The position numbers and the translations under genes are program-made. This document shows, piece after piece, positions 1 to 64,000 of a stretch of 64,000 bases of DNA (positions within the stretch are counted from its first letter, which is position 1; the number at the start of each line of letters is the position of its first letter). Below the pieces are notes generated by a model. It was given only the letters and a program-made list of their open reading frames with translations, was not told the origin of the DNA and searched no databases. The DNA lies in NCBI GenBank assembly GCA_019828595.1, contig JAHQRK010000020.1, positions 1,240,001 through 1,304,000 on the forward strand. The letters run 5' to 3'. Source of the DNA: Aphanomyces cochlioides. Its lineage: Eukaryota; Oomycota; Saprolegniomycetes; Saprolegniales; Verrucalvaceae.

Positions 1-566
1 TAGACAAGATCAAAGCTTGAGTAAAGACAACTCCATGCGAAACGCCACCACATGCACATAGCGCTCGACCTTACTTTGGCGCTCCCGTCTTCCTTCTCTC
101 CACATCATCTTGGCGGACCAGTTTGGTGCTGACACTGTGAATTCACACTTTGACAAATATCAGCACGGATCGACGGGGATCTAACACACCTCCTTCAACG
201 ATCACTCGATCGCCATCCACGTGAAAAATTGACCGCCCATTACACGGGCGCATTAGTGTTCACCCTTCTACCTCTGTGAATATGAGAGAGCTTTCTCGTC
301 GTGTGCATTCGATCGACGTTGGTCGGACGGCGGGAAGTCCATTACTCATGTGTCCACCGTTTCACACATGTGCCAATGTTGAAGCTGTCCCAGCAATATG
401 TCGAGTCTACCGCGCGACCAACGCCATTTAACACAACGCGCTCGTCCTTCCTGCACATATCATATCGTAGCTTCATTTCCATCTGATAGCGCTTCCCCCG
501 CCTTGTTTCTTGAACCACCCGCTGCGACGACACGCTCTCCCTCGATGGGCAACCCCAATCTCTCGG
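1..566. other. Left-edge non-coding stretch
   Basis: No coding region can be supported here. Short open frames exist on both strands but show no domain, no biased composition and no continuation into a longer gene. It may hold upstream exons of the short frame at 567-749 or simply be intergenic. Confidence 0.4.
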
Positions 567-749
567 ATGTGTAATTCAATCTCCGTCTCGGGCGGCGACA
601 CAGCGCATACAAACCCTCCATATACGTCGCGTCCGACGCAGCCTGAAGCTAATCCTTTTGTCGAATCTTCCTACAGACCAAGCTGGAATCCGTCGTGGGC
701 ATCGGGAGAGAGACGCTTCGTCGTCGTAGAGACCATGGAAGAACTTTGA
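567..749 (+). CDS. Short hypothetical ORF, possibly a 3' terminal exon
   Basis: A 60-residue frame from the ATG at 567 to a TGA, rich in Pro, Ser and Arg and ending in an acidic VVVETMEEL. It lies 237 bp before the kinase start on the same strand. I do not recognise it. Its low-complexity body and lack of a convincing 5' context mean it may be the last exon of a gene starting left of or inside 1-566, or chance. Confidence 0.2.
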   Translation: MCNSISVSGGDTAHTNPPYTSRPTQPEANPFVESSYRPSWNPSWASGERRFVVVETMEEL

Positions 750-985
750 AAATTGATATCATGATATTATAAAGGTGGAATGGATCTGAAATTTAATCGA
801 AGAAATTAATTCTTAATACAAATTATAAGTTTAAGGTTGGAAAGTTTTAATAAAACGCGCGGCTCATTAGCACTGAACCTTTTTCGTGTTACAGTGGATT
901 TTGTGCCGCACCTATACGACGACGGTCGAGAGAGCGCCAGGTCGACGACGACTACAGTTGAGTTGCAGCCGTTGATCACAAGCAA

Positions 986-3549
986 ATGGTCGGGACATCG
1001 TCAGCATCTCGTATGAGTTCAAGCCAGATGATGAACACGTCGCGAGGAAGCGTGAGCGAGTTTGACATGGGCACCGACAGCATCAGCTTGGCGCTGCATC
1101 CGTTTGAAGACATTTTCGAGACCGATTGGGAAGGATATGTGTGGAAACAAGGCCATGTCGTTCGAAATTGGAGAAATCGATATGGGATCCTGTCTGGCAC
1201 TTGCTTTACCTACTATTCGTCCAAGGAACACGCCATGGCCGACTTTGAAAAGTTTAAAGGCCGCGTCATAATTACAGGCGCCAAGAAAGATGAAAATCGA
1301 AGCAATGGCTTTGTCGTGACGACAACGATCGACAAAGTCTTTCATATGTACACGAAAACACCCATCGAGACCGAGTTGTGGATCCGCATGATTGAAAAAG
1401 CTGTCCAGCTTGAATATTACCGCGGCACAATTGGCGCGTCATCCCAATTGCCAGATATCATTCTCGATGGCGCCTCCGCGCTCAACACGGACCGCCATCT
1501 TCAAGCGTCTTTTGCGAACCTTTCGCTCTCCAACAACCAGCATTTGAGTCTTAGCTTCAACGGCCGAGTGTCCAATTCGACGCCTCATCTCTCATCTGCT
1601 TTTAACACAGTGCGCCACTCTGTCGGCAATTACGGCATGAGTCGGCTCTCGATGAGCCACACGAGTCTGAGCGGTATGTCGCACGCGCCGTCCATCAGAT
1701 CGTCCGTCGAGTGGAAAAATCGCAACATGAGCTCGACGTCGCATTTCTACAATATCTGGACGACTGTTTTGACCAACTACGAAGCCAAGGCGCAAAATCC
1801 CAAGGAATGCTGTGACGAGCTCATTTCTCTCTTCCCGCTCTGCTCGCTCGACATTGTCGTGAGCATTCATTTTGCCATTCCTGCACTCCCATCTGCTGTC
1901 TACTATGGCCGCGAAGGTCTAGTTGACTTTCTCTTCTGCCTGAGCCAAGTCGTCTCATTCTCGAATGTTGTCGTCCAGCGTGTAGTGCTCAGCTCTCGTC
2001 CGAACGTCCTCCATGTCACAGGCACTGCAAAAATTACAAACAGGAGCAGCAAACAATCGTATTCTGCAGAGTGGAAAGACGAAGTCACGTTGTCCCCGGG
2101 TGGCCGTGTCTTGAGCTTGAAACTCTATGTCGATGCTGATCCTACCGCGTTTTATTCCACGGACGCGGAAGAGCGCATGTCTCGCTTGAAATCGCATCTC
2201 AAAGCTACATCGACGAAGCGCGTCTTGTCGCTGTCTATGCAGCATTTTACGGTCAAGAAAGTTCTCGGCCAAGGCACGTTCGGCACGGTACTCTCTGTCC
2301 AACATGGAAGTTTTCTCATGAAATGTGCAGGTTGTCTTGTCGGAACGCAAAACCACGGGTGAGATCTTCGCCATTAAGATCCTTGACAAGAGCTCCATGT
2401 CGAGCTATGATAAAATTCGCACACGAACCGAAATGCGCATCCTTCGAGATGTCTATCATCCCTTCATTGCTCCTCTACGGTACGATTCCATTGCACATTT
2501 TCCATGGACTTATCGCGTTCCATTTTAGATTTTCCTTCCAGAGTCAATCGCGTGTCTTTTTGGGCATGGAATACTATCCCGGTGGCTCGCTGTATACGCA
2601 CATGAACAAGTTTTCCGATGACGGTGACCAGCGCATTAAACTGCCAATTGATCTACCGCGCATTAAATTTTATGCGGCGCAATTGGTCCTTGCGCTCTGT
2701 CACTTGCACGCCTGTGATATTGTCTACCGTGACTTGAAGCCTGATAACATTATGCTCGACAAGGACGGCAACATTGCCTTGGTCGACTTTGGCTTGAGCA
2801 AAACCAACGTCCGATCACTTGAAGGCGCTCGTACTATGGCTGGCTCGCCAGCGTACACTGCGCCTGAATTGTTGAAACCCAAGCGCAGTCGAGAGTACGG
2901 CAAAGCTGTCGACTGGTGGTGTCTTGGCATCCTCATTTATGAAATGATGTTTGCCCGTCGCCCATTCCATCACCCTAACGTGTCGGTCTTGTACCGACTA
3001 ATCGACAAGGACCCCGTCAAGTTTCCAGGACGTATTCCCATCGCCCATGAGGCGAAGTCGCTCATCGTTGGATTGTTGGAAAAGGATCCAAACAAACGCT
3101 TGGGTACGTCTTGCCTCCAAGAAGAGCGAATAATTAACGCTCGTTGTTTTTTAGGCGCGCATCATGCCAGTGACATCTTGACGCATCCTTTCTTCAAAGG
3201 AATTGCTTGGGATCAAGTGCTCAAGAAGAAAATTACTCCACCTTGGAAACCAGACATGTCGAAAGATTTGACTCGCCGAACAAACGTCGACTTGAACCGC
3301 ATTGTGATGAGCAAAACGCCCGCCCCGTCGACGTCCCTCTTTAGCTTTTTTGGATGGCGGCCTATGGAAACCCTGGGCAAGCCAAAGCCAAACCCAATTG
3401 CAAACCCAGACGCATCGGGTGAATTTGGCCGCTTTAGCTATGTCTGCGACTCGACGCCGTCGTTCCTCGTCGACGAAGATGAAATGCTCGACTCTGCATT
3501 CTCGGGGCGACGAAGTGTACAACTCGAAGCGCTAGCGATGGAAGCTTAA
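986..3549 (+). CDS. PH-domain AGC-type serine/threonine protein kinase, four exons
   Basis: Exons 986-2287, 2331-2479, 2529-3103 and 3155-3549 (introns 43, 49 and 51 nt, all GT-AG) join to 806 codons plus stop. Residues about 47-142 form a PH domain (WEGYVWKQG to the C-terminal LWIRMIEKAV), expected to bind membrane phosphoinositides. A central region, about 240-390, resembles an NTF2/SnoaL-like fold. The kinase domain starts near 422: glycine loop LGQGTFGTV, lysine in FAIKIL (about 450), catalytic YRDLKPDN (about 550) and DFG (about 570). The activation segment ends SPAYTAPE instead of the usual GTPxYxAPE. An AGC hydrophobic motif, FGRFSY, sits near 766. This is the PKB/Akt-like layout: lipid recruitment, then phosphorylation of Ser/Thr substrates. 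Removing each intron restores family motifs exactly (GTFGT-VVLSE, IAPLR-FSFQ, NKRLG-AHH). Confidence 0.93.
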
Positions 3550-4326
3550 ACTATATTTTATTTACATGCGCTGCTTACTTGGCTGCGTCCTTTGTAAGAA
3601 AAAAAGCGATGAAAAAACGATAAGAATATTGGCATTGTATGCAAATCACGATGGACACTTACCACACGTGTGAATTAATTTCGGCCATATATTTTGCCTC
3701 GACGCCGACGGAGACGACTCGATACAACAAAGACTAAAGCTTGTCGATACTTAATCCATAAATGATCTAACTTTATCTTGTCCTCAATGGCGCTAAGCTA
3801 AGCTGCAATGCAACTTTGCCGGCTATGGTTGTCAACGCTGCGATTTCTAGCTTGACATTTGAAACATGTGGAATTCGCTGCGTCTGTGGACGATATCCTC
3901 ATGTGCTTACGACAAGCGCTGTGGGATGAAGAGTACTGTAAATGGATGTGAGGGATATACTCAGCGTTTGCCGATGTAATTGCTTGTTGAAAAGAGGCTT
4001 CATTGCTTGGCCTTGTCCATGTCGGTAGAAAAACAGAGACACTTGAGCAGTGTGAAATTACAGTGTACGCGAAATGTGGATGTGTGGCCTGTCGAGTCTC
4101 TACGACAGTGTAGATCGAATTCAAGGCTGTCGTGTGAGTGCGCAGTGCATATCGAGGGCCGGAAATATCAGAGAAACGATGCAACGCTTCATGATGCGCA
4201 TTGACAAGAACGATGGACATTTGAAAAATGTGAGAAGGCGTTTGGAAAGTGTGAAATTAAGTATTTTCCATCAAGTCGACCATTTCATGGCAGACAACGG
4301 GGGACATTATTATATGGAAAGAATCA
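3550..4326. other. Intergenic region between convergent kinase and F-box genes
   Basis: About 780 bp between two converging genes. Overlapping open frames occur on both strands near 3800-4390 but none shows a domain or credible composition. It should contain the 3' ends of both transcripts. Nothing else seen. Confidence 0.5.
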
Positions 4327-5367
4327 TCAAGGCGCGTTGGCAACGATATGCGTCTCGAGCGCAAAGACAAAGGGAAGTTGGCCCCAATTGACACGCACGG
4401 AGGCGTACAAGTCATTGATAGAGATCGCGGCGGCGTACTGGTTACCTTGAGGGACCTCAAGCTCCGCCAGGAACCTTCCATCGCGAGTAAAGAAGACTCG
4501 AGAGGAGTCCTCGTCGTAGCCGCAGCCCAGAGTCTCGCTTTCGCCTGGGAAAACTTCCGTCCATCCATCTTCAACGGACGTCGTAAAGGCATCTTCACCA
4601 GTGTGGAAGACGAGCGAACGACTGTTTGTGTGGAGCCCAAAGGACAGAGGATGCCAGCCCACATGAGCATCCGAGCCAAAGCCGTATGCTCGCTTGGCTG
4701 ACGGCGTGTCGGACAAATGCACAAAGCCAACGCTGATGTAAGTCTTGCATTCGACTTCGAAGTAGCTCACACGACGGCCAAGCGCGGCTGAACTAGGGCC
4801 TGGAGGCAATGGAGCCTTGGATCGGATCGATTCAACGGCGCCGTACTGGAGACTCCGCAGCATGGAGTTGTTGACAACCTCGATCGAGCGTCCATCGGGT
4901 GATTGATTAACTTCGGCTCGCGTCGACAGCGGTACGGAGATGGCATGGCGTTCTCGCTGCATTGTCCAGAGCTGAGTCCATGTGCATTGGCGGTACGCGT
5001 AAGGCAGTGGATGGTGGCGACCGCACCATTCAGCAGCATATAAATGCATCCATGGCAGAGGCATCTCGCCCAGGCGACGAAAGTGCCGGCACACCAGCTT
5101 GCTATGACATAGAGATCGGACATCCAAGTGTTCAAAGATAAGTTCCCAGACATGCTCGTCCAAGCATTCTTCAACCCATTGAATCACACGAGGTGGTGGC
5201 GGCTGTTTGGCTGCTGCTGCAGCTGCTTTCCGTTGGCTCTTTGTTTGCTTCTTGCCTTTAATCGGCAGTGCTGCAATAGATCCAAGTGAAGTAGGTGCCA
5301 ATGAGGAGCCATAGACCGCTCGGGCTTCCTTGGAACGCGACAATGCCGCCCGGTATTGAAGCGCCAT
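4327..5367 (-). CDS. F-box and SPRY domain protein
   Basis: 346 residues from the ATG at 5367. An Ala/Lys-rich N-terminus (run AAAAAAKQPPPP) precedes an F-box (about 60-105: LDEHVWELIFEHLDVRSLCH...CRHFRRL) and a SPRY/B30.2-like region (about 150-340) with YFEVECKTYISVGF, YGFGSDAHVGW and LGCGYDEDSSRVFFTRDG. F-box proteins usually link substrates to an SCF ubiquitin ligase through Skp1; SPRY would be the substrate-binding face. The frame stays open upstream to about 5397, where ATTGCTAG resembles a 3' splice site, so a short upstream exon is possible. A frameshifted paralogue lies at 15145-16247. Confidence 0.82.
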   Translation of the reverse strand: MALQYRAALSRSKEARAVYGSSLAPTSLGSIAALPIKGKKQTKSQRKAAAAAAKQPPPPRVIQWVEECLDEHVWELIFEHLDVRSLCHSKLVCRHFRRLGEMPLPWMHLYAAEWCGRHHPLPYAYRQCTWTQLWTMQRERHAISVPLSTRAEVNQSPDGRSIEVVNNSMLRSLQYGAVESIRSKAPLPPGPSSAALGRRVSYFEVECKTYISVGFVHLSDTPSAKRAYGFGSDAHVGWHPLSFGLHTNSRSLVFHTGEDAFTTSVEDGWTEVFPGESETLGCGYDEDSSRVFFTRDGRFLAELEVPQGNQYAAAISINDLYASVRVNWGQLPFVFALETHIVANAP

Positions 5368-5703
5368 GGATCGACGTCGGCTGGCTTCACCTAGCAATAC
5401 TCAGTTAGGTACGATCATAAAATCAAGAACCCCTTCAACCCCTTAAACCCACTTTAAGGGGTTAAGGGGTTTCTGGAGTTTATAGTTCTTCCTTGCGATC
5501 ATTGGATTCAAGCCCACATTTCAAACAAGGCTTTCGGCTATGATGAATCAATTTACATTAAACACAGTATGGGAGTAGAAAAGGCAATTAGAAGCTCCTG
5601 AAAGCAATCCAAGAGCGGCTCAATTCGACTCCATCCATGTAGTAGGTTACTTTATACTACAGTACGTAGTACTAGGTACTATTAGTACCTAGCCTACTAC
5701 ACT
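5368..5703. repeat. Upstream region with G/C-run hairpin and GTAC-rich palindromes
   Basis: Positions 5427-5471 form an inverted repeat of AACCCCTT units (spacer CCCAC, the other arm TTTAAGGGG). 5640-5703 is full of short palindromes built on GTAC and CTAC. No gene seen. The hairpin lies just upstream of the F-box gene start. Confidence 0.5.
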
Positions 5704-7596
5704 GGAGTACCTTTGTACCACTCTGTCCGAAATGATTGCAGGATATTTTTACTTGATTAAAGTATTGTGCCTCCAGGAAAATATACTAAAGTTTGTATTG
5801 AGCCCTGACATCTTATTTTCTTCGTCAAAAATATAATGCAAAATGGCATTTTATTAATGCTGTTTATTTAGGGGAAATCAATATCGCTGAGGTGGTTTTG
5901 AGCACTTTCAAAAATAAGTGGATCGCAAATCACATTGAACGTCGAGAGGTCCTTGATTGAAGCGTCTTTATTCATGTGAGGGAGTGGAAAATCATTGCCA
6001 CCCTTCGCTTCCAGAGCTCTTTCCATGACCTTCTGCAAGGTAATGAATGTTTTCGAGAGAGTACTCGAAGGCAGCTCATTGAACGAGCTTTCTACGGCAT
6101 CAATAAGCTCATCGATTGTACGAGTAAGCTTTTGATGCTGTAGGCTTTGAATAGAATTAAAAAATCCTAAGTCTAGAACATTAAAGTCGGGGCTGTTTGG
6201 AGGCTGCGGCGCTGTTTCGATGCCATAAATGGCATTTTCCACGAGAAGGCTTGTTGTCATTCGACGATGCGGACTTGCATTATCTTGTTGCAGCAGAATT
6301 GTTCGAGATTGGTCGCCACGAGGGAAGTTTGCTTGTATCGCAGGAATAACGTTAGACAAAATCATCGCCTTGTATATTTCTGACGTCACTGTCTGGGACT
6401 CCGTCAAGATTGTACCTTTAGGGCGATTCTTTCTCGCACGCTTGGCAACCGTCTTCTCGACAAAGGGCCAAATCCCAATCTTGCCATCGAAAAAGCGCTC
6501 GTGATGATGGTCATAATGGGCTCTTGCCACCGCCGCAACGAACATTATCTTCGTGATAAAATGTTTCGACTTCGTGGACCGCTTGGGCAGTACTTCGTCA
6601 GGAAACACGTAGAACCGTTTCTTGATCTTCGTCACATAAAACCACTTTTCGTCAACATGCACGATATTGTGCATGCTGGTGAAGATGTGGTTCGAACGAG
6701 ACGAAGGTCGCAGAAAGGACATGACATGTTGCATTCGAGCGACTTTGTTGGCTTCAGTCAAGTATGGCTTGCAATGACTTGACCGTGCCTTCAATCCTCG
6801 TTCTTCTTTCATGAAACGGATGAGCGTCGTCTTGGGTATTCCACATTGTGTAGCCATGGTTCGAAGAGTTTGTCGATCTTCCAATGGTGCTGACTTGACA
6901 GCTTCTACAATTGCCGCGGCCGATCTCTTTTTCTTGCGGCCAGAATTGCCTAAAAAGGTAAACCTTTAAAACATTATTCCTGTCAATTTCGATAAAATTT
7001 GGATAGAAATAAAATTTTGAGGGTTTTACCTTTGACTTTGGCGCTGACATCAGCGGACGACGAGCCTTTCCTCAAGGAGAGTCTAGCTCGAGCCCACAGA
7101 CGGGAGATTGTATCCGAGTGGCATCGATACTTGGCTGCTAATGTTGCGAAGATGCCATGCGGTAGACGGCCGCCAGAAATGCAGGATAGAAGAGCTTCGT
7201 AGATGGCAAGCCGTTCGTCGTGCCGGAGGTTCCGCTTGCGCTCTGTCTTTTAAGGACGACAAGCGCTCGATCGGTGTGGTTCAGTGGGCATCAAGAGACA
7301 ACGTGAAACGTATTGAACGTGTTAGACACAAGTAAACTTTGTAAATGACTCTGGCCGATCGATTTGTCTTTGCTAGCCAAGTGGGAGCAACTTTGGTCGC
7401 TTCTATCTGACGAACGAAAACGAGTTGGATGCTCCAAAAGCTATCCAATCAAAGGTCTTAGATCGCTCCATTTGAACAGCCAATCAGAAGATAAAAACGA
7501 GCATATTTAGAAAAATGCCGCCAATGAGAAGTGATATACTGCAATCATTTCGGACCAGAGTAGTAGTACTCAAAGGTACTCAAAAATGAGTACTCC
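5704..7596 (-). mobile_element. Mariner-like element (plant-type MLE relative), decayed
   Basis: Inverted ends match: left 5704-5745 and right 7531-7596 share GAGTACCTTTG and TCCGAAATGATTGCAG in opposite orientation. The right end has an extra short duplication, so the outer limits are approximate. The element encloses a transposase with one intron. Short GTAC/CTAC palindromes abut both ends. Confidence 0.75.
5868..7291 (-). pseudogene. Mariner-like transposase with one intron and an in-frame stop
   Basis: Exon 1 runs 7291-7030 and exon 2 6949-5868, around an 80-nt GT-AG intron (6950-7029). The first codons after the ATG at 7291 are followed by an in-frame TAA at 7250-7252, so this copy is probably dead. 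The N-terminus has an HTH-like region (ERLAIYEALLS, then KYRCHSDTISRLW). The DDE core has VDEKWFYV, LLQQDNASPHR and PPNSPDFNVLDLGFF, the signature of plant/oomycete mariner-like transposases that insert at TA. Second-to-third catalytic Asp spacing is about 31 residues, shorter than the 39 typical of plant MLEs. The C-terminal half is otherwise intact. Confidence 0.85.
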
Positions 7597-7640
7597 TTGG
7601 TGGGTATCCCTTACCTATGTTCCATCATCACACGATTATA

Positions 7641-9497
7641 CTACACCTTTTTTCAATTGATTTAATAAAAAATCTATGAATTTTAACTCTTTGGCCATTA
7701 GATTTGGCTGAGCTACCGAATGATTTAGCCATCTACCACATACAATTAGTTTGGTCGACATCTTGCGCAATGAAAATGACGATATGCCCATTTGATTGAA
7801 CCGACCATGCAAGTCAATTTGACTCTTGCCACTTTGATTTGACGTTTCAATCAATAAATTTCAACTCACGAATGAATTAATTTATGCAAAGACAAAAACG
7901 AGAAGCATTGAAGAGCTGGAAACTCACATGCCAACTTGCATGTCGTCCATTCATTCAGCTAAGCCATAGAAGTACTCAAGGCGCAAAGAATAGCGGTGTA
8001 AGCGGTGCACATCAATTCCTAACAAAATGTGAGAAACATCAATATTTTGGCAGACCATCAATGACTTCTTGAGCGACAAACTCGAGGTATTGCATACGAA
8101 ACTCTTCTCGCGTCATTCCTGGCTCCGGAGGTGGTCCCATGAAAGCCGCAAGTCGTTCACGGAGCATGCGCTTTATTTGAGCCTTCATTTGAGACCACAT
8201 GTTTCAATCGGATTTAACATGGGTGAGTAAGGAGTGAGGCGCAGAAATGATGCAGACGAAAACTCATCCTCAAGAAACACAGACTCAAGTCTATCATAAA
8301 CATAAGTTAAACCATTGCAACATGCATACCTTGAATGACATGGCGCGTTATCAGCGATGACGACAATTTGGTCAAGTCCACCATAATGATTGGCAGCTTT
8401 TCGGAGCATTTCTCGCAGCCATTCATTCGCATGCATTTTGGTAAATGCACCACGTTTGTGGGTGCAGTAGGCAAAATTGGTTGCAGAGATGGCTCCAATG
8501 ATGTGTAGGCTTTTGCCCATTTGAGGTGCACCACGTATCGAGACAGCCCGCGTTCCTCGCAGAGATCTCGCTTTGGATCGGGCCGTGAAAAGATTTAAAT
8601 TTGTCTCATCGAGCCAAATTGGAATCTTTTCACGGCCCGATAAAGCTCGATACTGTTGGACGTAGTCACGACGCTTCTCTTTAAACGCCATGTCATTCAT
8701 CTGGAGAGGTTCGTAGTGGACCATCTTGTACGTAAAAATCCTTTTGTCCAGTTCACGGTGAATCGTTGAAGTGGACACAACTGTTTGCTCTTCGATAATC
8801 AATTTTGCTTTGATCTCCTCGAGAGTGATTTGATTGTCGAACTCAATCCACTCTTGCATTTTGTCGACAAGCTCGTCTGTCAATATACGAGGCTTGTTTC
8901 CGCCTAAGTGCACCGTTAGTGAATGTGTCACGGCGATGAACCTCTTGGCAGTGGTTCAATGCTTGCACGCCAGAACCAGTTGCGGGCGGAGCTGGAATTG
9001 ATACCATTTGCTGCGGCAACAGCAACCCAGTCGCTACCTTCTTCGAAAGCTGCCACTACGCGTCGCTTTGCAGACAAGGGAATTCGTTTGGACGGACCAC
9101 GGCGATTCTATTTCAATATGTGAAGTCTTGAACATTTGGAGCCACTCACAGGCGTGCGAGGGGAGAGCATTATCTTGGCTTCGTGGAAAATCTCGAAATG
9201 AAGCGTTCCGTCTTGTTCTTCAAGCGATTTTGGCGCCAGAATATCCTTAAAATATCTTAAAGTTTGTATTAAATCACTTCAACCATTTTGATTGGTAGAG
9301 AAGTTTATTTGATGTGGCATATGGCCAATCAAAATGGGAGAACGGTTCAACCAAGTTGTCATGTGGCTAAATTGATATGCCCTTGCTCTATTTTGAATGG
9401 GCAATCAGCTAAATCTTTCGGTTGCATAGCCAAATCGATTAACTACACCGTGAATGCAATTGGAGAGTTTGGTTAAGTCTACTGAAAAAAGATGTAG
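7641..9497 (-). mobile_element. Tc1-like element with long imperfect terminal inverted repeats
   Basis: Ends begin CTACACCTTTTTTCA (left, 7641) and CTACATCTTTTTTCA (right, reading inward from 9497), each flanked by a TA. Similarity between the inverted arms continues for about 200 bp (7641-7850 against 9290-9497) as a diverged patchwork. The single transposase gene lies between them on the minus strand. Confidence 0.75.
8039..9170 (-). pseudogene. Tc1-like transposase, two frameshifts, one intron
   Basis: A 21-nt first exon (9150-9170) precedes a 42-nt GT-AG intron (9108-9149). Exon 2 opens with a helix-turn-helix region (KRIPLSAKRRVVAAFEEGSD...). A frameshift near 8925 leads into the frame with LGGNKPRILTDELVDK and the DDE residues WLDETNLN, VIADNAPCH and SPMLNPIE. 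A second frameshift near 8199 leads into the C-terminal MWSQMKAQIKRMLRERL, ending at the TGA at 8039-8041. About 48 residues separate the second Asp and the Glu, longer than classical DD34E. The HTH exon is closely related to the fragment at 23119-23280. Confidence 0.8.
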
Positions 9498-10188
9498 TAC
9501 TAAGAACGTCGGGTTTGCATGATGGATGGCAAAAGTAAGCTCGGAGTGGCAGCATCTCGGACTATCAATCTCGACGGATAAAGCCATGACCAGTACTCTA
9601 TCATCCACGTACACTTGAATGCCTCATGGGTAAACTGTCAAAGGCCCATGATATGTGAACTCTTGATAAATGTCAGCAAAAGAGGAGAGCTACAGTATCT
9701 CTGATTGTGCTGAGTTTCCAGTGTACGAGCAAGCGACTCCGGTGTGCACTGTGAAGTCCTGCTGGATTTAAAATGTGACAAAAAAACAAATCCATTTCCA
9801 TATGGCCACTGGACTGCCTGGTCGGTTGGAGTACCGTCAACGTCGTAGTCTTTGATTGACAAGGCAGAATATTGACAAGTCGTCGGTTGTCGCCCTTAAC
9901 AGCGGCTAGCCATGTGTCACGATTGCCGACAAATATTGGAGCGATGTTTGTGAAACACAAAGGCAGTTGCCCCCTTATAGGGCCAACAACCCTCACGACA
10001 AACTCTGTCCACGAAATTCCCTAACAGACTCTCAGTAGTGCAATTTACTTGACGGACATCCCCTCTGTCGATTGAAACTGATCCCTTGGCTGCGGGAAGT
10101 CGATGCTGTCAATGCAGAGTTGATGGGGGGACGAAAGTTTTGTTAAGTTTAAGGTTAATTACATACTACGATAAGTTTTTGCCGTCGT
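9498..10188. other. Intergenic, no gene recognised
   Basis: About 690 bp with only short overlapping open frames lacking domain features. It lies between a Tc1-like element and the 3' end of the first Cys/His-repeat gene. Confidence 0.4.
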
Positions 10189-10704
10189 CTAGACAGCGGA
10201 CCAGACAGCTTGTGTTGGTAGAGCAGAGAGGAATCCATCCACGACATTCACGTCGATCTGAAGCAACGACGTATCGTCCGAGAGAGTTAACGCGTCCAAG
10301 TCGGTCAGCATGAGTTGGTTCGCGGGGTCGAAAATATCGGCAAGATCAAAGTCGTCGCTGTTTTCGATTGAGTCGTCAAAGAGAAGAGATTTCAAGCTGC
10401 CCAAGCTGCTGTCACTATCGCAGTCGCTTTGTTTCGACGGGCTAAAGTTGCTCTTGGCAGCGGCGCTGTTGGGCCGGACGGAATGGCGGCAGCAAAAGCC
10501 ACGACTTCTTGCATTCGCGGTGCATCCTATGGCTTTGCACTCTCGTCGGCCGCCGTGGCTCACGCAGAGTCGTCGAGCGTACGCTTGATTCATGCACTTA
10601 TCCACGTTGCAAATGTGGCGATACCGGTGAAATCTGCACTTGCCATAGACAAAGCTGTCGTTCGTGCATCCCGCAAAGCAGCATTTTGAAGCAATCGTGG
10701 TCAT
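10189..10704 (-). CDS. Cys/His-repeat protein (WRKY19-like type), copy 1
   Basis: 171 residues, ATG at 10704. Three consecutive short Cys/His units fill residues 8-80: CFAGCTNDSFVYGKCRFH, CMNQAYARRLCVSHGG and CTANARSRGFCCRH. This pattern occurs in oomycete proteins often labelled WRKY19-like and is presumed to bind metal. An acidic Asp/Ser-rich stretch and a conserved tail (VDGFLSALPTQAV) follow. A nuclear regulatory role is plausible but not shown; there is no WRKYGQK heptad, so it is not a true WRKY factor. Paralogues with the same organisation lie at 13273 and 19177. Confidence 0.8.
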   Translation of the reverse strand: MTTIASKCCFAGCTNDSFVYGKCRFHRYRHICNVDKCMNQAYARRLCVSHGGRRECKAIGCTANARSRGFCCRHSVRPNSAAAKSNFSPSKQSDCDSDSSLGSLKSLLFDDSIENSDDFDLADIFDPANQLMLTDLDALTLSDDTSLLQIDVNVVDGFLSALPTQAVWSAV

Positions 10705-12399
10705 GATGATAATTGATGTGTGAGGAAAAGCTCCAAATGAAGAATGGATGGGTTCACCAAGACGGCGGCAAAAATCGTGAGTGAAAATCCATCACGGAGG
10801 CACACACTGGATTGCATCAAGGTATCAACAGACATGCTGCCAGCCGCCAGAAGATGACAGTGGCATGCCACAGTTGGACGTGCCTTGCGTTTGCATAGTG
10901 AGTTTACTCCTCGTAGGAGGTCCATGCACTTGAGGAGCCAACGCCAGTGCGCCGGCGCAACCAGAGCTAGAGATCCATCCCTCGCTACGATCCAAGCGAG
11001 AGAACGTGGAGGTCAATGCAGTAGAAGAACTTTGTCAAGGTGATGTCGACATAATTGACAGGAAAGACAGGTGGAGAGGTACTTGATCTTTTCGATGTAA
11101 GTTAATGCAGCGCCCAAGCTAGCCATCCTACTGCAAACCGCGTTTGATTTTCCAACAAATCGCAAAATCCAGCGACCATTCCACACCCGACTCGTTCCCA
11201 CAACGATCCGCCGCCCATCAAAGTCACCCTTGAGCCACACGTTTAAAGGTTGTCAGGTGGCCACCTGTCTCGCATCGACTAGAGTTGTGTCGAGGAAGTC
11301 TTTACGTGGAAGAACGAGCTCTCTCTCTGTGTTGTGAAGAACATGCAAGGCAATCATTTCAACGCGGCTCTGTGTAGTTTGACCATGTCGACGTGAGCAC
11401 TGTACTACGAGCAAGTGTCGATAACTAAGCAAGTACTGAACCACCAGCTGGCCGAGTGTAACGCAACAGGCGAGGAGCGTCACCAGAGGATTCATTCGAC
11501 GGTGGTGGATTCATCCAGCGTCGGGGGTGACGCGCAAGCTGCAATGACTAAAATCCTGTCGCCTCCAGCATGCCATGATTCTACAGAGACACAAGGTCAA
11601 TCATAATCGCCATCAACCACGAGATAACGCCAACATCGTAGCCTGCAGTATACTGTACAGTACTGTACTGTAGATCTCGAGAGCACCACAAAGCCATAGA
11701 TGATGCTCTACAAGAGCTACATGGCATGACAAAGCCCAAAGCTCGCCGCGACTCGACCATAAACATTGAAAAGACTTGTCGCCCCGGTGTAAAACGGCGT
11801 GGATCTCGCATGGGTTCTGCGAAGGTCGGCGCAATGACAACCAATCGAAGCATTACTCATCGGAGATGATCAAGTTGTCCGGTGTGTTCATGTGTTTTCC
11901 ACGACGGGGCGTTGAAATATTTGAATTGTTGATGCAACAGAGGTTCGTCCCGCATGGGTTTGTCTTCTTTTTGTCTTGCTCATGTCGATGGATCGCATCG
12001 ATCAAGTCATGGCTCCAATCTATGGCAGCTTTCAACGTCAGCCTCCAGGAAGAGATTGACGCAGGCAGCTCTTGCAGACTCATACAGTATCGTCCCGAAA
12101 GTTTTCATGTGAGAGACCACAGCCACTCGTTTTATCATCGGCTTGGTGATGGTCGCTTGTGCCATAAGAAATACCCCAAGATTGATCGTTTCGGCCATGA
12201 AGCGACGCTCTCGCAGCTCTTGGACAACTTGCGTCGAGGCGACGAGAAGGCCAATTACCATCCAGACGCAAGCCCAACTCCACTGAGCATAGAATGGACA
12301 TGGATCGAGTGATTCACTCTGTGCTGCAACCAAGTTGTCGCCTTGACTGTGCTGAGCTGTAGTGACTTTTGCTGTCGACCTTGTTGTCGAGGGTCGTTG
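10705..12399. other. Intergenic region between Cys/His-repeat copies
   Basis: 1.7 kb with no supported gene. A GTAC-type simple palindrome is seen around 11645-11672. Parts near 10750-10800 resemble the sequence upstream of copy 3 (13800-13870), suggesting the duplicated unit includes 5' flanking DNA. Confidence 0.4.
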
Positions 12400-12601
12400 T
12401 GGACGAGAGATGGCCGCAGGAACGACGAGATCCTTCATACGGGTCGATGCGCTTATCATCGCCACCGCCGCCAATGCACTGCTTCTCAATCAAGCGTATG
12501 CTCGAAGACTTTGTATTCGCCGCGGGGGAAAACCTCCATGCACTCGAGACGACTGTCAACGACCAGCGCAAAGTCGCGGCCATTGCTTCATGCATTTGTG
12601 A
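12400..12601 (+). pseudogene. Cys/His-repeat gene remnant, copy 2 (frameshifted)
   Basis: One frame carries NDEILHTGRCAYHRHRRQC and then breaks. The +1-shifted frame continues with NQAYARRLCIRRGGKPPC and CQRPAQSRGHCFMH up to a stop at about 12601. The two pieces together match two and a half Cys/His units of the family, so this is a copy broken by a small indel near 12480. It is most similar to the other broken copy near 17203 rather than to the intact ones, so the two form their own subfamily. Confidence 0.65.
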
Positions 12602-13002
12602 GTCGATACAAAGCCCCCTTCATCATTGCATCGTTGTCCGATAAAAACCTTCATCTTTTTATATATGTTTCGGTTGATAACGCCATCTCACCAAAAAACA
12701 ACAAGTCTGTGATTACACTTACTGTAATAGTTAATATTTTGTAATATATAATAAAATTAGGAATATAAATTAAGACGGGTTTTCGTCATTGTCGACACCA
12801 TTTCTCTTTGCTGTTTTCCATCATGACCACACGATGACACATATGCCCAATTTCTAGTGTAGCAAGTGCTTTAAGCCATATTTGGCGCATACTTTTAAGT
12901 AGACAGAATGCGCTGGTGCCATTTTAATGACTATCTATCGAGTAACACGAGGAAAAACGGGCAACTGAACAACTCCAAAGACTTTAAAATTTGCATAACG
13001 AG
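12602..13002. other. AT-rich intergenic stretch
   Basis: No coding or repeat signal beyond AT-rich sequence around 12650-12780. Confidence 0.4.
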
Positions 13003-13245
13003 CTATCTTAAAGTTCTACAAGCAGCCAACTGTCGTAACGTTGTCGTTAGACTGGCCAAGATCAGCACTTGGCACTGTTGACGATATGCATCCATATTGT
13101 GCATTGATTCTTGCAGCGACAGCTGGTCAACCTTCACTAATCGTAATCTTGTCGACAAAATCTCCTCGAGAATAGCCACGCGCTCGTCCATCAGCCTCTC
13201 TATCGACTCAAAGCGAGTGATTTGATCGCCCCAACGACATGCCAT
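13003..13245 (-). CDS. Possible small helical protein just downstream of Cys/His copy 3
   Basis: An 80-residue frame from the ATG at 13245 with amphipathic, coiled-coil-like composition (ITRFESIERLMDERVAILEE...). It begins 27 bp after the stop of the copy-3 gene on the same strand. No family recognised. The composition is protein-like, but no paralogue accompanies copies 1 or 5, so it may be chance or part of a longer 3' UTR. Confidence 0.3.
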   Translation of the reverse strand: MACRWGDQITRFESIERLMDERVAILEEILSTRLRLVKVDQLSLQESMHNMDAYRQQCQVLILASLTTTLRQLAACRTLR

Positions 13246-13272
13246 GAGTAGAGGAGGCTAAGTTAAGATTAA

Positions 13273-13779
13273 TTACACGAACGAAAAGCTAACAACGTCG
13301 AGGTAGACGGCTTGTGTTGGTAGCGCAGATAGAAATCCATCGACTACATTCACATCGACTGGGAGCAACGAGTGATCGTCTGACAGCGTCAATTCTTCCA
13401 AGTCAGTGAGCTTGAATGGATTTGCCGGGTTGAACATCTCAGCCAAGTCAAAGTCGTCGTCCATCATGTCTTCAAAAAGCAAAGAGTCGACGCTGTGAAC
13501 GCTACTATCACTGCCGCAGTCGCTTTGTCTGGACGGGCTTTGATTGCTCGTCGTATGAGGACGAACAGAGTGCTTGCAGCAAAAGCCACGACTTCTTGCA
13601 TTCGCGGTGCATCCCTCGGCTTTGCACTCTCGTCGACCGCCGTGGCTCACACACAGTCGTCGGGCGTACGCTTGGTTCATGCATTTATCCACGCTGCAGA
13701 CGTGGCGGTACCGGTGAAATCTGCACTTGCCATTGTGAAAGCTGTCGTTCATGCAGCCCGCAAAGTAACAAGTCGTCAT
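13273..13779 (-). CDS. Cys/His-repeat protein (WRKY19-like type), copy 3
   Basis: 168 residues using the ATG at 13779, chosen because the paralogues begin MTT/MAA directly before the first Cys unit. The frame stays open to 13848 but the extra residues have no counterpart. It has the same three Cys/His units (CYFAGCMNDSFHNGKCRFH, CMNQAYARRLCVSHGG, CTANARSRGFCCKH), acidic middle (FDLAEMFNPANP) and tail VDGFLSALPTQAV as copy 1, with a divergent last dozen residues. Confidence 0.8.
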   Translation of the reverse strand: MTTCYFAGCMNDSFHNGKCRFHRYRHVCSVDKCMNQAYARRLCVSHGGRRECKAEGCTANARSRGFCCKHSVRPHTTSNQSPSRQSDCGSDSSVHSVDSLLFEDMMDDDFDLAEMFNPANPFKLTDLEELTLSDDHSLLPVDVNVVDGFLSALPTQAVYLDVVSFSFV

Positions 13780-15144
13780 GAGGTGCGATGGACTGTTCCA
13801 ATTGAAGAATGCGCGCACCGTGGCCGTCGTGTATGCTCTTGAATCCACCGGAGAGACATACTGGATTGTTCACGGCGCTCAAATCATGATCGAAAGACGG
13901 GGAGGTTTGTTGTCAAGAGTTGGACGGCGTTCAGAGAGGAACCATTACCATAGCCATGTGCTCGTTCGATGCCACGCGATGGCTCCAGGAGGCAAGAGAG
14001 AGTAACAATGGAAAGCCACCATGAGATCGGTACTTGTGGCTAGAAGCTCGCCAGAGAGAGAGAGAGAAATCGCCGGCGGTAGACAGCGCCATGAACTGCA
14101 GAGTATATACATGGCAATATTGCAGGCTGGTCCACAAATTTGTAAAATATAGCGAGAGTTCCATGGAGAGCCAACTCTTCGTGAGTCACTCGTGGGATGA
14201 CTAGCCAGCACATGTCAGACAGGGCCCAAGGCCTCCTAGACGACTTGGAGTGTCCAACGCAAGATCTGCCGCGCTTTCAGAGTGCTGGTAAGTCCAAACG
14301 TGTCACTGATCAACGTCCTCGACTGGTCGTCATGTGACATGGTGGCCGCGTCACCAGCGGATATCTTTCAACTCAAAGCATAAATCCACCAAGCAGCAGT
14401 CGATCGACTTGGTGAATCATATCCATCTTGCTTTCACTCCATGAGGAGCGCATTGGAGAGTAGAAAGCGGACGGCAACACGGTGGAAATCCATCCATGCG
14501 ATGGAGAATTGAACATGGATGAGCCGAGTGATGGATGGTTTCTTACGGCTGCTGTACTCGCTCCGGGGCAGCAACGATAGCTAGCTCCTCGGAGGCAAGA
14601 GGACGATGACTAAAATGTTCGACGTGCTTCTATGGGTTTACTCAAGCAACTATCACGTCAAGATCACCTTGAAGAGTGTCTTACGCAGGCTTGGGTGCTC
14701 CTTGCCATGCTGGAATCGCGACAGAGCACGACGTGGTCGCACAGAGCAGATGTACATATTGGAACAATTCAGCTAAGCCAGTCCTATTTCGTCGACGAGG
14801 TACCTCCAGTTGATGGCAAGCCGCGGTCCTCCTTCCCAGCGGCAGCGAGTTTTCACGAGGGAAAGCATTGAAAGAGAGCTGATCTAGCAGGCTTGAGGTG
14901 ATTCTACGATGGATCTCGAGTGTCTTGACCTGACGGTTTCAATTTACAACTTTCTATCCAACGAACAACGCGGCATCAACCGAGAATTCCTTCAGATGGA
15001 CGGCCGCGCTTTCGATTGTCCTTGCCGCCGTTTATGACAGCACTCCTATGCATGACAAGGCTCGACTTGCAGCCTTCTTGGCCGCCGACATGGAGGTGGT
15101 AACGAAAGGATATTCATGAACGATTACACCTGAATTAGACAGTA
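13780..15144. other. Intergenic, no gene recognised
   Basis: 1.36 kb between the copy-3 start and the F-box/SPRY paralogue. A short GA simple repeat is present near 14050-14070. Open frames here lack domain features. Confidence 0.4.
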
Positions 15145-16247
15145 TTAGTTGGACAGAGGCGACGACAACGACAAACAGTAAGCTTCGAGATCAAAGACAA
15201 ACGGCGCAGTGCCAAGATTGACCACGCATTCATCGCCATACGCTTCAAGGGAGACGGCAAGAGCAAGCTCCCAAGCCAAGGTATGCTCCACGGAGGTTGA
15301 GGCGACAAGCTCGCCATTGAGCGTGAAGAAGACGTTGGACATGGAGCCATGCACGATGCCACAGCCAACGATACAATTGTTTGCCCACGTTGGCCCTTGG
15401 ACCAGTTTCCCATCGCTTTCATGGCCACCAGAGGCTCCAAGATGTTCATAAAGACCGCCGTCGAATCCATGGAAGCCAATGCTGCCAGCGCGAGAGCCGA
15501 CGTGGCTTTCCTTGGCGTAGCCATAATCGCGACTAGTCAGCATCGCCAACCCCACGCTGCCGCTGCTTTTCATTGCGACTTCATAGTATGCCACGTCGAC
15601 TCCCAGCGCAAGTCCACAGGATGCAACGGCAGCGGCGTCTTGCCACGGATGGACTCGACAGCTCCGTTGGCAAACGTTCGCATGACGGACGTGTTGGCCA
15701 CTTGAACCAACCCACGTGGGAGCTCAAAGACATGGCCACGCGTCGACAATTCCAAGCGCGGCAGATGCAAGCGGCTTTGGACAAGAACGACGAGCTGATG
15801 GTACGTCAGTTGCATCCACGCACGTGGCAAAGACTGGTCGTTGGCGCGCCACGCACGGTTGTAGAGCGCAAGCCACAAATGCGCCCTTCTTGCAATGGTC
15901 TTCATGGACTGCGAGACCAAAGCACAAGCCGCGAGCTCGTCTGCGTCCAGGAAAGCATATGCGAATTCAAAGACGCTCGCTGCGATCTCGTCTTGTCTTG
16001 TCGAGTCCGTCGAGGCGCCTTGGCGTCGGCGGCGGTTGTTCGTTGAACACTCGCCGTTGGATTGCATTAGATCGACGCGGGCTAAAAGATCGAAATGGAG
16101 CGGTGTTTGCGTCAGAATCGCTTTGTACGACGCATACAACGTCGTCATGGAGGAGCGCGTTTTGTCGAGGAGAACAAACGTCTTGAGCCCACGACTAGAT
16201 CGCGATGGATTCCAAGGCGGCGGCGCGACGGGCGACGCCACGAGCAT
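15145..16247 (-). pseudogene. F-box/SPRY paralogue with a single frameshift
   Basis: The 5' part (16247 to about 15612) encodes an F-box-like segment (FAYAFLDADELAACALVSQS) and the start of SPRY (ANTSVMRTFANGAVESIRGKT, parallel to NNSMLRSLQYGAVESIRSKA in the 4327-5367 gene). The frame then breaks near 15612. SPRY continues in another frame (AYYEVAMKSSGSVGLA, GCGIVHGSMSNVFFTLNG) to a stop at 15145. A one-base indel explains the break; no GT-AG intron fits. It is either a recent pseudogene or an assembly error, since both halves are otherwise undamaged. Confidence 0.75.
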
Positions 16248-16949
16248 GTTCGTTTTTAAAATGTCAACTTGCCAATTGGTCCATCAGACAGATTAGGGTT
16301 GAACAAACTTTTCGGAACTTCCATGGCTTTGTAGCGTTGATTAGCTTCTTCAACTTGAAGAGCATGCGATTTAAACGACGACGAGAGCGACGAGGAGGAG
16401 CAGTCTACGATGGGCTACAAGATCGAACGCAGCGTGTGCCAAGAGCTGGTCATCGTGGAGCTTGATGGCGGTGGTTGTCGACTTTGCATCGTTGAATGTC
16501 CACACAAAGTACACTGTGGCGTTGATTTGAGCAGCTTTGTTGTGAGCTAGAGTTGATATTGTAGCTCTGGAGAGATGGCCGTGTCAGGATCGTTTTGTCA
16601 TGCTTGCGTTGGTTTCATAGACTCGTAGCAGTCACGATTAGACAAAGATTGTTGACAGGATCTTTAGTACCTACACCAATGGACGGGCGATTGCTCCGCG
16701 GTATGTCGGCATGGCCATGGAGGAAACAACCATTGATGTCGACAGAGTGTAAAGACCAAGACGCGGTTTCAAGGTCTCCACGTAGAGATGATGTGCTTGT
16801 CGAGTCTGGAGTGTCCATGTTGATGAAATCGTCGAGGGAATACGCCTTGAGGAAGCTCAACACGTTGTCCAAGATCAACGACTGGGACTTGCGTGGCATC
16901 ATCTCTGTCGAGTATGTTGTCGGAGTGGACTTGATGGTCTACATGGCGT
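16248..16949. other. Mostly non-coding, contains one short ORF
   Basis: Apart from the 46-residue frame described separately, no gene can be supported. A possible relic of a duplicated Cys/His-gene flank. Confidence 0.35.
16410..16550 (+). CDS. 46-residue hypothetical ORF with Cys pairs
   Basis: Reads MGYKIERSVCQELVIVELDG then a Cys-rich segment (CRLCIVECPHKVHC) and ends at a TAG. An acidic open stretch (DDESDEEE) precedes the ATG in the same frame. The composition is protein-like but too short to classify. It could be an exon of a small metal-binding protein. Confidence 0.25.
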   Translation: MGYKIERSVCQELVIVELDGGGCRLCIVECPHKVHCGVDLSSFVVS

Positions 16950-17203
16950 GACGGAAAGTGTCTTGGTGCGTCGCATTCGACAATGCATGAAGCAAAGGCG
17001 TCGACTTCGAGCTGGTCGTTGACAGCTCTCTCTCGAGTACATGATGGCTTTCCCCCAGGGCGCACACAAAGACTCGGAGCGTACGCTTGATTTCGACACG
17101 GTGGCGCAGTGCATTGTCGGCGGTGGCGATGGAACGAGCAGCGTCCCGTGTCGAGGATCTCATGGTTGACACAACCTCGAAAGGTGCACCGTCGTGGATT
17201 CAT
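16950..17203 (-). pseudogene. Cys/His-repeat gene remnant, copy 4 (frameshifted)
   Basis: From an ATG at 17203 the frame shows MNPRRCTFRGCVNHEILDTG, then CSFHRHRRQCTAPPCRNQ and a degraded second unit. The third unit appears only in a shifted frame (ESCQRPARSRRLCFMHC). It pairs with copy 2 in sharing the HRHRRQCTA and QRPA(Q/R)SR motifs, in contrast to FHRYRH in the intact copies. Confidence 0.65.
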
Positions 17204-19176
17204 GCGAGAGAAAGTTGTAAAATGAGAGACATCATTTCCAATGGCCCATCTCACAGCGGAGGTGAAAGATCCATCCTGTCACTCGACGCTTTCGACACGA
17301 CGACGCTCTTCTCGACGTCGCCGTGGATATCTCGTGCTAGCTCTCAAGAGGACCACGATGGAAAAAGAGACCAAGGACATAGTCATCATGGATGGAATAG
17401 CTCACCTCGCCGTGGGATCAAGTCGGGACGACGTCGCCTGGACTACCACGCGCACGATAGCGTCGGCTAGGAGGAAGAACGACAGCAAGTCGACGTCCTC
17501 GCTGGTCATGACGCCAGTGGTTCTCTGTGGGTTGTGTGCCTCTTGACTGACATAACTCGCTCGACAATTTAAATTCATGGCCAAGGAGCGATGGACCGTA
17601 GCTTGCGATTCTTTTCGCACTGAGTGCAGCGTGTGATGCGTTGAAGATGCTGAAGGAGTAAGCAGCGCATTGTGTCGTTTGCCAAGAAGTGAACGCTCCA
17701 CTTGATGGCAGAGGTCGGAGCACGGAGCAACGTACAGGAAAATGCACAAAGTCGACGAGAAGCGCTCAAGACGATCGTCAACCCTGGCGATTGGAGCGGT
17801 ATGCCATAGCGGCCTGCGATCTTTCTCCTTGCGTTTCGTCAGATGCGCACAGCGAAGAGCGCATGACGAATATGCCTGTAGACTCGCAGGAAGGAGAGTG
17901 TCTACGCAGTAGCCGTCAAGATCGCAAGCTCGAGTCAAAACTCCGAAGTTACCTCAACGAGAAGGGATTGAAGTCTGTCTGTTTCTCCCCGTGAACTTGA
18001 CGGCAGCGAGTTGAATCCTCTTCGGGGAACGGAAGAGATCAAGCCCGTGAAGTTCATCTCAAGGCCCACTCCTGTCTAGGACGCTGCTCTCAGGGAACTC
18101 GAAAGCAGCAATCTTGGTCTTCTCTCGCGTTGAGCTGCTTCGCCCTTTGCTCCCCTTGACGGCCGAGAGGACATTCACAACTCTCACCTGCAGTGGCTCC
18201 ACCTCGAGACTTTAGACTGCCTCGACTGGTCTAGCACAGTCTGTCGCTCTCTTCCGCAGGGTCAGACGAGTTTGCGTTTGATCCTTCCATTTGGATTACC
18301 CGACGGGTAAAGCGAGCAACCGCGGAGGAACGCGCCCGCCGCCGTCGTCCATCCAAATGCTTCAATGGTGGCTTTCCTAGTGCGACGACAACAGTGAGGC
18401 GCTCCACCCATCATATGACCATGACAGATGACCGAGGACAACTCATATGACTCGCCCAGAACTGGCATCTCCACACGCGATGATTTGTTGTCAAGGAAGG
18501 CCGGCATAAAGTCATAAAGTTTAATATTGTCAAAAGGATAACAGCGTAGCATAAACCTTTATCCCATGGATGGCAGCCTACGCCAGCTCTTCCATCCATC
18601 CGTCATTAGTTTGAGATGGTCAAAGGGCTCTTTTAGCCACAGGGAGGAGCTCACACCAAGGCAACGCACGTCCAGAGTGCTTCTGGTTGTTTAGACTGCT
18701 AGTGATGGTGCGTTCCAGTCGTGCGATCATGGAGAGACGACGTCTTGACCGTCAAAAGTCGTCCCCGCGGGTGGATTTCATCCTGGAATCCACGGGCTCG
18801 CGATATGAGGTCAGCCTGTGTGCCACTCGTTGGTTACAGTCGAAGTGGGAGGACACAGTTTCCTACTCCTGTCGACTTGACTTTCAGTACTCTGGCGCTC
18901 TCGTTGGGAGCCAAGTTATGGCGATTCTAGTGGCCATGGAAGTTCGCTAGCCCTTGGTTTTGGCCATGAACGCTGCTGGACATGGTTTCCCACGAGGATG
19001 GGCCTGTCTTGGCAGCAGATGACGGCGTAAACTGCCTTCCGATGCAAACGCTCAGCGCGTCCAACTGTAGCCATAAATAATCCAGTGGGAGGGGATTGAT
19101 GGAGCATCCGGCGTGTGACTGGGCGCAGAGTAGACTCCCCCATTCGACATTTTGAACCACGCGGCGCAGATCTTCC
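17204..19176. other. Long intergenic stretch, no gene recognised
   Basis: Almost 2 kb without a supported gene. A 178-residue minus-strand frame at 17402-17938 lacks domain features and overlaps other open frames, so it is not called. Part of 18700-18960 may be upstream sequence of the duplicated Cys/His unit. Confidence 0.35.
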
Positions 19177-19734
19177 ATGGCCGCCTCCAAATGTTGCTTT
19201 GGCGGCTGTACCAACGATGCATTTGTCCTTGGCAAGTGCCGATTTCACCGATATCGCCATTTCTGCAGTGTCGACAAATGCATGAATCAAGCGTATGCCC
19301 GAAGGTTGTGCGTGAGCCACGGCGGCCGACGGGAGTGCAAAACCGCGGGCTGCACTGGGAACGCACGTAGCCGCGGCTATTGTTGTAAACACTCGCTGGG
19401 TCCTAGCTCCAGCGCCACCGGTCACACTACACAACACCGAAGGCAGCTCATGCCATACCAAGCATCCAAGCAGATCGACAGCAAGACCTCGCACAGCGGT
19501 AGCCCAGCGCCTTCCTCCACAGACAGCACATCTGTGGATGAAAGGAGCGACAGCGAATATGAAACCCTCGACATTCACCATGCCGCCAACCAGCTCAAGC
19601 TGATCGAAGTCAGTACTTGGACAGCACCGGCCAATGCAGCGCCGCTTCCATCCTGTCTCCCCTTTGATGTGACTGTAGTCGACGGCTTTCTCTCGGAGAT
19701 GCCCATGAGCCTCGTGTGGTCCATGAAGATGTAA
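19177..19734 (+). CDS. Cys/His-repeat protein (WRKY19-like type), copy 5
   Basis: 185 residues, ATG at 19177. Three Cys/His units (CFGGCTNDAFVLGKCRFH, CMNQAYARRLCVSHGG, CTGNARSRGYCCKH) are followed by a longer Ser/Thr/Gln-rich linker than in copies 1 and 3. An acidic stretch and a related tail (VTVVDGFLSEMP) end it. It is the only intact copy on the plus strand; the inverted orientation and longer linker mark it as the most diverged intact member. Confidence 0.8.
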   Translation: MAASKCCFGGCTNDAFVLGKCRFHRYRHFCSVDKCMNQAYARRLCVSHGGRRECKTAGCTGNARSRGYCCKHSLGPSSSATGHTTQHRRQLMPYQASKQIDSKTSHSGSPAPSSTDSTSVDERSDSEYETLDIHHAANQLKLIEVSTWTAPANAAPLPSCLPFDVTVVDGFLSEMPMSLVWSMKM

Positions 19735-20127
19735 AGTTAATTTTTTATACACTCGATAGTTTATTACTCAACTTTCCTCAAAACCACAGGGCGAGAGGGG
19801 CTTGCTGAGCCATGAAACCACGAAAGTCCCCGCGCCGCCCGTGGCTGCCAGCGATGGCACGTCTACAAGGGGAAAGGCAGAGGATTATACATGTTGATCC
19901 TTCGTGCATTGTGTCGCGATCAGTTGTCGTGAAATTTCCCTCAAACTGTGTGAATTTGTCGACTTGGCCTCAAATGACCAGCATGCACAACCAACAACCA
20001 GCTACACTCTGCCGTATTTCGGGTGGAGCTATTACTAAAAACTTGTCAAATCCCACTCTGCAAAATCGAGGTTTTTGAGAAAGGCAGTAATTGGTAGAAA
20101 TTTTGTCTCATTCAGTGGCTGACTCTA
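19735..20127. other. Intergenic
   Basis: About 390 bp downstream of copy 5 with nothing recognised. Confidence 0.4.
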
Positions 20128-20559
20128 CAGAAAAGCCTCCCACGAAGAAACGCATTTTTCAGAGGTTCAAATATTACTTTTGACAGTACATAATATATCA
20201 TAGTCCAAGCATACAATCTGAGATGACCATATCGAATACTCACCAACTACCCATGTAATCACCATAAGAAATGAGTTTGTTGGTTTTGATCGTCTCGGGA
20301 CTAGATTCTAAGCTTACACTCACGCCTATTCAACTTGTCCTTGTTTCCAATCATTCAGCATTTTCTCGTGTGTACTCTGCTTTCAATTTTATCCATCATA
20401 AATAATCTCATAAAGAACCTTTTGATTTACTGCTCAGCCTCCAAATATTCTCACCAATGGCAAAACAGTAGCACCTTGATAATACCGTTGTTATTTAATA
20501 CTTATTGATTTCAACAGTTCATACTGCACGATAAGATTTCCTCGTGGGAGGCTTTTCTG
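20128..20559. mobile_element. MITE with 18-bp inverted ends and TA duplication
   Basis: Left end CAGAAAAGCCTCCCACGA (20128-20145) is repeated in inverse orientation at 20542-20559. Each end is flanked by TA, as expected for Tc1/mariner-type mobilisation. The 432-bp interior is AT-rich with no coding frame. Confidence 0.75.
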
Positions 20560-22835
20560 TATCCTGTTGTCTCTCATGTCCGCGTGAGCCAGTCACCGCA
20601 AACTTCATGGCATGTGCACGATCTGGTGCCAGCTCCACTTGAAACACCAACGATGTCTGCCTTCTTCAAATCCATGATCTCGTTCTCTCGCCGAGAGAAC
20701 ACAGCCAATCACAAAAAAATTAGTTCCAGATCGCACTGTCCAATTTAGTTAAAGCTCCAACCCAGGAAAAAGTATAGATCCACCCGAAATATGATAGTTC
20801 ATCATTTACGGCAACAGAACATCAAGTTGAGTGTGTGCAAGATAACGGCGGTGGAATTCACAAGATTGACCGAGTGAAGTGTGGCTACGAGACCAGTGTG
20901 AAAGGAAAAGCCAGCTTGGCTGATCGGATGTTGTCGAAAGACTAGCCAACTGGGTTGGCATTTCCTCAGTGGGTTGTTTACATTGGCGAACAATAACAAT
21001 CGCGTGTCCTACACGCAGTCGTCAGAAGGTCTTTGCCATGACAATACCGCTACGAAGGTTTATTTTCAATCATCTGGACAACCCTTCGTATGCGTTGACA
21101 TGCATAAACATTTGTGGGTGCCACAATCTTCAAATTTCCAGAGGCGATGACTTGGGTGCCGCCATGGGCCAGCCCTTCCTCGTCTTGAGCTGCAAGTTGG
21201 ACGCTATTCATCAAAGCCACATCCAATGCCGAGGGTTGCGCAGCTCACTGCAGCACGAGCCAATTCACTTTATTTTGTCTACTCCTGTACTCAATGTTGC
21301 ATAAAAACCACTCGAAATCAAAATAGATACACGGTCATACCAAGTTTTGAATTTCATTAGGTCCTCCTGTCTCTATTATATGTGATCATCAGACCTCTCG
21401 GATGATATCAGGTACAATAGTAAGCGAAATATAAGTCAGTACTAGCGATTCTACTGAGAGATTGCAAGGAATTCCAACGGCACCCCTGCAGTCGCCACGA
21501 CTGTACATCGAGAAAGTATTCTTTGAGGAGCTGACCGTCCTAGAGAGTCTGGTCGCGCAGCCTGCATTTCATCTCGCCAGAAATTTTTGGTGATTACAAA
21601 GTTATTGCAGCTAATTGTGCCACTGATCGGACGCCTTCCGTCACTGCATGCAACGAGTCCCACAGAGCAAGGACAGCTAATGCTTTTGCGGCATTTGAAG
21701 CTTGTGGCTTTAGTGTGATGAATCTGTTCTTGCTGCACTAATACTTCTTTCGGCTAACGCTCACCTGTGGTGCTCACCCCTTCAGCTTGCAGTGGTAGAT
21801 TTGCTGAAGGAGACGGCTACATAGTCGCCAAAGGTGGCTAAGATGTCATGAGAAGGTCTGTTGAGACACCCCATGCCGTTGAGTCGAACGTATTCACCAC
21901 ACTGTGTGATACTGTTAATGGACTCAACTGATGTCGTTCTGCGCTTGGATTCACAGAGAGCGGACAAACTTACGTCGTGTAAACAACTTGGGTTGAACCC
22001 CGTACGCTGGGCTGATCCAAACGTTAGCAAGACCAGTCAATCACGAATCTCTTCGCTAGATATTTGTCAAGCTACAAGTTCATTTCAAGTGCTAGGAAGC
22101 GCAAGAGTGCATGGACTTGTTGGCCACTTCGGCACTCCTGGCATCCCCTTGTCCCCCTTTCACGTGGTTTGGAGAATGCATACGCTTTTCATCAAATGTT
22201 GAGGTTGTGAAATCGTTTGCCATGCTCGCAAATGTCTTGACACAGTGGCCCAACTCCATCGATGAATACAAACCTGTTCAGCTCGTTACTTGCTCGTAAC
22301 CACTGTCATCGGTCATTTGCCGAGGTACGTATGTGGTTGCAACGGAAACTATGAAGACTCCTGTTGTCATTCGATAGTACACCTTTGATTGTTATCGCAG
22401 TGCTCCGTGATGACTCATTCTCATCTAATGTCAATTCAGTGATGTCTCTGCCACAGAGAAAACCTATGGAAACTTTCATGAACTCGAGTCAAAACTTAGT
22501 CAGCGTCCACTTGTCTGGCGGGACAACACGTCCTTGTAGTCTACTGGGCATACAGTACTCCCCTTCCTCAATAGGCCTACGAGACCATCTCTTCGCAGTG
22601 AGCCTTTGGTCACTGTCGTAAATCAAAGTGTAATTCCGAGAGATTGCATTGTGACAAGGTTGATGTTGCTGCCATTTCGACTCTAGTCGGTGTTCCTCAG
22701 AGCTTTCATACCTAGCGAATTCTATTCTCGAGTGTACATCAAGTCGGACATATATCGACTCCAGTCGGTTATCCTCTTGGTTTCAGTTGATTTACTTCAC
22801 GAGTTGATTTGTAACGGATAATTCTGGTGTGAATA
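20560..22835. other. Long non-coding stretch, possibly decayed gene remnants
   Basis: 2.3 kb without a supported gene. Minus-strand frames at 21451-21738 and 21782-22030 have somewhat protein-like composition but no recognisable domain, and stops interrupt any extension. They may be relics of an old transposon or gene. Confidence 0.35.
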
Positions 22836-23524
22836 CACCTTTTTGCGGTTAATTTCAGAAAATTTTCGATATATTTCAAGCAATTGAATCATTTTTCGCC
22901 TTTTGACCAATATAATTCCCTAAATACCCAATATATTTCGTGGATATCTTCTCAGGTCATATCATATTTCGCGAATTGGTCAATATATTTCGCGGAACGA
23001 CCAAAGCGTTCGAGAAATTGCCATTATATTTCGCATTCCGGTCAGTATATTTCGACCGGACAAAATAAAGCCATAGTCGGCGCTTCTTTTCGTGGAGTTT
23101 CGCGCACTTTGTATACAATGGAACTTGTCCCACCACCACCAACACCTCTACGTCTCCGTGGACCGTATAAGCGAACATCACTGTCTGCTAAGCGGCGAAT
23201 TGTTGACGCATATGATCGAGGAGAGAAATGGGTTGCTGTGGCAAAGGCAAATGGAGTGAAGGAGTGTGGGTGGCTAGCGCCGACTGTGGCTTTATTTTGT
23301 CCGGTCGAAATATACTGACCGGAATGCGAAATATAATGGCAATTTCTCGAACGGTTTGGTCGTTCCGCGAAATATATTGACCAATTCGCGAAATATGATA
23401 TGACCTGAGAAGATATCCACGAAATATATTGGGTATTTAGGGAATTATATTGGTCAAAAGGCGAAAAATGATTCAATTGCTTGAAATATATCGAAAATTT
23501 TCTGAAATTAACCGCAAAAAGGTG
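22836..23524 (+). mobile_element. 689-bp foldback-type MITE carrying a transposase first exon
   Basis: Arms of about 249 bp (22836-23084 and about 23276-23524) are near-perfect inverted copies, starting CACCTTTTTGCGG and flanked by TA (22834-22835, 23525-23526). The loop of about 190 bp holds a truncated frame. The arms carry repeated ATATATTTCG(C/T) motifs. The terminal ACACCTTTTT resembles the end of the 7641-9497 Tc1-like element, whose transposase exon is also homologous to the loop. Confidence 0.85.
23119..23280 (+). pseudogene. Truncated Tc1-like transposase N-terminus (HTH only)
   Basis: Starts MELVPPPPTPLRLRG, then KRTSLSAKRRIVDAYDRGEK and WVAVAKANGV, matching the HTH exon of the transposase at 8039-9170 (KRIPLSAKRRVVAAFEEGSD, WVAVAAANGI). 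It then runs into the right inverted arm. No DDE domain remains. It is either a deletion product of an autonomous element or a captured DNA-binding domain. Confidence 0.75.
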
Positions 23525-24072
23525 TACTATACCTCTAGTTTATTGGCTAAATTTCCACCAATCAAAATCTAAATTTGCCAAATTGAGTTTAAATTTTCAA
23601 ATCAAATGGAAAATCTCACAGGACCAGAATTCGCCCACCAAGACCATCCATTGCGGATTTACCGCCTTCTCTTGTGTCTTCCACCGTCTTTCATAGTTCG
23701 TTAGACTCGTTTATTCACAATCTATCCTCTTATGCAATTATCGTTCAATTCTATGTGTTTTCTCGTCGGTTCTCGGTGAAAAAATGCAAATTGCAGGTGC
23801 GGTGGTCCTGTGGCTCATGTCATCGCAACTAGACAACCACACCATGGTGTGTTCGCGCTTGAACCGTCAAAATCTCGGCGATGCCGCAGTGGTTTTAACA
23901 CAGAGAAGGCTTCCAGCATTGACGCTTTTTAGATCTTTCATTCCATCGTGTTGTTGCGGCGAGACCGCGGCGGCGCTGTCGTATATTCGCGACGATTCAA
24001 CTCGTCCGGATAAACATCCGGATACTGAACGTCTTGAGCGCCAGAAAGAAACTTGACCAGAGAGGAGGGGGG
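23525..24072. other. Upstream region of the tryptophan-module gene
   Basis: About 550 bp without a recognised gene. Short frames exist but none is convincing. It presumably includes the promoter of the gene at 24073. Confidence 0.4.
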
Positions 24073-25455
24073 ATGCAAGACCGTATGCAGCCGCCGCATA
24101 TGCACGGCTTGCCACGTCCGACGCATGAAATGGAGCGTTTCCAGCAACATCAGTTCCAGAATCAATGGCAGAGTCAATTGGCGTGGATTCAAGGCCAGTT
24201 GGACGCGATGCCGAACGATATTGTGGGCAAAATCGATGCCAAAGTGGAAAACATCCGCGGTGACACCAACATGAACTTGGATCGCATTGCACGACGTCTT
24301 GAAGCGATTGAGTTGCAACTCGCCTCCCTCTCCCAGCAACGCCAGCAGTGCATGACGTGTGGCAATGCGCTTTTCCAAGCTCAAGGTAAAATGGCTGCAG
24401 CAGCACCTCATATTAAGATGCAAAGCAACATGAACGGAGCTCGTCTTGGAGGTGCTAGACGAACGACCAAGAAAGAACCAAAACAACCGCGTCAAGCACC
24501 AGTCACAAGAGTAGTTGCACGCCCCGCTCGGCCGAGAACTCAACCTACGTCCATTGATGCAGATTCCACCATCTTTGTGTGGTCCGATGGCACGCAGCAT
24601 TACGTGCCGGAAAACTGGAAGTTCCCCCAGACGACATGCCTCGATATGTGGGACCTTTGGTTCCATGGAGACGAAGCTGAAGACGGTTCTCGAGTAGGGC
24701 CGTATCGCAAAATCCGTGGCGTTGACATCCTCGAACCATACTCCAAACGTGGTTTGTATGTTGCGCGACGTGTGATGAAGTTCCTCGTCGACACGGCTAT
24801 CTCGAAAGGCTTCGCAGTGTCCGAAGAGGCAATTGCAGAGCTTCAGGAAGCCGATCTACGAAATGTCTACCGGCAAACATTTGAGCACATGGCATCCAAT
24901 CCGGAATTATACTTGTCCAAGCGCGTCGACAGCGAAAAATGGGCAACGGCGTCTTACATGGTAGTCTACGATGCGCTGGAGAAGGGCCGTCGCGCTGAGA
25001 AGCACGAATTTACGTTCACGTGGTCGGACGGCTCGCTCCGGTTGACTCCTGAAAACTGGCGGCTCCCAACTGCCAACTGCAGTGCGATGTGGCAGCTTTG
25101 GTTCCGCGGCGATCCTGAAGCTGGCATTGGTCCCTTTCGCCATTTGAAGGAAGGCGACGTGGAGAACCGACAGGATTTGTACCGCGCACGGACGGCGATG
25201 AACAAATTGGTCGAGTTGGCCGTCGAGCAAGGCATTGTGACAAGCCCAGACGACTTGACAGCGCTCACGGACGCAGAGCTCGAGACGGCGTTTGAATTGG
25301 CCTTTGATGACTTTGCACTCCACGACTTGGACAACCCGAAAGGCGGCGCCGTGCCGCAAGATATGTCAGTGCGTCAGTTTTACGAGTGTCTGCGCAAACG
25401 CAAACGTTCCAACGAAGCAGACATGAAGGTAGATATCAAGACAGTGACGCTGTAG
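24073..25455 (+). CDS. Protein with two WSDG...MWxLWFxGD modules
   Basis: 460 residues, first ATG of the frame at 24073. A Gln-rich N-terminus and a predicted helix (LDRIARRLEAIELQLASL) precede a basic linker. Then come two copies of a module of about 110 residues. Copy A has FVWSDGTQHYVPENWKFP, MWDLWFHGDE and GPYRKI. Copy B has FTWSDGSLRLTPENWRLP, MWQLWFRGDP and GPFRHL. Each is followed by a helical part with AR.VM-type residues. The basic C-terminal KRKRS may be a nuclear signal. I do not recognise the family with confidence; the W-x-x-W-F-x-G spacing faintly recalls DNA-binding Gcr1_C-type domains. The convergent neighbour at 25871-28066 is a paralogue with more modules. Confidence 0.78.
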   Translation: MQDRMQPPHMHGLPRPTHEMERFQQHQFQNQWQSQLAWIQGQLDAMPNDIVGKIDAKVENIRGDTNMNLDRIARRLEAIELQLASLSQQRQQCMTCGNALFQAQGKMAAAAPHIKMQSNMNGARLGGARRTTKKEPKQPRQAPVTRVVARPARPRTQPTSIDADSTIFVWSDGTQHYVPENWKFPQTTCLDMWDLWFHGDEAEDGSRVGPYRKIRGVDILEPYSKRGLYVARRVMKFLVDTAISKGFAVSEEAIAELQEADLRNVYRQTFEHMASNPELYLSKRVDSEKWATASYMVVYDALEKGRRAEKHEFTFTWSDGSLRLTPENWRLPTANCSAMWQLWFRGDPEAGIGPFRHLKEGDVENRQDLYRARTAMNKLVELAVEQGIVTSPDDLTALTDAELETAFELAFDDFALHDLDNPKGGAVPQDMSVRQFYECLRKRKRSNEADMKVDIKTVTL

Positions 25456-25870
25456 AGCTATTGTAGATGTATGGAATCGACTCAATATATGCATGGAATG
25501 TAGCCAAAGGGTCTCAACCAGCTCTGTCCGTTGCTGCTACCTGCTGCCCATAGCTCTGAGCCATAAAGCCAGAAATGCCGCGCATGCCATGGGTCGTATC
25601 CATGAATATGTGAGCTAGACGGTCACAGCGGAGGAAATTCACTGTAATTGCAGCGACAGCGATAGACTTTGAATCCATGGCGAGGCGAGCTTCGTCCTCG
25701 TCGGTCTTAGTTGCGTACGCGGCTCTGGATTGCAAGGAAGAGTTTATAGCCTCATGCAAGATTGACGCCAAGGCTGTGATGGAGCGTCCTAATAGTTTAC
25801 AAGTTGAGATCCTGACGGCATGCCTTCATGCGAGCTTGGAGCATCTGGAGATGGGTTGATGAGCATGGTT
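25456..25870. other. Short spacer between convergent paralogues
   Basis: 415 bp between two converging stop codons. Small open frames on both strands look like chance. It should contain both polyadenylation regions. Confidence 0.45.
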
Positions 25871-28066
25871 TTATTCTTCTTCCCGTTTTCGTTTCTTGGT
25901 CAAAGTGCGGTAGATTTGCTCAACGTGCATGCTGTGGGCTCTGCTCTGTTCGTGGGGTGACCATTGACTTATGACATGACGAAACGTCTGGTCAAAGATG
26001 TCGATTGCTTGCGGCAGTGGCAGCTTGGCTAGTGCATCAACAGAGGCTATCAAGCCGAGTTCGATCGCCGTGTGGATCAAATTCGACATGACTGTCTCGG
26101 CTTGACTTCTTATGTCACCATCAGCGACATCGCGTCGATGCAGCCGTAGAAAGGGTCCAACGCCCTGCGAGGCGTCGCCGCGGAACCAACGGACCCACAG
26201 CGCGCTGCAGACAAGACTTGGAAAGCGCCAGCCTTCCGGCGCTCGTCGGATTGATCCATCGGACCATGCAAACACAGCATCCTCGTCGTCTTGGATGTCT
26301 TCGACGGGTCCATCTCCAGCTAACATTGGCACCAACTGACCGTCTGCATTCCGCTTTAGATAACGGAAGAACGTGTGGTAAGAGCACGAGCCACGTTTGT
26401 GAGGGACTTTGTCCGTGACTAGATAATCCGACGGGTGATCCAAGATGACGTCGAGACTTTGATAGAAGACTGCAGAGAGAGCGGCCGACGACAAGCGGCT
26501 GATCGCGTCGGCGTCGGTGGCCAACCCTCGTGAAATCGCAATGTCGATAAAGAGCTTCATGACGCGCCTCGCGCGGTGGAAGTTCTTGGTTGGCCTTGCA
26601 TCGGCCGCCCGCAACAAACGAAATGGGCAAATCCCTCGCGCGGCATCGCCATGGAACCAGAGATGCCACATTTCAAAGCATGATGTTGCTTGGAACGTCC
26701 ATCCTTCTGGAACGGATCTATTCGAGCCGTCTGACCATTGAAACTTTGTGCCTTGGAGGACTTCAGGCTTCACTGTCGAGGGTTCCACCGTCGGTCTTGA
26801 CTGCTTTGGCGGCGGGAGTTGCGGCAAATCGATGAAAACCGCGACGTCCATGTAGAGCCAATCTTCCGAGATGTCCTGGGGCAAAGACGCTCTCATGTCA
26901 AGGACGAAATCCTTCCAGCACATCATAAACAGTGTCTTGAGCTCGGGCTCTTCGAGCATTTCAATCAACTCGATCGATTGCATCTGACCAGACGCGACGG
27001 CATAAGCGGCTAATGCGTTCATGAGACGCCGAGCTGCTTGGAGATGCTGCTTGTCCTTAGCGTGCATCAATTCGGACGCTTCAAAGTGCCGCAGTGGACC
27101 AAGTTTGAGCTGCGAGTCGCCTTTGAACCACAGCAGCCACATCGTTCGACAGGTTGTCACGGGCAATGGCCAGTCAACGACCTTGACTTCCCGCGCCGGG
27201 ACGTTCTGTACATCTTCTAGACATTCCTTGTCGTCCTTGTCATCCCCAAGAGTAAGGTTAAAGGGCTCAGTGGTAGGTCCTAGAGTTCCACTGCTGCTGC
27301 CGTCGACTTCTCCATCTTCGTCCTCTCGCGACGTCATCCTTTGAAACACTTGGAGATACGTGAGAGCTTCGCAGTCTTCGTCGGCACTTGGGAGAACGAG
27401 GACGTCGAATGCCATGTCAAAGACTGAGCGGAATTCCACCTGATCGCGCGATGCAATGTCGTCCATCGACTCGGCCAAACCATCGTCAATGGCGATGGCG
27501 ATAAGTCTATCCATGACAGCTTTGGCTTGGACAAACAACGTTGCATTGTCGTCGTTCATGTGGAGAGGATTTAAAAGACGGTACGGCTTGATATCCTTGA
27601 CTTTGTCGCCGTGGAACCACAAACTCCACATGGCCCAGCACGGCGTGACTGGGAATTGCCACTGACTGATCGGATCGGAGCCTGGACTGGGGTAGGAATC
27701 CACGACGACATTTTGATGCTGGATTTGATGCATCGAGTCTGGACTGCTGGGCTCTTTCAAACCAGGCTCTTCATCCACGCGGGACTGCTTCTTCTGCTCC
27801 TTATCCTCGTTCTTTTTATCTAGCAGCGGTTCTTTTGCAGGTTTCGTGGGTTGCCTCTGGCTCGTCGCAACGACAATGGTTTCAAGATGAGCTTCAATTG
27901 ACTCGAGCCGACGATAGAGTTTTTCCATCATTTCCTGCATGTCAGCGCGTATCGCGACGCCCTCGTTGTCTACAATGCATTGGACGTATCGAGGCACGTT
28001 GAGCACGTGGTCTTGCAGCGATTCGACTCGAACTCCCAACCGTTCCAGGAGCTTGTCCGTCATCAT
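25871..28066 (-). CDS. Protein with four WSDG...MWxLWFxGD modules
   Basis: 731 residues from the ATG at 28066. A helical start (MEKLYRRLESIEAHLETI) resembles that of the 24073 gene, followed by a Lys/Glu-rich linker. Four modules follow, with cores MWSLWFHGDK, MWLLWFKGDS, MWHLWFHGDA and LWVRWFRGDA. Modules 3 and 4 keep the full lead (FQWSDGSNRSVPEGWTF and FAWSDGSIRRAPEGWRF). Modules 1 and 2 have lost the WSDG part. Each core is followed by (G/K)P(F/Y/L)R and a helical tail ending near VF(Y/D). It ends in KKRKREEE. No catalytic motif is seen. A DNA/chromatin or protein-binding role is a guess. Confidence 0.78.
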   Translation of the reverse strand: MMTDKLLERLGVRVESLQDHVLNVPRYVQCIVDNEGVAIRADMQEMMEKLYRRLESIEAHLETIVVATSQRQPTKPAKEPLLDKKNEDKEQKKQSRVDEEPGLKEPSSPDSMHQIQHQNVVVDSYPSPGSDPISQWQFPVTPCWAMWSLWFHGDKVKDIKPYRLLNPLHMNDDNATLFVQAKAVMDRLIAIAIDDGLAESMDDIASRDQVEFRSVFDMAFDVLVLPSADEDCEALTYLQVFQRMTSREDEDGEVDGSSSGTLGPTTEPFNLTLGDDKDDKECLEDVQNVPAREVKVVDWPLPVTTCRTMWLLWFKGDSQLKLGPLRHFEASELMHAKDKQHLQAARRLMNALAAYAVASGQMQSIELIEMLEEPELKTLFMMCWKDFVLDMRASLPQDISEDWLYMDVAVFIDLPQLPPPKQSRPTVEPSTVKPEVLQGTKFQWSDGSNRSVPEGWTFQATSCFEMWHLWFHGDAARGICPFRLLRAADARPTKNFHRARRVMKLFIDIAISRGLATDADAISRLSSAALSAVFYQSLDVILDHPSDYLVTDKVPHKRGSCSYHTFFRYLKRNADGQLVPMLAGDGPVEDIQDDEDAVFAWSDGSIRRAPEGWRFPSLVCSALWVRWFRGDASQGVGPFLRLHRRDVADGDIRSQAETVMSNLIHTAIELGLIASVDALAKLPLPQAIDIFDQTFRHVISQWSPHEQSRAHSMHVEQIYRTLTKKRKREEE

Positions 28067-28544
28067 GTTGGCAACCACAAGTTGTCCGGATACGACAGGT
28101 CATGACCACCATCCATATTTATCGCTCTTCTGTCTCCAACTTACTAATATCTGTACGCTCAACCATATATTTATATTCGTAGTGTATCCTTGGCTCATGT
28201 CTACTGCAAGTGTCGAAAACGTTACTTAGTATAGTCGAATCACAATATGATTGCTTTTAGATACAAAAGTAGACAAAATAATACGATGCCCTTTTTATTG
28301 TTTTTCCTCCGAGCAAAGCTGAAGAGCATTCAAACTCCATCAAGACGTGACTGAAATTGAGTCTACTACGAGGAGAAGACGCTGGCTGCAATGCGAAACT
28401 TGGGCCTTATTACACCATGTCCCCACGCCGCAAGTGTGGCTATATTGGTCGGTGAAGACGCCACGCTGTGGTGAGACTCGAGGTATATTCGGTACTGCTT
28501 TGGGTAGCGATAGAATGGAGTAACGTTAACACAGCATCCTCGCC
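28067..28544. other. Intergenic
   Basis: About 480 bp, AT-rich in 28120-28330. It presumably includes the promoter of the four-module gene. No other feature seen. Confidence 0.4.
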
Positions 28545-28823
28545 ATGGCGACGCTCGATCACTTGCAGTACCGTCTATTTGAAGCATTTCGTGGTTTCTT
28601 TGAGATCCACGAACGGTTGCCCTGGGGGGCTGTTGATAGTTTTTTTTTCGTTTTCATGTGTCAGAGCAGCAGCTGGGACTGGCATTCGCATGGCATGGTG
28701 ACCACCAGCAACAGTTTTAGATCGGGCATGGACTCGCATGGACTCTACACCAGCGCTAAAGATCGTGGCAAGTTTGCTGTGTCGATATCCTACCAAGAAA
28801 ATCTAATCAACCCAACAGCTTGA
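28545..28823 (+). CDS. Hypothetical short gene, possibly with one intron
   Basis: A 92-residue frame beginning MATLDHLQYRLFEAFRGFFE. A run of T followed by TTTCATGTGTCAG near 28638-28663 looks like the 3' end of an intron opening at GTTGATAG. Splicing would remove the Phe-rich segment. No domain recognised and no paralogue seen; it may be a fragment. Confidence 0.3.
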   Translation: MATLDHLQYRLFEAFRGFFEIHERLPWGAVDSFFFVFMCQSSSWDWHSHGMVTTSNSFRSGMDSHGLYTSAKDRGKFAVSISYQENLINPTA

Positions 28824-28962
28824 GTACGACATTGTCGTCAACTAATTACCGGTAGCCAGGTCGAAGCAGATGATAAGCAACATGATGTGTATCCAGGATC
28901 CGACGTTGACGTGTCTTCTCAGCGTAGAATAGACCAGCAAACAAGTTCAGCAACAAAGTCTA

Positions 28963-30154
28963 CTAGCATTCCTTTATACCTCTCCATACACTTGTCTCCA
29001 ACGCCAAGTCGAAAGAGTCCAATGATCTTGGAGACGTTGACCCCTGACTGCCTCCTGAGCTCGGCCGTGATCTTTCTGTCAAGCTCCTTGAACTGTTGTG
29101 CCACCGCTCGTTGGCCTTGTCGCTGTTTGGTTTGCCCAGTGCACATCTTGCACAGACATGTGCTTGCGCGTCGAAGCCGCGGTTCTTGACGTCCCATAGC
29201 TGAATACACCGTCGGCAGAATACTTCGCCGCATTTCAAGCAGTTTGTCTTCTTGCTGAATGGCCCAAAGCGCTGCAGACAGAGGTGGCAGCTGTTGGCAA
29301 GATTGGTCGGCTTGGTTTCTTCTGGCTTGAGAAACGGCGTCTTGCTCAGCCGGTTCTCGCGGAGGAAGCGATTGATCTTGGTTAGATTTCGGCAGCCTTT
29401 CCTCCATGCAATGTCGACCATCCACTGTGCATAGTCGCTGACATTGCCACCCGCATCTGCGTGGATGATGTAGGAAACATCGATGTGGCCGGGCTTGTCT
29501 GACTCGGAGAAGACATGCCCCGTGCATTGATGGGTCATGCGTAAATAACCAGGCATTTCAGGACAGCAGGCCAAAACAACGGACTTGAGGCATCGAACCC
29601 AAACTTGTTTGCCGTTGAATTCAAAAGCGTGGTGGACGTCCAAAAGACAAGAGTCGCGGCGCGTGATGAGCTTGTCGACGGGCGGTCGAATCACCCGCCA
29701 TGAAATGCCGACCATTTCATGCGGCGTTTCTGGCGTCGCGGGAAAGATCGAGTACAAATTGACTGCATCCTCCAAGACATTTCCAAATCGCCGGCAGTAC
29801 TCTTTTGCTTCCTCCGTCGTTTGGGATCTGAACAAGTCGAACACTTCAGTCATCGTCCCGACAATTCGGATCGTCGACATGAACGGCGTGGCATTAAAGG
29901 AGGAGTATTTCGTGTCAGCCACTTTGCCAACGTATATTTTCAAGTCGTGCTCGTTCGAATCGAGCTCCCACTTGATCGGACCACCGCTGAGTTGAGCGTT
30001 TTCAGCCTGGGCAAGAGAATGAGATCCGATGCATGGAAAAGCCACGTACAAGTTCATGAGCAGCAGCAACGCCTTGCTCTTTGAAACGTTGCTTTTCGTC
30101 TCGGCTGAGCGGCGGACAGTGCAAGAAGTTTGGCGTCGCCGTCTTGGAGCTCAT
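28963..30154 (-). CDS. START-FYVE-like protein, copy 1
   Basis: Exon 1 is 30050-30154 (35 codons, MSSKTATPNFLHCPPLSRDE) and exon 2 is 28963-30006; the intron is 43 nt (30007-30049), phase 0. Total 382 residues. A START-like lipid-binding region occupies about 40-235, with markers GTMTEVFDLFRSQTTEEAKE, VNLYSIFP, HHAFEFNGKQVWVRC and GHVFSESDKPGHIDVSYI. A FYVE-type zinc finger follows (CHLCLQRFGPFSKKTNCLKC, then CRRCIQLWDVKNRGFDA and CARC). The basic RHHCR motif that normally binds PI3P is replaced by KKTNCLKC, so endosomal PI3P binding is uncertain. The Ser-rich tail SxGGSQGSTSPRSLDS is shared by all copies. Confidence 0.88.
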
Positions 30155-31000
30155 GGCGCAAAATGCAGAGTGAGCAATGTGGTGTTCTGCAGTCCCCCGG
30201 CAGACAAGTGTTGGATCATTCAGTTCGTTTTCCTGTCTCAACCTCTCCATGTGTTTACTCATCGGAGCGACTCTACAGTTTTTGCCAAAGAGCTAGAGTC
30301 TTGTCGCATTAGACATGTCATAGAGGGGATGGGACCTGGTTCGACACAGATCAAGTTTACTTGCCCACAGCTTCGACATATCAACTCTTATCTTGTTTGG
30401 GGAAGTGACCAAATAGACGAACTACCAAATAGAAGAAGTCGTCAAAATGGCATAACATGGCATAGCGTGGCGCAGGGCACGTGAGACCGATTTGTTTTCG
30501 CTCGTGAAGAAATGGTTCAGCGTGTCATGAGGTCGCACGTCAGAGAGCTCTGACAGACGCACTTAGGCGGGTCCTTCCTGTTGGCTCTTCTTTCGACGCA
30601 TCACTGCGTTTCTATGCAGCTTCAGCGGTTAGCCAATCAGGCTCGAGCCCTAGCCCTCGCCCCTGGTTTAGCCAATAGGCTTAAGGTTCGTTAGTCCGGT
30701 TAGTGTAGTCTAGTAACCGAACAATCTCACTTTCCTTTTTGCTCTGTTCTGCTCAAGTGGTTTGTTCACAGCCACTCGTCCGCCAACACTACAACAAGGG
30801 TTTCCGCTTTCCGTTCCATCGCTTCCTCTTCGGCTGTCTCCACAGCTTTCTGTTCCGTGCCTGTTCCACCCCCTCTGACACAGCGGAGCCCATGCAACCA
30901 CTCTGGTCAGTTAGTGCCACCACTAGTTGACCACCACGTTGCAAGTCAAGAGTCGGGTGAATCCACGGCATTGAGTGATGCCATGTGTCACACATGGCAT
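30155..31000. other. Upstream region of START-FYVE copy 1
   Basis: No gene. AGCCAAT-type boxes occur at about 30630-30680. A 23-nt palindrome (ATGCCATGTG...CACATGGCAT) lies at 30978-31000, just before the long hairpin. Confidence 0.4.
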
Positions 31001-31063
31001 CTGCGAGAAAAGTGAAAAATATACGACAAATCATGTGTCGTATATTTTTCACTTTTCTCGCAG
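31001..31063. repeat. Perfect 28-bp hairpin with 7-nt loop
   Basis: 31001-31028 and 31036-31063 are exact reverse complements (arm begins CTGCGAGAAAAGTG), separated by AATCATG. A smaller palindrome directly abuts it on the left. It could be a foldback remnant, a small-RNA precursor or a replication/transcription structure; no element around it is recognised. Confidence 0.85.
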
Positions 31064-32795
31064 TCGCAAGGCGGGGATAGGGACAGCTGAGCATCGCGCC
31101 TTATTGCTCTCACAACCAGACCTTCCAACTCCTCAAGACTGAAGTAGGAGGCAACAATGTCTAAACTTTACGCGAACAATATAAACTTTCACAGTATTGT
31201 CAATTTCATTCGAAATTGTGAGGGGGGTCCGAAATGTATCGATTTTTCAAATCAATCTGCAAATCGCTCAGCCAATCAGAATCGAGTATGTACCTAATTC
31301 AGGCAAAACACACCCAGACACACGTGTAATTAATTTGGGACATTTGCCATACTTTCCATTTATACTTGACTTCAATATGATCGAATCGATTTGGAATAGA
31401 ATTCGATTTTGGTAAAAATACAAATTTGGGCGAAAAAGACAATATTTTCTATGAAGAAATTTAGTCAACTTTAGTAAAATTGAGTATTTTATATATTTAT
31501 ACATCAATTATATACAGGTACTCAATTAAAGAGGCATTATTGTCCATGTGGATGATGTGTCTGCATCGTCGAAAAGTTCTCCCATGATGATTGCATCACA
31601 ATCCATCCATAAAGCCTCCCAGTGTATGAATGCCATGGCCAATTTCATTTTCGATGTTTCTCAACATAGAATGCCAACGCCCATAGTCACAGTTCAGCAG
31701 GTTTCGTCTGGGAGGTTCCCGACGATGAAAATTATAATCAAATCCCTTTTTCTAGCACATTGGGAGTTCGATCCGTCGAGTCATTCGCTGGGAGAAAATT
31801 TCACACTCGACCTCCGCTTCGCTCCAGTGAGCGCAATTTTCAGGGTGAATATTGGATGTCGCTCACATGATGTAATGCTTATAGTAGTCGTGCGTTTTAA
31901 AGTTGTACTAGCTGAGCTACCCGGCTTCGCATGGGGTTTGAAGTGCTTGTTGGTAGGCGAAAGAAATGCTAGAATATTTGCTTCTAGCTTACGGTTGGTA
32001 ATTATAGCTGTGTCCCGCTGGGGTGCCTCTGTTACCTCGACTGTACCTCCGTACCAGGCCTTCGTCCAGGTTTAGAGACAACATACAGTACGATTTCCAA
32101 AATAACCTTGATATCATTGCGAGAGCTTTCTAATTTGCCCAGGATTTTTAGAGGCTATTAGCTTAGAAAAAGATTTCCACTTTAATTGATTGTTACCCTG
32201 CCGTAGTTTTTGGTATCTGTGTCTAATAAAAACGTTTTGGTTACCCGCTCCCGTCTTCGCCAAGATTTTGAAGAGAATATGTCTATCTAGCTGAACAACG
32301 ATAAAAGAACAGCAATCTGTCCATGCTTTTCCCGAGGCTCTAGAGATTTTGAGCTAAGCCTAAGATTTTATTTTCATGTGATGTTTGCCCGTGGTCTTTT
32401 CGAGACGTCATGTATGCTTCAAAATTCCTCTTGGACTTGGGATATGGTTTACACGGCGACCAATCGAAATTAGTAATGATTAAACCTAAACTGGAAAGTA
32501 TTTCGTCGTGACAAAATCACCTCTCCTGTTATAACAATTGTAATCTGACGACGGTGGACGACCATCCCAAAATTGACCTGCTGGAAGGAAACTGGTTGGC
32601 TAAAAGTCAACATTTTGTCCAAAGAAAAGACAAAGAGAGAAAAAAAGAGATTGTTTTGTCCAATGTATTTGGCGCTACCCGACGGACACCGAAAAGTGCA
32701 CAAACACACAGACTTTCACCTTGAAGTATATAGATCCTGAAATAGTTTAAAAAGTAGGTCGTTTTGGGCACTGACATTCGATTTTGTGGAAAATC
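31064..32795. other. Non-coding stretch with dispersed repeat fragments
   Basis: 1.7 kb, AT-rich at 31150-31530. 31793-31880 resembles 47822-47895 (shared ACTCGACCTCCGCTTCGCT and GCGCAATTTTC). The phrase TAGCTGAGCTACCCGGCTTC at about 31910 looks like the tail of a dispersed repeat. A 175-residue frame at 31548-32075 overlaps these repeats and is not called. Confidence 0.4.
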
Positions 32796-34331
32796 AAGTG
32801 GTGGAAATAAGTATACGACAGTACCTAAATTTGACTCCTACACACTCAGGATTGGTCAAATGAAGATGAAAATCAGCCAATAGGAAGTTAATATAGACAG
32901 AGTCAACTCGGTGTCTTTTCCCGCTCTTGATTTCGCGCCAGAGTTCCGTTGTGCTTGATGCACGCATTGAAGTTAAGAAATAAGTATATGACAACCAGCA
33001 GTATTTTGAAAATATCCTGAGCATTCAACACAAACGAGAGAAGCTAACACCATAGGAAGGTAATGGAGCTATGAAAGCATGACTCTAGTAACTTAAAACG
33101 ACAGAACTACATGGCCAAGGGTCCCAAAATGAACGAAGAAGAGAAGATTAAAGCAATGGTTCTCTGGAGAGAAGGCCTGACTGTCAATGCGATTGCCAGG
33201 CAATTGCAGAGGTCGCGTGGTTGCGTCAAACACTTTTTGAGTACTCCAGGGACTTATGGGACTACCCAACCACCCGGTAGGCCACCGTCCGTGGACGATG
33301 CAATGCATCGTCGACTGCTTCGCCATGGCCGGACCGGCCTTTACACTGCTGCTGGTCTTGCTGAAAAGCTCGACTTGAACTTAACACCAAGGCGAGTTTG
33401 TCAACTGTTGAACAAGAGCGGGAAAGTGAAGTACAAGAAGAGATTAGCTGCGCCAATGATGACGCCACTACACATGAAAAATCGTGTCAAATGGGAGACT
33501 GAGGCGCAGTAGAATGATCTCAATTTCAAGCAAATTGTTTGGTCCGACGAAAAGAAATGGAATCTAGACGGCCCAGACGGATTTAACTACTACTGGGCCG
33601 CTCTAGACCGGCAAAGAGAACACTTTTCCAAACGTCAACACGGAGGTCCCAGCCTCATGATTTGGGGGGCATTTAGCTCCCAAGTGAAGTCAGAGTTGGC
33701 TTTTCTACAAGGCAAGCAAGACTCAGAGGCGTATATATACGCTTTCGGAGTTTTTGTTGCCATTTGCGCACAAGTATCATGGTTGCGACTGGCAATTTCA
33801 GCAGGATAATGCTGCCATTCACACTGCAAAGTGTGTTTTGGAGTGGTTTAAAGAACCAGAGATTGCGATTAATGTGCTTGACTGGCCAGCCAAGTCACCA
33901 GACTTGAACCCTATCGAAAATCTTTGGGGTATTATGTCTAGGCGCGTTTACGACAATGGAAAGCGCAAGTTCAAGTCTCTCGGAGAATTGAAGTCTCGAA
34001 TCCTAGAAGTATGGGCAGAAATTGATGTTGCTTTGTTGCGCAAGCTCGTTGCATCCATGCACAAGCGATGTGCCAAAGTTGTTGCTCAAAAGGGTAGAAA
34101 AATTAAGTATTAAATACATTTTTCTGCATCGTGTCATATATATATTTCTCTACCTCAAGTGATTTAGCCCTAGCACAAGAATGATTTTTTTATCCTATGT
34201 ATGGAATACCATGATGACGAGATCCGCTGATTGATGACAATTACGTCGATGCTTGTGTTGATGTTTATTCACAAGTTGAAAGTGATTTGGGTCATCATAT
34301 CTCGACTGTCATTTACTTATTTCCACTACTT
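32796..34331 (+). mobile_element. Tc1-like element, decayed
   Basis: Left end (32796-32822) AAGTGGTGGAAATAAGTATA and right end (about 34305-34331, inverse) AAGTAGTGGAAATAAGTAAA are imperfect inverted repeats. A further copy of GAAATAAGTATATGACA lies inside the left end near 32978. The flanking TA is clear on the right only. It encloses one transposase gene on the plus strand. Confidence 0.7.
33111..34113 (+). pseudogene. Tc1-like transposase, stop codon and frameshift
   Basis: Starts MAKGPKMNEEEKIKAMVLWR with a paired HTH region (NAIARQLQRSRGCVKHFL; GLAEKLDLNLTPRRVCQLL). An in-frame TAG at 33510-33512 interrupts it. The same frame resumes with IVWSDEKKWNLDG and GGPSLMIWGAF, breaks near 33745, and continues from 33754 with QQDNAAIHTAKC and SPDLNPIENLW. 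About 36 residues separate the second Asp and the Glu. The C-terminus is otherwise normal. Dead copy. Confidence 0.85.
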
Positions 34332-35043
34332 TATGAGGGGTAATCAAGTTTAGAAATTCAGTCGCTTTATTCGTATTTATTTTCATGTTCAAAGCGTGAA
34401 ATTTGAGTCGGAATGGCTTCTTCTAAAGCGGTCTGAATAGTGGGGAATCAAAGCTCAAACTTAAAAAGCAAAATATACCCCGATCTTGCTGGTTGGAGCT
34501 TAAGGTATTCTCGGAGATCATCCATTGGCTTATTTTTGAAATAGATAAATTTTATTGGCTCAGTCAAGAAAGTACATGATCGAGATGTCATCAACGCAGT
34601 TTTAGTCGTCGCAACATGAATTGGTTGAGGCCTATCGTCACTTAAGGACGACACCAAAGCGTGAGATTGCGCCTACGGTAAACTTGATTCTGAAGCGTCT
34701 GGTCGCTGCATGTACAGGACTAGAGAGGAATTCTCCTGAGTTTGGCATAATAATCGAATTGATTTCATGGAGGGAGGAACGCTTTGCGATGTTTTTGCCA
34801 TTTGAAACAGTGTTATGGTCAATCAAGTGCCCGCAGATAAGAGGCGATCTAGGTCAGATTGTGGCAATCTTTCCTCGATCTGGATGGATAATGTGGGGGC
34901 CCTTTAGCTCTGGATTCGAGTGAGTTTTTTTCCGACCGTGGTGGTTTCAAACCCTTGACTCCTATGTCCAACGTCGAACCACTCTATGCAACGCATGCGA
35001 TGGAAATGACAGAACAACAAGACACTATTAGGGGGATAGACGG
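34332..35043. other. Flank of the gypsy insertion with a possible transposase scrap
   Basis: At about 34862-34920 the plus frame reads GWIMWGPFSSGFE, resembling the MIWGAFSS segment of Tc1-like transposases, so a short relic may be present. The remainder is not recognised. 35039-35043 (GACGG) is the left target-site copy of the gypsy element. Confidence 0.35.
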
Positions 35044-35245
35044 TGTAAGGGGACGTGACACCCTTACTACAAGAACCCTCAATACAATGACAAGATCTGG
35101 GATCTTGTCGTTTCGCCACGACAGCGATGCAAGATCGCGTGGTAGTTTCGAAACCACTTAGATCTTAAGCGATAACTCTAATGTCACTCTTCAATTTGCG
35201 AAGTACCGGGCTTGTCTCTACTTTCTCTGCACAAGCCCCGTTACA
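35044..35245 (+). repeat. 5' LTR
   Basis: 202 bp, TGTAAGGGG at the start and GTTACA at the end. It differs from the 3' LTR at only two positions that I can see, implying a recent insertion. TGGTAGCACTCTAG, two bases downstream (35248 on), is the likely primer-binding site. Confidence 0.95.
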
Positions 35246-35279
35246 CCTGGTAGCACTCTAGTTCGTTCAAGGACCCAGC

Positions 35280-36459
35280 ATGGCGTTCGAATACGCAACC
35301 TACTTCACCGACGGACATCGGGTGACCCTAGAAGGCCTCCGCGATCTTATGGGAGATGACAACCTGGCGATTATGTTGTCTGATCGTCCCGAGCAACATT
35401 TGCTCAACCTGGTGGAAGTTATTGGGCGCTATGCTGACTCCGCCCGCGCAGGAGAACATGCGCGCAGCTTGGCTCAGATTAGCCAGCTGGAAAACGAAAC
35501 TCGAGAGATGAAAACCTCTCGAGTGGAACTCGAAGGCCAGGTCCTCTCGCTCACTGCAGCGAAAGCCCTCCTAGAAGAGTCCCTTCGACAAATGTATGAT
35601 GGCCACGAAGAAGACTCTGACAGTCATTTCCCAGCGTCAAGTTACAAACAAAGGCGTCAAATTGGATGTGGCCAAGTTCAGTGGCCAAGATTCGGATCAT
35701 GTCTTACGATGGCTCCTTCAAGTCACCATTGCAGCAGACGCATTGAATATCACCCAAGAATCTTTGAAGGTCGCATTTGCGATGTCCCATCTCAAGGGAC
35801 GAGCTGAAGCCTGGGCTTATTCGCTGCGTATGGCGGATTCAAATTGCTTTCCAACGCTTGCTGCATTCTCGTCCCAACTCAAGGAAGTATTTTTACCCCC
35901 AAACAGCGATTTCCGTCACCGCTCGCGCTTCTTGAGCGCGACTCAAAGAAAGTCGACGATCCGTGAATTTGTCCAAGAACTGCGCTATCTTCACGCCTGC
36001 ATCACGGATGAAAGCTCCTTACCCGAAGCTACACGAGAGACCGTGTTTATGAATGGTCTCAATCAAGGCCCAGCACGGACCGAGCTGTTCCGCCATTACC
36101 CGAAGACCTTTGAGCAGGCCGTTAGCATGGCGCTCTCCGAAGATTTTTCGCAATCCATGGCACGCGCCGATCCCTTGGAATCTCTCGACATGGATGTGTC
36201 TTCCATACAAAAAGAAGCCTCACTGGTAGAACGACTCTGTTACGAGTGTGGCCGTGCTGGCCATTTCGCACGAGACTGTGCCTTGCGCCACGAAGCGCGC
36301 CGCTGGGGCACGCTACAACGATATGAGCGTCCCACACGTTCTCGAGACACCTCTCCATCCCAACGCTCCAACGCGTTTTTCCGTCGCAATCGCGCTCTGC
36401 ACAACCGGGGCCGCGTAGAGTTCACAGCTCCCACTCAGGGAAAAGGCAGCACCCAGTAG
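35280..36459 (+). pseudogene. Gypsy gag with a frameshift
   Basis: The 5' frame (MAFEYATYFTDGHRVTLEGL...) contains a coiled-coil-like stretch, then breaks near 35630. The next frame continues with the retrotransposon-gag core (AFAMSHLKGRAEAWAYSLR, FLPPNSDFRHRSRFL, FMNGLNQGPARTELF) and a CCHC zinc knuckle (CYECGRAGHFARDC) near its C-terminus. It would package element RNA. Confidence 0.85.
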
Positions 36460-36521
36460 GCGCGAGGCGGCCTACTGGGGCAAGATTAGGCTTCCTATTT
36501 GACCGTGGTGGGGATACACGG

Positions 36522-36983
36522 TTGGGCGGCCAAGCCTCCGGCACTCTCCTGTGCCAAATCCGACAACAAGTGGACATGTTGTCATTTGAGATCCCTATCC
36601 CCGGGTTCTCACGTGATCTGAAAGTATTGATTGACTGTGGCGCCTCAGAGAATTACGCGCGGCGCCAATCAATGGAAATGAACGCACCCCTGCTGACGGC
36701 AGCGGTCGCGGCTAGCGACGACCAAGCAAAGGCCAACGTAAAGATGGCGGACGGGAAGGTTATCGTCGCGCCTCGAATTTTGATTACCCTACTGACGAGG
36801 GTCGGCCCGTTTGAAGCCGACGAAGACTATTACGTCATTGATCTGGATGAGCGCTGGGACCTCATCCTTGGTATGCGCTGGCTCGAGAAGCACCAACCTC
36901 TGATCAATTGGACGTCCAAGACCATGCACAAGGCGCCCTCGACAGCATTGGATTCCCTGATGATTCCTGGGAGTGATGAGTAA
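36522..36983 (+). CDS. Gypsy aspartic protease region
   Basis: A 153-residue frame with the retropepsin-like motif LIDCGASENYARR (Cys in place of the usual Thr/Ser of D-T/S-G) and a downstream LILGMRWLEKH, the standard partner motif. It ends at a TAA in the first copy of the 561-bp duplication; normal elements read on toward RT. Confidence 0.75.
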   Translation: MGGQASGTLLCQIRQQVDMLSFEIPIPGFSRDLKVLIDCGASENYARRQSMEMNAPLLTAAVAASDDQAKANVKMADGKVIVAPRILITLLTRVGPFEADEDYYVIDLDERWDLILGMRWLEKHQPLINWTSKTMHKAPSTALDSLMIPGSDE

Positions 36984-38040
36984 TGAGCTCACTTCCGACC
37001 CCACGAGAGTCTCGCAGTTTACCACGCGAGATGTGGCGACGGACTTCGCATGCGTCCCGCGCCCCACAGGCCCTGCACATACTGCTGTCGACATGTTGAG
37101 CAGGCCGGCCGATTTTGACAACGATGGCATTGGAGATGCCATGTCAAGCGAGATTGACGACGACGCCTGGGACGTCTGTCATGTTATTCGATCAGGAGCG
37201 CCAGCAACACCCGACTCTGCGACTGATATGATGGCTCTGTCTGCCTTACACGACGCAGACTCGTATTATGTGGACGAAGAAACTCGTCGAAACACAATTT
37301 TCAACGTCCTCCAATCACGAAGATTCTCCGGTTTGAGATCCACCCGACGCTCCAAGCGCCACCAAGGCGCAATAGGTCGGGTTGATGCCGAAGACCTTAT
37401 CCTCCATTACTGCAACCTGAAGGATCTGCCCCAGACGGGCAAAGAGATCGTGAAGCTCCCCGAAATGGATTATTGCGCAAGACCATGCACAAGGCGCCCT
37501 CGACAGCATTGGATTCCCTGATGATTCCTGGGAGTGATGAGTAATGAGCTCACTTCCGACCCCACGAGAGTCTCGCAGTTTACCACGCGAGATGTGGCGA
37601 CGGACTTCGCATGCGTCCCGCGCCCCACAGGCCCTGCACATACTGCTGTCGACATGTTGAGCAGGCCGGCCGATTTTGACAACGATGGCATTGGAGATGC
37701 CATGTCAAGCGAGATTGACGACGACGCCTGGGACGTCTGTCATGTTATTCGATCAGGAGCGCCAGCAACACCCGACTCTGCGACTGATATGATGGCTCTG
37801 TCTGCCTTAGACGACGCAGACTCGTATTATGTGGACGAAGAAACTCGTCGAAACACAATTTTCAACGTCCTCCAATCACGAAGATTCTCCGGTTTGAGAT
37901 CCACCCGACGCTCCAAGCGCCACCAAGGCGCAATAGGTCGGGTTGATGCCGAAGACCTTATCCTCCATTACTGCAACCTGAAGGATCTGCCCCAGACGGG
38001 CAAAGAGATCGTGAAGCTCCCCGAAATGGATTATTGCGCT
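36919..38040 (+). repeat. 561-bp perfect-looking tandem duplication inside pol
   Basis: 36919-37479 and 37480-38040 are near-identical; the one difference I see is TTACACGACG versus TTAGACGACG. The unit covers the protease end and the PR-RT linker. 561 is a multiple of three but the unit contains a stop, so the duplication does not keep one long frame. Confidence 0.9.
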
Positions 38041-38690
38041 TTTGAGAGCGCGCTCCGATCGCATGAGATCGTGAGCATCGCCGTAATCTATGCGATGGAT
38101 GATTACAGCTGGCGACATCATCAACACTCGACCCCGCGGTCGCGGACGCGCCTGGCGCGTCGGCTTACGACCAGCATTGGGAAGCCCTCCGTGCGTCCCC
38201 CTTTTATGATCTCCTGCGGGAATTTGCTGATGTATTTCCCGAGGAAGTTCCCCCATCCCTGCCCCGAGATAAGGGCGTCAGACATGAGATTGACCTGACA
38301 CCAGGAACGAAGTGGTGTGTCACGCGCCAATGGCCCATGCCTAAAGAACAAGTCGAGCACAATGACGCCTTCTTCGAAAAGCGTCGACAAGCTGGCCACG
38401 TCAGGCCAAATACCTCACCGCACTCCAGTCCGACATTCTGTGTGAAGAAAGCCACAGGCGGCTGGCGTATCGTCCACGCCTACAACAAGTTGAACGCAGC
38501 GACTATCCCCGCACAGACGCCGATTCCCCGCAAAGACGTCATTATCGACAGCATGGCCGGTTCGACCATCTTTTCCACGATCGACCTGAGAGATGGATTT
38601 TACCACATCCTCATGAGAATCTGCGATATCCCCAAGACTGCTGTCTCGACGCCAAGTGGAATGCTTTGGGAGTGGCTTGTGATTCGTCAT
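38041..38690 (+). pseudogene. Gypsy reverse transcriptase fragment
   Basis: After a frameshift near 38205 the plus frame reads FADVFPEEVPPSLPRDKGVR, WPMPKEQ, SSPTFCVKKATGGWRIVHAY and FSTIDLRDGFYHI, the N-terminal RT motifs. It stops after TPSGMLWEWLV near 38680. The catalytic YxDD box, thumb and RNase H are absent: the sequence jumps straight into integrase, so an internal deletion of more than 1 kb is inferred. Confidence 0.85.
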
Positions 38691-39835
38691 GTCCGAGTTC
38701 CATGACACCCCCAGCGGTGGCCATCTCGGCCGCGAGAGAACCTATCTCGCCGTAGCACGTAACTTCTGGTGGCCCCGCATGTACAAGGGTGTCGCTCGAT
38801 ATGTGGCATTGTGCCCAACCTGCCAGCAGGTCAAGTCATCGCCGAGTGTGCAGGCCCCCCTCCACAGCCTTCCGATCCCTGACGAGCTCTGGTCGTCCGT
38901 CAGCATGGACTATATCTTTGGACTCCCGCGTGACAGGCGCGGTAATACTGGCATCTGGACTTGCGTCGACCGCGCGTCCAAGTTTTTGGTTGCCATCCCG
39001 GTCAAGGATACAATTACTGCCGCCCAGTCGGCTCAAGTGTTTTTCGACACCGTCTACTGTCGCTTTGGCCTCCCCAAATCGATTATCTCGGACCGTGATC
39101 CTCGTTTCACGTCCACATTTTGGACGGCCCTCTTTTCCTTGGTGGGCTCCAAATTGAATATGTCCACCTCTGACCATCCAGAGTCTGATGGTCAGACAGA
39201 ACGTGCGAACCGCGTCCTTGAAGACATCTTGCGTAGCTACACGCAGTCTCGACCGAAGACCTGGAGCTCGCTGCTTCCACACGTCGAGTTCGCTTACAAC
39301 ACGTCAGTGAATGCCTCCACCGGCTTCACTCCCTTCTACGTCAACTTCCTCCGGCACCCGCGCCTGCCCTCCTCGATGGACAGCACTTGCTTAAGTGGGG
39401 GAGGATTCCACTGGGCTGCTTCGAGCCATTCCCCTGACTGGGTGCCGACAGGCACAGAGGACGTGCCTCCGGCGAGGACGATTTCCTCTGTCGAGAACTT
39501 TATTCGCACACGGGAGTCAGTCATCTCCCAAGTGCAAGACAACTTAGCACTCGCACAAGCTCGACAAGCTCGCGAGTCCAACAAACATGGACGAAAGAAC
39601 ACCAATGTATTTACCCTTCAAGACCAAGTCCTATTACACAGGTCGGCGGTACCGCAAGCCGCCCTTGGCAACGCTAAACTTCGCCGCCAATGGTATGGTC
39701 CATTTTCTATCACAAAGGTTGTGAGCGCAGTGTCCTACCGCTTGCGACTCCCAGACGAATGGTAGTGCCACGACGTCTTTTATGTCGGCAAACTGAAACC
39801 GTACATACCTCGCACTACGCCTGACTTGAGCCCGA
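38689..39835 (+). pseudogene. Gypsy integrase with a premature stop
   Basis: Contains the tail of the HHCC zinc region (GGHLGRERTYLAVARNFWWP, CPTCQQVK) and the DDE core: SMDYIFGLP, ISDRDPRFTS and SDHPESDGQTERANR. The C-terminal GPFSITKVVSAVSYRLRLP is followed by a TAG at 39763-39765 where the normal protein continues (HDVFYVGKLKPYIPR). Everything else is intact. Confidence 0.88.
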
Positions 39836-40000
39836 ACGACTCGACGGCAGAGTCTCGCCACCACTTGAATGACCTGGCTGCGCAATCGGCTCTTGTACCT
39901 CGGGCGCTTGAGCAGCTGCCGCCGGCAGTGCGGCAACAAGAAGTGCACGATCGCGTGCACACCCTCCTCCAAGACAGAGAGTCGCTAGTTCACGGCGTGG

Positions 40001-41226
40001 TCAACACGCGCCGCGTTGCGGCATCTCGCGGACTTGAGATCGGTGACGCCGCGAAGGAGACCGAGAATTTGAACTTTGCCGTCTTGGAGGCGAACCGGAA
40101 CGGGAACGACGCGCTTGAGAATGCCGTCCGCGAGAACGAGAACGAGAACGACGCGCTTGGGAATGCCGTCCACGGAAATGAGAGAGAGAACGCGAACGAG
40201 ATTGTCGGCCCGACGAGCGGCCACGCTGATGATGCGACGACTGGTGTCGATCGCGCAAGGGAGAGACCGATTGAGAACGACGCGCCTGAGAGCGGCGTCT
40301 AGAAGAATGGACTGGCGAGGCCGAACGCCGATGAGCACTACCCTGCGACGGGAAATCCGTAGGCTGCTCGTAGCCGTGGGATCGATCCCAACCACCGCCG
40401 GCTGCGACAAAGTCCTACAAGAGAAGTGAACGAAGAATCGAAACGGAGTTAGCTCACCCCGTTGCCGTCGCACAAGGTCAGCGACAACGGAATAATGGAT
40501 GCGTGGACCACGAAGGCGCCAATTTGCAAAAGCCACGATGTCCCGGAGCGTGTTGTAGAAGTTTCCAAGGATATGAGCGCGCTGGCGGCCTTCACGATAG
40601 GCAAGTTTCAAGACCCAAACACCAGCATACTCGACGGCAGTCTCATCGATGATGGGGATCACTGGAGCACAAGTAGGGTGCGACTGACTTGGTTGAGTCG
40701 ACGTCGGACGACGTCGGTCTTGGCTTGCCAACTCATCACGGCGCCGCAATGCTTCGCGGTAGTCCTGTCACTGCAATTGGGACATTACCATCGAGCGAAA
40801 AGTGAAGAACAAGTCCAAGGCAACAATGACCAAATGGTGAAATAGCAGCGTGTCGCTGATACCGCGCTTCAGTTGGTTCGCTAGACGAGCGACTTTCGCG
40901 AAGTCGGGACGCCGCGCAGGGTCCGGCAAGATCGGCGGTACAGGCAAGAACTCCGCCGCGGCAAACTCGTCTTGGTCCCGCCAAGAATTGAAGACCTCGT
41001 CGTCATGTTGGGCAAGGCGCGTCATGCCAAGACGGTATGGCGGTGGCCTTGGAGTTTGAGCGTATTCGCGCGCGATGCGATCGTTTGAGTGGTGCATGCC
41101 AACAGTCGAAGATGCAAAATCATCAATGCTGCGATTGGACAAACTGCCAGGACTCCTGTCCCTTCCCAAGACGACGGGACGAGAAGAACCTCCAACAAGC
41201 GGCTCTTGTCGGGAGGAAGTGCGCAT
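40001..41226 (-). CDS. Antisense three-exon gene inside gypsy, RS-rich C-terminus
   Basis: Minus strand exons 41226-40831 (132 codons), 40764-40474 (97) and 40414-40001 (137 plus stop) are separated by 66- and 59-nt GT-AG introns, all in phase 0. Total 366 residues. The N-terminal half is Pro/Arg/Asp-rich (PPPYRLGMTRLAQHDDEVF, RPDFAKVARLANQLKRG). The middle is protein-like (IIDETAVEYAGVWVLKLAYR, HILGNFYNTLRDIVAFANWR). The tail is an arginine-serine domain with repeated RGRHSQARRSRS units, as in SR-type splicing factors. It lies between integrase and the 3' LTR, the position where antisense ORFs are known in some plant gypsy elements. Function not recognised. The splice model is inferred from phase alone. 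Confidence 0.6.
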
Positions 41227-41293
41227 TTCAAACGGGGATTGAAATGATTGGCAATGCTTTCAAACCGTGGGTTTGATTGCAGGTGGGGGAGGG

Positions 41294-41495
41294 TGTAAGG
41301 GGACGTGACACCCTTACTACAAGAACCCTCAATACAATGACAAGATCTGGGATCTTGTCGTTTCGCCACGACAGCGATGCAAGATCGCGTAGTAGTTTCG
41401 AAACCACTTAGATCTTAAGCGATAACTCTAATGTCACTCTTCAATTTGCGAAGTACCGGGCTTGTCTCTACTTTCTCTGCACAAGCCCCGTAACA
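41294..41495 (+). repeat. 3' LTR
   Basis: 202 bp, preceded by a purine-rich tract. Differences from the 5' LTR are CGCGTAGTAG versus CGCGTGGTAG and GTAACA versus GTTACA. Confidence 0.95.
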
Positions 41496-42565
41496 GACGG
41501 CTGTTCGGGTTACCCTTGGCGCTCCAAACACTCACATCTACGATTAAATCAAATTGATCCAGTCTTCGTGGATATGAAGATGACGCGATCGATGAAGTTG
41601 TTAGGTCTTCACTGCCAAACTTGATCCCGTGCAATATATTTCGTATGACTTGCATTTAAATGCAAGAGGTATTGTCATTTTCAACCAAATTTGTGGTTTT
41701 GACCAAAAAGCGAATTCATTTTCAAATCGATTTCATCATACTGAAGCGGTGTGTATCAGTGTGTGTTTTGCGTGAGTTAGGTGGCTGATCGATGCTAATT
41801 GGCTGACTAATTTTACATTTTTAATTCTAGCCAATCAGAGAAGCCCGTTCGATTCGGAATCGAACCGAAACCTCGGTCGATTCAAACCGTTCCTCACAAT
41901 TTTGTATCAAACGCACAATATGAAATATAATGCAAGTCATGCGAAATATAAATTTTGCGGTCATGACCCTGGTCATGACCAAGAAAATAAATATCAGAGA
42001 TATAGTTTCCAAATTGGCTGTTTTTGAATAAATGAAGACACTCAAATAGAACGGAGCCTTATTTTGTTTTTTTCGAAAATGGAGATTTTGACATGCCCAG
42101 AATTGGAATTTCCAGGGGAATCCAAATTTGTACTCCATTTTCAACGAATCGATCTCGTTCTCGAGATATCGGTTTGATAAGGGCCCGTCTGGCAACCGAA
42201 AATATTACAATAAATGGGCCCAAAATGCCATTTTGAGGCCAAATTCAATAATTGAGGTCAAAATATGAACTTGTTTATCTCCAAGAGTTTTGCACCAAGT
42301 GCAATATTTTTGGTTGGGATATACTCAGTGGAGGCTCCCAAAATGCCATTTTACGAAATGGAGGTTTTTCCTCCAATTTGAATATGCCATAAATCGTTGA
42401 TCCCATTTTGGCTGAAAATGGCATATTGATTTTGAAATTTTGCCAGACGTACCCTAACCTATTTTAATTTTGGCGAATCAAACATGTTCATCTTGAAAAG
42501 AAATAAAGCATTGGAATATAGGACGTGAGAGTAATAGAATTTCATAAGTTTTTGAAGTTCTGTAA
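41496..42565. other. AT-rich non-coding stretch
   Basis: Starts with the right target-site copy GACGG. Contains an 18-bp perfect palindrome (41649-41666, CTTGCATTTAAATGCAAG), a GGTCATGACC motif near 41960 that recurs near 46300, and several AAAATGCCATTTT motifs at 42220-42420. No gene recognised. Confidence 0.4.
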
Positions 42566-42852
42566 GGGTGTGTTCGGTCTGTGAATCATGATTCAATCTT
42601 GATTCTCCCATGCAAAACCTTGTTGGGTCATCCACGGGATTTACAAGCATTCTTGAGAATCCACATTCACTCTCGGATTCTTCCCCATAGAGGTAGAGTC
42701 AAAATATCATGATTATCCCACCAAAGTGGATTGTCCCAATGTACGGAAGGAAATTTTGCAAATATACACATGGTTTGAAGTCGTTTTCTATTTGGATAAA
42801 ATGGTCCAGGATCAACTTTGGATCATGATTCCAAGCCAAACCGAACACACCC
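42566..42852. mobile_element. 287-bp MITE, GGGTGTGTTCGGT ends, TAA duplication
   Basis: GGGTGTGTTCGGT at 42566 and its inverse ending at 42852, each flanked by TAA. The inner TIR also shares AATCATGAT. It belongs with the MITE at 54935-55230 (GGGCGTGTTCGGTTG, TTA duplication). The TNA target and GYGTTCGG core resemble the ends of the 43321-46179 element. Confidence 0.8.
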
Positions 42853-43320
42853 TAAATGGCATTTGCTAGTTTCCATTTTCTGTTGGTGTAGTCTCAGGCT
42901 AACCAAGATGTTATTTCTATCAGAGGATGCTACCACGTTGAGGTACTCCGCATGTTCCGTGCTGATTATGGACGAGATATTGCTTGCCTGGTTCTGTGGA
43001 GTATGCAATGTGCGAGGTTGTTGAACTTTGTTAAATATTTCTATTGGCCAATATATTATCTCTATAACGTATCATAGGACGCAAAAATTTCCCCTAACCA
43101 TGGTCAAACTTTCAAGTCGACTTTTCTCAAAAAAAAATTTCAGACAAATAAGGCCCCTATTTGAAAGTCTTCAAATGTTCGAGATATATTTAACTCGTGG
43201 TCATCATACTAATTTTAAGCTAATACAAACACTCGTTGTCATCACTCCTGCCAAGGTCAAGACTATATTACTCCATGATGAGAGCCATCTCGACTGCTAG
43301 AGCGGTCATTACAAAGTTTA
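42853..43320. other. Spacer between two transposons
   Basis: About 470 bp with no gene. The TTA at 43318-43320 is the left target duplication of the next element. Confidence 0.45.
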
Positions 43321-46179
43321 GAGCGCGTTTGGTGGCCACAAAATAATATGATATTTTTAAAATATCATGAAAAAAGTCGATATCATGATATTGGGTTTCG
43401 TATACAGCGTTCGGTTGTCATCGTTATATCATGAACTTTCAGGAAAATATCATAATAATATCGTGAAAAAAATATACACCTCTGACCCTGTATATTTATA
43501 TTGGAATATCGTTGAAGGTGCTTTGTGGTCGGGCCTGAATGGCACTCGAGTCTCAAGGAAGGATGGATCTGCGTGAGAGGTCCACCGAGAAGCAAGAAGA
43601 CAAGCTCTACCACTGCCAGTCTTTTGCATGATGTTCCAGTACTGAAGTGATGCTGTTGAAACCACACAATCGTAACCGGTTAGCGAGCGTATGAACCGGA
43701 CACAGATGAAAACATGAAATATGAATGCAAACCGAACGCCCTTGATATAAAACGATATGTGTGAAATAATGATATTTTGCTTGAATCAAATATAGCAATT
43801 TCATGATATGAAATACTTTACTTCATTTCATTCGTGAGACACTCATTTCGAGTCAAGAAATATTAAATTTCCAGAAACCTTCCAAATATGATATTTTGAA
43901 CTCAACCAGAAAATATTATGTTATATAGAGTAACATTTCATAAGGTAAATTGATGAGGAAAATATGTGGATCGATTTGAAATTCCGTATTCATTAATAGA
44001 TATACAAAATTATGTAGTATATTAGTTTATATATATCGGTTGGCACGTAAATATTCCTGTCTTGGAACTTTCTTGATATTTGGTCAATTACGGATGTATA
44101 AAAATTTATCCGGTCGATTCTTTCTCATTTTCAATTTTTCTTTGTGATGTGCACATGGTCGGTGGTATGCTCTATCGGGCTAGAAGGGTGCGATAGTCCC
44201 CTCCATCGCTAGGAGAGGTGCCGCCGTTTGGCCTGCGCCGCCGAGGATGCGATGGAGAATAGGGAACGCGCATGGAAGTCGTCGACGGCTGAGATGCCAT
44301 GAGACCCACCTTTTCGAAGGGCCTTTGTCGATCCCTGGCAGGTGATTCCTAACGATTTGCACCAAGCTTGTTTTCAAATATGAAAGGTATTCATTATCCT
44401 GTCGTTAATCTCATCACATTCATAGATCTACTGTAGCTCATCGTAGTTTTCATCATCGTAAAACAAATCCTTGGATGCATCCACTGCTCGTCCTCGAAGT
44501 GCCCCTTCCGTTTCCAGGGCCGTGATGACATCGTTTGCGTAAACACTTTCCAGTGGCTCCTCTTCTTGGCAAAAGGTACGACCATGAAGAATCTTGCATT
44601 TGACAAAGCCGTTGATGATTGTAGTGAGGGGCAAATCATCCCATGCTCTGTTGATCCATTCGACAAGATTGAATCGATCTGGAGACTGCAGTTTGAAGGT
44701 GCGCCTTCTTGCTTTCTGCGCTCTATGCGCTCACGAAGGAAATGTACCCAATGCTGTCGAATACGCGTCTTGAAGGGCTTCATCCAAGCGACATCAGCTG
44801 GCTGGCAAATCCAAGTGAATGAAGGTGGTATTTTCTCCAGCACGATACATAATTTTTTTGCATATACCAGAACATCGTCAGTAAAATGTGCGCTGAAGTG
44901 GTCCAAGAGGAGAAGGACATAAGGTAAGTTTCTTCCTTCTCGATTGCCAAAATGATATTTTAGAAATTGAATAGTGATGGAACTGTTCCACCACGCTGTT
45001 GGGTTTGCGTAAATCCGCGATGGATAGTTGTCATGAAGCCACTCAATATCTCGCCACACTTGCTTCCCTAAGCCATTGCGCTCCTTAATGTTTGCCTGCA
45101 CAGTCGACGGTACATTGGATTTTGTTGTCTTCATAACTATGAAAGGAGCATACTTGACGCCATCTGTATCTGCCATCAACTTGACGGAAACGCGTTCTTT
45201 CCTCTTTCCAGCTGCCGTGACCCATACTGTCTTCTCACCTTGAGCTGCAAGCGTCTTTTTGGGGAGCATTTCAAAATTGACCGCCGTCTGGTCAGCGTTG
45301 AAGACCTTGACAATATTGTACTGTTGAATGCCTCGCTTGATATGGGCAGCAAATGCAGTCAGTGCTTCTTGGCCTTGGGCTTCATTCGACTTGCCCGATC
45401 TTGTCTTGGCTCGCATGGTCAAAGCCCATCGACGCTTGAACCCTTCTGCCCACGGCATACTTGCTTTGAACTTGTCCTTGGGAATTCCTGCTGCTGATGC
45501 GAAGTCTCTGGCTTTGATTTGAAGCATCAAATGGCTAACGGGAACACCGTCACGTCGTAGTTCCATGACCCATTCAGCGAGCTCCTGCTCTGCATCCTTG
45601 CACAGTGTTGTTGCGATGCCGTAAGGACGTAAACGCGATTTCTTGTTTGAACTTGTGGTAACTGCTAATTTTGTTAGACGGTCGTAATCCTTTGTCCAAC
45701 GATATATCTTTTTTCGATTCGACTCGAGAGCTGTTCCATGCATGTGAGGGAAAAATTCATTCAATGTCGATTGCATCCCGTGCTCCATGAACCATTTGAC
45801 AATATGGACTCGCTTTGCGATGCTAGCAACATCCATTTTATGCTGTGGCGGTGAAGGAGACGGAGTGTTCTTGATGTTTGGTCTTCCTGTTGCTTGTTGG
45901 TGGCCGTGTCTTGGCATTGCTCGAAACATGGTTGGGTGCTTGCTGCGATAATGAGAAGTGAGGGTTGAATTTATTTATTTCCCGCTCGACTGCGATTCCC
46001 GCCAAGGTGCATCTTCAAATCTTATACTGACATTATATTATTTTTTGCAGGCTCAAGACATATCAAGGTTTGCTTGTTTTTTGCATACCGTCCATTATAA
46101 TATTACAGAGGTCATTATCTGTCTCACGAATGAAATGAAGTAAAGTATCACAATATTTCGTTGACCACCGAACGCGCTC
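43321..46179 (-). mobile_element. Tc5/pogo-like DNA transposon with TTA duplication
   Basis: Ends GAGCGCGTTTGGTGG (left, 43321) and GAGCGCGTTCGGTGG (right, inverse, ending 46179) are flanked by TTA. Further similarity (AAATATTGTGATA-type) extends inward. The internal flanks are rich in ATATCATGATAT. A 3-bp TNA duplication plus a CENP-B-like transposase fits the Tc5 branch rather than TA-targeting pogo. An inner MITE-like end (ACCGAACGCCC) appears near 43729. Confidence 0.8.
44428..45929 (-). pseudogene. CENP-B/Tc5-like transposase, one frameshift near the C-terminus
   Basis: ATG at 45929. Residues about 30-100 look like a CENP-B-type helix-turn-helix region (KRVHIVKWFMEHGMQSTLNE, KKIYRWTKDYDRL). 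The DDE_1 core has VFNADQTAVNFEM, VLLLLDHFSAHF and WICQPADVAWMKPFK (about 35 residues between the second and third Asp). Near 44685 the frame shifts: the expected RFNLVEWINRAWDDLP and the acidic tail ALRGRAVDASKDLFYDDEN lie in another frame ending at 44428, while the original frame runs on to 44394. A single indel accounts for it, so this copy is recent or the break is a sequence error. Confidence 0.85.
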
Positions 46180-46759
46180 TTACATGTCTTGTGATGCCTG
46201 ATTTAAGCTTGAAAACAAGATTTTCGGTGTCCTATTGTGAAAAAAACAGAATATTTTTTCCTGGTCATAAAACGACCAAATATGAACTATGACCGCAGTC
46301 ATGACCGAGAAAACTCCATATAGTTCCGAAAAATATATCTGCAAAATATAAATCGATTTTCGATACGAAATATATCGCAAGTTAAACGAACTAAACCGGC
46401 AAATGGTGTAGTAATACATCATACCTGCACCCAAGACACCAACGCGGGAAACTCTGTGGCGTACTTGTTATAAACGTCCAACGTCATCAGTGTGACGCCT
46501 TTGAGATTTCACCAGCAAAATGCAAGCACCAAATCGGTAGGAGCCATTTTGATTACCGCATATACTATTAATAACTAGTACAACCAAACTTTGTCGCTTC
46601 GACCGGAGGTGGAACCCATGGGATCTTTATACCCTTTGTCGTTGGTGCCAATGGATTACATTACTCGTTGATGAACTGTCTTGTTTTGAGACTTTGCAGT
46701 GTACATCACCTGGGGCATCTGCACAACATGACAGCAAGGCTTTCACATGAATGGTTCAT
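46180..46759. other. Intergenic between transposon and START-FYVE copy 2
   Basis: Nothing coding. GACCGCAGTCATGACCGA near 46290 echoes 41960. It presumably contains the 3' UTR of the next gene. Confidence 0.4.
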
Positions 46760-48405
46760 TCAAAGGTTGAACATTAGGGGGGACGAGACAGTCGATTCTC
46801 GACTGGCAGGCGTCGTGCGGCCGTCGCTGCTAGAGGACGAAACTTCTTGTAGCCGGCTAAAGCTTCGCCACAACTCGCTCGCCGCTCTACTGCCAGGTTT
46901 GCCAAGTGCACACATAGTACAAGCATGGGCTCGTGCATCGAATCCTCGGTTCTTCACCTCCCATTCTCGAATGCATCGACGGCAGCACACCTCTCCACAT
47001 TTCAAACAATTGATCTTCTTGCTGAGCGGACCAAAGAGTCGAGAGCAGAGATGGCAAACCCTGGCTAGTGCGGCTGGTTTGGTCGCGTCTGGCTTTAGAA
47101 AAGGCGTCTTGCTCAGTCGCTCCTCGCGGAGAAATCGATCAATGTCTACCAGAGTCAGACACCGCTTCTTCACCGACATATCGACTAGCCACTCAGCATA
47201 ATCACCAAGAGAACCACGCATATCAACATGGGAGATGAAGGATACATCCATGTAACCAGGTCTGTCGGACTCGGAGAAAATATAGCCTGAGCAATTGATC
47301 GACATGCGGATAAATCCTGGCAACTCAGGACAGCACGGCATGGCAATCGACTTGAGGCATCGCACCCAGACGGGCTTGCCATTGAATTCAAACGCGTGGT
47401 GAACGACCAGGAGGCAAGCATCGCGGCGCGTGACAAGCTTGTCCATCGCAGGTTTAAATCCACGCCATGAGATGCCAAGCATTTCATGCGGTGTCTCTGG
47501 AGTCACGGGGACGATCGAGTACAGATTGACTGCATCTTCCAACACTTTTCCAAACCGCCGACAATACTGCTTGGACTCGGTAGTGTCCGAAACAGGTCAT
47601 ATCCGGGTCAGGTCACACTTTTGGGTCACACTACAAAATTGAACATATCTCCATCACCAGGAAGAGTTAAAGAGCCATACTTTGTCATTCTCTAGCAGGC
47701 CTCATCAGGGTGGCGGCACGGCCTTACGGCCTACCTGCCGCCTTACCCGATGAGAGAAAATAGAAAGAAACCCCTTTTTGGTGCACGTTGGGGGCTCCCT
47801 CCTCCGAGTCATCCGCCTGCAGAAATTTTTTCACTCGACCTCCGCTTCGCTGTGGTCAGCGCAATTTTCTGGGCGGATGTCTGACGTCGTCCGCGCAGTT
47901 TAAGGCTTCGCAATTGCTGCTCGAATGAGAAAAACCTAAAATCTGATCAGAAATTTGAATAAAACCATGAGAAAAACCAGTAAAAAACCAGTAAAAAACC
48001 TGTGACCTGCACCCGTGACCTGACCCGGACCTGACCTGTAAAGGATTCTTCCTTGGACTCTTCTGTCGTTTGGGATCTGAACAAGTCAAAAACTTCTGGC
48101 ATGGCCCCCAAGACTTGAATCGTGGACAACCGCGGCGTCGCGGGAAACGATTCGTATTTGGTTCCAGCGACTTTGCCTTTGAATAGTTTCAACCCGTCTT
48201 CGTTCGATTCGAGCTCCCAATGGATGGGACCACCGCAAAGTTGAGCATTTTCCGCCTGGAACATGGAATGATGCTTTCGATATCAAGTGGGTGAATGTAC
48301 CAGCTCATAAGCAGCGGCAACACCAAGGTCTTGGAAGCGCTGTTGGGCGTCTCGACTGAGTGGCGGACAGTGGAAAAAGTTGGGCGACACGGGCTCGGCA
48401 CTCAT
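46760..48405 (-). pseudogene. START-FYVE-like gene, copy 2, split by an insertion
   Basis: Exon 1 is 48301-48405 (MSAEPVSPNFFHCPPLSRD), with a 45-nt intron at 48256-48300. Exon 2 starts at 48255 and is interrupted at 48051 by a 473-bp insertion. It resumes at 47578 and runs to 46760 with START (HHAFEFNGKPVWVRC, SINCSGYIFSESDRPGYMDV) and the FYVE-like finger (CHLCSRLFGPLSKKINCLKC). Ignoring the insertion and one target copy, the frame is continuous across the junction (TTEESK-QYCRRFG). The gene was therefore intact until the insertion. Confidence 0.88.
47579..48051. mobile_element. 473-bp non-autonomous element inserted in START-FYVE copy 2
   Basis: Flanked by CTTGGACTC on both sides (47570-47578, 48052-48060), a 9-bp duplication as made by MULEs. 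Imperfect inverted ends share ACAGGTCA..TCCGGGTCAGG and GTCAC. The interior contains the dispersed segment (ACTCGACCTCCGCTTCGCT) also present at 31793 and a GC-rich palindrome near 47712-47745 (GGCGGCACGGCC...). No coding frame. Confidence 0.85.
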
Positions 48406-49739
48406 TGCGCAAAAGAGGAAATGGCGGCCCATGCAATGACGCCATATAGCTTGGATTCAGTGGAAGAAACGTGAAATGAGTGCACCTAAGACGTGATAGT
48501 CCACATCCAACTCGTGTGGAAATCCCTCAGATCCACAGTGGCATACCAGCTCGCAATTGGATATGTTGTCATGTTCTCACGGTGCTTTTGAGCTTTTCCG
48601 TCGGCTAAGAGCCCTTCTTGCAGTGTTGATGAGGCTGCAGGCACGAGAGATTGTGGTGCTCCTTCAGTGACTCAGACAAGTCGTCAGCTCGGTGCAAGAG
48701 GAGCGGCGTTATTGGTAGCGGGCATGAACAACTCTCAAGATGATAAGTCCCCGCGTTGGAATGGATGGAGCGCGTCAAATGCTTGAAGAATTCATGAGCA
48801 ATCGTGTAGTGTCTTGATTAGTGATGGTTGTTTTGACCGCAATTTGAAATAGATCTGTCGTTGACAGTGTGTCGAGTGCTCGTTCGTGCATTGTTGAATG
48901 ATATTTCTCGTCGTCGCACGCGAACAGTTGCTGTCCTCTGGTTGTCACGCCAGCTCTGCAACTGTCTGGACTTGATTGCAGTCGCCAGGAAGGTTGGCTT
49001 TGTCGCGCTTAGGACGACAATTTGCTTTGATGGTCAAAGAATTCTGAGCTGGCTACGAGGGATGTCTGCTCACACTCTGTCTTTCGTACGATTTTGGCAG
49101 CTTGTAGCTCAAAGTTCTCTGTCCCAGCCACAGTGGCGATAAGGATGGATATGTGGTCAACATAGCTTTGTAGCTGGAAGACTTTAAACATTGCAAGCCT
49201 TAGGAATACAACGCGACGACAGAACACTAGAGAGATAGCTGGCCAAGTGCATCTCAGTGCTTGGAAGAAATTCCAACGTAGAAATGAGTGGCTGCACGGC
49301 TTTGGAACAATTGCGACGATTGCATCACTGACTCAAAGCGTTCCTACGGTATGTTTGATGATGATTGATGCATCTTGATGAGATTTCTCGTCCTTGCAGT
49401 CGCAAATCCTTGAGATTTCAGATTGTGACGCAAGTTGTGCACCACTGTCTGACCTTGATCGCAAGAACCACAATAATTTGACATTGCCTCGCCTATAACG
49501 ATAACTCTGGAATTCTTTGACATGGCTGAGCTCTTTTCGACGCCATCAATGCAGATCCCCCAGGGATGAAGAGCTGACCTGTACAAGCTGAGAGGCTAAT
49601 CCCCACTGGTTTGTGAAGGCCCCCCGAAAGTTAAGGTTACTTCGGACGATAGATCGAAGAGAAGGAAGACTTTGGACACACAACACAAACATCGATTATC
49701 ACGATCTCTATCTCGTAACACACTCCAAGTTGCGACTCT
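48406..49739. other. Intergenic between START-FYVE copies 2 and 3
   Basis: 1.3 kb without a supported gene. Overlapping open frames at 48861-49227 lack features. Confidence 0.4.
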
Positions 49740-50105
49740 TTTAAAACAGTAAATCATCTCTTGGGGAGGATGCTGCCATCCTTGACTCATAGGCGTCATG
49801 AGGCCATCGCTGCTGTTGCTTGACGAATCGTTCAACCGACTAGAGCTGCGCCACAACACGCTCGCCTCTCCGATATCTCGTTTCCCAAGGGCACAGATTG
49901 TACACACATTAGTTCGAGCATCAAAGCCGCGGTTCTTCGCATCCCATTCTCGAATACATCGACGGCAGTAGACTTCACCACATTTCAAACAATTGATCTT
50001 CTTGCTCAGTGGACCAAAGCGACGCAAGCAGAGATTGCAAGCCTGGGCTAGCGCGGCTGGCTTGGTCTCATCTGACTTCAGAAACGGCGTATTGCTAAAC
50101 CAATT
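49740..50105 (-). pseudogene. START-FYVE copy 3, finger remnant
   Basis: Homology to the other copies starts at NTPFLKSDETKPAALAQ and covers the whole finger (CNLCLRRFGPLSKKINCLKC, then CRRCIREWDAKNRGFDA) and part of the Ser-rich tail. Upstream the START domain is gone and unrelated sequence follows. The open frame actually runs 50255-49596, so a finger-only protein of up to 219 residues with a new Ser-rich N-terminus could be made, but nothing shows it is expressed. Confidence 0.75.
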
Positions 50106-50702
50106 GTAACTGCGATGTGGCGCCTCTCCATTTACCATGTTTTCAACACAACCGACCCTGCATTGACTCTGCGAGCTCAATAAACACTTCGACGCAAGCG
50201 TGGACGGATACGATGAGGACGAGGATGCGTTCTGATCGAGCATCCACGTGGTCAATCACTTCATTTGGCGTGAATGTCCATGAAACACACAATCGTCAGA
50301 CACCAAATGAAGTTGGGACCACTTCGCCAGACAGGCTCGCCCTGTTTGCCAATACTTTGGAAACAGTCCCGTTAACTAAGACTACTCACCTGTATCCATG
50401 CTTAGCATAGAGCTACGACTTTATTGCGACCCAGACTTGCTTAGTGCTTCATCTTGGGCCTGCATCGACTGGTTGACATGGCTGTTTCACTTGTTGACCT
50501 CTCGAAGTGACAGAGTAAAACTTCGAAAATCGAAGTCTCACTGCTATATCTCCAGCCAGGGCGTCGTTTTTTTTTAAACGACGCCCTTAACAATTTGCTA
50601 TCGAAGTCAAAAAAAATTAAAAAAAGTTTTGACTTCGATTGCTAAACACTATTAAAAATAGCTTTGTCAAACCAATATAGCTAACTGATACGGATGCTCT
50701 AA
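50106..50702. repeat. Deleted START region replaced by hairpin-rich sequence
   Basis: Between the finger remnant and the orphan exon 1. It holds two hairpins: 50562-50586 (GGGCGTCGTTT...AAACGACGCCC) and about 50602-50641 (ATCGAAGTCAAAA...TTTTGACTTCGAT). A direct AATCGAAGTC also occurs at 50530. It is probably the scar of a deleted or foldback element. Confidence 0.5.
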
Positions 50703-50797
50703 GCCGCGGCAACGCCGAGGTCTTTGAATCGCTGTTGGTCGTGACGACTCAGTGGCGGGCAATGGAAAAAGTTGGGCGAGATAGGCTTGGCGCTCAT
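50703..50797 (-). pseudogene. START-FYVE copy 3, orphan exon 1
   Basis: ATG at 50797, MSAKPISPNFFHCPPLSRHD then QQRFKDLGVAAA, ending directly in a TAG where other copies have YEL and a splice donor. It is clearly the first exon of the same family, now cut off from its second exon. Confidence 0.85.
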
Positions 50798-51016
50798 GCT
50801 GGAAAAGTGAGAATACGCAGATGAGTGGACTGATAAAATTAGTTATTTTACGGCTCTTGGTGTACAGTGTAGATAATTGAGTAAAAGAATGAATGAATCT
50901 GATTGGTTCAAATATAAAGCATTTTGATTGGCTAAAATGAAAAGTCCTTTGATTGGCTAAAAATATGAAAGAAATCTGATTGGCTAAAAACATGAACAAA
51001 CCTGAATGGCTGTTAA

Positions 51017-53762
51017 ATGCCCCCAGTCAGGGACATTTTGGAACACATGATGAGTTTGGAACACCTGATGCGCTCCAGAGAAGACGACGAGGTCTGCCAA
51101 ATTCGATGCACACTCTGTGGACTATTGCGACACTGGTCGTCATTCATGGATGAAACAACGACCATCCCTTACAAGTCCTGTTTACTGTGCAGGATCAAGC
51201 GAGGACGGCCAGCACATGGTTTCTCATTGTACGATCCTAAAATACGCTTCGTTCCTCGTGACTTTGAGAGTTTCCGAGAATTCGATATCAACCTGAAGCA
51301 ATTTGTTCTGGACCACAGCGGTTACACCATTTTTCTCATGTGCTTACACGTCGAAGAACTCGCAATGAGGTCACCAGAAGAGCGACAACGTGTATTTGAC
51401 CACGTACGGAAAGCTTTTGCAGACGCATTTGACTACAAGTTCAGGTACAGAGTTACATATACCAGAGTATAAGACATGACTAGCAATCGCAGAAAAGAGG
51501 AGAAGAGGGCTTTTCACAATTCCCACAATGCATTTGTAATGCGCTATCAGTGTTCTCAGCGCAGCGACACAAGAGACCGACTTGTTCGAAGCCAGAAACG
51601 TTTGGACTTGACTGACCGACCAGCAAAACGGAACAAGCTTTCTTTCAGACGTATGACTGTTACGGTGAGCTCAATACTGTGCAGTTTGGAAAATGGGTTT
51701 TTGTGCGTTTCCGTCACGATGAGAACCACGATGGCATTGAACACGCTTCACTCCTCATTCCTCAAGAGGTAATGATGTGCATTTGCATATGTGCTTTGGT
51801 ATTGGTACACGTGTATCAGTGGGTTGTCAACGGTACTATAGTATCTGTGTGGCATTGTATGTATTCCATTAATACGTTTGCTCATGTTACATGGTATTCA
51901 TACTACTGTAGGTGCAGGACTTCATTAAACAAACAGCAAAGACACACACTCCGTCACATGTGTCGCGACTCGTCAGAGCAAAATTAAAAGGAAGTCCCCA
52001 TTCTGTCCCTTCGTATCATCAGATTGCGCATATCTGCCGAAAGGTGAAACTCCGTCTTTGCCTGGGTCACTTATGTTTAGGTTCTTCATGGTGAATTCAA
52101 GACCGACGGTGATCCCTACCTTTCAGCAATATCGTTTTGCTCAAATTTTTCTGACATTTCATTCGGAAAGATTGTGTCTCCAGCTGAAACGACAAACAAG
52201 GCAGTTGAATGTTTTTATGTCATGCTGGATGGAATACTCAACGATTTCAATACTCAATTCGCGGCAAATGATTTGAAGTTCATGAAGGAGGTCTGCATTG
52301 ATAGCACGCATTCAACAAATACGAGCTCAATGGAGCTTTTCGCTCTCTTGATCAATTTTCGTGGAGAAGGGTATCCTTTATCTTACATGTCCATTCAACA
52401 AAGCGGTGTGTTGTACAAGTACCAGTGTATATGTGTTTAACGCAAACTCATGTATTTAGGTACCAGTGGTGTCAAGCCCATCTATATTGCTGAGTGGTTG
52501 AAACGTGTGTCTGAGCAAACCAACTTGCACCCTCAATGGACGCATATCGACAAGGATGCTTCGGAAATATCAACTGGAATTGTAGAAACGAAACTCCTCT
52601 CTTGAAGAGCGTGCACAGCACATATACTTAGTCGCACTGGAAGAAGCATATGTATACTGCCTCCATAGTCAGATCCATCATGTGTGGGTGTATTTGTACA
52701 ACAACTGGTATTCGTTGGAGATGTGGCCCCTGTGGGCTCAGTCCTCAAAAGTTGACGCTCTGCCCTGTTTTCGAACATCTATGATTGCTGAAGCTCACTT
52801 TCACTGTCTCAAAGACTTTCACTTCAATGTAAGTGTAAATTCATGTATTATATATGAACCCTATTCGACGCATGGAAAAACCCGGCTCGATCACATCTGC
52901 TACAAGTTGGCGACAGATGTACAAGAGCATTTTCAGGAAAGATTTCGACGGGCAACGACTCACAAAGGAAAGGCTCCAGTGAACTAAAAAACTCATGTGG
53001 TTCTGTAGTATACTATCCAACACCTTCATGGGAGAAGAGTTTCAACAAAGCTTGGAGAATGCACGCTGATAAACCGTTTGAGTTGAAACCTGAATATGCA
53101 ACAAGTATCACTACATGGACATGTTGGTGTCCTGACAATGCTCATGACGAATGCTTGACTTGTAAGCATTTGGTGGGTATGTACATTCTTCTCAACAACG
53201 AAGCCGGAAATCGACACGAGGTACTAATCATTTGACAGTCAGTCGATTGTATACATACATCTGCACATGTCTTGAAGATGTGTTCATGCACAAACTTAAC
53301 CGTACACTTGTTTTACTGCTTGTTACGTAGAAGTTTGCCCCATATTGGAAAGTCAGAAGATACGACCCACCGTTCTATGTGTTTCCACCGACATGCAAGG
53401 ACATGATACGCATGGAATTGTCTAAATCAACCACAAGCCCAAGTCTAGTTGACGAGCGACACTCACCCTCCACCCGGTGTCTGGAAGAAGACGCATTCAA
53501 CCTAGATTACAACATGCTTGAAGAGATTGACATGGCAGCTCGCCAGACCCAAGACGAAACGATGGCGCACTGCATCGATATCTTGCAGGCTATGCAAGCG
53601 CATCTTGACAAAGCTAGGTCAAGTGAGCATCAATGTCATGTTTGTACCAAACTGCTGCGCTCCTTGGAATTATATCTAGAGAACATCAAGATGTGTGACA
53701 ACAGGAGGAAGCGCAAAGTCACTACCTCCAACGACAACCCTCAGACGAGATACTACGATTAG
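51017..53762 (+). pseudogene. SWIM-type MULE transposase, at least three frameshifts
   Basis: Exons can be traced with GT-AG introns at 51445-51483, 51769-51911, 52044-52080, 52406-52459 and 53221-53330. The catalytic region includes EVCIDSTHSTNTSSMELFAL, HIDKDASEI and NWYSLEMWPLWAQ, then RTSMIAEAHFHCLK. A SWIM zinc finger follows (TCWCPDNAHDECLTCKHL). The last exon (KFAPYWKVRRYDPPFYVFPP) ends in a basic tail. Frame breaks near 51652, 52605 and 52970 are not explained by introns, so this copy is probably inactive. Confidence 0.78.
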
Positions 53763-53769
53763 AGGTTTA

Positions 53770-54030
53770 ATTCTATATTTATAGAAGCTGGATATCGATA
53801 TACATGTTCATCGATACAATAGTGTCAATACAATTGCAATATATACAATAGCATCAATACTAATGTTAATTGATACAAAGTATCAGTGCAAATGTTCATT
53901 GAAACAATAGTATCGATACGATTGTTATATATACAATAGATTCAATACTAATGTTCACTTATACAATAGTATCAAAATTAAAGTTCATTTGAAGTAGTAT
54001 CAATGCATATACAATACTGTCAATGTGATA
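53770..54030. repeat. Degenerate tandem repeat, ATACAATAGTATCAATAC-type
   Basis: About six diverged units of 35-45 bp built on ATACAATAGTATCAATACNA and TGTTCATTGATAC lie between the converging genes of the MULE. Confidence 0.7.
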
Positions 54031-54149
54031 GGTACAATTTCATTATCGTTGAAAAAGACTTTACTTGTTATGACTAAATGTCATTCAAATTGTTATGTAT
54101 TTACATTAATTAGATAACAAAATATTCAATTAGAATATTACATGTAAAA

Positions 54150-54676
54150 CTATATAGACACTGTGGTATTTACACGCTTGCGTTTTGCACGGGGGGCTCC
54201 ATGGCTTTCTTCAACTTCAAGTTCGACAGCAACCGCAGCATCAGTGTTTTCTTGTTCAAGACCCATGGCTTCAAGATGACCAATTGGTAACGCGTCGCAA
54301 ATTGCCATAAGCATTGACATAACAAGCTCATCTTGTTTTTTCTTGGGTTGACGGCGCAAAAATGCCAGAGTTGCCACGCGCTTTTCTTGTGAGCGGTTGG
54401 GGAACGACGGGAAGCTTGTTTCTTCAAGGCAGTCGTCATCGCTGTCGTCATCGCTGTCTTTGTTTGAGTTGTCATCATTTGTAGTATCGTCCCAATCTCT
54501 GGAAAAGGGTGTTGGGCAGAAGTGTCTCTCACCTTCTTGGTGAAATGTCGGCGGACAAGGGAGCTCCAAGGAAGATTCTTGTGTTGGCCATCAAAGTGAC
54601 CCTTGATATACGTCGAAGAAATGGCGTTCTCGTTGGAACAGCCAGGGACGCAACAAAAGAACCGAGGTCGCACCAT
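54150..54676 (-). CDS. Accessory zinc-finger/acidic protein of the MULE (two frames)
   Basis: The 5' frame from the ATG at 54676 gives MVRPRFFCCVPGCSNENAIS then a His-rich part (YIKGHFDGQHKNLPW), like a C2H2/BED-type finger. The sequence then switches frame near 54520 to an acidic stretch (DDNSNKDSDDDSDDDCLEET), a helical segment and a basic C-terminus (APRAKRKRVNTTVSI). A very short intron or a one-base indel must join them. Its position opposite the transposase suggests a MULE helper protein. Confidence 0.5.
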
Positions 54677-54934
54677 TGACAATCTTAAAATGAAAGAAAT
54701 CCATTACTTTACAACTGGCATAATTTAAACAATTCACATACAATTGTATCGTATAATTTGTACAATAATTCACGCTCTGTCAGCCTCTCGCAGCCACACA
54801 CTGTCACTTGTTCTTTGGCGTTCATAAAACAATTTGTTTTATTTCAACCAATAAAAATTCTGTTTTTTATATCCAATCAGAAACGCAAATTCTTGGACCC
54901 AACCATCTACACTGTACACCAAGTGCGTAGTTTA

Positions 54935-55230
54935 GGGCGTGTTCGGTTGTCCTTGATTTGACTCGATTCTGTTGATTCTCGCCCAGCCTTTGCATAGATC
55001 ATCCACTTTTATCCACTTGCGACATGTGTCTCATATTAAGAGAATCAAATTTCTGGGATTAGCCTGAATCACGGGAATCACATCTCCATCATAAGTTGGA
55101 GCAGTGATCCTCAGAGTGAATGCTGATTACTCGAAATGTTTGTAGACTCCGAGGAAAAACCAGGCGAGTTTTGCACTGGGAATTTGTAACAGAATCAAGA
55201 GTCAGAATCAAATTTCAACCGAACACGCCC
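54935..55230. mobile_element. 296-bp MITE, GGGCGTGTTCGGTTG ends, TTA duplication
   Basis: Perfect 15-bp inverted ends (54935-54949, 55216-55230), each flanked by TTA. It lies 11 bp outside the right end of the MULE. Related to the MITE at 42566-42852. Confidence 0.85.
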
Positions 55231-55435
55231 TTAACGGAGTCAGTGGACTGATCTTCCATGAAGAGGCCAGAGAGTGTGTGCTACCAGTAGGTTCAGTGTA
55301 CAGTTTGGTGACACAGTGCATGCGAGCAATTCCATAAGATAGAAAGTTTTGGACAGATTGATTCCCGTGTCAAATACTATTAATATTACAGCTGTACTGG
55401 TAATAGTCTATTTTTGTGTGATTTCTCAAATTTCG

Positions 55436-55650
55436 CCCTGAACCGCGCCAGAGGGAAAATACGGCGATAAGTTTCTTCAAAGCGGGTCTATCCTTGCTCT
55501 ACTATAACTTTTCATCAAATTTAAGCATTATTCACTGTTACGCCGAGCAAAATGGAATTCGTCTTCGCTTTTTAACCCTCTATTTCATCCAGGATTTGTG
55601 AAATCGTACACGTTGAGAAGTTAGTGAGCATTTTGCTCAAAACAGCTGGG
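55436..55650. repeat. Dispersed repeat, copy A (about 210 bp)
   Basis: Shares GGCGATAAGTTTCTT, CAAAGCGGGTC, TTATTTC-rich middle parts and CGTTGAGAAGTTAGTGAGCA with 62033-62240 in the same orientation and order. Non-coding. Confidence 0.75.
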
Positions 55651-55682
55651 GCCTGAGACACATGGTGGTCCTTGTGGCTCCA

Positions 55683-57542
55683 TTACCGTATCGGTCATAT
55701 TATCTCACCACGAAATTTCGGCCTGGTGAGTGAACGAATGGCTCGGCTCTGGTGAACCATTTTGAACGATCCTCATTTGCCTGGTGAATACAAGTGAACG
55801 ATGGCTTTGATCAACCTTAGAGATATTTTAAGCGAAAATTATCCAATGGTGAGCTATTTTGACCTAAATATTGACTAATAATTTAACCCTATATCTTGTC
55901 AAGCCAATATCTCGATTGTCTTCCTTGTCCAATGCGTTTGGCGTCCTGCCGACGAACCCACAGGTTGCTGTTCGAGTCCCGCTGAAGCCGTTTTTGGTAA
56001 AAAAAATTAAAATATCTGATTGTTCAACCTCCAACTGCCATTGATTGCTCTTTATTACTTCACACGCACAAGTAAACGCATAGATCTCATTCCTTTAACA
56101 TGCAATAAGCTATAACTAGCATTCCAATGTATGCCGCAGCACCATTGAGCACAGGCAGGAAACTCAAAACCTGTGTACAGCAGCAGTCTCTTGGTGATTC
56201 TGTTGCTGTACACATACTTTCCAATTCATGTCACTGCTCAATCATGCCTTGATATACCGCTGCTTGCAACCACAGAGCCTGCATGTTTCATGGCTTGGTG
56301 GCTGTACGCAGACCGTATGCCACAGCATGACTGAGCATTGACATGAATCTCAAAACCTGTGTACAGCAGCAGCCTCTTGGTGATTCTGTTGCTGTACACA
56401 GACTTTCCAATTCATGTCAATGCTCAATCATGCCTTGATATACCGCTGCTTGCAACCACAGAGCCTGCATGTTTCATGGCTTGGTGGTTGTGAATAGACA
56501 GTATGCTACAGTGTCATTAAGGACTTGTTTGAATCCCAAGCCTGTTTACACCAACAGTCACTTGTGATTCTGCAGCTGTGCACAAACTTTAGGTATCATG
56601 CTAATTCTTAATGAAGCCTAGACATACGTCTACTTGCAGCCACATAGCGTGCATGTGTGATGGCTCTGCAACTGTAAGTAGACTTTGTAATGCACCACTA
56701 TGCATTGACATGAATCCCATAACCTGCTGACAATTTCAGTCTTTTGATGTATCTGTTGCTATAAACTGATTGTATTGTTCATGTCAAAGCTCTCGCGTTC
56801 GAATTGACATACGTCTAGACTCCATTTAGTATTGACATGAATTGGAAAGTCTGTGTACAGCAACAGAATCACCAAGAGGCTGCTGCTGTACACAGGTTTT
56901 GAGATTCATGTCAATGCTCAGTCATGCTGTGGCATACGGTCTGCGTACAGCCACCAAGCCATGAAACATGCAGGCTCTGTGGTTGCAAGCAGCGGTATAT
57001 CAAGGCATGATTGAGCAGTGACATGAATTGGAAAGTATGTGTACAGCAACAGAATCACCAAGAGACTGCTGCTGTACACAGGTTTTGAGTTTCCTGCCTG
57101 TGCTCAATGGTGCTGCGGCATACATTGGAATGCTAGTTATAGCTTATTGCACGTTAAAGGAATGAGATCTATGCGTTTACTTGTGCGTGTGAAGTAATAA
57201 AGAGCAATCAATGGCAGTTGGAGGTTGAACAATCAGATATTTTAATTTTTTTACCAAAAACGGCTTCAGCGGGACTCGAACAGCAACCTGTGGGTTCGTC
57301 GGCAGGACGCCAAACGCATTGGACAAGACGTAGAAGTTCTTTTGGTAAAAATGAGATAAATACAATAAATACAATGAATATATTTTGACCAAGTTTCACC
57401 TACCCCTGGTGAATAGATATGACCGATGACCTCTATGATGGTGAGTAGATATGAACGAATCCACTCAGCCTGGTGAATAGATATGAACTTTTGCCTCGCG
57501 GTGCGACATGAATGCTGGTGAGATAATATGGCCGATACGGTA
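55683..57542. mobile_element. Outer inverted-repeat element enclosing the foldback
   Basis: 28-bp ends (55683-55710 and 57515-57542) are inverted copies of TTACCGTATCGG(T/C)CATATT with a TA at each border. Between the ends and the inner foldback lie repeated CCTGGTGAATA(GA)-type units (55738-55810 and 57408-57520). Confidence 0.75.
55924..57327. mobile_element. Foldback element with ~497-bp arms made of ~185-bp tandem units
   Basis: 55924-56421 and 56831-57327 are near-perfect inverted copies. Each arm holds direct repeats of about 185 bp (starts near 56147 and 56335; two more diverged units near 56515 and 56700 in the centre). Each unit contains its own hairpin (TGTGTACAGCAGCAG...TGTTGCTGTACACA). 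Near the outer end of each arm is a tRNA-like B box (GTTCGAGTCCC at 55970; inverse near 57271). No coding frame. Confidence 0.85.
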
Positions 57543-58221
57543 AGAGTACTCTGGAGTTATTTGAATCATCTCGTCTGTCTGCACTAGCGAAAGTGAGCGT
57601 GGACAAGTGCATAATCGATGATCCAGGAGTCACTCGACATTGTTGTGGAAAAATGACCAATGAAATTTATTGATTTTTATTTTTATCCAATTAGATGCGT
57701 GATCGATTGGCGGCGCGATTCGCCTGACGTGATTCGATTCGGAAATTTGTATTATGCATTCGATTCCAAATTGGACTGGGCTGTCGAATCGAATCGACTT
57801 GCCAGAATCGACTAGCAATCGACTAGCCAATCATATATCAGTATTTTCAGTATTTTGACCAATCAAATCACCTTAATTATATGACTTGGGGAAAGGCCGT
57901 GGGGAAAGGCCATGATGGACGCTGACTCGCGGAAGATACGCGCGACGTCTTGACGCTTCATAGCGAGGTTGTATTGGGCGTAGAAATCATGCATGACGGT
58001 ATTCTGGGATGCAGGTACCATTGCTAGGAAGAAATTGTACTTAACTTTGTATACTATACAATATTTCATATTAAATTTAGCATAGTCGATTGCAATGCGA
58101 TTTGGCCAATGACTTGCCAAGTCCACATTTCACTGAAAAGGACAATATCAAATCGACATTATTACACACAAGACCTTGCACTACAAGGGCGGCGCGACCT
58201 TCAGCGAACCCCCTATCGTTT

Positions 58222-58313
58222 CCAAGAATAACCCATTTCACAATCTCCTAGTTGGTGAAGGTTAAGAAGGCCAAGAATAACCCATTTCACAATCTCCTAG
58301 TTGGTGAAGGTTA
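58222..58313. repeat. Two direct copies of a 43-bp unit next to a B-box-like motif
   Basis: 58222-58264 and 58271-58313 repeat CCAAGAATAACCCATTTCAC and the rest of the unit, period 49. TAGTTGGTGAAGG (A-box-like) in each copy and GGTTCGAGTCACCCC at 58321 suggest a tRNA-derived short element. Confidence 0.7.
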
Positions 58314-58958
58314 TGGGGTTGGTTCGAGTCACCCCATCGTGAGCACTTGACCTGGAAATTACTCGCCCCAGTTTCGACGTGCTGGTCAGTGTTGCTCACG
58401 TGAGGGTGTGGTGCTTGAGGCGATCTCCTACACTTGGAGATATAAGTCAAAGAGGGGGCGTCTTGTAATTACATTTTGAGGTGAAATGGTCCGATCGGCT
58501 AATATGATGGAATTTCTCTCATGAATGCACCCAAAACTGTGCTCAAATTACTTTCCCAATCGCGTTGAACAATTGCTGGAAGGCTTGAGCACCTCGGAAA
58601 TTGAAGCACTGCCAAGTTCTCGCATTTTAGTGAAATTTTGGGTGGCTCAACGAGCCAAAGCGCGATCTTGGTGTAGACAAAGTAAATGATCAAACAATAT
58701 TACTATTATGAGAATTCCTTGCCCACGGACTGTATCAAGTTTTGTGACAAAACTGTACTGTAGTCTCACCATACGAAGTTTAAAGACATGAACAAATTGA
58801 AGGACCGCTCGCCATGCACATCGGTTTTTTTAACATGGATTGCATCAGCTCCAAATGTAGCCATAGCTTGAAACCACCACATTCGACTTGGTGGAGAAAC
58901 TCTCGACTGCGTTTGACGATCACAAGTACTAGTACGCCTTTGCTAGTAATTAAATTAC

Positions 58959-59055
58959 TAACCTAACTGCTTTGAAATTTTCAAAGCAGTTAGGTTACTG
59001 ATGAACCGATGCTTGCTTTGAAATTTTCAAAGCAGTTAGGTTACTGATGAACCGA
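58959..59055. repeat. Palindrome plus 41-bp direct repeat
   Basis: 58959-58996 is a near-perfect palindrome (TAACCTAACTGCTTTGAAA and its inverse). The segment 58969-59009 is repeated directly at 59015-59055. Confidence 0.8.
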
Positions 59056-59625
59056 CTCGGATTCGAGATGGATTGTACTGCTACACCAAGTAGCTGGCTA
59101 TTTTACTGTTGGTTCCGAGTCGTGAACCCAAGATGTGCATTGCACGATGACAGAAATTTCTTTTCATCACTGTAGTACCGAGGTACACAACACAGCTCCA
59201 AATGCATAGCTCATAGTCACAGTATGCGAAGCGATTGTCGCCTCCACGTTTGGCAAGTTTCACGAACAGCAATTCTCAATAGACACGCGTGCAAGTCGAC
59301 GCTGGATAGATGTGAAGTACGGCATTGTTTCGTGGGTCAAGAAAGCGCCCGGCGTGGAAATGTCTGATGGATATGCCACCGAAGGACATAGCGATAGTTC
59401 ATGAATCCACGAAAGTTTGTCAAACAATTCTCTCTTGCAGGCACAGCAAAAACAACTTGGATGATGCGTTTGTCAATTTTGGAGCTAAGTATTTGGTTCA
59501 ATTTATTGAGTACAGGCTACATTAATAGGTTTAGTCGGCCAAATCGTCTGGAGGAGTCTAATCGATAGCATTGCTGGCAGTCCATGGGGAAAAAGTGTAC
59601 TTGATACATTGCGACACAATTGAGG

Positions 59626-60827
59626 CTAATGATTGTTGCTTCTTCGCGTCCACGCTTTTGACTCCACGACCAACTCAAACAGATCAAGTCTTGGTGATAA
59701 ATTCGACATCGATCGACTGAGTGGGGTTGTGGAACCCTCACTGCCATAATACGATCCTTCAGTGTTTCTCCTTGAAGCGCGCAACCACACGAGCGAGTTT
59801 TCGCTATCTAGGTTTCCCAACGCGCATTTGGTACACACATTGGCTTTGGCGTCAAATCCGCGGTTCTTCACATGCCACAGACGCACACATCGACGACAGC
59901 AGACTTCTCCACACTTTAAGCAATTGGTTTTCTTGCTAAATGGACCAAACCGCCGCTGACAAAGAGAGCAAACAGAAGCTAGCGCTGCTGATTTGGCTTC
60001 ATCTGGCTTTAGAAATGGCGTCTTGCTCAATCGATCCTCGCGAAGAAACCGATCAATGGCTGTCAAATGGCGGCATCTCTTCCTCGACGACATATCGATG
60101 AACCACGACGCATACTCACCAAGGTGACCTCCCACGTTTGCATGCGTGACAAAGGCCACGTCAACAAAGCCAGGCCGGTCAGACTCTGTGACAACATACC
60201 CAGAAGAATAAAGCGTCATACGAACGAAGCCGGGTGATTCAGGACAACAAGGTACGTCAATAGACTTGAGGCATCGGACCCAAACGTTCTTTCCATTGAA
60301 TTCAAATGCGTGATGGACGATCAAGAGGCAAGCATCGCGGCGCGGGAGAACTTTGTCCACGATGGAGTTTTTAAATCCATGCCACGAAATGCCAATCCAT
60401 TCATGAGGTGCCTCTGGAGTCACAGAGACGATCGAGTACAAGTTGACCGCGTCATCCGACACTGTGCCAAATCGCCGACAATACTCTTTGGCCTCTTCAG
60501 TCGTTTGGAAGCGAAATAAATCCAAGACTTCGGACATGGTGCCCCTGACTGTGATGGTGCTGAGGTGTGGCGTCGACGAACACTCGTCTTCGGCCACGTT
60601 GCCAACGTATATTTTCAATTCGTGTTCATTTGAATCGAGCTCCCATTGCATTGGACCACCACTGATCTGCGCTTTCTCGGCCTACGGAAGCATTGACGAG
60701 GAGGCTTGAGAAGGTCACATACCAGCTCATAAGCTGAGGCAATTCCAAGTTCTTTGAAACGTTGCTTCTCGTTGCGAGTGAGCGGTGGACAGTGAAAAAA
60801 GCTGGGCGACAAGTGCTTGGCACTCAT
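59626..60827 (-). CDS. START-FYVE-like protein, copy 4
   Basis: Exon 1 is 60723-60827 (MSAKHLSPSFFHCPPLTRNE), the intron is 41 nt (60682-60722), phase 0, and exon 2 is 59626-60681. Total 386 residues. The START-like region has GTMSEVLDLFRFQTTEEAKE, VNLYSIVS, HHAFEFNGKNVWVRC and SSGYVVTESDRPGFVDVAFV. The finger is CSLCQRRFGPFSKKTNCLKC with CRRCVRLWHVKNRGFDA. Intact; the best representative with copy 1. The family's upstream element would be a membrane- or lipid-associated protein, but ligand and compartment are unknown. Confidence 0.88.
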
Positions 60828-60961
60828 GGGGCTATTTGAAAAATAGAAGTAGGTGCGTTGACGACAGTTGTGACATAGTATCACAACGAACACTGCCATG
60901 CTGAGAAATTGCTGTCTCGGACAAAATTGGACCAGAAATTAATCAACACAGTGTTGCACGA

Positions 60962-61289
60962 TGCATTGCAGAGTTAATTCCATAAACAGCACATATTCCG
61001 GATAATATCCCTTAAAAGACACTCCTGTGAACCTACATGCTCATGTATCGAACCATTTTGATAAACAAAGTCTCGGCAAACCAACTAGTGAACCCCAATG
61101 CCTAGCTCATCTCTAACGTTTTGGCATTATTAACTGCGCCTCGCGCTGCAAATTGCGTAGCCCCTCCGACCAGTTTGTCGTCCTTTGAATTCTGCTTAAT
61201 TTCACGGTAGAGCTCAAACTCTCATGAGTGTCTTTTTAAGGGATATTATCCGGAATATGTGCTGTTTATGGAATTAACTCTGCAATGCA
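60962..61289. repeat. Inverted repeat with ~63-bp arms (foldback/MITE-like)
   Basis: 60962-61024 and 61226-61289 are inverse copies (start TGCATTGCAGAGTTAATTCC) with one extra T in the right arm. The loop is about 200 bp and non-coding. It lies upstream of START-FYVE copy 4. Confidence 0.85.
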
Positions 61290-62032
61290 CCCACGAGATA
61301 CCAAACCCTTCGAAGGGCAATGAAGATGCAGACTTCGGCGACCTCAGCATAGGAGTTTTTCACGTTGAAATAGCATCCATGTCAACATCGGACAATCAAC
61401 TCCAGCTCTCGCAGCTCCCTGGCTATGAATTCCAACATCGTGCGCCCACGTGTTCGAAGTCAACTCGAAGCTTGTAATTGTCAATGCAAGACGTCTTGTC
61501 CATGCATTGTGTCAGATTGTGCTTGAATGTTCATTTTGTACTTGCTCTGGACTAGAAGACTTGCGTTCTAAGTTTGGAAGATATAGCAGTTGGCACATGG
61601 CAAAGGCCAACGGAGCAACACAAACAAGAGCATGCTCTCGCCATGTGGGCCCTTGCAGGGTTGCACCGTAAACCAAAATTCTGGGTAGACGTGACCAAAC
61701 ATGCTCCTGTGGTGTCGTAAGTTGTGGCTCACGTCTTGAAAAGATGGTCGGACTCTGAAACCAAGAGGAAGATGAGAAGAATCATGGTCGATTGCAAAAT
61801 GGGAGCTGTTTATATTGGTTCTCATCGAGAAGGTTTCAAAATGTAAGCTAAAGACCTGACGTTTTCCACCGATGACGGGTGCCCCCCAAGCTCAAATTGT
61901 TGAGTCAGTTTCATTAATAGACGAATTTTGCTATTATTATTGTCGTCAAAATGTGTTGGATTTATGTTTGATATTTGTGCTTTTGCTGTAAATTTCTATT
62001 TTTTGCATTATTTCTCAACTTCAGCAGAATGG

Positions 62033-62240
62033 CGCCTTGAACCGCGAAAATATGGCGATAAGTTTCTTTAAAGCGGGTCCATCCAAGCTCTACTATTACT
62101 TATCATCAATTATAAGCATTATTCATCGTTGTGACGAGCAAAATCCAATGCCTTGTCACTGTTAACCCACTATTTCATCCAGGATTGGTGAATTCGTACA
62201 TGTTGAGAAGTTAGTGAGCATTTAGTTCAGTCAGAACAGC
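62033..62240. repeat. Dispersed repeat, copy B
   Basis: Direct counterpart of 55436-55650 (ACCGCGAAAATATGGCGATA, AAAGCGGGTC, GTTGAGAAGTTAGTGAGCAT). Non-coding, family unknown. Confidence 0.75.
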
Positions 62241-63032
62241 CGTATCTTGCGTCACACACTCCTCGCAGCTTCCTTAAGAGTAATCTGAATCACCTCGTGT
62301 GTCTGCATGAGCGGACGAGCGTGGACAAAGGACACGATGCGGCCGGTTGTTGTGCTAATTATCCGGCACTCCCGTAACTGATGGAAAACGCTTGCAGGCT
62401 TCAATCTTCGCAGCTCCGGCGAGAGCCTAGTTTGGCAATACTGAGACCTCATGAGCTGAACTGGAACTGGGTGGACTGTTTGCGAAATCTCTCTATTGAC
62501 ACGTGGAGGAGACGGCGGAAGTGGAATGATTATACTGACGGTACTGTCTTGTCGTTTGACAAGTGAAGTCAATATGTTCAAAGGCTCCGTGGATGCGTCG
62601 TGTTGCTGAATGACGTGGCGATGGTTAAGACATACAACATCGAGTACTACGTTGAGGAAATATTTTCCACAATTCGTCAGTAGCAATTCGTACTTGGCGC
62701 ACTTGCTGGCGTGGCAGTAACATTTCACATTTTGCGATTTCCACGCTTACTACTCATCGCTCTTCAGCTTAGCGCAATGTATCACCGATGACAAGTTTCA
62801 CGACCACTCTCGGATACGACAGGTCGCCGAGACGTTCCACGGCGATGTTGTCATCAAGCACGAAGTTACTTATGTTTACGACGACAATTCCGTCATCGTC
62901 ATCTCGTTTTCAGGATGGTATCGATCATCGTCAAGAGGATTAATCGAAGTTGCCTCCATTTCAATATTTCGATAGCGTCACCCCTAATGCAGCTTCATAA
63001 ATAGTCAAATGTTTAGTAAATTTTACAAGTCT

Positions 63033-64000
63033 CTAGGCAAGAGAAGTTATTTGCGGGCGCTTCTTCGTGCTCCAAACTTTTGAATCCACAATCAATTCAA
63101 AATTGTCAAGCCTTGGTGACGTGGTCGAAGCTGATCGACTGAGTGGAGTCGGGTAGATGGTGGACGCTGATCGACTGAGTGGAGTTGGGTAGCCCTCGCT
63201 GCCACAGCGGGATCCTTCTGTGTTGCTCATGGACGAGCGCCACCAAGCTTGTCTATCATCTCCGTCGTGTTGTTTGCCCAAAGCACATTTCGTGCAAACA
63301 TGGGCTTGCGCATCAAATCCTCGATTTTTCACATGCCACAAGCGAATACACCGACGACAACAAACTTCTCCGCATTTCAAACAATTGGCTTTCTTGCTGA
63401 ATGGACCAAACCGCCGAGTACAGAGGAAACAAGAGCTGGCTAGAGCGAGTGGCTTGGCCTCATCTAGCCTCATAAATGGCGTCTTGCTCAATCGATTTTC
63501 ACGGAGAAAGCGATCAATATCAGTCAAATTGCGGCATCGCTTCCTTGACGTCATATCGGTTAACCATTGTGCATAATCACCAATCGAACCTCCCGTAGCT
63601 GTGTGGGAGATAAAGGTGACGCCAATGTAGCCAGGTTTGTCCAACAACTCGGTGAAAACATAGCCTGAGCAATTAACCGCCATGCGAACGAACCCAGGCA
63701 TTACTGGACAACAGGGCAAATCAACCGACCGGATACATCGGACCCAAACAGGCTTGCCATTGAATTCAAATGCGTGGTGGACAACCAACAGACAAGCATC
63801 GCGGCGCATCAAAAAACTGTCCATGGAGTGCTTGAATCCTTGCCACGAAATGCCAACCATTTCTTGTGGCGTCTGGTAAGTTGCGGGAACGATCGAGTAC
63901 AAATTGATCGTGTCGTCCGTCACCTTTTCAAATCGTCGACGATATTCTTTGGCTTCCTCCGTCGTTTGGGAACGAAATAGGTCAAAGATTTCAGTCATTG
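63033..64000 (-). CDS. START-FYVE-like protein, copy 5 (5' end beyond the window)
   Basis: The last 321 or so residues. START markers MTEIFDLFRSQTTEEAKE, VNLYSIVP, HHAFEFNGKPVWVRC and NCSGYVFTELLDKPGYIGV are present. The finger is CFLCTRRFGPFSKKANCLKC with CRRCIRLWHVKNRGFDA. The Ser-rich tail contains a small internal duplication, YPTPLSRSAST twice. The frame runs off the right edge; exon 1 and the start of START must lie beyond 64000. Confidence 0.87.
   Translation of the reverse strand, partial: MTEIFDLFRSQTTEEAKEYRRRFEKVTDDTINLYSIVPATYQTPQEMVGISWQGFKHSMDSFLMRRDACLLVVHHAFEFNGKPVWVRCIRSVDLPCCPVMPGFVRMAVNCSGYVFTELLDKPGYIGVTFISHTATGGSIGDYAQWLTDMTSRKRCRNLTDIDRFLRENRLSKTPFMRLDEAKPLALASSCFLCTRRFGPFSKKANCLKCGEVCCRRCIRLWHVKNRGFDAQAHVCTKCALGKQHDGDDRQAWWRSSMSNTEGSRCGSEGYPTPLSRSASTIYPTPLSRSASTTSPRLDNFELIVDSKVWSTKKRPQITSLA

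Follow-up and report, generated by a model that had tools for sequence, protein, structure and literature searches.

The window analysed here, a stretch of 64,000 nucleotides of the Aphanomyces cochlioides genome (contig JAHQRK010000020.1), contains a Ty3/gypsy LTR retrotransposon with paired LTRs and a short target-site duplication. Its LTRs of 202 bp each, with TG...CA ends, show 2 differences between them. Pfam matches follow the order gag, protease (below cut-off), reverse transcriptase (RT, partly deleted) and integrase on the plus strand, and a predicted gene occupies the minus strand between integrase and the 3' LTR:

35039..35043, left target-site duplication, GACGG
35044..35245, plus strand, 5' LTR, 202 bp, TG...CA
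35596..36459, plus strand, gag, with Retrotrans_gag, Ty3_capsid and a CCHC zinc knuckle
36522..36983, plus strand, protease region, aspartyl protease matches under curated cut-offs
38337..38705, plus strand, reverse transcriptase fragment
38689..39765, plus strand, integrase, with Integrase_H2C2 and Tf2-type SH3 passing the cut-off and the rve core narrowly missing it
39766..40302, plus strand, pol C-terminal tail frame, opposite antisense exon 2, with a stop at 40300-40302 in the window copy
40004..40414, minus strand, predicted antisense exon 2, RS-rich, 137 codons here
40098..40192, 42-bp tandem repeat (14 codons) within the RS-coding stretch
40415..40457, minus strand, predicted antisense intron, 43 nt, GTGAGC...TTGTAG, phase 0 where the deletion is absent
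40458..41226, minus strand, predicted antisense exon 1 (helical domain), interrupted by a stop at 40768-40770 and lacking 14 nt close to its end
41227..41293, minus strand, antisense leader from the 3' LTR to the antisense ATG, with a polypurine tract (by eye) and a TCATTTC motif
41294..41495, plus strand, 3' LTR, 202 bp
41496..41500, right target-site duplication, GACGG

This copy is a defective, decayed member of its family. The integrase comes directly after the RT fragment, so the remaining RT and the RNase H would be missing here, and the integrase frame meets an early stop at its end. Moreover, the protease-to-RT region holds an exact 300-nt direct repeat (36917-37216 and 37478-37777, 561 bp apart), which is a recent internal duplication. 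No match to known RNA families was obtained over 34500-42000. Next to the element, two plus-strand ORFs at 33111-34113 appear by eye to be pieces of a Tc1/mariner-type transposase.

The initial annotation read the minus strand of 40001-41226 as three exons separated by two introns and ending in an arginine-serine-rich tail. This reading is present in the DNA: the three exons named join to 366 residues, all in phase 0, and the tail contains 49% R or S across 137 residues and 66% in its best 50-residue stretch. With 23 RS/SR dipeptides (shuffle mean 16.4, maximum 27), the tail is striking by its composition, the RS/SR pairing alone staying within the shuffle range. The exon structure, on the other hand, had to be revised to two exons, since the claimed first intron (40765-40830) is coding in other copies: it is read through as protein in other members of the family as well as in the A. 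euteiches proteins P0007 and P0008. In the window copy this segment contains an in-frame stop (40768-40770) at codon 153 of antisense exon 1, which is a stop in L011 too. The second intron is real and its acceptor-side end at 40415 was correctly placed, but its start was wrong, the intron covering 40415-40457 (43 nt) and not 40415-40473 (59 nt). Directly before the donor, the window copy has lost 14 nt whose bases are kept in 12 of the 14 other copies. About 104 nt (counted in alignment columns) are also absent after the RS stretch and present in 13 of the 14 other copies, and it is because of this deletion that exon 2 ends at 137 codons in the window. The annotated A. cochlioides protein AC1031_009539 matches the earlier 366-residue model at 94%, the match covering 83% of the searched part. 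What is retained from the initial annotation is a putative protein-coding gene that is spliced, runs antisense within a gypsy element, lies between its integrase and 3' LTR and ends in an RS-rich tail.

A DNA search of the 76.2-Mb assembly with 40001-41288 gave 17 matches, which correspond to 15 element copies sharing the antisense region (two of them matched twice), here called family A. Wherever the frame is kept, the antisense ORF is unbroken from its ATG through the segment formerly taken as first intron. Exon 1, of about 260 codons and encoding the predicted helical domain, is followed by an intron of 43 nt (45 in L007) running from GTGAGC to TTGTAG, with GT conserved in 14 and AG in all 15 copies, and then by the RS-rich exon 2. 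In six copies (L007, L008, L009, L010, L014, L015) the latter stays open over 218-278 codons. Beyond the RS stretch it continues into a C-terminal part, which has been lost from the window copy. Both exons are open over their full length in one of the 15 copies; in L003 (= L025), exon 1 is open and exon 2 shortened. Exon 2 lengths of 218, 232, 248 or 278 codons (L007, L008, L009, L014, L015) differ partly by 14-codon steps. An unrelated gene of the same genome displays an apparent 41-nt GT-AG intron (L078, 1743-1783), and very short introns may be usual in A. cochlioides. In the leader, the TCATTTC motif begins 21 nt 5' of the antisense ATG in 11 of 14 cases. Presumably resembling the oomycete initiator, it gives a weak lead for the antisense transcription start; the 3' LTR (41294..41495) would be the expected source of the transcript.

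More distant relatives were found in a genome search with exon 1 of one copy, which returned 38 matches, 22 in family A copies and 16 elsewhere. The eight of these 16 whose loci were fetched are 28-36% identical, and all eight are antisense to an integrase. Of the eight that were not fetched, coordinates place five opposite an integrase match; one is on the same strand as the nearest match and two have none among the matches listed, giving 13 of 16 antisense to an integrase overall. The fetched loci constitute family B (L037, L043) and family C (L041, L042, L044-L047); integrase identity to family C is 70-71% for family B and 75-77% for most A copies. As the integrase search scored 131 of 555 candidates, the counts are lower bounds. 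The one match on the same strand as its adjoining integrase match (G000 contig C10, 988728-989195) is a weak relative and possibly belongs to a rearranged element.

In families A, B and C the predicted gene lies between integrase and 3' LTR and its intron is at the same place. The intron measures 43 nt in family C (GT in 8 and AG in 9 of 9 copies) and 40 nt in family B, with a donor of our own choice. Exon 2 is RS-rich in the three families, the best 50-residue stretches reaching 62-70% R+S. RS/SR dipeptides amount to 17 in family C (shuffle mean 8.7, maximum 18), 21 in family B (9.7 and 20) and 15, 25 and 43 in three family A copies (means 9.5, 14.1 and 22.4; maxima 18, 25 and 34); the pairing thus exceeds all shuffles only in L008 and in family B, and elsewhere is above the mean and within the maximum. 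For exon 1, we compared all six frames of one family with all six of another. In every A/B/C comparison the antisense frame is the best conserved of the 36 frame pairs, with scores of 270 (A-B), 183 (A-C) and 178 (B-C), where shuffles reach at most 49, 48 and 44 and the runner-up, the sense mirror of this frame, scores 144, 85 and 73.

Family D (L070-L072, L074-L077) is further away, with an integrase about 60-64% identical to that of family C. It has antisense ORFs at the same place as A-C (six loci among the matches listed) and, in 6 of 7 loci, a 39-nt GT-AG intron between the exons; in L077 the first pattern found no intron and a looser one gives a candidate site. The A. cochlioides genome contains at least 24 matches to the family D protein, of which seven reach 91% or more over almost the whole length. 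A. euteiches models such as P0043 combine the two-exon layout with a KRGR-type basic stretch, SPSR motifs and, at the C-terminus, a predicted coiled coil, and C-terminal helices are confidently predicted for one family D protein. Family D is devoid of a true RS repeat, its best 50-residue stretches containing 28-36% R+S. Three profile comparisons gave no significant similarity between its exon 1 and that of A-C (probability at most 1.1%). Position, short intron and two-part layout agree between family D and A-C, and a shared origin is therefore a guess from these three features. Across families, the predicted antisense gene has two exons with an intron of 39-45 nt between them.

We estimated dN/dS by the pairwise Nei-Gojobori method, with ranges from codon bootstraps, dropping codons with gaps or stops; some copies were partial. 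For exon 1 of the 15 family A copies it is 0.41 (0.30-0.57), compared to 0.34 (0.25-0.48) for the integrase of the same copies. In the same region the two other antisense frames give 0.99 and 1.16 and the sense frames 0.99, 1.18 and 0.49, the last mirroring the antisense codon positions and holding 134 stops. Over the 15 copies the sense frames accumulate 38, 81 and 134 stops, versus 11 in the antisense frame. Family C (9 copies) displays the same pattern, with 0.31 (0.22-0.44) for exon 1 and 1.19-1.59 for the other frames, except the sense mirror frame (0.40, with 95 stops). Purifying selection thus acts on the protein frame of exon 1, at about the strength seen for integrase. Exon 2 is weakly constrained in family A (0.67, 0.47-1.00) and reaches 0.47 (0.32-0.72) in family C. 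Since dN/dS blends selection during transposition with neutral decay after insertion, the constraint is probably understated. The initial annotation had envisaged that the minus-strand frame might lack conservation in other copies; the frame is conserved and its dN/dS is low.

The plus-strand frame over the same DNA had been described as only a low-complexity shadow. This was overstated, as it is the C-terminal tail of pol, though its selection signal is indeed weak (dN/dS over exon 2 of 0.76 in family A and 0.99 in family C). The tail could be anchored in 13 of the 15 family A copies. In four of them (L006, L008, L009, L011) it crosses the entire antisense exon 2 and stops within the intron, L006 and L011 having an end different from that of L008 and L009; in the other nine it stops earlier. 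In both family B copies it stops about 50 nt into exon 1, and in two of four family C copies (L046, L047) about 7 nt into it, the other two stopping earlier; end positions in B and C were partly compared by hand. In family D, three of six pol tails extend into exon 1, by 39, 162 and 478 nt, and the other three stop before it. These positions indicate that pol and the antisense gene converge and overlap tail to tail and that, in A-C, nearly all of exon 1 is free of an opposing sense gene (as judged from the pol tails of 4 A, 2 C and 2 B copies).

Exon 1 could not be assigned to a Pfam family, whether in the window model, in its A and C relatives or in the exon-1 alignment. An RRM was not found in these same sequences, family B exon 2 being outside the scan, and the ‘SR-like’ label of the initial annotation therefore holds for the RS-rich tail and not for the protein as a whole. 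Transposase_28 (PF04195) is not among the Pfam matches of A and C, nor among the 25 of 26 families viewed in the family D scan. No bZIP match appeared in the scanned A and C proteins; in family D, 3 of 15 members match bZIP_1 with a best E of 0.05, which is not a confident bZIP. Exon 1 is predicted all-helical at low confidence. With pLDDT values of 47 and 43.6, the AlphaFold models are too uncertain for fold matching, and PDB fold and sequence searches (best E 3.2 and 0.03, respectively) did not identify a fold. RS regions in general tend to be phosphorylated, to reside in the nucleus and to bind RNA or proteins. Among the candidates scored, those sharing most words, the A-C profile collected 37 proteins and the family D profile 12, all named A. 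cochlioides or A. euteiches. The family C junction and the RS exon recur in several A. euteiches gene models (e.g. P0011, P0034).

From layout, composition and evidence of selection, our best-supported guess is an accessory factor that works in the nucleus on the RNA or chromatin of the element; such action has been proposed for antisense genes of plants and is reported for HBZ (PMC11963269 and PMC7264820). By its sequence, this Aphanomyces Ty3/gypsy group carries a putative third gene, antisense, between integrase and 3' LTR. Its exon 1 encodes a conserved domain. Its exon 2 encodes a basic stretch, which three families have strongly RS-rich, and then a C-terminal part predicted to be helical or coiled-coil in one family; where pol is open, the strand opposite exon 2 encodes the pol tail. 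Transcribed from the 3' LTR or its edge and spliced, the gene would yield a nuclear protein, the nuclear action being suggested by composition. The RS region could bind RNA or nuclear factors and the C-terminal helix could multimerise. The protein would act in trans, either in nuclear handling or export of the genomic RNA or in the control of sense transcription. The intron could survive transposition because the RNA that is reverse transcribed is the sense strand, on which antisense splice sites would not be read. To a spliced antisense third gene encoding a nuclear RS/helix protein that acts in trans on element RNA or chromatin, we give a probability of roughly 55%. Against it count the shortness of the introns (39-45 nt) and the weak constraint on the family A RS exon taken alone, which is similar to that on the pol tail over it. 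Further points against it are the RS/SR pairing within the shuffle range in most cases, the single family A copy of 15 with both exons fully open, the deviations of family D (exon 1, RS repeat, pol tails), the three distant matches that do not fit or could not be placed, and the lack of a Pfam or structural match that would give an activity.

A bolder version can be proposed tentatively. The gene might be a spliced regulatory counterpart of HBZ or Rev, evolved independently and old in the clade, whose product would combine RS and coiled-coil parts and handle element RNA or chromatin in the nucleus. Its antisense orientation to the transposition intermediate would protect the intron. The RS exon would be the pol tail read from the opposite strand, changing in length partly by 14-codon repeat units, and A-C and D would descend from a single gene, with an exon 1 too diverged for the relation to be detected.

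Rather than a nuclear regulator, the product could be structural, i.e. a second, nucleocapsid-like nucleic-acid binder within the particle. A basic RS-rich stretch joined to a self-associating helix would suit RNA coating, purifying selection resembles that on integrase, and the RS stretch of family C gives sub-threshold matches to a viral nucleocapsid profile (E 0.04-0.2). Yet these Pfam matches are far under the cut-off and probably reflect RS composition, the sense gag with its capsid and zinc knuckle leaves no packaging function missing, and a separate antisense RNA would presumably not share the stoichiometry of gag-pol. We therefore find a packaging role unlikely. Copy-number control, in which the protein represses its own element or competitors via nuclear element RNA, LTR chromatin or integrase, seems to us improbable to a similar degree: the antisense nuclear proteins of HTLV, as presented in PMC11963269, offer a parallel and the gene adjoins the LTR, but sequence cannot by itself separate a negative from a positive role. 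It is less probable again that the antisense transcript is itself the functional product, controlling copy number as dsRNA or siRNA with little importance of the protein. Such roles are discussed for other retrotransposons in PMC7264820; however, the exon 1 dN/dS of 0.31-0.41 in two families and an amino-acid conservation between A, B and C well above that of other frames argue that selection sees the protein. Finally, an overprinting artefact, the frame being a by-product of base composition or sense coding, is very improbable: exon 2 does lie opposite the pol tail, with RS codons mirroring an ENEN-type low-complexity sense frame and weak constraint in family A, and half of the family D pol tails enter exon 1, but exon 1 in A-C is nearly free of opposing sense coding, and over the 15 family A copies it is the sense frames that accumulate stops.

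The preferred reading, a nuclear accessory protein encoded antisense, can be set beside known systems. HBZ of HTLV-1 has a spliced structure and a bZIP domain. The Aphanomyces gene shares with HBZ a predicted two-exon structure and, by prediction in family D, a C-terminal coiled coil; the likeness is one of gene layout and conserved splice sites. As with HBZ and APH-2, the gene is antisense to gag-pol at the 3' end and starts near the 3' LTR (according to the account in PMC11963269). It differs by the lack of a confident bZIP and by residing in a retrotransposon and not in an exogenous virus. As stated in PMC11963269, the antisense nuclear proteins of HTLV take part in the viral life cycle and have transcription factors among their interaction partners.

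The plant Tat/Retand genes termed aORF-3R (Grande gene23, RIRE2, the Retand TRP28 ORF), as described in PMC7264820 and PMC11963269, are likewise antisense and located between pol and 3' LTR. As in the Aphanomyces gene, these aORFs are conserved in many copies and in related families, with tandem repeats in the same region, and a nuclear location is reported for Grande gene23 in these two papers. The Aphanomyces gene is distinguished by the lack of a PF04195 match, an RS-rich exon, a conserved short intron and an oomycete host. The main texts of PMC7264820 and PMC11963269 contain the word ‘intron’ 0 times and ‘splic’ 2 and 5 times, respectively; the former asks its readers to seek antisense spliced transcripts. 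Outside plants, Boty of Botrytis cinerea is an LTR element with an antisense aORF between pol and 3' LTR according to PMC7264820; it is fungal, and is likened here by description alone. Overall, the Aphanomyces gene would work most like the plant Tat/Retand antisense genes and HTLV HBZ.

SR splicing factors have in common with families A-C a region of more than 60% R+S over 50 residues; the Aphanomyces protein differs in having no detected RRM and in being carried by a mobile element. As neither the RRM nor the defining domains of the Tat/Retand aORFs and of HBZ were found, we do not class the gene with those systems or as an SR protein. A captured host SR gene is rejected, given that no RRM was found in the sequences scanned and that the A copies and the large majority of distant matches noted above lie antisense to an integrase. 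Among oomycete Ty3/gypsy elements, Archon, which comes from Saprolegniales, and Chronos are described in PMC5348765, whose main text contains the word ‘antisense’ 0 times. The Archon group has an additional archaeal-type RNase H; the corresponding region is missing in the window copy.

In searches of the open-licence full-text literature we found no report of an antisense gene in an oomycete LTR element. As far as searched, the oomycete host, the conserved short antisense intron and the RS-rich exon overlapping the pol tail are new. The antisense accessory genes known in LTR elements come chiefly from flowering plants, in which their role has not been settled, and from retroviruses of the HTLV type. 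An oomycete case with a conserved intron and integrase-like selection would point to repeated invention of antisense regulators, and would show how a retroelement can keep an intron. Stranded RNA-seq of A. euteiches (accession GSE109500) is reported in PMC5907361, whose annotation was trained on RNA-seq. Public annotation lists such antisense genes as hypothetical proteins, as is the case for P0001-P0006, P0010 and P0038, with varied exon choices that often leave the RS frame.
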